Of a stretch of DNA of 35,178 nt, positions 1 to 35,178 are shown one piece after another. The position numbers and the translations under genes were made by a program. Below the pieces are notes generated by a model. It was not told the origin of the DNA, searched no databases, and worked only from the letters and a program-made list of their open reading frames with translations. This DNA comes from Candidatus Omnitrophota bacterium (lineage in GTDB: Bacteria > Omnitrophota > Gorgyraeia > B26-G9): contig JACQZH010000006.1 in the NCBI GenBank assembly GCA_016213925.1, positions 1 to 35,178 of the forward strand. Reading direction: 5' to 3'. The first letter of the stretch is position 1. Each line of letters opens with the position of its first letter.

Positions 1-562
1 TAACATTTTTACCAATTTTTACTTTTTTAAGAATAAGTTTGCCTCTTTCTACGATATGGCCGATAATAATCGCTCCGCCGCCGACAACCGTGTTATCGCC
101 TATCTCAAGCAACGTAGCATCAAAAACAAATTTAGAATTAAACTGCACATTTTTACCGATTTTTGCGCCCAGCATGCGGAACAAAAGATTAGAAAACGGA
201 GTCAATAATATAAAATCAATAAAAGTATAGCTTATCATCAAATATAATGAACCGATAAAAGCCCATTTTAAAGCTTCCAGAGAAAATATAGAATAGCGGC
301 CTTCTTTTAATTTGATTCTTAAAACTGTTCTAAAAAATCCTACTAGAATAACCAGGGTCAGCCCAAAAAGAAAATAGCCAAAAGCAAGAGTTATTCCTAA
401 AATAATTAATCTCTGAATTGCCCCAAACCCCAAACTGATATCCCAAACCTTAAGCAGTAAAGCCAATCCGGGAACTATCGCAAGGCCAAAAAAAACCGAA
501 CCGATAAAATACATGCAAAGTGTAAATAAAAGCTGCGTTAATGTGATTAGGAATGATTTCAT
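1..562 (-). CDS. Left-handed beta-helix (hexapeptide repeat) acyltransferase-like membrane protein, C-terminus cut by window edge
   Basis: Own translation of minus strand from ATG at 562 (SD GAGGG): MKSFLITLTQLLFTLCMYFIGSVFFG...GAKIGKNVQFNSKFVFDATLLEIGDNTVVGGGAIIIGHIVERGKLILKKVKIGKNV; hexapeptide repeats; open to edge, so absent from ORF track. Confidence 0.8.
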   Translation of the reverse strand, partial: MKSFLITLTQLLFTLCMYFIGSVFFGLAIVPGLALLLKVWDISLGFGAIQRLIILGITLAFGYFLFGLTLVILVGFFRTVLRIKLKEGRYSIFSLEALKWAFIGSLYLMISYTFIDFILLTPFSNLLFRMLGAKIGKNVQFNSKFVFDATLLEIGDNTVVGGGAIIIGHIVERGKLILKKVKIGKNV

Positions 563-654
563 CAATCCCTCTACTTTGTTATAATCCCAAATTTGGAATA
601 GTTCAATTTAAAATCCCTGTTTAAGTAGCATAATATTAGTTTTTTCAGCTAAGT

Positions 655-1416
655 TTACAATGTCTCCTTAAACCATTTTCTGATTAAACCCAAAACTTCA
701 TCCTTATTTTTTGGCTGCATAAGATACTCCGCATGGAAACCATCTTTAATTATTGATAGCTTCTTAAAAGCTGTCGTTTTATCAAATAATTTTTTTGAAT
801 GCTGCGGCTTAATCACCCAATCTTTTTCTCCATGCAAATAAAATACCGGTACCTTTATTTTTTCAACAAGGTTTATCGGTTTATCTTTCTTTAGCCAAAA
901 CGGCCCTGCACGAACGCCCTTGCCGGTTCTTCCATCCCCAACAAGATTATAAAGAATATCAGTTTCAATATCCAATTCCCAAAAATGAAATTCTATGCCC
1001 TCGAATGAACCCGGAGCGCTGACGCAAATTAAACTATCCATAAGATCAGTCTTTGCCGCAACAACGATGCTTGTTGCCGCTCCCAAAGAAAACCCGATAA
1101 CTCCGATTTTCTCATATTGAGAACGAACATTTTTTAATACCGCTTTTAAATCAATATGCTCTTTTGTTGTCCAGTAAAAAAGCCCCTTGCTTTGCCCGTG
1201 CCCGCGAAAATCCATAATTAACACATCATAGTCATTTCCCATCTCCTGCCCTAAATCTTTTAACAATAGAGCCTCCTTGCTGTTAAAAAATCCGTGAGCA
1301 ATAATAACTAGCTTTTTATGCCCGTTTTTATATTGATCAAAATAAATTTTTTTCTTATCTTCCGTATAAACACTTCCTGTTTTCATGTTTTTCAATAATT
1401 TACATTGTGGTTTCAT
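655..1416 (-). CDS. Alpha/beta hydrolase
   Basis: Nucleophile elbow GFSLGAA, HGFFNSKE and late HGEKDWV motifs; SD AAGGAG upstream. Confidence 0.85.
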   Translation of the reverse strand: MKPQCKLLKNMKTGSVYTEDKKKIYFDQYKNGHKKLVIIAHGFFNSKEALLLKDLGQEMGNDYDVLIMDFRGHGQSKGLFYWTTKEHIDLKAVLKNVRSQYEKIGVIGFSLGAATSIVVAAKTDLMDSLICVSAPGSFEGIEFHFWELDIETDILYNLVGDGRTGKGVRAGPFWLKKDKPINLVEKIKVPVFYLHGEKDWVIKPQHSKKLFDKTTAFKKLSIIKDGFHAEYLMQPKNKDEVLGLIRKWFKETL

Positions 1417-1577
1417 TTTTTTTCTGGCTCCTTAAAACGCTTTTATTGCAACTCCGTCAGCCTGGTTAAGAATCCGGTCGTTTTGTGTTTTTCAGAAATG
1501 GATAATTTTTCGTCAATCAATTCATTAATTACTGCTTTTCAGGAAGGCCAGGCAGCATCCAATTTATATACTTTTTC

Positions 1578-2624
1578 TTAAGCAAACAATGTTTTATCCA
1601 AAGCCTTAAGATATGCCGCTTCTTTTGTGATTTTCCCTATCTGCACCATCTCGCGCAGATAGTTATCCATGCTAATCATCCCCTCTTTAGCATGAGTCGC
1701 AATTTCTTCTTTTAAAAGCTTTGTATCGCCGGCACGGATTATCGCCGGAAATGCTGTTGTGCTCACAAGCACTTCAAATGCCGCCCATCTGCGTGTTCCG
1801 TCAGCGCTCCTTATCAACTGCTGCGCAAGCACTGCCTGAAGCGTGTTCGCTAAAATTTCGCGGATCTGGTCTTTTTCCAGGCTGGAAAAGGTATCAATAA
1901 TACGGTCTATGGTTTTTGCTCCGGAATTTGTATGTAATGTCCCAAAAACAAGAATGCCCATTTCCGCGGCCCTTAAAGCAAGTTCTATGGTTTCACGGTC
2001 GCGCATCTCTCCGACAAGAATAATATTCGCGTCGCTTTTCAGCGCGCTGCGTAATCCTTGAGCGAAAGAAACCGTGTCCACTCCCACTTCCCGGTGCACA
2101 ACAATGCTCTTCTTATTCTGATGGGTGAATTCTATCGGCTCTTCGATCGTTATTATCTTTTTAACAAGCCTGCTATTGATATAATCAATCATCGCCGCAA
2201 GCGTGGAAGATTTTCCGCTACCGGTCGGCCCGGTAACCAGCACCAGGCCTGCTTGCAATTCGCACAAATTTTTAACTATGTCCGGAACTCCTAGTTCTTC
2301 AAATGTAATAATTTTTGAAGGGATAAGACGAAAAACCGCGCCAAAACCGTAAAAATTCCGCAAGTAATTCGCCCTAAAACGCGTACCGTCTTTAAGCGCG
2401 TACGCAAAATCTATATCTCCGTAAGCCTCAAATTTTTTCCACATATCTTCAGGCGCGATTTCTTTAAGAATCGGCTCCAATCTCTCCCTGGTTAAAACAG
2501 GGGATTCTGATAATTCCTCAAGCTCGCCGTTAATCCGCAATTTAGGTTTTTTCCCCTGCGCCAAATGCAGGTCCGAGCCTTTTTTTTCTATCAGTTTTAA
2601 AAATAATTCATCAATACGAGCCAT
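1578..2624 (-). CDS. pilT: Type IV pilus twitching motility ATPase PilT
   Basis: Walker A GPTGSGKSST, Asp box TIEEPIEF, Walker B ILVGEMRD, His box GTLHTNS. Confidence 0.9.
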   Translation of the reverse strand: MARIDELFLKLIEKKGSDLHLAQGKKPKLRINGELEELSESPVLTRERLEPILKEIAPEDMWKKFEAYGDIDFAYALKDGTRFRANYLRNFYGFGAVFRLIPSKIITFEELGVPDIVKNLCELQAGLVLVTGPTGSGKSSTLAAMIDYINSRLVKKIITIEEPIEFTHQNKKSIVVHREVGVDTVSFAQGLRSALKSDANIILVGEMRDRETIELALRAAEMGILVFGTLHTNSGAKTIDRIIDTFSSLEKDQIREILANTLQAVLAQQLIRSADGTRRWAAFEVLVSTTAFPAIIRAGDTKLLKEEIATHAKEGMISMDNYLREMVQIGKITKEAAYLKALDKTLFA

Positions 2625-2632
2625 ATCCGCCT

Positions 2633-3835
2633 CTAAGCAAAACGCATGTAGCCTAGTTTTTCAAAATCACGTTTATTAACACTGCGTTTATAAGCCTCTT
2701 CCCATGTAATAATCCCGCCCTTCAAAAGCTGCATTAGCGATTTGTCCATAGGAAGCATTCCTTCCGCTGCCCCGGTAGCAATAATACGCACCAACTGTTC
2801 GATATTTCCTTTGCGGATTAAATTAGACACCGCCGAATTAACAAGCAGCAGTTCATATGCCGGCACAACTCCGGTACCGTCTTTTTTTGGAACCAGCTGC
2901 TGGCAAATTATCCCTCTTAGCGACTCTGAAATCATGTTCTGGACCAATGACCGGTCAATTGAAGGAAAAGAATTGATAATCCTCAAAATTGTTTGCGCCG
3001 CATCATTGGTGTTTAAAGTCCCTAAAACCAAATGCCCGGTTTCCGCTGCCGTTGCCGCCAGCTGAATCGTTGAAGGATCCCTTAACTCGCTTATTATAAT
3101 AATATCCGGGTCCTGCCTGAGCGCCGAACGCAAAGCATTATCCCGGGAAAGCGTATGCAGTTTAATTTCCCTTTGTGTAATTTGCGCTTTTTGAGGAGTA
3201 AAAACATATTCTATCGGCTGTTCAATAGTAATCATATGCTCAGGCCGGCTCTGGTTTATCATCTCGCACAAAACAGAAAGAGTTGTAGTTTTTCCGCATC
3301 CGATCGGCCCGGTAACCAATATCATCCCTTGCGCCCACCTTGTTAATTCCCTGCACTGCTGGGGCATCCCTGATTCTTCAAAAGAATACAGCCGCATGGG
3401 AATTAAACGGATTGTAAAATCCCAACCCGGGCTTTTCTTTGTTATAGTAAACCGGAAACGCCCGGCCCCTTCAACTACATAAACCAACTCTATATCTCCA
3501 CAGCTATAAAACTCTTCGCGCTGCTGCTCGGTAAGGCCAGCATCGATTAATTTCTTCACCTGCTCCGCGCTAATCCATATTTTTGTCTGTTCGGTTAAAA
3601 CCCCGTTTTTCTTAAAAAAAATCGGGGTCCCAGCTGATAAATGAATATCCGTGGCCTGGTTTTTCCGGGCAAAAACAAGGATTTCCTCCAAGCTGCTTTC
3701 CACGGTGATTTTATCCGGAGAAACAATAGAGCATTCTCCCAATCCGGTCCTGCCCTGAAAATCAACCGGCAAATGCTCCGCGCTTAACTGGCTAAGAATA
3801 ATTTTTTTATCTGACATTTTTATTCCCAAACACAA
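2633..3835 (-). CDS. PilT/PilU-like ATPase paralogue; probable start at internal Met MSDKK
   Basis: Walker A GPIGCGKTTT, IIIISELRD, GTLNTNDA; adjacent to pilT and co-directional. Confidence 0.85.
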   Translation of the reverse strand: MCLGIKMSDKKIILSQLSAEHLPVDFQGRTGLGECSIVSPDKITVESSLEEILVFARKNQATDIHLSAGTPIFFKKNGVLTEQTKIWISAEQVKKLIDAGLTEQQREEFYSCGDIELVYVVEGAGRFRFTITKKSPGWDFTIRLIPMRLYSFEESGMPQQCRELTRWAQGMILVTGPIGCGKTTTLSVLCEMINQSRPEHMITIEQPIEYVFTPQKAQITQREIKLHTLSRDNALRSALRQDPDIIIISELRDPSTIQLAATAAETGHLVLGTLNTNDAAQTILRIINSFPSIDRSLVQNMISESLRGIICQQLVPKKDGTGVVPAYELLLVNSAVSNLIRKGNIEQLVRIIATGAAEGMLPMDKSLMQLLKGGIITWEEAYKRSVNKRDFEKLGYMRFA

Positions 3836-3966
3836 AATTTTAATTGAAAATATAGTATTTTATTTTAGCATAAGCAACATATCGTTTTCATCATTATATA
3901 TTTAAAATACCGCTTAAGCAAATATTTTAAAACTAAGAATAGAATCTTTTCCCCTTTAAAAAAAGT

Positions 3967-3994
3967 TTGCAAAGCCAGCTCTTATTTATATAAT
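3967..3994 (+). promoter_or_regulatory. Putative sigma70-type promoter for the GNAT gene
   Basis: TTGCAA (3967-3972), 16 nt spacer, TATAAT (3989-3994), then 7 nt to ATG at 4002. Confidence 0.55.
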
Positions 3995-4001
3995 AACTTA
4001 T

Positions 4002-4559
4002 ATGCGCTTTTATAATTCTAAAACACCTCTGCTTAAACTTAAAATCAGGGTTGCCAAAAAAAAAGATACCGGGCTTTTGGCTGCTTTAGGCAGGAAAACA
4101 TTCTATCAGACATACGCAAAGTCCCATTCAAAAAAAGATATGTCCTGTTACCTTAAAGAAAACTTTAGCAAAAAACATATCCTTACTTGCCTGCAAAACA
4201 AAAACAACCTATTCCTAATCGCGTTTATCAATGATATCCCCTTGGGCTACGCGAAACTTTCCGCAGAGAAAAAGTGCCCGGCGCTCAAAAAAGCAAACGC
4301 AATCGAATTAGAGAGAATTTACGTGTTAAAAAACGCAACTGGAAAAAAAACTGGGACCGCTTTAATGAAAAAAGCTATTAAAATCGCTTGTAAAAAAAAA
4401 TGCGCGGTAATTTGGCTATCCGTATGGGAGCATAATCCAAAAGCAATCTCCTTCTACCGGAAATTCGGATTTAGACAATTTGCCGTAACCGGCTTTATGC
4501 TAGGCCGGATAAAACGAAAAAATTTTTTAATGAAAAAGAACCTGGCCGCATTATCATAA
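4002..4559 (+). CDS. GNAT family N-acetyltransferase
   Basis: ELERIYVLKNATGKKTGTALMKKAI and VWEHNPKAISFYRKFGF motifs. Confidence 0.88.
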   Translation: MRFYNSKTPLLKLKIRVAKKKDTGLLAALGRKTFYQTYAKSHSKKDMSCYLKENFSKKHILTCLQNKNNLFLIAFINDIPLGYAKLSAEKKCPALKKANAIELERIYVLKNATGKKTGTALMKKAIKIACKKKCAVIWLSVWEHNPKAISFYRKFGFRQFAVTGFMLGRIKRKNFLMKKNLAALS

Positions 4560-4569
4560 CCAGGTTCTT
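4536..4569 (+). terminator. Hairpin overlapping GNAT stop codon, possible weak terminator
   Basis: AAGAACCTGG / CCAGGTTCTT perfect 10-bp stem; only a short T-rich tail. Confidence 0.4.
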
Positions 4570-4607
4570 AATATTACATCAAACCGCGCCGCTTAAGAAA
4601 ATTTCTA

Positions 4608-4967
4608 TTACATACCCAATGACCGCTGAATAACGCTCTTTATTGCCCTAATATCAAAAGGTTTTGAGATAAAATCAGAAGCTCCCATATCCAAAGAAGA
4701 TTGCACAGTATCATGATCTCCATACGCGCTAATCATTATTACCGGAATTTCTTTATTTTGCTCATCCGCTTTTATGATCTTTAACACTTCTAAACCATCC
4801 ATGTCCGGCATTTTAATATCAAGCAATACGATAGCAATGCCTCCGTCGCTGATATTTTTCAGGCCTTCTTTACCGCTTGAAGCATAAATAACTTCAAACT
4901 CCGGGAAAGCCTGTTTAATAATATCCCTCAAAAAAGCTTTATCATCTATAACTAATAATTTTTCCAC
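4608..4967 (-). CDS. Stand-alone response regulator receiver domain
   Basis: LLVIDDKAFLRD, IVLLDIKMPDMDG, MISAYG, KPFD; GTG start. Confidence 0.9.
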   Translation of the reverse strand: MEKLLVIDDKAFLRDIIKQAFPEFEVIYASSGKEGLKNISDGGIAIVLLDIKMPDMDGLEVLKIIKADEQNKEIPVIMISAYGDHDTVQSSLDMGASDFISKPFDIRAIKSVIQRSLGM

Positions 4968-5045
4968 AGCCTTTAAGCCTCCAATTTAGTTAAAATCATT
5001 TCCAGCGCAAAATACTAGGTGTTCCCTTCGATAATTCCCTTTTCA

Positions 5046-6527
5046 TTAAAATCCAATATTTAACTGCGCTGTAAGCCGTGTTTCCTCGGGGATATCATTG
5101 CCGTCAAAATCACTGCTGTCCGCGGACATAGCTGCGGCTAATTCAAAGCGGACTAAAGGTAAATCCAACCCCAAGCCAGCCGTATAAACCCAGCCGATAT
5201 CGCTTTCATCTAAGTTTTTATATGTTCCGCCTCTTAAGGCTATTATCCTCATTATTTTCCATTCCAAGCCTGCGGCGAAATTCTGCGTATCATATCCTGG
5301 CAAAGCAGTTTCGCTTTTAGTCAAAGCATAGTCTGTTTCCAGGGTCAAGCCGTTCCAAGGCATATACGCGATACCTGCCGTAACCTGCGGGTCTATGGAC
5401 ACATCGCTAAACCTTGTTCCGCTGACTGTCGGCCCGTCAAATTCAGGAGAGTTTAAGTTGCGTCCGACAAGCCCGAGGCTGAATTTACCGTACTTAGCCA
5501 TAATCCCCAAGTCAATACCGAAAGTCGTGGTTTCTTTATAACTCTCATCCGCTTCTTTAAGCACATCTCCGGAATCCTTCTGAAAAACCACCAATTTTGT
5601 TCCGTATACTCTTCCCATCATCATCTTAATATTACCGCCTATGGAAATATTGTCATTCAATGCCCTGCCGTAAGAAAGCGGTATTTCACTTACGCCAAAT
5701 CCTTCTAACGTAGCGCTGGTTGTGTTATTTTCAATAGCGCCGGCACTTGAAGCAGTTGCCGTAGCTACATTAGCCAATAAATCCACTGCCTGCTGCAATT
5801 CAGGAGTTCCCGCGCCGCTAATCCCTGCCTGCCGGGCAGCGTAATCCATCTGCTGAATAGCTGCCGCGCTAAACCCAGCCGTTGATAATTGCGCTTGCTG
5901 CGCAGCTGAAAAAAGTGAAGTTGCTCCGTCATCTCCGGTTAATACTACGGATGTAATATCCGAGTTCAAAGCCGCCATGCTTCCGACATTAATCCCCAGG
6001 TTCGTAGTATCAAGGCTGGAAACCCTGGCGCTTGCCTGAAACATGCCGCGTAAACCCAAAGCAAAATTCTTAATCCGCAAAGATGTACCGGCATTAGCGT
6101 CTAAGGTAATCGCGTTGCCTGAATCATCAAGGCGGCTGATAAATTCCGCTGCCTTGGTAAGATTTTTCAGGTCAGCTTCATTTTGTATGTTATTAGTTCC
6201 TAATTCGTTAATATTTATTTCCGACAGATCATCCAGCAATTCCCCCAAATTTTCATGAATCCGGTACCCCAGGCCAAGATCAGCCTCCAAAGAAAATTTT
6301 CCCGGCCTCTCTATAAAATCATTTGATTGCGCCATAAAACCAAAAGCGGCGGGGTTATAATATTGAGCGGTATTATCATTAACACACGCCACATTCGCGC
6401 CGGCCATACCCATTGCCCGGGCACCAACCATAAAATTATCCAAGGCCCAAGCATTTACCGCGATAAACAAAGATATTGCGAAAACCGCAAAAACCAAAAG
6501 ACTACGCATAATACTGCTTTTTCTCAT
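5046..6527 (-). CDS. TraF-like (PF13729-type) outer-membrane beta-barrel protein
   Basis: Signal peptide, FMVGARAMGMAGANVACVNDNTAQYYNPAAFGF, repeating beta-strand pattern, terminal aromatic NIGF; SD AGGAGG. Confidence 0.75.
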   Translation of the reverse strand: MRKSSIMRSLLVFAVFAISLFIAVNAWALDNFMVGARAMGMAGANVACVNDNTAQYYNPAAFGFMAQSNDFIERPGKFSLEADLGLGYRIHENLGELLDDLSEININELGTNNIQNEADLKNLTKAAEFISRLDDSGNAITLDANAGTSLRIKNFALGLRGMFQASARVSSLDTTNLGINVGSMAALNSDITSVVLTGDDGATSLFSAAQQAQLSTAGFSAAAIQQMDYAARQAGISGAGTPELQQAVDLLANVATATASSAGAIENNTTSATLEGFGVSEIPLSYGRALNDNISIGGNIKMMMGRVYGTKLVVFQKDSGDVLKEADESYKETTTFGIDLGIMAKYGKFSLGLVGRNLNSPEFDGPTVSGTRFSDVSIDPQVTAGIAYMPWNGLTLETDYALTKSETALPGYDTQNFAAGLEWKIMRIIALRGGTYKNLDESDIGWVYTAGLGLDLPLVRFELAAAMSADSSDFDGNDIPEETRLTAQLNIGF

Positions 6528-6598
6528 ACTCTCCTCCTCTTTTGCGAGTTAATTATTTCCTTAATTATAAACAACCTTACCTCAAAGATTATTTTTTG

Positions 6599-6627
6599 AT
6601 TATAACGCAGATAGTTTTAATAAACAA
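6599..6627 (-). promoter_or_regulatory. Putative sigma70 promoter for TraF-like gene
   Basis: Minus strand TTGTTT - 17 nt - TATAAT. Confidence 0.5.
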
Positions 6628-6676
6628 TAATATTTTTATTTTATTAGGCTTTACTAGAAATTGCCTTTTTCATTAT

Positions 6677-7474
6677 TTATTCCCAAATTTTGAAATTCGG
6701 ATAAACATAAGGATCTTCAAGCATATCAATCGGTTTAATGCTATCAATTTTAATCAGCGGCACGGTAATTTTCTGGTTCTTATCCCATTGGTCATGATAT
6801 ACAGCCTTATCTATGATTCCAATAGCCTCAACCCATAATTCCTCTTTTAAGGTTTGCGCCTTGTCCCATTGGGCCATAAGCCCTATACCCTGCGTATCCG
6901 CGGCGCAGCATATCATCAACAGCCTGGTAACAGTAAACTGATCCTGGCTAAAATCATTATTGCGGCTTACAAAACCGCAGATAATAATCCGCTTGCCCAG
7001 ATATTTATCCAGATTCTCGTTCATATCATATATAAAGGGGTCAAAATTGTCCTTATTAAAACTAATTGCTTTGGCTTTATATAATTCCTCTTTTTTTATT
7101 GCCGCGCTAATGCTTCCAGAGGAATCCAGCTTAGTATCAATGCTTCTGGATATGCTTATCCCTTTTTTCTTTATCATATCCATCGGCATCTGATTAGGAT
7201 TCACGCTATAAGCCAAAATCAGGGGGATAAAAAACAACAAATACCCCTTACGAAATTTTTCTGGCGCGTGTTTCTTAAGAATCCGGCGCAGCTGCAGAAT
7301 AGTAAAAATAACTAGCACAGCACCGAGCAAAATACTATATTTCACCATCCGCGGATGAACATAAAGCATAATCCTGTTTTGCGACAGAAGATAAAAAATA
7401 TACACACAAAACCCCAGCAAGATGATAAACCAGAGAACCTCATTAACATTTAACTTCTTCATAAACGCCTTCAT
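6677..7474 (-). CDS. TIGR03943/DUF1980 (YcgQ-like) membrane protein
   Basis: N-terminal TM segments, IIICGFVSRN, LLMICCAADTQGIGL; next to permease. Confidence 0.75.
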   Translation of the reverse strand: MKAFMKKLNVNEVLWFIILLGFCVYIFYLLSQNRIMLYVHPRMVKYSILLGAVLVIFTILQLRRILKKHAPEKFRKGYLLFFIPLILAYSVNPNQMPMDMIKKKGISISRSIDTKLDSSGSISAAIKKEELYKAKAISFNKDNFDPFIYDMNENLDKYLGKRIIICGFVSRNNDFSQDQFTVTRLLMICCAADTQGIGLMAQWDKAQTLKEELWVEAIGIIDKAVYHDQWDKNQKITVPLIKIDSIKPIDMLEDPYVYPNFKIWE

Positions 7475-8362
7475 CCTTTAAAAACTCCAAGCCATATATG
7501 CACAGATATTGCCGCGGCAAAACCAGTTAAAGTGATCAAGCTTACCAGCTTAAAAATGAATTTCGGCCGAAAAGCTCCGCTAAGCATCAGCAAATTCTTA
7601 ATATCAATCATCGGCCCATATACCAAAAACGCGACAATTGAACTGACGGTAAACTGCCCTAAGAATGTGCGCGCTATAAAAGCGTCCGCTTCCGAGCATA
7701 AAGACAATACGAAAGCCAAAAGCATCATCACAGCAACAGAAGAAAATTCTCCCTGGCCTATGCTGATCAGGCGCGCCCGCGGAATAAAAACCTGCATAAA
7801 TGAAGAAAGCAACGCGCCAAGGATCAAAAACCTGCCTACATCATAAAATTCCCTGCTCGTATGCTCAATAACAGCCAGTATTTTAACCGCGATTTTTTGT
7901 TCAGCCGGATTATGCCGGCTGCATTTTTTGCCTGGATCTGTTCTATCCTCATCCTCTTGAGTGCCTGTTTTCCATCATCCGCATTTCGCGTGTTCTTCTT
8001 CATTGCACGATCAATGCTTTATCAGCAAAAGCATAATATGTGGATAAAAGCACTATCGGGTTTACTATCGGAACAGCGCACATAAATGTTACGGCAATAT
8101 AAAAGGGCAGGCCTTTTCTTATTAAACGCCGCATCACAGGGATAATCGCGCATTCACATACCGGAAAAATAATCCCCATCAAAGAAGCGGCAAATAAACC
8201 GAGAAATTTATTTTTCGGAATAAAGCGCGCGATTACTCTTTCATGCACGAACAAATGCAGCATGCTGGATATAAATGCGCCAAGGATGACAAAAGGGAAT
8301 GCTTCCAGCAGAATACTCAAAAGTATTATCGTAAACTCTTCAATAAGCGCATTATTTAACAC
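7471..8362 (-). pseudogene. YraQ/YcgR-type (DUF318) permease, interrupted between its N- and C-terminal halves
   Basis: N half 8000-8362 (VCECAIIPVMRRLIRKGLP...VPIVNPIVLLSTYYAF) and C half 7471-7827 (ILGALLSSFMQ...LCSEADAFIA...FLVYGPMIDIKNLLML); recognisable C-half sequence continues upstream of 7827 in frame, but that frame has a TGA and is +1 to the N half. Confidence 0.7.
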
Positions 8363-8473
8363 AAAAAGACCTCTTTTTTGAACAATAAAGAGTTATGAAG
8401 ATTTTTAAAGATACTCCAACTTAGTTGTTCTGTATTTTTAACAAAACCACCGAATTTCTACGAAAGCTTTGAA

Positions 8474-8887
8474 TCAGGTTGAGAGCGCCTGAACAGCCCT
8501 GTTATTATCCGAAGTTGCAAGCACAAGCTTTGCCGGGCATCCGGAAGGGCAGGCTGTGCCATATATATAGGTAATATTTATACCGCTTTGCGCAAGGCGT
8601 TCAGAAATATTTTTTAACGCTCCGGGACTGTTTTCCAACTCAACGATTATAACATCATCCTCTCTGATAACATTATATCCGTGGCAAGCCAGCTCGCCGA
8701 TGGCCGCGATATTATCGTTGGTTACGAACATAAGTTCCGCTTCGTCGCCTATATTTCTCGCGTATCCGGCAACCGCTTCGACATTTATCCCATGGTTAAC
8801 CAAAAAAGACGTTATTCTTGCCAAAGCACCGACATCATTAACCACCGCAACAGCAACCTGTTTAGTCACAATTAAGCGTTTAATCAC
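8474..8887 (-). CDS. Tandem ACT domain amino-acid-binding protein
   Basis: DVGALARITSFLVNHGINVEAVAGYA and NSPGALKNISERLAQSGINITYIYG. Confidence 0.88.
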   Translation of the reverse strand: MIKRLIVTKQVAVAVVNDVGALARITSFLVNHGINVEAVAGYARNIGDEAELMFVTNDNIAAIGELACHGYNVIREDDVIIVELENSPGALKNISERLAQSGINITYIYGTACPSGCPAKLVLATSDNNRAVQALST

Positions 8888-9042
8888 TCATTCCCTCCTT
8901 GTTTTATTTGCGCTAATTCGCAGACGCAGCACTTAAGCAGCAGGACGATTTCAAGCCGCGAATGTATAAATTATACCCTTTTAAAATAAAAAAATCCAAA
9001 GAAAAATATCCCATGATCTGCAGTTATAGTTATAGTTATAGT

Positions 9043-9071
9043 TTGACTTGCAGCCTACTTTGATTTATATT
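9043..9071 (+). promoter_or_regulatory. Sigma70-type promoter for GGDEF gene
   Basis: TTGACT - 17 nt - TATATT; TSS expected near 9078. Confidence 0.65.
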
Positions 9072-9128
9072 ATTAGTAATACACTTTTTATTTTGTCTTA
9101 ATATCTTCAATCATGAAAGGATATACCC

Positions 9129-10115
9129 ATGCCTGAAGACATGAATATTGCTCAATGCAAAGAAATTGTAGAAAGAATAACTAAAGAAATCATACCTTTG
9201 TTTGACCTAGCAATAAAAAACGATTCTGTTCTTTACAAAAACCCTAATTTAAAACAATGCTGGAACGAAAAAAACTGCAAAAAAGAATCATGTCCGGTTT
9301 TTAAAAACGAATCTAACCTGCGCTGCTGGCAGATTGCCGGCACTTACTGCGGAGGAAAAATCCAAGGGTTATTCGCGGAAAAATACGATAACTGCAAAAT
9401 GTGTGAAGTATATAAGAAAGCCTGCCCGACTATTGTTGAAGAACTTGGAGAAAATTTTAACAATCTCATGTACTTAGTGCATAAACAAAAACATATTACA
9501 GCCGACCATGTAAAAAAGATCGATCATCTTAACAAGGAACTGTTTTCCGCGCTTGAGAACCTTGACTTAAAAAACAGAGAAATCCAGGAATTAGTAATAA
9601 CCGATAAGCTTACCGGGCTGTACAACCGTAATTATCTGTTTGCCACATTGGAAGATGAAATTTCACGTTCAATGCGTTATGATTACCAGTTCTCTCTGCT
9701 GATGATGGATCTTGACGACTTTAAAAAAATAAATGATGAATACGGGCACCTGGAAGGAGACAAGATTCTGTCCTTTTTAGGAGAAATGCTGAAAACCAAA
9801 CTGCGTAAAACCGACCGTTCTTTCCGCTACGGCGGAGAAGAATTCGTCATTGTGCTTCCGGAAACAGAAATGACAATAGCTTTTATGGTAGCTGAACGTA
9901 TCCGCGCGGCATTTGAAGCCAAAACCTTTTCCATGCATCACCCTGCAACCTCTAAAGATACCCTGCTCTCTCCCACGCTCAGTATCGGGGTAATCAGTTA
10001 TCAAAAAGGATTATCCATTCAGGACTTACTGGGAAAAGCGGATGAAGCGATGTATAAAGCAAAATCTCTGGGAAAAAACAAAGTCGTACGGCACGACGAA
10101 TTGAGTACGCTATAA
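9129..10115 (+). CDS. Diguanylate cyclase (GGDEF) with N-terminal Cys-rich CW-type domain
   Basis: CWNEKNCKKESCPVF...RCWQIAGTYCGG...CKMCEVYKKACP; GGDEF half has DDFKKINDEYGH, RKTD I-site and RYGGEEF. Confidence 0.92.
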   Translation: MPEDMNIAQCKEIVERITKEIIPLFDLAIKNDSVLYKNPNLKQCWNEKNCKKESCPVFKNESNLRCWQIAGTYCGGKIQGLFAEKYDNCKMCEVYKKACPTIVEELGENFNNLMYLVHKQKHITADHVKKIDHLNKELFSALENLDLKNREIQELVITDKLTGLYNRNYLFATLEDEISRSMRYDYQFSLLMMDLDDFKKINDEYGHLEGDKILSFLGEMLKTKLRKTDRSFRYGGEEFVIVLPETEMTIAFMVAERIRAAFEAKTFSMHHPATSKDTLLSPTLSIGVISYQKGLSIQDLLGKADEAMYKAKSLGKNKVVRHDELSTL

Positions 10116-10152
10116 AAATAGCCCCGGCAAAAACAATTGCCGGGGCTATTTT
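10115..10152. terminator. Strong bidirectional intrinsic terminator
   Basis: AAAATAGCCCCGGCAA - AAACAA - TTGCCGGGGCTATTTT, perfect 16-bp arms, between convergent genes. Confidence 0.92.
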
Positions 10153-10161
10153 ATTTTTTGA

Positions 10162-10362
10162 TTATAATTTTACTACTTTTGAAGCTTGACTTCCTTTTGG
10201 GCCCTGCTGAATTTCAAATTCAACCGCCTGGCCTTCTTCTAGAGATTTATAGCCGTCGCCCTGAATTTCGCTGTGATGCACGAATACGTCAACGCCTGTC
10301 TCAGAAGTAATAAATCCATAACCTTTTTGGTTGCTAAACCATTTTACTGTACCTTTTGCCAT
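10162..10362 (-). CDS. Cold-shock domain protein, CspA family
   Basis: [36 protein letters not shown]1/RNP2; SD AGGAGG. Confidence 0.97.
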
Positions 10363-10414
10363 TACTTACCACACCTCCTGCTTTTTCAGACTATAGTAAA
10401 CAATTTCAGAAACT

Positions 10415-10451
10415 AAAAAAACCACAAGGCAAGTTATTTTCTGCCATGCGG
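10415..10451 (-). promoter_or_regulatory. Terminator-like hairpin plus U7 tract in csp leader (possible attenuator)
   Basis: Minus strand CCGCATGGCAG-AAAATAA-CTTGCCTTGTGG-TTTTTTT, downstream of promoter and upstream of SD. Confidence 0.5.
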
Positions 10452-10487
10452 CTTTATATTTTCTTCCCTTTATTTACTACAGCCATA

Positions 10488-10516
10488 AGTATACACTACC
10501 TTCACGGTTCTGTCAA
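10488..10516 (-). promoter_or_regulatory. Near-consensus sigma70 promoter for csp gene
   Basis: TTGACA - 17 nt - TATACT, about 119 nt leader. Confidence 0.85.
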
Positions 10517-10531
10517 CTAAATAAAGTCAAA

Positions 10532-12241
10532 CTAATTTTCCTTCCTATAAATACTTAAGCATACCGGTTTATCAGGTAAGATATTGTATTGCAGCGCCTC
10601 CTGAAAAATAAAATCAGCTTCCGCTGAGTCATAGTTTTTAAGTTCATATCCCTGAAGGAATAACTGGCCGGCGCAATCCTGCTGAAACGGGCAAGGAAAA
10701 CCAGTTTGCGCAAAAAAATTATTGATTTGACATTCCAAGTATTTACTTTGCGGCCAGAATTCATGCGGCTGTATATCGGCAATAATCAAATACCTCATCT
10801 GCGATAAAAACTCAAGAAACATGCCGGGATTAGAAAAAAAATCAATAACTTGAGGCGTTGCATTGCATTCTAAAATCAATATCGATATCAAGCGGGTATA
10901 CAGGCTAACCTGCGCAGGCTCTGATCCAAAGGACAACACCCCGATCTTCTCCCGGGAATCATTAAAACAGGAAAATAATTTTTTAGCCTGTTCTTGTTTG
11001 GAAAATTCGCAGTATATGCTGTGGCCTAAACCATTAACGCTATTCAAGTATGTCACTGAAGCCATCCTAACCTTGCCTTGATAAATCAAAAATAAGGATG
11101 CCATGATAACTCCGCTAACACATATGCGTTTGATAATTTTATGCGGTATTTTCAGCAATGCTACCGCGCTACGCAGCGCAATCGCAGGCAATACCGCAAA
11201 AACATAACTTCCCTGTAAAAAGTAGAACCTTTCCTGCCCGGGCCGGATACTGTGCAGGCTTGAAAAAGCATTGAATTTCTCTGTTATAACAAGAATCAGC
11301 GCAAGCAGAATAAACGGACTAAACACCCATAAATAGACATATTTTTTTCCTGCCCAGCGCTGCATTAAAGATAAGCTTAACGCCGCAATAGCAATACACC
11401 CTCCAAATAAACCCGTGCCTTCTAGAGCCGCCGCCCTAATAAACCATCCCACTAATTGAAAAAAGTTAAGCGATTCAAAAAAAGCAATATTTACCACCGC
11501 GCCAAGTGAATGCATTATAGCCGGTTTATTGCAGTAATACGGCAGAAAAATAATCCCTGCTAATATTAACGAAATAAAAAAGTTTTTTTGTTTTTTAGTA
11601 TTACGAAACTTGATCATCCTCCCTAGCGCATACACAAGCGGGCCAAGCAGAAATACTATCAGAAATTGCCTAGTTAACATCAAAAAACCTAAAGCAATAC
11701 CAAATGCTATCGAGCTTTTTCTATCGGTAAAACCGCGGCTGAATAAAAACATTGCCGCTGCCAGCATTACCATTGCCAATGAAGCCATCTCAAGGTTAAA
11801 CTGGTAAAGCGCTGAATTAACTGCCGGATAACTGGATAAAAGCAGCGCTGATAAAAATCCGCTTCCCTCGCATATTTTTTCTCCCGCATAATAAATGCTT
11901 AAGCACAATACAATATAAAATAAAGCGCTATTCAAAAGAATAACCCGCGCACTAAAAAAACCAAGTCCTATTTTCAATACAGCTGCGCAAATATAATAAA
12001 GCGGCGGATAAGTATGCACCCTATCCATGAAATGGCTCAGCCACATCCCTTCACCTGATTTTATTTCCCGGATAAGGCAATAAGCATTATGCAAATGCTG
12101 ATTAACTGCTTTACCCTGCGGAAGAGGTTTATGCTTAAGCCAAAAACAAACACTTAAAAACTGAACCGCAATCATTAAAAGTAAAAACCAAACCAAATAT
12201 TTGCTTAACTTTTTTTGTTTTTGAATATTACCATAAACCAT
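10532..12241 (-). CDS. Glycosyltransferase family 39/ArnT-like multi-pass membrane protein
   Basis: Many TM segments, early luminal HAYCLIREI and DRVHTYPPLYY motifs. Confidence 0.7.
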   Translation of the reverse strand: MVYGNIQKQKKLSKYLVWFLLLMIAVQFLSVCFWLKHKPLPQGKAVNQHLHNAYCLIREIKSGEGMWLSHFMDRVHTYPPLYYICAAVLKIGLGFFSARVILLNSALFYIVLCLSIYYAGEKICEGSGFLSALLLSSYPAVNSALYQFNLEMASLAMVMLAAAMFLFSRGFTDRKSSIAFGIALGFLMLTRQFLIVFLLGPLVYALGRMIKFRNTKKQKNFFISLILAGIIFLPYYCNKPAIMHSLGAVVNIAFFESLNFFQLVGWFIRAAALEGTGLFGGCIAIAALSLSLMQRWAGKKYVYLWVFSPFILLALILVITEKFNAFSSLHSIRPGQERFYFLQGSYVFAVLPAIALRSAVALLKIPHKIIKRICVSGVIMASLFLIYQGKVRMASVTYLNSVNGLGHSIYCEFSKQEQAKKLFSCFNDSREKIGVLSFGSEPAQVSLYTRLISILILECNATPQVIDFFSNPGMFLEFLSQMRYLIIADIQPHEFWPQSKYLECQINNFFAQTGFPCPFQQDCAGQLFLQGYELKNYDSAEADFIFQEALQYNILPDKPVCLSIYRKEN

Positions 12242-12314
12242 ATATTATCCTATCAGCTTTTACGTTAATCGTCATTTTATCATAAACTTACCGTTGCCGT
12301 AAAAAAAATAATCA

Positions 12315-12406
12315 TTACCGGTAACTACCTTGTTTTTTAGAAAAATTTTTCTGATTCCGGAAAAACTTTTCCGCGTTTTCGCGGGGGAAAATTTCCCCCG
12401 CGAAAA
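12315..12406. repeat. Cluster of palindromes in divergent intergenic region
   Basis: TTACCGGTAA; AGAAAAATTTTTCT; CGGAAAA-AC-TTTTCCG; TTTTCGCGGGGGAAA-A-TTTCCCCCGCGAAAA. Confidence 0.9.
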
Positions 12407-12544
12407 ATAAAAAATCAAAGCCTTATTTTTTGCTCTTAGAAAGTTATGTTTGCTAAAAATTACTATGACTTTATTTTTTGGCACATATATTGCTTTATTA
12501 ATTTAAACAAGGCTTACAACAACTTTTAACCCAAAGGACTGCGC

Positions 12545-12868
12545 ATGACGAAAAACCTCATTACTCTAACATTGCTTTCAAGCCTGTTTATCGGATTAAC
12601 CGGATGCGCCAGCTTAAACGCCAGGATAAACCGTATTTCAATCAACATGCACAAAGACGAAGTACGCGCGCTGATGGGAAATAATTTTAAAGCATTGGCA
12701 TCCAAAGTAGACAAGGAAGGCAGAGTGCTTGACCTTTGGGAAATCTATGACGAAAAAACGAAAAAACAATATGTAATTTATTTTTTAAATAACAGGGTTT
12801 CGCAATGGGGCAATAAAGAAGAATTGCAGAATTTTCCGGAACTTCATTCATCTAAATTAAACCCTTAA
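12545..12868 (+). CDS. Small lipoprotein (SmpA/BamE-like fold possible)
   Basis: Lipobox LTGCAS; SINMHKDEVRALMG; SD AAAGGA. Confidence 0.7.
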   Translation: MTKNLITLTLLSSLFIGLTGCASLNARINRISINMHKDEVRALMGNNFKALASKVDKEGRVLDLWEIYDEKTKKQYVIYFLNNRVSQWGNKEELQNFPELHSSKLNP

Positions 12869-12896
12869 TTTTTCAGACTAACACTCTCTTCTCCTT

Positions 12897-12928
12897 AAAA
12901 AACCTCTTGCTTTGGCAAGAGGTTTTTT
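12897..12928. terminator. Bidirectional intrinsic terminator
   Basis: AAAAAACCTCTTGC-TTTG-GCAAGAGGTTTTTT between convergent genes. Confidence 0.93.
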
Positions 12929-12950
12929 AATCACCAGGGCTTAAAATCAA

Positions 12951-14531
12951 CTATTTTTTCGAACGGCTTTCTTTAGCTTTTTCTATAACCAGGCTTGAAT
13001 CCTTTTTTCTTCCCCGGAAATAAGAAAGCACCATTTCCGCCTCATGAAAAGGCAGGCTGACAAAAGAAAATCTTTCAAGAATCTGAACATCCCTGATTTT
13101 TTCCTCCCGCACGTTACATTTATCCCTGATAATTTGAGTTAATTTTTTATTGGTTAATCCGTCTTGTTTGCCCTGGCTGACAAAAAGCCTGGTTTTGCCT
13201 TTATTATCTACTCCGGAATCTTTGATCTGGGAATAGCTTTTTTCATCAAGCTCTCCACCGAAAGAACACTGCAAAAGCGCGCAGATAACATCTTGGGCTT
13301 CGTTATCTTTCAACAAATCTTCCGCCATTTCAATAAATTCCGGCTGGGGCCCGGATTTTATAATTTCTTCAAGCCGCGACTTAATCCTTAACTTCTTACT
13401 TTTAATAACTTCATCTATCCTTGGCAGCCTTGCCCTGCGGATATCGGTTTTTGCAACTCTGCTGATATATTGAAGCTTTCGGTATTCCTGCGGCGTAATA
13501 AAGGTTATGGCATTTCCGGTTTTTCCGGCGCGGCCGGTCCGTCCAACGCGATGCACATATGACTGCGGGTCATGCGGAAGAGAATAATTAATCACATGCG
13601 TAAGATCCTGAACATCTATGCCGCGTGCCGCCACATCCGTAGCCACAAGCACGTTTACCAGTTGTTTTTTGAATTTATTCAAAATCTTTTCTCTTACATT
13701 CTGGGCCATATCTCCGTGCAAAGCATCGGCATCATAGCCGCGTTCCATTAAATGTGCTGCAACAGTATCTACATCTATCTTTGTCCGGCAGAAAACAAGG
13801 CCGAAAAACTCCTCTTCAATATCGATAATCCGGCAGAGCGCTTCGAATTTATTAGCTTCGCTGACCTCAAAATATATCTGATCAGTCTGGCTGACCGTAA
13901 GCTGGCCTTTTGTTACCTTAAAAATCTCATGTTCTTTCATGTATTTTTTCGCGATATCCATTATTTCCTGCGGCATCGTAGCGGAAAACAGCAGCGTTCT
14001 TTTTGCCGGATTCGTGCTTTTCATGATTTCGCTTACATCCTCAAAAAACCCCATATTCAGCATTTCATCCGCCTCATCAAGGACAAGAAAAGAAATCGCG
14101 TCAAGCCGTAATGTGCGGCGGTGAAGATGGTCAAGTATCCTTCCCGGAGTCCCGACTACGATATCAACTCCCTTGCGCAGGCTTCTTAACTGCAATTCCA
14201 TAGATTGGCCCCCGTAAATCGGCACAATCGTCAATTCTTTTTTACCTTTCAAGGAATATATCTCTTCAGCAACCTGAATTGCCAGCTCACGCGTAGGAGT
14301 AAGCACAAGCACCTGGACTGTTTTCGCTTTCCTTTGAATAAGTTCAATGATCGGAAGGCCGAATGCCGCGGTTTTCCCGGTTCCGGTCTGCGCTTGCCCG
14401 ACTATATCTTTTGTCCCGGTAAGCATTGCCGGAATTGTTTTCTCCTGAATAGGAGTCGGTGTTTCAAATCCTTTTAGCTCCAGCACCTTAAGCGTTTCAG
14501 GGGAAAGGCCTAGGTTTTCAAATGATTTCAT
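12951..14531 (-). CDS. DEAD-box RNA helicase with DbpA-type C-terminal RNA-binding domain
   Basis: AQTGTGKTAAF, PTRELA, TPGR, DEAD, SAT, HRVGRTGRAG. Confidence 0.95.
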   Translation of the reverse strand: MKSFENLGLSPETLKVLELKGFETPTPIQEKTIPAMLTGTKDIVGQAQTGTGKTAAFGLPIIELIQRKAKTVQVLVLTPTRELAIQVAEEIYSLKGKKELTIVPIYGGQSMELQLRSLRKGVDIVVGTPGRILDHLHRRTLRLDAISFLVLDEADEMLNMGFFEDVSEIMKSTNPAKRTLLFSATMPQEIMDIAKKYMKEHEIFKVTKGQLTVSQTDQIYFEVSEANKFEALCRIIDIEEEFFGLVFCRTKIDVDTVAAHLMERGYDADALHGDMAQNVREKILNKFKKQLVNVLVATDVAARGIDVQDLTHVINYSLPHDPQSYVHRVGRTGRAGKTGNAITFITPQEYRKLQYISRVAKTDIRRARLPRIDEVIKSKKLRIKSRLEEIIKSGPQPEFIEMAEDLLKDNEAQDVICALLQCSFGGELDEKSYSQIKDSGVDNKGKTRLFVSQGKQDGLTNKKLTQIIRDKCNVREEKIRDVQILERFSFVSLPFHEAEMVLSYFRGRKKDSSLVIEKAKESRSKK

Positions 14532-14667
14532 CTGATTATCCGCTTTCTTTTGTTTTTATAGCATTTGTTTAGTTATTATCTCAATCTTAATTTCTATTAT
14601 AACAGCAAGCCTCGCCTAAAAAAACCAAAAATAAAAAATAAATCCGGATTGACGAAACGCTGGTTTT

Positions 14668-15858
14668 ATGAAAAAATACTATTCATTAACCATGGATAAA
14701 GACGTTCTCATCATCGGAGCCGGCGCTGCCGGGCTAATCTGCGCTATTGAAGCCGGCAGGCGGAAGCGTTCTGTAGTAATATTAGAACATAACCGCGATA
14801 TCGGCCGCAAATTAAGTATTTGCGGCGGAGGCCGTTGTAATTTTACTAATATTAATATCGGGCCGGAACACTATATTTCCCAAAACCCTCATTTTCTAAA
14901 ATCTGCTTTATCGCGTTACAGGCCCGAAAATTTCTGCGGCTTATTAAAAAAACATGCCGTATCTTACCATGAAAAAAAATTCGGCCAGCTTTTTTGCGAT
15001 AATTCCGCGAAAGAAATAATCGGCATGTTTATCAAGGAATGCCGTTACGCGCATGTTTCCATCTTAAGCGGAATAAAAATAAACAGCCTTAAAAAAAACC
15101 ATGTTTTTACCGTTTCCACTAATAAAGGCGTGTTCACAGGCAAAAGCCTTGTTATCGCAACCGGCGGCCTTTCCATGCCCTCTGTCGGAGCAACTGATTT
15201 AGGATACCGGATTGCCCGCCAGTTTGGTTTAAAAATTACCCCTGTTAAACCAGGCCTTGTTCCGCTTATTTGGGATAGTAAAAATAAAAAAATATTTTCC
15301 GCTCTTTGCGGTGTTTCGGTCAAAGCAAAGGCCAGCTTTAAAAAAATCAGTTTTACGGATAACCTGTTATTCACGCACAAAGGCCTTAGCGGGCCGGCAA
15401 TACTGCAAATATCTTCATATTTAACCCCCGGCGACGAGATTTGTCTGGATTTTATTCCCGAGTTAAACTTTATTGAAATTTTTAAAAATCATTCTCAAGA
15501 TAAAATAAAGCTGAAAAATATTCTAAAGGATATTTTGCCGCAACGCCTTGTCGAAGTTCTCGCAAGGCATTTTCCTGCGGAAAAACCTGTGTCTTCCTAC
15601 ACTCCAGATGAACTAAAAAAAATCGAACATATTCTTCGCGCCTGGAAAGTTATCTCTAACAAAACGCAAGGCTACGAAAAAGCCGAGGTTACCATAGGCG
15701 GCGTTGACACAAGCGAATTGTCTTCAAAAACAATGGAATCAAAAAAAGTCCCCGGCCTTTATTTTATCGGAGAAGTATTGGATGTCAGCGGGCATTTAGG
15801 CGGCTACAACCTGCACTGGGCCTGGGCCAGCGGATTCACTGCCGGCCAATATGCCTGA
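14668..15858 (+). CDS. HI0933/YhiN-family NAD(P)/FAD-dependent oxidoreductase; start may be MDKDVLIIG
   Basis: DVLIIGAGAAGLICAIEAGRR, GGGRCNFTN, ATGGLSMPSVGATDLGYRIA, GEVLDVSGHLGGYNLHWAWASGF. Confidence 0.93.
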   Translation: MKKYYSLTMDKDVLIIGAGAAGLICAIEAGRRKRSVVILEHNRDIGRKLSICGGGRCNFTNINIGPEHYISQNPHFLKSALSRYRPENFCGLLKKHAVSYHEKKFGQLFCDNSAKEIIGMFIKECRYAHVSILSGIKINSLKKNHVFTVSTNKGVFTGKSLVIATGGLSMPSVGATDLGYRIARQFGLKITPVKPGLVPLIWDSKNKKIFSALCGVSVKAKASFKKISFTDNLLFTHKGLSGPAILQISSYLTPGDEICLDFIPELNFIEIFKNHSQDKIKLKNILKDILPQRLVEVLARHFPAEKPVSSYTPDELKKIEHILRAWKVISNKTQGYEKAEVTIGGVDTSELSSKTMESKKVPGLYFIGEVLDVSGHLGGYNLHWAWASGFTAGQYA

Positions 15859-15866
15859 TTTTCACG

Positions 15867-17186
15867 CTAAACACGAATGAACAAAAAATATCTTAACCAG
15901 ATATATACGCAACTAATGAGCACTGACTGCATCATCAAGGGAAGCCCATATTTTAAGAAACTTAAAAAAGTTATCGGATATTTATTGCGTTCGCCGATTT
16001 TTGCCATAACCAGGTTCGCTGATGCTCCGATCAATGTCCCGTTTCCTCCAAGACAGGCGCCTAAAGCAAGCGACCACCATAGCGGCGCGGTAATTTGCGC
16101 GTTCAACTGCGCCTGCCCCAATCCGGAATAATACGAAGAAAGTTTTTCTATCACTTCCTTGATCATCGGAATCATTGTGATAACAAACGGAATATTATCC
16201 AGTAAAGAAGATAGCACCGCGCTGCCGGCCAGAATCATCATGCATAATAACAATACATTCGTACCGCCAACCTTGATTATCCACTGCGCTATCAACGAAA
16301 TCACGCCGGTATATTCCAAACCGGCAACAATCATAAATAACCCGATAAAGAAAAACACCAGCCCCCATTCCACGCGCATCAAAGTCATATCTACCTCTGA
16401 ACGGCATACGGCAACCATGATCATGCTTCCGCAAAGAGCGATAATTCCCGGCTCAAGGCCGGTGATAGTGTGGGTAAAAAAGCCGGCCAATATCGCTCCT
16501 AATACCCAGAGAGCGTAACGCATTCTTTTTTTATCAATAATCGCCAGATCAGGCAGAGCCTGCGTTATCCTAGACTTTATCTCCTTTGGAACATGCCACT
16601 TCTTCCGAAACAGCATATATACCGTTGCTAAAAATACCAGGAACACTATTGTTATTACCGGAGTTAAGTTAAAAAGAAAATCATTAAAAGATAATCCAGC
16701 CTGTAAGCCGATTAGAATATTCGGCGGGTCTCCGATCAATGTTGCCGTTCCGCCGATATTTGACGCGATAGCTTCAAGGATTAAAAAAGGCGTCGGAGAT
16801 ATTTCCAGTATTTCCATAACCAAAATAGTTATCGGAGCAATCAGAATAATCGTTGTCACATTATCAAGGAACGCTGAAAGCACAACTGTCACGCTTAAAA
16901 ACAAGATCAGGATCATCATCGGATTTCCTCTCGCCAGTTTCGCGACACTGATCGCGACCCATTCAAAAAATCCGGTCTTTGATAAAACATGCACACAGGT
17001 CATCATCCCGACAAGAAGAAATATCACGTTTAAATCCACTGCCCTAACCGCTGTTTCAAAAGGAACCAGCCGCAGCAAAAGCATTATCGATGCCCCGACT
17101 ACAACGATAATCGTTTTCTCGATTTTTTCCATAACAATAAACGCGTAAACAATAACAAAAATTAAACTTGCCAATATCCCTTGCAT
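15867..17186 (-). CDS. ArsB/NhaD-superfamily (SLC13-type) ion transporter
   Basis: SAFLDNVTTIILIAPIT, ASNIGGTATLIGDPPNILIG, second half SLLDNIPFVITMIPMI and CLGGNGTLIGASANLVM. Confidence 0.9.
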   Translation of the reverse strand: MQGILASLIFVIVYAFIVMEKIEKTIIVVVGASIMLLLRLVPFETAVRAVDLNVIFLLVGMMTCVHVLSKTGFFEWVAISVAKLARGNPMMILILFLSVTVVLSAFLDNVTTIILIAPITILVMEILEISPTPFLILEAIASNIGGTATLIGDPPNILIGLQAGLSFNDFLFNLTPVITIVFLVFLATVYMLFRKKWHVPKEIKSRITQALPDLAIIDKKRMRYALWVLGAILAGFFTHTITGLEPGIIALCGSMIMVAVCRSEVDMTLMRVEWGLVFFFIGLFMIVAGLEYTGVISLIAQWIIKVGGTNVLLLCMMILAGSAVLSSLLDNIPFVITMIPMIKEVIEKLSSYYSGLGQAQLNAQITAPLWWSLALGACLGGNGTLIGASANLVMAKIGERNKYPITFLSFLKYGLPLMMQSVLISCVYIWLRYFLFIRV

Positions 17187-17204
17187 ATTATAAGTATCCT
17201 TCTT

Positions 17205-18125
17205 TTAAAAAAATAATATTTTATCTATAATGCTAAACCTGTCAATTTCCCCGACAAGCTTGCCGTCATCAACAACAAAAAGCTTCGACTGATTTTTTAC
17301 CGCCAGCTCAAACACTATTTCCAGTAAAGTCGCGTCCTTGGAGATTACCGTAGTATCCTTAACAACAATATCCCTGGCTTTAAGTTCTTTTTTTATCTTA
17401 AAATATTTTTCAAACGGGTCAATATGCCTGACAAAAGATACTGTGTTCAGATGTTTAAAAAACTCCGGAATCCCATGGAGAAAAATTTCTGAACACGCAA
17501 TTTGCCCGCAAATCCTGCCCTCGCTATCTATTACCGGAACAATGTCTAAATGGCTCAAATGCATAATACGCGTTACATCCTCAACCGAGGAGTCCATTTT
17601 AACAGAGGCTTTTACCGGCCTCATTATATCGCCGGCGCGGATTGTCTTAGTCGCGTTAAGGTTATGTTCTTTAAATTTTTCGCTGATCTGGCCCGCGCTC
17701 ATACCGTTAAATAATGTGTCAATATACTTTGTTTCATTTAAGAAACGGATAATCGCTGACATCGTCTGAAGAATAATATACGGTTCTTCTGTCGAAGAAA
17801 TCATCAAGCATATAAAATTTACCGGTAAACCGTCAAGGCTGTTAAAATCGATATTTTTTTTGTTTATCCCGATAACAACAACAAATTTCTCCCAGCCTTT
17901 AATCCGGGCATGCGGAAATGCCACTCTTTGCCCAAGCCCTGTTGTCTGCATTTTCTCCCTGGCCATAACTTCTTCCAAAGCTTTTTCAAAAGAAATTTTT
18001 CCCGCGAAAACATCCTTTTTCTTAAAAACCTTCTCCACAAGAACGCGGATAGCACCCTCTTTATTCGCCGCGTCAAGATTGGCTGCGATCAGTTCCGGCA
18101 TTACATACTGGCTAATATCAATCAT
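17205..18125 (-). CDS. PTS EIIA (Ntr/fructose-type) domain fused to CBS pair
   Basis: TTGLGQRVAFPHARI; AGDIMRPVKASVKMDSSVEDVTRIM and ARDIVVKDTTVISKDATLLEIV. Confidence 0.88.
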   Translation of the reverse strand: MIDISQYVMPELIAANLDAANKEGAIRVLVEKVFKKKDVFAGKISFEKALEEVMAREKMQTTGLGQRVAFPHARIKGWEKFVVVIGINKKNIDFNSLDGLPVNFICLMISSTEEPYIILQTMSAIIRFLNETKYIDTLFNGMSAGQISEKFKEHNLNATKTIRAGDIMRPVKASVKMDSSVEDVTRIMHLSHLDIVPVIDSEGRICGQIACSEIFLHGIPEFFKHLNTVSFVRHIDPFEKYFKIKKELKARDIVVKDTTVISKDATLLEIVFELAVKNQSKLFVVDDGKLVGEIDRFSIIDKILFF

Positions 18126-18268
18126 TGTTTATTTCCCCTCTTCAGTAATATACTTTCAAAAAAAGCACTGCTTGATATTTTACAGCAGCGCTATTAATTT
18201 ACATGCATTTTTACGCTTTATAATAAATAGTATTTTACCGCTTACATTCTGATTAAATAAAAAATTTT

Positions 18269-19066
18269 TTAGCATTTCGCGCTGCCCATCAACTTTAATA
18301 ACCCATCAAGAATAGTTAATGGGTGCGGCGGGCACCCGGGGATATAAAGATCAACCGGAATAAGCGAATCTACTCCGTCATTGGTTTGCTCATGCCCGAT
18401 ATACGGCCCGCCAGATATTGCGCATGCCCCGACAGCAATAACAAGTTTAGGCGACGGTACTGCTTTATATGTTTTTTCAAGCGCTAACCGCATATTTTTT
18501 GTAACCGGGCCGGTTACTACGATTCCATCCGCATGGCGGGGCGAAGCAACAAACTGAATACCAAACCGGCCAAGGTCAAAACCAACTGTATTCAAAACAT
18601 TTATATCAAGTTCGCAGGCATTGCATCCGCCGGCGCTCACCTGACGTAATTTCAATGACCGTCCAAAGATATGTTTTATTCTTTTTTTAACCTCTCTGCT
18701 ATTTTGTTCCGGTTTATTTGAAATTATCAGGCCTTTTCTTTCTTTTACCGCCAAGCGATATTCTCGTGTAAAAGTTATTGCCTTATCTGCACAGATTCTT
18801 TGGCATTCTCCGCAAAAAAGGCATCGTCCCAGGTCAAGCAAAAGGCCATCTCCTTCTATGCCGACCGCTCCCGTAGGACAAATAATTTTGCACTTCTGGC
18901 AATCCTCTTTAGAAATATTAGGCCGCACACAAGGCCTGCCTAAAAACCTTTCCGGCAAAGATTCATTTTTTACAGGCAAAGGCATCGTCCTATAGCCTTG
19001 TTTTAATCTCGCAAATAATGTTTTGATCATATCAATCCTAATTTTCCTTAAAGATCGTGGCCGCAA
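18269..19066 (-). CDS. Fused 2[4Fe-4S] ferredoxin and NuoB/HyfI-type small subunit of hydrogenase-like complex
   Basis: CQKCKIICP and CLFCGECQRIC; SAGGCNACELD, GACAISGG, GCPPHP. Confidence 0.9.
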   Translation of the reverse strand: MRPRSLRKIRIDMIKTLFARLKQGYRTMPLPVKNESLPERFLGRPCVRPNISKEDCQKCKIICPTGAVGIEGDGLLLDLGRCLFCGECQRICADKAITFTREYRLAVKERKGLIISNKPEQNSREVKKRIKHIFGRSLKLRQVSAGGCNACELDINVLNTVGFDLGRFGIQFVASPRHADGIVVTGPVTKNMRLALEKTYKAVPSPKLVIAVGACAISGGPYIGHEQTNDGVDSLIPVDLYIPGCPPHPLTILDGLLKLMGSAKC

Positions 19067-20434
19067 TATGATAGATTAAAACTTTTATTGCACAGAGGAA
19101 AATTTGATATTTCCTCCCCTCGAAGTGCCATTGCCAACCCAGCCCAATTATGAAATGACGGGTCAACAATTTTATATTGCGCTATATTCCCATTTTTGTC
19201 GGTCAAAACAGCATGACAGATCTCTCCGCGCCAGCCTTCAACCAATGAGACCGCTATATTTTCCCGTTTTATTGCGCTAACTGGCGCTATAATCTCGCCT
19301 TCAGGTAAATTATTCAACTGGTCCAGTATAAATTCAACTGACTTTTGTATCTCAAGCCACCGCACAAAAGCACGGCTAAAAACATCTCCAGAAGAATACG
19401 TTGATAAAGGTATCTGGGAAAATTGAAAAATGCCTGCAGGGAAATCAAAACGAACATCACGTTCGATCCCGCAGGCTCGCGCGCTAACTCCAACTAACCC
19501 GAGATCTAAAGCTGTCTGTTTTGTTAAAAAACCAGTTTCATCAAACCTATCCACTACCAAGGAAGAATCCCATAATAGAGATACTGCGCTTCTAACATCC
19601 TCAATTGCCTTCACTAAACACTTCTTTAATTCTGCGGCCATTTTATCATTCAGATCAAACAATACGCCTCCTGGCCTTATCATATTACGGCCAAATCTAT
19701 TGCCGCAAATTAACGCTGTCAAGTTAAGAAAATCGCCTCTTAATCTTCCGCAATATGACGCTGTAGGCAAATATCCAATGTCATTAGCTAAAGCCCCCAA
19801 ATCGCCGGTATGATTAGCCAACCTTTCTAATTCAAGCATAATAGCCCTAAGAGCGAAAGCTCTTAACGAAACCTCACAATCCGACAAACTTTCTATTGCT
19901 TGAGCATATGCCAGCGAATATCCAACCGTTGTATCTCCTGCCGCAGTTTCCACATAATGGATGTACGGGCCCAACAGCCACTTCATGAATCTCATCTCCA
20001 TTAACCTGCAAAAAATTTGTGACTGATGGTATAATTTCCTGCTTTTCAAAATTATTCGAACTTTTTTTATAAAGCTCATGAAACCTAATTGGTTTAAGCC
20101 ACGGGTGCCCATCAGGATATATTCCCCACTGCTCAAAGATTTCCCGTTCAAACCAATGAACTTGCGGAATCTGAACTGTCAACGAAGGATATGAATCTTT
20201 AACAGAAGTAGAAAAAATTTCCAGCCACCCGTCTTTATCATACGCGCGAACCATCATAAGATTAACTGACCCGTTTTCATTCGGATACCCCCAGAAAGAA
20301 ACTACCCTCGCGCCTTTATTTGCTCCTTCGATAACACAATCGCGAAATTCGCCAAACGGCAAAAGAGGAATATCCCCTAAAGGCTTCTCCTGAGAATTAC
20401 GTACTCTTAAAAGACGCTGTGCCATTAAAACCAT
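19048..20434 (-). pseudogene. HyfG-type large subunit (NuoC-like + NuoD/HycE-like), disrupted by internal deletion with frame change
   Basis: ORF 19874-20434 ends properly at GDEIHEVAVGPVH; ORF 19048-20151 becomes recognisable only at HYVETAAGDTTVGYSLAY...ELERLANHTGDLGALANDIGYLPTASYCGRLRGDFLNLTALICGNRFGR; expected middle segment absent. Confidence 0.75.
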
Positions 20435-21894
20435 CCCAATCCTTTAGCCGCTGCTTCTAAAGCGCGGGTTAACCAAACGGGGAAAAACACGCCAATCCCA
20501 ATAGCTAAAACAAAAAAAACTACTGGAGTAAGTGTTCTCCAAAAAGCATTTGCCTGGCGCAAATCACTCTTACTCTTCTTTTCGGCTGAAACGCCCTGCA
20601 CCATTGAAATAAATATCCGCGTCATTCCGATAAAAACAACCGCTAAAGTAATTAAAAAACAAACAGTGACCCCATAGCGCCCTTGTAATAACGCTTCCTT
20701 CAGAATGATAAATTTACCAAAAAAAATAACGGATGGCGGCATTCCTGTTATTAACAAGAAGCCAACCATCCAAAGCACTCCGGACCGGCACATTTCCCCT
20801 GCGGCAATCCCCTGGATATCCGATATTTTTTTTGTCTTAAAATAAGAAAAAATATTCCCGGCAACGAAAAATAACCCCGCTTTGGTTAACGAATGCCCTA
20901 ACATGTTTGCCATTGCGCCAAAAACAGCGCCCCCTCCCAAACCAATGCCTAGAGTTATTATCCCCATATGTTCTATACTTGAATACGCCAGCATTCTTTT
21001 GTAATCCGTTTGCCCTAAAATAAACACCGCCGCAAACAGAATAGATAAAAGCCCAAAAACAATAAATATCTCCTGGCAATATGACTGAAGCCCGGCCGCG
21101 ATACAGATTTGATAGCCGCGTAAAATTCCTAAAAAAGCGCAATTAAGCAATGCCCCTGAAAGAAGCGCCGAAACAACAGACGGCGCTTCACTATGAGCGT
21201 CAGGCAGCCATGTATGAAAAGGAGCAAGCCCCATCTTTGTGCCGTATCCGACAAATAAGAGCAGGAATGCCGCTTTTAACCATGGTATATTTATCTGCCA
21301 GGCATTTTCTATCACTTTAGCTAAAAGCATCTCTGATTGATTATTATTCGCAACAGCCAGAAAAAAGATCCCCAGCAAAGCTACCGCAATTCCCACAGAA
21401 CAGATTAGAAGGTATTTCCATGTCGCTTCCAGAGAACGTTTGGTACGATGAAAATATATTAAAGGCGCGCTTGCCAAGGTTGTTGCCTCAACGCCAACCC
21501 ATAAAAGAGCTAAATGCTGACTGGCAATAACTGTTGTCATCGTCGAAAGAAATAATAAAAAACATCCGCTGAAAACCGCTTCATTAGAAAAAATCTTATG
21601 CTTTTTATTCTCATCTTTAAAATGCCCGCTTTCATTAGATAAATACTGGACACCATAAAGTGACGCCCCCAAAAACAGGACACTAGTAATAATCAAAAAT
21701 ACAAAACTCACATCATCAAAAACAAACCATCCGCCCAAAAGCCCGAAGTCCTGTTTGCCCCATGCAAAACAAGTTAGAGCCAGATGCGCCCCGGAACAGG
21801 CAACGATTACGCCCCTGCGCATAAAATCATCCCGGATAAAAAATGAAACTACTCCAAAAAAAAGCGGGATCGTGATTAATAATACAGTAACCAT
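20425..21894 (-). CDS. HyfF/NuoN-like antiporter-type membrane subunit
   Basis: GYGTKMGLAPFHTWLPDAHSEAPSVVSALLSG, RMLAYSSIEHMGII. Confidence 0.92.
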   Translation of the reverse strand: MVTVLLITIPLFFGVVSFFIRDDFMRRGVIVACSGAHLALTCFAWGKQDFGLLGGWFVFDDVSFVFLIITSVLFLGASLYGVQYLSNESGHFKDENKKHKIFSNEAVFSGCFLLFLSTMTTVIASQHLALLWVGVEATTLASAPLIYFHRTKRSLEATWKYLLICSVGIAVALLGIFFLAVANNNQSEMLLAKVIENAWQINIPWLKAAFLLLFVGYGTKMGLAPFHTWLPDAHSEAPSVVSALLSGALLNCAFLGILRGYQICIAAGLQSYCQEIFIVFGLLSILFAAVFILGQTDYKRMLAYSSIEHMGIITLGIGLGGGAVFGAMANMLGHSLTKAGLFFVAGNIFSYFKTKKISDIQGIAAGEMCRSGVLWMVGFLLITGMPPSVIFFGKFIILKEALLQGRYGVTVCFLITLAVVFIGMTRIFISMVQGVSAEKKSKSDLRQANAFWRTLTPVVFFVLAIGIGVFFPVWLTRALEAAAKGLGWF

Positions 21895-21904
21895 CTTATA
21901 ATTC

Positions 21905-22564
21905 CTATTTTTTGGTTATTAAATCTTTAAGTTCCGATAATTTATGCGTATCAATATGGTCAAATTCCCGGCTAATATGGAATATCGCGATTCCCATGAC
22001 AAACACCGCCACAAAAATATCCAGCAAAATAGCTAATTCAACCAAGAAAGATTGCGCCCCTAAAAAAACCGCGCCAAAAAGAAAAATGCCGTTTTCTAAC
22101 ACCAGATATCCGATTACTTGAGTTATTGCTTTCATCCGGCTGACTATTATCAACGCGCCGGTAAAAAAAGTCGCGAAAGACACTGGCGCGGCCAAATACG
22201 AAATAAGCGGCTGCGCATACTCTAACCGGCTGGTTAGCCAAAAAGACAGCGCGAACATAAGCACGCCCATCAACAATGAAAGCGGATATCCTCCTAAAGG
22301 TTCGACTTCTTTTCTAATATTCGCTTCCCGCAAAGCCCGGAACAATAATCCTGGAAATATCATGCCTTTCAAAATAATACTGAAAAAAGAAATAATAATA
22401 ATTCCCGGCAGAATCGAATGAATATCAATTATCACCGGCATGAATCCTACCAGAATTCCCTGGACAGCAGCTATTTGTATGCATGTTCTAATCCGGCTTG
22501 ACGAAAGCATCATCAAATTCATAAGCAATACCGTAACAATAACAAAATCAATAGGCATTTCCAT
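21905..22564 (-). CDS. HyfE-like (NuoK-containing) membrane subunit
   Basis: Position in operon, multi-TM, GYLVLENGIFLFG. Confidence 0.85.
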   Translation of the reverse strand: MEMPIDFVIVTVLLMNLMMLSSSRIRTCIQIAAVQGILVGFMPVIIDIHSILPGIIIISFFSIILKGMIFPGLLFRALREANIRKEVEPLGGYPLSLLMGVLMFALSFWLTSRLEYAQPLISYLAAPVSFATFFTGALIIVSRMKAITQVIGYLVLENGIFLFGAVFLGAQSFLVELAILLDIFVAVFVMGIAIFHISREFDHIDTHKLSELKDLITKK

Positions 22565-22568
22565 TTTT

Positions 22569-23492
22569 TTACCTCATTGTAAGTATCAAAGCAACCACAG
22601 ATAACGCCAACGCTATAATTAAAAAATGCGGAACTTTTAATAAACGCAGCCGCGCGAGAACCGATTCCACAATCCCGACAATAACCGCAAGAAAAATCAT
22701 TCCAAAGATAAAAATTGCGACATCAATTCCCCATCCGCGAGAACATGCTCCCAAAAACATACTTACCAGTAATGTCCCCAAAAGCCAAAATTTCACTGCG
22801 GCTCCATAAAGAATATATGCAAAATCAACTCCTCCATGATCCAAAACCATAACCTCATGAATCATGGTTAGTTCCAAATGAGTATTAGGATCATCCACCG
22901 GGATGCGGGAATTTTCAGATAAAAAAACAATAAAAATTGCACCAAAAACCAAATAAATTCCTGGGCCGAAAGCTGCCCAGGAATTTATAACCGCGCTGGA
23001 AAATATCCCCGAAAGAGAAATGCTTCCTGTTAAACGCGCTAAAGCCGCCAAACTTAAAAATAATGACGGCTCGGCAAAAGCAGCAAATTGGACCTCCCTG
23101 CTGGCCCCCATGCCTTCAAAACTCGAACCAGTATCAAGAGCCGCCATGACAGTAAAAAAACGCGCAAGCCCCAACAAATAAATAAATAATACTATATCGC
23201 CATCAAATGAGATTAACGATGGATATCCGGTAAAAGGAATCAATGCCGAAGCAATTACAACTGCACTCAAACTAACTATCGGCCCGGCAACAAAAATCCA
23301 TGTTGTTGTTTTGCTGTATACAGCTCCTTTTCTAAGCAATTTAAAAATATCATAGTACAACTGTAATAAAGGGCTCCCTTTCCGTCCGGCAAAAAAAGCT
23401 TTCGTGCGGTTAATCACTCCGAACAAAAACGGAGAAAGGATTAGAATTAAAATAAACTGTACTATCTTCGTATGCATTTTTATAATTTCCAA
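22569..23492 (-). CDS. HyfC/NuoH-like membrane subunit
   Basis: RKGSPLLQLYYDIFKLLRKGAVYS, SRIPVDDPNTHLELTMIHEVMVLDH. Confidence 0.93.
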   Translation of the reverse strand: MEIIKMHTKIVQFILILILSPFLFGVINRTKAFFAGRKGSPLLQLYYDIFKLLRKGAVYSKTTTWIFVAGPIVSLSAVVIASALIPFTGYPSLISFDGDIVLFIYLLGLARFFTVMAALDTGSSFEGMGASREVQFAAFAEPSLFLSLAALARLTGSISLSGIFSSAVINSWAAFGPGIYLVFGAIFIVFLSENSRIPVDDPNTHLELTMIHEVMVLDHGGVDFAYILYGAAVKFWLLGTLLVSMFLGACSRGWGIDVAIFIFGMIFLAVIVGIVESVLARLRLLKVPHFLIIALALSVVALILTMR

Positions 23493-25186
23493 ATAAAAAG
23501 CGCGATCAGAGTAAATAAAATATACAAAATATACAAATGTAACTGCCCATGCTGAACCCCTGTTAATCTTTCCGCTAATCGATGAATAAATTTAAGCGCG
23601 GGACGAAAAACCGTTTCACTAAATAAATCTGCTGTTTCAGTTTTAAAAAACGAAACATCAGGGAAATATTCAGAAATTTTAGGCCCATGTTTTTGAGTTC
23701 TTAGAATACCTCTAAAAAAATCCGCAATAGGCTGCACATATGAAGATGCGGTATACTGCATGCGCGCTTCGGGTTTTGCATACCCGCAATCCCAGGTAAG
23801 AACACGTTCTACGCGCCTGCCTTTAAGCAGCATTTGACGCAGCGCAGCTATCAATAAAATTAAGACTGTGGCTAAACATCCAATCAAAGCTAAAGACGCG
23901 ATAATTCCCAAACAAACAAAAACCGTTATCCCTGATCCAAATATACCCTTTAAAGAAGCAAAATAAATCAAAAACTCGCTTATAAATCCGTTTAGCACTG
24001 GTAGTCCGCAAATCGCGGCAGCGCCAACAAGAAAACAAAACCCGGTTACAGGCATTTTTTTAAGCAGCCCCCCTAAAAGATCTATTTTCCTAGTACCGGT
24101 TTCATGTAAAATAACTCCTGCCCCAAGAAAAAGCAACCCTTTAAAAAATGCGTGATTAATAACATGCAGCAATCCTCCGGCAAATCCCAGAACGATTAAG
24201 GTGGGATTATTCATGCTCATCCCCAAAACGCCTAATCCTATTCCCATTGAAATAATGCCGATATTTTCAATACTTGAATATGCCAAAAGCCGTTTTAAAT
24301 CCTGCTGGGCCAATGCAAATAAAATCCCGAAAATTCCTGAAACAATTCCTATAAAAATCAGCAGCCATCCCCACCATACGCAAGGCGTACCCAAAAAATT
24401 TATAACTCTAAGTAAACCATAAATTCCGGTTTTTATCATTACCCCTGACATAACCGCCGAAACATGGCTCGGTGCTGCCGGATGCGCCTCCGGAAGCCAA
24501 ATATGCATCGGCATAAATCCGGCTTTTGTCCCAAACCCGATTAACGCGCAAAGAAAAATTATTGAATGCAGAAAACCCGGAGCAGTTATTTGGCTCCCGG
24601 GGAAATCAAACGAACCGCTATCTTTGCTCAATAAAATAAACATTGCCAGCAAAAAAAGTGTTCCGATTTGGGCAGCAATCAAATAGATCAACCCGGCTTG
24701 AGCAGCCTCTTTCTTTTCTCCTTCAAACAATACCAGAAAAAATGAACTCATTGACATCATTTCCCAGGCCAATAAAAAAAGAATCGCATTACGGCTAATC
24801 ACCACAAGCACCATGCTGGCAATAAGCAGATTAAAAAAGAACCACGCGCTTCCTATATTCTTCTTTCCATAATAATGCCGCAAATATTCCGCTCCATATA
24901 AAGCAGCCAACGCGGACAGAATAAAGATCGGGAATAAAAACAACGCCCCCAAACTATCTATCGCCACAGATAAAGAACCATCGGGGACAAACCAAGGAAT
25001 GCTTAATTCAGCACAGCCAGGACTATTATAAACGATAAAAAGAGAGCTTAATCCCAATACGCATGCGCAGACAGCGCCTATTGCGCCAATATAATTTGCT
25101 AACTTGACAAACCGGTTTAAGCTAAGCGCAAGCAATCCGCTCATTATAAATATGGTTAATGAACAAAATACTATATTCATATGCAA
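23480..25186 (-). CDS. HyfB/NuoL-like antiporter-type membrane subunit
   Basis: GFGTKAGFMPMHIWLPEAHPAAPSHVSAVMSG, RLLAYSSIENIGII, C-terminal WDCGY. Confidence 0.93.
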   Translation of the reverse strand: MHMNIVFCSLTIFIMSGLLALSLNRFVKLANYIGAIGAVCACVLGLSSLFIVYNSPGCAELSIPWFVPDGSLSVAIDSLGALFLFPIFILSALAALYGAEYLRHYYGKKNIGSAWFFFNLLIASMVLVVISRNAILFLLAWEMMSMSSFFLVLFEGEKKEAAQAGLIYLIAAQIGTLFLLAMFILLSKDSGSFDFPGSQITAPGFLHSIIFLCALIGFGTKAGFMPMHIWLPEAHPAAPSHVSAVMSGVMIKTGIYGLLRVINFLGTPCVWWGWLLIFIGIVSGIFGILFALAQQDLKRLLAYSSIENIGIISMGIGLGVLGMSMNNPTLIVLGFAGGLLHVINHAFFKGLLFLGAGVILHETGTRKIDLLGGLLKKMPVTGFCFLVGAAAICGLPVLNGFISEFLIYFASLKGIFGSGITVFVCLGIIASLALIGCLATVLILLIAALRQMLLKGRRVERVLTWDCGYAKPEARMQYTASSYVQPIADFFRGILRTQKHGPKISEYFPDVSFFKTETADLFSETVFRPALKFIHRLAERLTGVQHGQLHLYILYILFTLIALFIWKL

Positions 25187-25214
25187 ATTTTTCTTTCATT
25201 ACAAAAACGTTGGC

Positions 25215-25904
25215 CTATTGACCCAATAATTGTTCCGCTTTTTCAATTTCGCACACTATAATTTCCCGGGATTTTTGCTTTACAAGCGCATCTTTCACAC
25301 CATCATCTTTCAAAACAAAAGCTATTATTGAAAGCATTTTTAAATGGCTTCTGACAGTTGGGCTGATTAAAGTAACCAGGCAATTAACCGGCTTACCGTC
25401 TATCGCGCCGAAATCAACAGGCTTTTCAGAAAAACAAATTGATACTATTACATGCGGGATATGGGTAACGATAGGATACCGCGCATGCGGAATTGCGATT
25501 CCATCCCCAAACCCTGTAGATCCAAGTTCTTCTCTAAGAAGCATCGCGCTTAGAAGGCCTTCTCTGCTAACCTCGCCGGGTAAATCCAAGGAATAAACAA
25601 CCGAACTAAGCAAAGCTTTCTTATCATTACCTTTAACATTATAGTAAATTCCGCCTTTCCTGATTGTTTGTGTCAATGAATTACCCGTAATGTGATTTCC
25701 AGTAACATCACTAAACATTTCCTTTGAAATGCTTATTTTTTGAGCTGTTGCCCAGTCTAATATTTCCACCCTGTTAAACCGGTATTGCTCGTGAATCCGA
25801 TAAACAGGAATCTTCCGTTTTTTTATCCAGCGATAAATAGTTTTCTCTGTGACATTCAACAATTTAGATAAATCTTTTACGCTTAACTGCATTCGCTCCT
25901 CCAA
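25215..25904 (-). CDS. Excisionase/MerR-like HTH fused to PTS EIIA domain
   Basis: LSVKDLSKLLNVTEKTIYRWIKKRKIPVYRIHEQYRFNRVEILDWA; GFGDGIAIPHARYP. Confidence 0.9.
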   Translation of the reverse strand: MEERMQLSVKDLSKLLNVTEKTIYRWIKKRKIPVYRIHEQYRFNRVEILDWATAQKISISKEMFSDVTGNHITGNSLTQTIRKGGIYYNVKGNDKKALLSSVVYSLDLPGEVSREGLLSAMLLREELGSTGFGDGIAIPHARYPIVTHIPHVIVSICFSEKPVDFGAIDGKPVNCLVTLISPTVRSHLKMLSIIAFVLKDDGVKDALVKQKSREIIVCEIEKAEQLLGQ

Positions 25905-27060
25905 AAAATAGATACATCCAAATCCAGATCAAAGCAATGCTGGGAATAAGAAAAAACCTTGGGTATTGCGCTTGCGGCGCCATCTTTATCATGATAAAAC
26001 CCGTCACGAAAAAACTGCTTATTAGAAAAGCACTTGCCAAAGCTGCTTTAGCATAAACTCTCCTCAATATTAACGCTGCCGCTAGCAATAAACCATACCC
26101 AACAGCCACAAGCGCATACTCTAAAAACCCTAAAGATATTTCGCCTATACAAATATTTCCTCCGAAAATATGCGGCCGGTAAAAAATAAACGGAAAAACA
26201 AATAAAAATCTTATTGATTCAAAGTGAAAAAAAACTCCCATCGCGCTATGCCTTTGAAAATGATTCACGGTCAGCTCTTTTATCCCGTTCCAAAACCCAA
26301 ACATGAATAAAGGATTTGAAAATATAAAAATAAACAGGCTTGCCCCCAGCCAACTCAATATCCCGGCAATAACCTTACGTAAGCCAAGCTGCCTGGCATT
26401 TAAAAACCAAATCGCCGTAATAGTCGGTATTAAAACAACCGCAATCGGCTTAGAACTTATTGCCAGGCCGGTAAAAACTCCTGTGATTAAAGTGCGCTTC
26501 CAGCAAACAAACCCGCGCCGTAATGTATCTTCTAAATAAACACTTGCCAGAAGCGCTGAAAACATAAAAAAAATCATCGGCGCTTCAAGCAGGACAGCTG
26601 TGTTTATAGAGCGGAAAAAAGGGTTGCAAAGCAACAACCCGGCCGCAACAACCGCTGCACGTGAAGAAACTGAAATACGCACCAAAAAATAAAAAAGTAC
26701 CGTAGACAGCGATGATAATAACGCTATAAAAACCTTAAGAATAATTAAATATTCCACTTGAGGAAAAATTTTTTGAAAATTCTTTGATAGCTGGCTAAAA
26801 AAACCGAGAACATAAAGAGAAACCCTGGGATTAACGCTGCCGTAACCGTTTAATTGCTGTTTCCATATCTCACTATGGAAATCATGCCCTATAAAAAACA
26901 GGCTGAAAAACGTATCTCCGGCAACTAAAAACCCAGCCTCATCCCAGCAATACCAGCAATCATCTTGAGCATAAAACTCTGAAGAATATACAATCGCTGT
27001 GGAAATCACCGCAAAAGAAACAACAAAGACTAAAATCGCTTGCGCAAATAATGTTTTCAC
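25864..27060 (-). CDS. ArnT-like/GT39-type multi-pass membrane protein
   Basis: Multi-TM ORF with CWYCWDEAGFLVAGD and TGLAISSKPIAVVLIP. Confidence 0.65.
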   Translation of the reverse strand: MKTLFAQAILVFVVSFAVISTAIVYSSEFYAQDDCWYCWDEAGFLVAGDTFFSLFFIGHDFHSEIWKQQLNGYGSVNPRVSLYVLGFFSQLSKNFQKIFPQVEYLIILKVFIALLSSLSTVLFYFLVRISVSSRAAVVAAGLLLCNPFFRSINTAVLLEAPMIFFMFSALLASVYLEDTLRRGFVCWKRTLITGVFTGLAISSKPIAVVLIPTITAIWFLNARQLGLRKVIAGILSWLGASLFIFIFSNPLFMFGFWNGIKELTVNHFQRHSAMGVFFHFESIRFLFVFPFIFYRPHIFGGNICIGEISLGFLEYALVAVGYGLLLAAALILRRVYAKAALASAFLISSFFVTGFIMIKMAPQAQYPRFFLIPSIALIWIWMYLFFGGANAVKRKRFI

Positions 27061-27115
27061 TTTTTTGCTTCCTCAATAATTTTTCCACCGGCAAATTCTT
27101 CTTCCGCTTCTCCGA

Positions 27116-27766
27116 TTAAAGCCAGTCTTTATCTGTCCAATACCGGTATTCTTCGGGCCAATCATTTTTTCTAGCAATAATCACATTTCTAAAATGCGCC
27201 TTAAATGCTTCAATATTTTTTAACTGCTCCGAATAGCTTGTGCGCTGCTGAATATCCAAAGCAAATTTCTTTCCCAGCTTAAATGCTTCTTCAATTTTAG
27301 CTTTGGATACAGGCACTCGCGAAGACATTCCTCCTGAGTACTGGGCTGCACAAACATTAGCATAATAACAGATATAATTAAGCACTTCCTGATCATGTCC
27401 GCTGCCGGAAGTTACAACCCCGCAGATATATTTGCCTAAAAACCGGCGGCAATGAATAAAGTGGCTTGCCCTTTCCCAAAACGCCTTCATCAAAGCCGTT
27501 ACCTGATTTATATAGTTAGGCGTAGAAAAAATTATTCCATCCGCCAAAAGCATCTTTTCTGAAATTCCCCGCACCCCATCGTTTATCGGGCATTCCAATA
27601 TTTTCTTGTGGCACATTTCGCAGTGCGAGCAAAAATTAATTTTATAATCGCAAAGCTGTATAATTTCACTTTTAAGGGCTCCGCAGCCTCTTAAAACCTC
27701 CTTAGCCAAAATAAATGTCTGGCTTTTATCTTTACGCGGGCTTGCTGATATAAGCAGAATATTCAT
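27116..27766 (-). CDS. Flavodoxin-fold NAD(P)H-dependent oxidoreductase
   Basis: MNILLISASPRKDKSQTFILAKEV, DGIIFSTPNYINQVTALMKAFWER. Confidence 0.88.
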   Translation of the reverse strand: MNILLISASPRKDKSQTFILAKEVLRGCGALKSEIIQLCDYKINFCSHCEMCHKKILECPINDGVRGISEKMLLADGIIFSTPNYINQVTALMKAFWERASHFIHCRRFLGKYICGVVTSGSGHDQEVLNYICYYANVCAAQYSGGMSSRVPVSKAKIEEAFKLGKKFALDIQQRTSYSEQLKNIEAFKAHFRNVIIARKNDWPEEYRYWTDKDWL

Positions 27767-27774
27767 TAACGATT

Positions 27775-29010
27775 TTATCTCCTTTTAAATGCTTTCTTCG
27801 ATTTATCCGGTTTTTGCAGCTGCGGAATTACATCTTGTATGGCAAATTCATCCAAGCGGTGGTCAAACCGCGTATAAATTTTGTCAGGCTCTATCTTCAT
27901 GATTACGTGCCCAGCGACTTTATCGCCGGTTTTATATTGGCTGCCGGAAATGACCACTATAGGGCTCTGCCTATCATATAAGATCCCCTCAATTTTATAT
28001 TTATAGGCTATAAATGGCACTGCCAATGCTTTTTGGTGTTTCGGATTTTTGCCGGACTCATAATGAAACTGCACTTGTTGATATTTTGGGTTGTCTTTTG
28101 CGCAATATTTCAGGCTCTTTTTTAAATACCCCTGCGCAACTTCATATTCCCGCATGTTTAAATAAGCCTTCCCTAACTCAAGATACGCAAGCCAATAATG
28201 ATTTTGCGCCTTCAAAGCCGTATTAGCATATTTAATGGCATTCTGAAAACCGCCTGTCCCTTCATTTTTAAGATATTCCAAAATTCCCAGTTCCAAAAAA
28301 CATTCACTCAAAAAACAATTCACATCCGCTTTTAATTTACTTGTCGCGTCCCTTTCTAAAAGCGCGTCAAAAATAGTAACTGCCTGTTCATATTTGCCGG
28401 CATGGAAATATTCCTTAGCCTGAAACAAAAACTCCATCTCTTCGGCTGAAGTAAAATAATTTTTGTTATACTTACTGACTTTACCCAAATCCGGCATTTT
28501 TATTTTCTGCAATTCAATACTATTCAAAAATTGGTTCAATTCATTTTCTTCTAAAGGCAAAAAACCTTCATTTGTGCCGGCCATGTAACATTCGATAATC
28601 CTGGGGCTGCGCTTCTCGCCTGCCGCGTATTTCCTGGTATTAAACTGAAGATTATTATTCCGTGTTTCAGTTTCCAATAGGAACCAGTCCAGGTTTTCTC
28701 CGGAAAATGTAACTATCTTCCTCGCCTTATGGCCGCGTTTTTCTAAACGCTTTTTATCCTCTTTAAGCCATCTCAACGCGTTCTGCCCGGGTAAATAACG
28801 CACGGTTAAATAAATTTCCAGCCAATTTTTTTGTTCTTCTATCCGGAAAACATGGTCATATTGACAATACTCCGGGCCGCTTATCTCTTTCCAGCGCTCC
28901 GGTTTAATAAAGCTGACTTTTTTTACTTCTTTCATATCATAACGCTTTGCGCAGGATGCCAGGCTAAAAACAAGAAAAAACATCAAAATTGCTAAAAATA
29001 TTCTTTTCAT
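27775..29010 (-). CDS. TPR-containing lipoprotein; start set to MKRIFLAILMFF
   Basis: Lipobox LASCAK; TPR-like ANTALKAQNHYWLAYLELGKAYLNMREYEVAQGYLKKSL. Confidence 0.75.
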   Translation of the reverse strand: MKRIFLAILMFFLVFSLASCAKRYDMKEVKKVSFIKPERWKEISGPEYCQYDHVFRIEEQKNWLEIYLTVRYLPGQNALRWLKEDKKRLEKRGHKARKIVTFSGENLDWFLLETETRNNNLQFNTRKYAAGEKRSPRIIECYMAGTNEGFLPLEENELNQFLNSIELQKIKMPDLGKVSKYNKNYFTSAEEMEFLFQAKEYFHAGKYEQAVTIFDALLERDATSKLKADVNCFLSECFLELGILEYLKNEGTGGFQNAIKYANTALKAQNHYWLAYLELGKAYLNMREYEVAQGYLKKSLKYCAKDNPKYQQVQFHYESGKNPKHQKALAVPFIAYKYKIEGILYDRQSPIVVISGSQYKTGDKVAGHVIMKIEPDKIYTRFDHRLDEFAIQDVIPQLQKPDKSKKAFKRR

Positions 29011-29038
29011 TTTTCTCTCCTTTCCCCTAAAAAACAGC

Positions 29039-29719
29039 TCATATCCTATCCGGGAAATTAGAAAAAATCCCGTCAACCCCCAGCTTTTTTATTTTTTCGA
29101 TATCCGTTTTTTCGTTCAACGTGTATGCAAATACTTTTAGGCCTGATTTATGCGCGTCATCTACCAGCGCCTGATTAATAAATTCTTTTGAAGGATGCAG
29201 GGAATAAGCGTTTAATTGAACCGCGCATTGGGCGTATCCGATAGGGATTCCGGCGATTATCGCTCCAATCTTAACCGGCGCGCAAAAGCTGTTAAACTCT
29301 AATAGTTCATAATGATTAAATGATGAGATGAGAAAATCATCCCAATCCCAATTTTCTTCCTTTACGTATCTTTTTATAATATCAAAAACCGGTTTTGCCG
29401 CTTGCTCTCCTTTTATCTCAATATTCACTTTTGCCGCTTTATTAACTAAGTCCAGCACTTCTTCCAGCAACGGAATGCGCTGGCCTTTTCCGGCATCCAT
29501 TTTCTTCAGCTGCGCGAACGTCTTTTCCGCGACATATCCCTTGCCGTTAGTTGTGCGGTCTACCTTCGTATCGTGAATAACCACCACTTCTTTGGTCTTG
29601 CACACTTGCACATCCAGCTCAATAAAATCAACTTTTAACTCAAGCGCTTTTTCAAACGAAAGCAAAGTATTTTCCGGCGCATAACCGCATGCCCCGCGGT
29701 GCCCGATCCTTAAAACCAT
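29039..29719 (-). CDS. Glycerophosphodiester phosphodiesterase
   Basis: IGHRGACGYAPENTLLSFEKALEL, DFIELDVQVCKTKEVVVIHD. Confidence 0.95.
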   Translation of the reverse strand: MVLRIGHRGACGYAPENTLLSFEKALELKVDFIELDVQVCKTKEVVVIHDTKVDRTTNGKGYVAEKTFAQLKKMDAGKGQRIPLLEEVLDLVNKAAKVNIEIKGEQAAKPVFDIIKRYVKEENWDWDDFLISSFNHYELLEFNSFCAPVKIGAIIAGIPIGYAQCAVQLNAYSLHPSKEFINQALVDDAHKSGLKVFAYTLNEKTDIEKIKKLGVDGIFSNFPDRI

Positions 29720-29736
29720 TTCAGTGTTTCTCCTTC

Positions 29737-30858
29737 TTAAAAAAACCCCTTAACAAGCTTTTCTGTTTCTTGCGCCAAAGAAAAGCAGCAAGTAAGCCCT
29801 GGAGAATCTATCCCGATAAGATTAATAAACCCGCTAAAACCTTTTTCTGTTTCTTCTTTAATTATAAAATCCCTGAATCCGTCCAGCGGCCCCTGCAATT
29901 TTGCCCTTATGCCTGCCATATCCGGGCTTAAATCCTCAAGCTCAATAAACGACAAAAACCTGCGCGCGTTCTCATGAAAAAGTTTTTTCTTGGAATCATT
30001 TACATTATAATCAATTTTATCAATATATTCCACGTCAGGCCCTAAGCGCAGGCCTCCTGACAAATCCAATACCGTATGGATACCTAAGCTTAATCCGTCA
30101 TGCCCGGGCACAGGGTAAATCAGGTGATTTAAAAACCTTGCCTTATTATTATGCACCCGGAAATAGTTTCCTTTGCAGTATTTTATTTCATATGCCTTAT
30201 TCTCTATACCAGCCAGCCGCGCAACTTTATCCGCATTAAGCCCTGCGCTATTAATAACTATGCGGCTTAAAAAGCAAAAATCATCGCCCCGGCTATCTTT
30301 GACAGTAATTTTATAATCACTCTGCTGTTTTTCTATGGCAACAACTTCTGTTGAATAGGCAATCTGCACGCCTCTGGACTCTGATTCGTGCGCAAGATTT
30401 TTCATCAAGCCATGTGAATCAAAAATCCCGGTAGAAGGAGAATAAACCGCTCTTTTAGCGTTTATATGCGGTTCTTTGCGCTTAATTTCCTTGCTTGACA
30501 ATAATATCATATCCGTTACTAAGTTTCTCAATCCGTGCTTAAAAAGCTTTTCAAGCCCCTGCACTTCAAAATCATCACAAGCAACAATCAACTTCCCAAT
30601 CCGCTTATACGCGATATTATGTTCCGCGCAATACCGGTATAATAATTCCTTGCCTTCCACGCACAATCTTGCCTTAAGCGAGTCCTTGGGATAATATATC
30701 CCGGCATGAACAACTTCGCTATTACGGGAACTGGTTTCCTGCCCGAAAGACTCGTGCCTCTCGGCAACTACTATATTGCGGTATTTTTTTGAAAGCCCGC
30801 AAGCGATTGCCAACCCGACTGCCCCTGCGCCTATAATTGTGATTTCAACTTTTTCCAT
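29737..30858 (-). CDS. LhgO-like FAD-dependent oxidoreductase (L-2-hydroxyglutarate oxidase family)
   Basis: EITIIGAGAVGLAIACGLSK, SSRNSEVVHAGIYYPKDSLKARLCVEGKELLY, GIDSPGLTCCFSLAQ. Confidence 0.87.
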   Translation of the reverse strand: MEKVEITIIGAGAVGLAIACGLSKKYRNIVVAERHESFGQETSSRNSEVVHAGIYYPKDSLKARLCVEGKELLYRYCAEHNIAYKRIGKLIVACDDFEVQGLEKLFKHGLRNLVTDMILLSSKEIKRKEPHINAKRAVYSPSTGIFDSHGLMKNLAHESESRGVQIAYSTEVVAIEKQQSDYKITVKDSRGDDFCFLSRIVINSAGLNADKVARLAGIENKAYEIKYCKGNYFRVHNNKARFLNHLIYPVPGHDGLSLGIHTVLDLSGGLRLGPDVEYIDKIDYNVNDSKKKLFHENARRFLSFIELEDLSPDMAGIRAKLQGPLDGFRDFIIKEETEKGFSGFINLIGIDSPGLTCCFSLAQETEKLVKGFF

Positions 30859-30919
30859 GATATAAAGGTATTAAGTCCCCGTATGTTTTCTTTCTCAATT
30901 AAATTTATGATTCTCTCTT

Positions 30920-31378
30920 CTAGTGTTCAAACCTCTGAAAAGCCCTAATGATTTCTTCCGGGCCGGAGGCATTCATTAATAACTCCCTAAAATCATCACT
31001 GCTTAAAATCCGCGTCAACCGAGCGAGAATTTTTAAATAACTGTTTACGCCCTTATTTACCGGTGTTCCCAGTAAAAAAATCAATCTTGCCGGAGCATTA
31101 TCAACGGAATTAAATTCTACTCCTTGCGCCGCGCGGCCAAATACAAAAACAAAATCATTAACAGCATCCGTACGCGCATGCGGGATAGCAACGCTGTTGC
31201 CCATTCCTGTCGTATTAAGATTTTCTCTTTCGAAAACATTTTTAACAAACAAATCATAATCCACAACTTCTTGCGCATTTTTAAGAAAAGCCGCAAGTTC
31301 GCTTATCGCTTCTTCTTTGTTGCGGGCTTTTAAATTAAGGCTTATTCTTTCTGCTTTCAATAAATCAACAATCTTCAT
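30920..31378 (-). CDS. Stand-alone PTS EIIA (Ntr-type) domain protein
   Basis: TTGMGNSVAIPHARTD. Confidence 0.92.
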   Translation of the reverse strand: MKIVDLLKAERISLNLKARNKEEAISELAAFLKNAQEVVDYDLFVKNVFERENLNTTGMGNSVAIPHARTDAVNDFVFVFGRAAQGVEFNSVDNAPARLIFLLGTPVNKGVNSYLKILARLTRILSSDDFRELLMNASGPEEIIRAFQRFEH

Positions 31379-31399
31379 TTCTCAATCCCCTTTTACCTT

Positions 31400-32098
31400 T
31401 CAATCAGAAAACATCCTTTTATGGTCAACTTCCAGCAATATCTGCATGATCTTCTCCCGATCTTGAGCGCGCAGCAACTTTTCCGTAATATTCTCCACAT
31501 GCATAAGTTTGGCAATCTTAGCAAGCAACCGCAGGTGCACAAATTCATTAGGCGCGCAAATCATAAAAAAGACAAAAACATCTTTAGCGTCAGGAGCGCC
31601 AAAATCAATGCCCTTTTCCAGGCGCGCGAAAACAACATTCGGCTTTTGGAAAATCTCTGCAGAAGGATTTCTCGGATGAGGAACAGCCACCCCTTTGCCT
31701 ATGGCAGTACTCATCATCTGCTCTCTATTGCGTAATTCCTTCAAAAGCAATTGCTCATTTAATGTTAATTTATTTTCCCTAGCAATTTTTGCAAGTATTT
31801 TTAAAACATCATCTCCATTTTTTGCCTTTAAATTCAATTTTATGTTCTCAAGGCTCACCAGCCTCGATAAGGGAATAATCGTTGTTTCCGTTTGTATAAG
31901 CAAATCCAGGTCTTCATCAGCTGACTTGACTATCTGCCCTTGAATATAATTATCAATAGCCGCTAGGTGAAACCGCCATTGATTCCCGATCTTTACACCA
32001 GGCAGTTTCCCAGTCTGAGCCATTTTAATAACAGTTTTCTCATTAAGCTTAATATATTCTGCCAGTTCTTTTGTGGTCATGATATCATTTTTCGCCAT
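31400..32098 (-). CDS. Excisionase-like HTH fused to PTS EIIA domain
   Basis: MTTKELAEYIKLNEKTVIKMAQTGKLPGVKIGNQWRFHLAAIDNYI; STAIGKGVAVPHPRNP. Confidence 0.9.
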   Translation of the reverse strand: MAKNDIMTTKELAEYIKLNEKTVIKMAQTGKLPGVKIGNQWRFHLAAIDNYIQGQIVKSADEDLDLLIQTETTIIPLSRLVSLENIKLNLKAKNGDDVLKILAKIARENKLTLNEQLLLKELRNREQMMSTAIGKGVAVPHPRNPSAEIFQKPNVVFARLEKGIDFGAPDAKDVFVFFMICAPNEFVHLRLLAKIAKLMHVENITEKLLRAQDREKIMQILLEVDHKRMFSD

Positions 32099-32155
32099 AA
32101 ACCCCCTATAATATAACTAACCTATTTTAACTTAAATTAACTTATTTTCCTTTCA

Positions 32156-32184
32156 AGTATACCTTAAACAGGCTAAAATGTCAA
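32156..32184 (-). promoter_or_regulatory. Near-consensus sigma70 promoter for HTH-EIIA gene
   Basis: TTGACA - 17 nt - TATACT on minus strand. Confidence 0.85.
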
Positions 32185-32210
32185 CCTATTCACCAATTCT
32201 TTAAGCATGC

Positions 32211-32239
32211 TTGTTAAATATAACTCCGCGTGATACAAT
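32211..32239 (+). promoter_or_regulatory. Putative extended -10 promoter for phosphatase lipoprotein gene
   Basis: TTGTTA - 17 nt - TACAAT preceded by TGN; 7 nt to ATG at 32247. Confidence 0.55.
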
Positions 32240-32246
32240 GCTTAAT

Positions 32247-32825
32247 ATGAAAATTCTTGCTATTTTTTTGTTTATTGGATTACTATTTATTCCTGGCTGC
32301 GCTTCTTTGGATTTTTTAAAACCAGCACAAGATATCCCTGTTTTTCATCAGGTTGATAACCGGCTTTACCGCGGCGCCACGCCTAACGAAAAAGGGTTTC
32401 AGCAGCTGCTCTCAAAAGGGATAAGAACAATCATCAGCTTAAAAAAAAGCAATGAAGCATCTGCGTATGAGCAAGAAACAGCCAATGCCCTGGGAATAAA
32501 GTTTTATAATCTCCCTCTGGATTTATACCAGAAACCTGACGATAAAACCGTACTCAAGTTTTTGGAAATTGTCATGGAAAAAGCCGGGCAGCCGGTATTT
32601 GTTTACTGCTCAAACGGCAAAGACCGCACTGGAGCAATGATTGCCATGTACCGCGTAGTCGTATCTCAACTAACAATAAAACAAGCTTATAAAGAAGCAA
32701 AAAAATACGGGTTCTGGCCTTATTACGGAGATACGCCGGAACTTAAAGATTTTGTGCATCAGCTAAAAGATAAAACGATTTATTTTGAAAAAGCAAAGGA
32801 ACTAAAAAATGCGGAAAAAAATTAG
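32247..32825 (+). CDS. Tyrosine/dual-specificity phosphatase-like lipoprotein; start revised to MKILAIF
   Basis: Lipobox IPGCAS; P-loop VYCSNGKDRTG (CX5R). Confidence 0.88.
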   Translation: MKILAIFLFIGLLFIPGCASLDFLKPAQDIPVFHQVDNRLYRGATPNEKGFQQLLSKGIRTIISLKKSNEASAYEQETANALGIKFYNLPLDLYQKPDDKTVLKFLEIVMEKAGQPVFVYCSNGKDRTGAMIAMYRVVVSQLTIKQAYKEAKKYGFWPYYGDTPELKDFVHQLKDKTIYFEKAKELKNAEKN

Positions 32826-33171
32826 CTTTTTGTTTATCCTGTTTTTGCTTGCCATTATTTTTTGCCGGCCTGTTTATGCTTTTTCCACCAGGCACCATCT
32901 CATTAATATCGGCAAGGACATTGTCAACGCGCCACTGGTAATATTAAAGGGCGTATTTATCAAAGGGCCTAAGGCAATAAAAGAAATCTACTGCTATGAA
33001 GTCTACGGCAGCGAGAAGCCCGAAAAAAATGGCTGGCTGACAAAAAAGATCTTTGCTATCTGGAGCGCCCCTCCGGCTGAGGCTAAAGCAATCATTGACG
33101 GAACAGTCGAAGGAATCAAGTCTGTCGGCGATGCGGTAAAAGAAACGCTCTCCATCTTCGCCAGTGATTAG
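32809..33171 (+). CDS. Small secreted/membrane-anchored hypothetical protein
   Basis: Signal peptide MRKKISFLFILFLLAIIFCRPVYA; overlaps preceding gene; SD AAGGA. Confidence 0.65.
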   Translation: MRKKISFLFILFLLAIIFCRPVYAFSTRHHLINIGKDIVNAPLVILKGVFIKGPKAIKEIYCYEVYGSEKPEKNGWLTKKIFAIWSAPPAEAKAIIDGTVEGIKSVGDAVKETLSIFASD

Positions 33172-33326
33172 CCGGACTAAAGTATCTATTTTTGTAATAG
33201 TTCAGCGTTCAGAAGTTTGAGTCAATAATGATGCGGTACAGACTCAATCGTCTCCCCGCGTTCGCAGGCGGTGCTCGTCGCAATCGGATAAAAATTTCCC
33301 GACTGCCCCCCATCCCCCACCTATTT

Positions 33327-33545
33327 TTACTGTTTTCTAAACGGTTTAAGTAAATACTCCAGCCCGTTAAGCTTAATTTCATACACACTCTTGAGCATAA
33401 TCCCCAGAGAATCATTTTTAAATCCTTTTTGCGAAAACCAAATAAGATAGCGTTCAGGCAGATCGATCAAAAAATATCCTTTATATTTGCCAAAAGGCAT
33501 TTTAGCCTGAACCAGTTTTAATAAATATTCTTTATCGGTAAACAT
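33327..33545 (-). CDS. DUF3820-family protein
   Basis: MPFGKYKGYFLIDLPERYLIWFSQKGF. Confidence 0.82.
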   Translation of the reverse strand: MFTDKEYLLKLVQAKMPFGKYKGYFLIDLPERYLIWFSQKGFKNDSLGIMLKSVYEIKLNGLEYLLKPFRKQ

Positions 33546-33603
33546 CTACTATATTATATTCATTAAATTTTGTTTTAGCATTGATAAAAATTCAAGATAT
33601 CGA

Positions 33604-34944
33604 TTAAATTGCGCCTTCGATCAAATTCTGCGCCAAACTGCTTTCCGCTTGCTTCTCCCCTGCAATTTTCATATCTATTTTTTTGTAAGCAGATTCTCGG
33701 GATTTATTTTGCGTATCGTAGGCATAGGCGAAAGAAATCAAAAAGTCAAGCTGCGGGCAAATTTTCCTGCCCTGAAGCATATTCCTTAATTGTTCTTCCT
33801 TCTCAAATATCTTTTTTACGCCTCCTTCTTTGCGGGTTTTCATTTCTACGGCAATTTCATACAGTAATTTCTGCAATTGGGTTTTATAAGTGCCTTCTTC
33901 TATCAATCCCAGCACAGCTTCCCAGTAATCCTGCCCTATAGCATCAATACCGGATTTTCCTTTATATTCAGGAGTAAGATCGCCCTTTACTGCATATAAA
34001 AATAACCTCCACATTTCTTCAATAAGCATTTCCGTCGTTTGCGCACGGCTAAAAGAATTAATATCAAATTCTACAGTATAACTGGTCCCTTTAACTTTTA
34101 GATTCTTCCACTCATCCTGTAAAGAATTAAATATTGCTTTTGCCCTAAATTGCTGATGCGGGGTTTGTATATAGACCATTTCCAGATGTTCTTCTGCATC
34201 TCTACCAAGATCTATGCGTATTTGTTTTAAAACATCGATTGCGTTACGGAAATTAGCTTTTGTGTACTGTGATGTTTTTTCCAGATATATATTTTTTTCT
34301 AAGGCAGCTAACTCTGTTTCGCTCATACCTCCCTGCGCGGCAAGAATCAAAATTATCTGCTTTATAATTTCCGATTCTGTTTTATCTACCGCCTTATTAA
34401 GCTCGCCCTTTTTATCAAAAGCTTTTAGCTCTTGCAGCCTTTTTCTATCCCGATAAACTAAAACTTCTGTTTTGGATATTTTAATGGGAAATTTCCTTTG
34501 CAACGCTGTTTCAATTAAAGAAAAAGTCAGGCGTCCATATCCTCCGGTAATTACAATTTTCTTAATTTTTTTCTCTTTATAAAGAGCCAGCGCTTCTTCA
34601 AAAGTTTTAATATTATCATTACCGCAGATAAGAATCACATCCGCGCTAATGTTGCTGCGCAAAACATCGGAAGAAGCTATAACACCTTTAATCTTTAAGA
34701 GATCGGAAGAAACCGCACGAGAGATTGTATTAAGCCAGGAAAAATTTTTTGTCCCATCTAAAAATTCGTTTCTTTTGAAATAATCTTTGAATTGCCCGGA
34801 ACCAATTTTTAAAGAAACAGCTAATGTTTCCCGCTGCTGACTCCAACAAATCATCCCATCCGAAGCCGCAGCAATTCTTGGCATAAGAACTGCCGCTAAA
34901 AGAAGCCCCATGGCCCCTTGAACAATAATTTTTCTTAATGTCAT
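33604..34944 (-). CDS. YdcF/DUF218-like secreted protein; start revised to MTLRKIIVQG
   Basis: DVILICGNDNIKTFEEALALYKEKKIKKIVITGGYG; IQTPHQQFRAKAIF; signal peptide after internal Met. Confidence 0.65.
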   Translation of the reverse strand: MTLRKIIVQGAMGLLLAAVLMPRIAAASDGMICWSQQRETLAVSLKIGSGQFKDYFKRNEFLDGTKNFSWLNTISRAVSSDLLKIKGVIASSDVLRSNISADVILICGNDNIKTFEEALALYKEKKIKKIVITGGYGRLTFSLIETALQRKFPIKISKTEVLVYRDRKRLQELKAFDKKGELNKAVDKTESEIIKQIILILAAQGGMSETELAALEKNIYLEKTSQYTKANFRNAIDVLKQIRIDLGRDAEEHLEMVYIQTPHQQFRAKAIFNSLQDEWKNLKVKGTSYTVEFDINSFSRAQTTEMLIEEMWRLFLYAVKGDLTPEYKGKSGIDAIGQDYWEAVLGLIEEGTYKTQLQKLLYEIAVEMKTRKEGGVKKIFEKEEQLRNMLQGRKICPQLDFLISFAYAYDTQNKSRESAYKKIDMKIAGEKQAESSLAQNLIEGAI

Positions 34945-35041
34945 AACTGTATTTTTTTCAACATGCACATCGCGGACATAAAAATTGTAATAAAGTATAC
35001 CTGAAGAATGCAATCTTTACAAGCAGCCAGAATTGTCCGAA

Positions 35042-35178
35042 TTGACTCACATAAAATGTTACCGAAAGAAAATTTCAAAGTATTCGTTGACTCATAAATA
35101 ATGTTACCCAAATAATAACCCCTGAAAGGGGGGTTATTATCATGACATTAGGAGCGAAAATGGAATATCTTAACAGTA
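35042..35178 (+). mobile_element. Left end of an insertion sequence, continuing past window
   Basis: Two 22-nt repeats TTGACTCAcATAAAATGTTACC / TTGACTCAtAaAtAATGTTACC, hairpin, then ATG ACA TTA GGA GCG AAA ATG GAA TAT CTT (MTLGAKMEYLNS), resembling N-terminus of integrase-type transposases. Confidence 0.6.
35142..35178 (+). CDS. Integrase/transposase N-terminal fragment
   Basis: MTLGAKMEYLNS... runs off right edge. Confidence 0.5.
   Translation, partial: MTLGAKMEYLNS

Follow-up and report, generated by a model that had tools for sequence, protein, structure and literature searches.

The locus described here raises the question of whether a hydrogenase-like operon that apparently lacks its nickel site, and that is bracketed by EIIA regulators and an ion transporter, encodes an ion-pumping redox complex under PTS control, and whether the association with EIIA genes extends to relatives. 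Energy-converting hydrogenase-related (Ehr) complexes are related to group 4 hydrogenases, carry no nickel ligands, and have a function described as unknown (PMC6349859, PMC10284858, PMC7894505); they have been reported in Geobacter sulfurreducens, Margulisbacteria, and comammox Nitrospira (PMC7894505, PMC6349859, PMC10284858). Ehr is thus already known, and its proposed control by EIIA is without prior report in the literature searched; our search for an EIIA-Ehr link found none, with subscription papers and supplements outside its reach. The window, i.e. the whole stretch of 35,178 bases that was analyzed, is part of contig C49 of a draft genome of 2.27 Mb in 81 contigs, and its closest named relatives are Omnitrophota MAGs.

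Results

A conserved seven-gene unit

Gene identities were assigned from Pfam and NCBIfam profiles, which bore out the HyfB/C/E/F/G/I-type order and identities of the original prediction. All genes of the Ehr region lie on the minus strand, as follows.

25215..25904, minus strand, HTH-EIIA regulator (PF12728 and PF00359)
23480..25186, minus strand, HyfB-type antiporter-like subunit of the NuoL/M/N family (NCBIfam HyfB, E=6e-160)
22569..23492, minus strand, HyfC/NuoH-type membrane subunit (PF00146, E=7.5e-37)
21905..22564, minus strand, HyfE-type membrane subunit (NCBIfam hydrogenase 4 membrane subunit, E=1e-20, under the curated cut-off)
20425..21894, minus strand, HyfF-type antiporter-like subunit (Pfam/NCBIfam profiles, pump residues E/K/K)
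19048..20434, minus strand, large subunit (NuoC/D-like) as a whole, in two frames
18269..19066, minus strand, small subunit (HyfI/NuoB-like) with an N-terminal two-cluster HycF-like ferredoxin domain (PF01058, E=7e-29)
17205..18125, minus strand, EIIA-CBS regulator (PF00359 and PF00571)
15867..17186, minus strand, membrane protein of the ArsB/CitMHS ion-transporter superfamily (PF03600, E=2e-81)

The HTH-EIIA protein starts with an excisionase/MerR-like helix-turn-helix (HTH_17) followed by a PTS EIIA-2 domain, whose phospho-acceptor His lies within GIAIPHARYP, a motif retained in nearly all scanned homologues. Together with HyfB-C-E-F-G-I, it forms a conserved, self-contained seven-gene unit. 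When flanking genes were clustered over 80 loci, no recurrent neighbor was found outside this unit, and therefore there is no dedicated dehydrogenase; a formate dehydrogenase partner, as proposed for Margulisbacteria, was found neither in the window nor among conserved neighbors. The nearby protein first read as a flavodoxin is instead of the NADPH-dependent FMN reductase type (PF03358), and both it and the FAD oxidases lack support as redox partners, neither being a conserved neighbor in relatives.

The large subunit lacks both nickel sites

19048..19962, minus strand, NuoD-like part of the large subunit (PF00346, E=8e-38; alignment with E. coli HyfG, HycE, and NuoCD)

In this alignment, the first nickel site reads A-G-D-T (inside ETAAGDTTVG) where E. 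coli HyfG and HycE read C-G-I-C, and relatives mostly have A/S-G-D-T/S. The second site (DPCYSC) aligns with FNLSYCGHDL, the extreme C terminus at which the large subunit stops, so that the C-terminal processing tail is absent. The original prediction was right that CxxC is missing at both sites and right in placing the first; the second it had misplaced at DPSFHNW, whose counterpart in E. coli is AATYANW, ahead of the actual site. The nickel-free reading also held up in relatives, with nickel-binding CxxC at either site in none of about 90 near homologues. Omnitrophota group 4 hydrogenases, on the other hand, keep CGIC/DPCYCC, just as E. coli HyfG and HycE keep CGIC/DPCYSC. A classical group 4 [NiFe] hydrogenase was rejected, since the four nickel-ligating cysteines and the processing tail are both absent. 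Conserved His and Cys residues occur across the clade in the NuoD-like part, at position 11, C245-H246, H267, C287, C296, and H298, and the closest solved structure match of the large subunit is Thermus Nqo4.

Cluster ligands and pump residues are kept

The small subunit carries the motifs GCNAC, GAC, and GCPP, and the proximal-cluster ligands C148, C151, C215, and C245; the intact ligands noted earlier were confirmed and are conserved in 76-77 of 78 homologues. Its best solved matches are MbhJ and FHL HycG, and its N terminus matches HycF. This fused N-terminal domain, which resembles FHL HycF, has eight conserved cysteines (two clusters), one of which (position 52) is Ser in the window, with the loss of a cluster ligand. 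Among the nickel-less small subunits read outside the clade, namely those of Variovorax and of Omnitrophota clade B (L129), the fused ferredoxin-like domain is absent. In the membrane arm, the antiporter-family Glu/Lys/(Glu or Lys) residues are kept, as E/K/E in HyfB and E/K/K in HyfF (E144/K229/(K or E)399-type).

Relationship to Ehr and other known systems

In a maximum-likelihood tree, the clade of the window is supported at 100/98 and a second nickel-less clade, its sister, at 99/97; both are separated from FHL, NiFe group 4, and Nuo by a branch with 100/100 support, a join for which the tool warns of long branches. The full-length member L034 shares 34-41% identity with annotated nickel-less plasmid homologues. 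With subunits homologous to group 4 [NiFe] hydrogenases and complex I, both CxxC motifs absent, and antiporter-like subunits carrying Glu/Lys residues, the operon shares the features described for published Ehr and fits an Ehr complex, a match made by description, the tree having been built without published Ehr sequences. Compared with published Ehr, the window clade is distinguished by an HTH-EIIA gene that heads the operon and by the fusion of a ferredoxin-like domain to its small subunit. The HyfB-C-E-F-G-I order, the small subunit, and the HycF-like domain recall E. coli Hyc/Hyf (FHL/hydrogenase-4), whereas the window operon is without nickel cysteines, processing tail, HyfA, HyfD, HyfJ, and a formate dehydrogenase link. 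Fold families and pump residues are likewise those of the core of respiratory complex I (NuoB, C, D, H, I, L/M/N), but no NADH module (NuoEFG) is present in the operon or as a conserved neighbor, and the proximal cluster of the small subunit has CxxC ligands of the hydrogenase type.

The window copy carries two internal deletions

Two internal deletions of the window copy, which had escaped the earlier reading, look disabling.

19962..19963, minus strand, junction of a 134-base frameshifting deletion in the large subunit (DNA alignment)
19963..20434, minus strand, NuoC-like N-terminal part of the large subunit, up to the deletion (PF00329, E=7e-8)
23856..23881, minus strand, junction of a 273-base in-frame HyfB deletion, at about 23865/23866 (alignment with relatives)

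The loss of 134 bases at 19962/19963 puts the NuoC-like and NuoD-like parts in different frames, the first in that of ORF 19874-20434, where it ends in EIHEVAVGPVHPLCGN, and the second in that of 19048-20151, where it reads HYVETAAGDTTVGYSL. Relatives (about 76-83% identity) have a single ORF of about 500-550 codons that is continuous through GPVHAGIIEPGHFRF, LGYQHRGIEK, and IHYMETAAGDTT; the segment missing from the window spans EPGHFRF and YQHRGIE. The HyfB deletion amounts to 91 residues that are present in aligned relatives and in E. coli HyfB, leaving 568 residues in the window as compared with 657-659 in relatives and 672 in E. coli HyfB. Outside the gaps, at positions that at least 95% of relatives share, there is no deviation in HyfB (0/71), HyfC (0/70), HyfF (0/68), or the small subunit (0/78), and a single one in the NuoD-like part (1/117). 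Because conserved residues are intact outside the gaps, the deletions are either recent or assembly errors, and an old pseudogene was rejected, as constraint outside the deletions is not relaxed.

Artefacts of metagenome assembly or strain collapse, with the operon intact in the organism, explain the deletions with a probability close to even. Both the unrelaxed constraint elsewhere in the operon and the draft state of the genome (81 contigs) are in agreement with this, although two clean internal deletions fall in one operon, no such gap was seen in the other genes inspected in the window, and no duplicate copy that might mislead the assembler was found. It is also a serious possibility, if not one on which we would bet, that the window holds a recently inactivated operon (pseudogene) that has lost its own promoter while the family is functional elsewhere. 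Such an inactivation would account for the frameshift that takes EPGHFRF and YQHRGIE out of the large subunit, for the shortened HyfB, and for a window without a promoter or operator of the relatives' type, and a search of the genome found no further Ehr copy; on the other hand, near-invariant positions are essentially all kept outside the gaps, so that decay must be very recent, and a MAG assembly error would look identical. If the assembly is right, the window copy is probably non-functional.

HTH-EIIA is linked to Ehr across about ten phyla

Linkage was assessed in 60 loci where HyfB was matched and sequence upstream of it was available, a sample biased to homologues of at least about 60% identity. 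In 51 of the 60, HTH-EIIA is the next gene upstream, on the same strand; of the nine misses, seven are contigs starting inside the operon and two (L071 and L090) are real, giving 51/53 testable loci, from about ten phyla that include Planctomycetota, Verrucomicrobiota, Lentisphaerota, Omnitrophota, Elusimicrobiota, Acidobacteriota, Myxococcota, and Thermodesulfobacteriota, among others. The predicted position of HTH-EIIA directly upstream of Ehr was thus borne out and the linkage is strongly conserved in relatives; the original finding is real, and the link is stronger than a reading of one sequence could show. The association also holds in rearranged or partial loci. For example, in a Rhodopirellula MAG (L101), the operon is split divergently and HTH-EIIA lies upstream of the large-subunit gene, and a planctomycete contig (L074) that starts at the large subunit has HTH-EIIA upstream of that gene. 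Across 58 Omnitrophota genomes, a full-length HTH-EIIA orthologue is confined to the genomes that carry this Ehr; one genome has two tandem Ehr copies with one HTH-EIIA each. HTH-EIIA and large-subunit distances correlate (Mantel r 0.38, with 0/2000 permutations as high). In the three annotated nickel-less plasmid homologues at 38-42% identity (Variovorax, Rhodococcus, and Allomeiothermus), no EIIA gene is nearby.

A direct repeat as candidate operator

HTH-EIIA is preceded in many relatives by a sigma-70-like promoter, with TTGACA and a -10-like hexamer about 17 bases on. Scanning 56 upstream regions with the pattern TGTCY-N4..7-TGTCY identified a direct repeat, TGTCC-N5-TGTCC, upstream of HTH-EIIA in 17 of the 56 loci, with a spacing that is nearly always N5 and a position usually 28-30 bases after TTGAC. 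The pattern occurs in 0.26% of background windows, and shuffled regions gave 0.15 on average and 2 at most; it was picked after viewing the sequences, which makes its binomial significance optimistic, but the effect is large. The repeat spans Planctomycetota, Verrucomicrobiota, Acidobacteriota, and Smithella and is a candidate operator of HTH-EIIA, tied to it by position in these 17 loci. In the window, the TGTCC repeat is not above chance, HTH-EIIA overlaps the end of the upstream PMT/glycosyltransferase-39-like gene, and transcription of Ehr may start further upstream, where the same minus-strand gene run includes the following features.

30920..31378, minus strand, free-standing EIIA protein (PF00359)
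31400..32098, minus strand, second HTH-EIIA regulator, a different orthologue that adjoins EIIA-CBS/transporter in relatives
32156..32184, minus strand, best match to a promoter in the region, by consensus only, TTGACA-17-TATACT, preceding the second HTH-EIIA gene

EIIA-CBS, its transporter, and the PTS of the genome

The EIIA-CBS protein keeps its phospho-acceptor His (GQRVAFPHARIK); for the ArsB/CitMHS-like transporter, the specific NCBIfam models all scored far under cut-off. Six Omnitrophota genomes have a close EIIA-CBS homologue, and in every one of them it adjoins the transporter (in one case in two pieces). The pair was found three times near the second HTH-EIIA, with no Ehr on the contig, and beside Ehr in four loci, i.e. 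the window, L037, L039, and L129, the last with an Ehr of a different clade. Its predicted position downstream of the complex was right, but the pair moves independently of the complex and is not a constant part of it, and we read EIIA-CBS plus transporter as a separate mobile module, putatively PTS-controlled, that at times joins Ehr operons. In addition to EI and HPr, the genome encodes six EIIA domains, one of them fused to a Na+/H+ exchanger, and no EIIC of family PF02378 was found in it; on this complement, its PTS looks regulatory. The EIIA-2 domain with its phospho-acceptor His, and EI and HPr without PF02378 EIIC, resemble PTS-Ntr (PtsN/EIIA-Ntr), from which the present system differs in that its EIIA is joined to an HTH domain and linked with a redox complex that is a putative ion pump.

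Discussion

Taken on the sequence evidence, it is reasonably likely that HTH-EIIA is a PTS-responsive regulator of a nickel-free, ferredoxin-linked, ion-pumping Ehr complex. The phosphorylation state of HTH-EIIA would be set by phosphate passing from PEP through EI and HPr to the EIIA histidine; the protein would bind the direct repeat in the promoter from which it is itself transcribed, and so switch expression of the operon according to the PEP/pyruvate (carbon/energy) state. Electrons would pass from reduced ferredoxin, a donor suggested by the fused domain, through the two clusters of that domain to the proximal cluster of the small subunit, and then to an acceptor at the pocket that holds [NiFe] in hydrogenases, and the energy would move H+ or Na+ through HyfB, HyfF, and HyfC. 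The complex might also work in reverse, making reduced ferredoxin. The subunits, cluster ligands, missing nickel ligands, and pump residues are consistent with this mechanism, and the HTH-EIIA linkage, the promoter repeat of relatives, and EI/HPr in the genome with this regulation. The phospho-regulated, ion-translocating redox module of the original prediction is therefore supported in part, by the EIIA linkage and the pump residues, whereas regulation and pumping themselves we infer. A more far-reaching version, in which the conserved His and Cys residues form a non-nickel active site for reduction or oxidation of some other substrate at the former [NiFe] pocket of a redox-driven ion pump, and the EIIA factor acts via a direct-repeat operator in about ten phyla, is speculative, and we doubt that it holds in full.

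Another explanation is that HTH-EIIA mainly touches the complex, or that EIIA proteins act on transporters and not on transcription. EIIA proteins elsewhere bind ion transporters; for example, the K+/H+ antiporter YcgO of E. coli is inhibited by PtsN in its unphosphorylated form, which sets a precedent for ion transport being under EIIA control (PMC11808508). The EIIA-Na+/H+ exchanger fusion of this genome and the EIIA-CBS gene beside an ArsB-like transporter point the same way, but the conserved regulator has a DNA-binding domain and its promoter a conserved repeat, and we consider protein contact improbable as the main mode of action. Very unlikely is a complex I-like quinone reductase passing electrons to menaquinone or ubiquinone: Thermus Nqo4 is the nearest solved large subunit and fold family and membrane arm are in common, but, where E. 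coli NuoCD has the quinone Tyr within DRIEYLGG, the window clade has Gly, and this, with the menaquinone markers MqnA/MqnD and MenD not found in the genome, makes menaquinone an unlikely partner.

If Ehr is governed by a PTS-responsive HTH-EIIA, as we favor, the conserved regulator would tell when the cell wants this complex, i.e. in which PEP/pyruvate or carbon state, and regulator and candidate operator together open the complex to direct experiments in cultivable species. The Ehr operon, the EIIA-linked Na+/H+ exchanger, and the ArsB-like transporter also suggest a wider theme among such bacteria, in which a PTS without the usual sugar permease may govern ion transport.

Genomic context of the Ehr operon

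The gene run that includes the Ehr operon, which encodes the Ni-less energy-converting hydrogenase-related complex, is headed by further PTS-type regulatory genes:

30920-32098, minus strand: free EIIA and a second HTH-EIIA.

Because the orthologue of this second HTH-EIIA adjoins the EIIA-CBS and ArsB-like transporter genes in three other genomes (G010, G011, and G047), the Ehr operon of the window appears to lie within a cluster of the second HTH-EIIA/EIIA-CBS/transporter type.

At L129 (G028:C7, 1795-11141), the EIIA-CBS and transporter pair immediately precedes an Ehr operon belonging to the second Ni-less clade, the sister of the window's Ehr clade in the maximum-likelihood tree, and this operon is without HTH-EIIA. 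At two other loci (L037 and L039), the pair is followed, downstream of the transporter, by two small ORFs common to both; judged by eye only, one resembles a CrcB/FluC fluoride channel and the other a DUF190 protein. Elsewhere in the window's own genome, a Na+/H+ exchanger is fused to an EIIA domain (L124:1656-3887, G000:C29).

Operon arrangement and reference subunits

A tandem pair of HTH-EIIA/Ehr modules is found on a single contig at L125 (G002:C100), the large subunits of the two copies being 80% and 54% identical to that of the window, and a Rhodopirellula MAG (L101) carries the Ehr operon as two divergent halves with HTH-EIIA alongside. At the start of locus L074, 15-base tandem repeats (TTTTGTCATCTCCAC) stand immediately 5' of HTH-EIIA. 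In E. coli K-12, HyfG (L113:10488-12155) is ∼15 residues shorter than HycE at one matching place.
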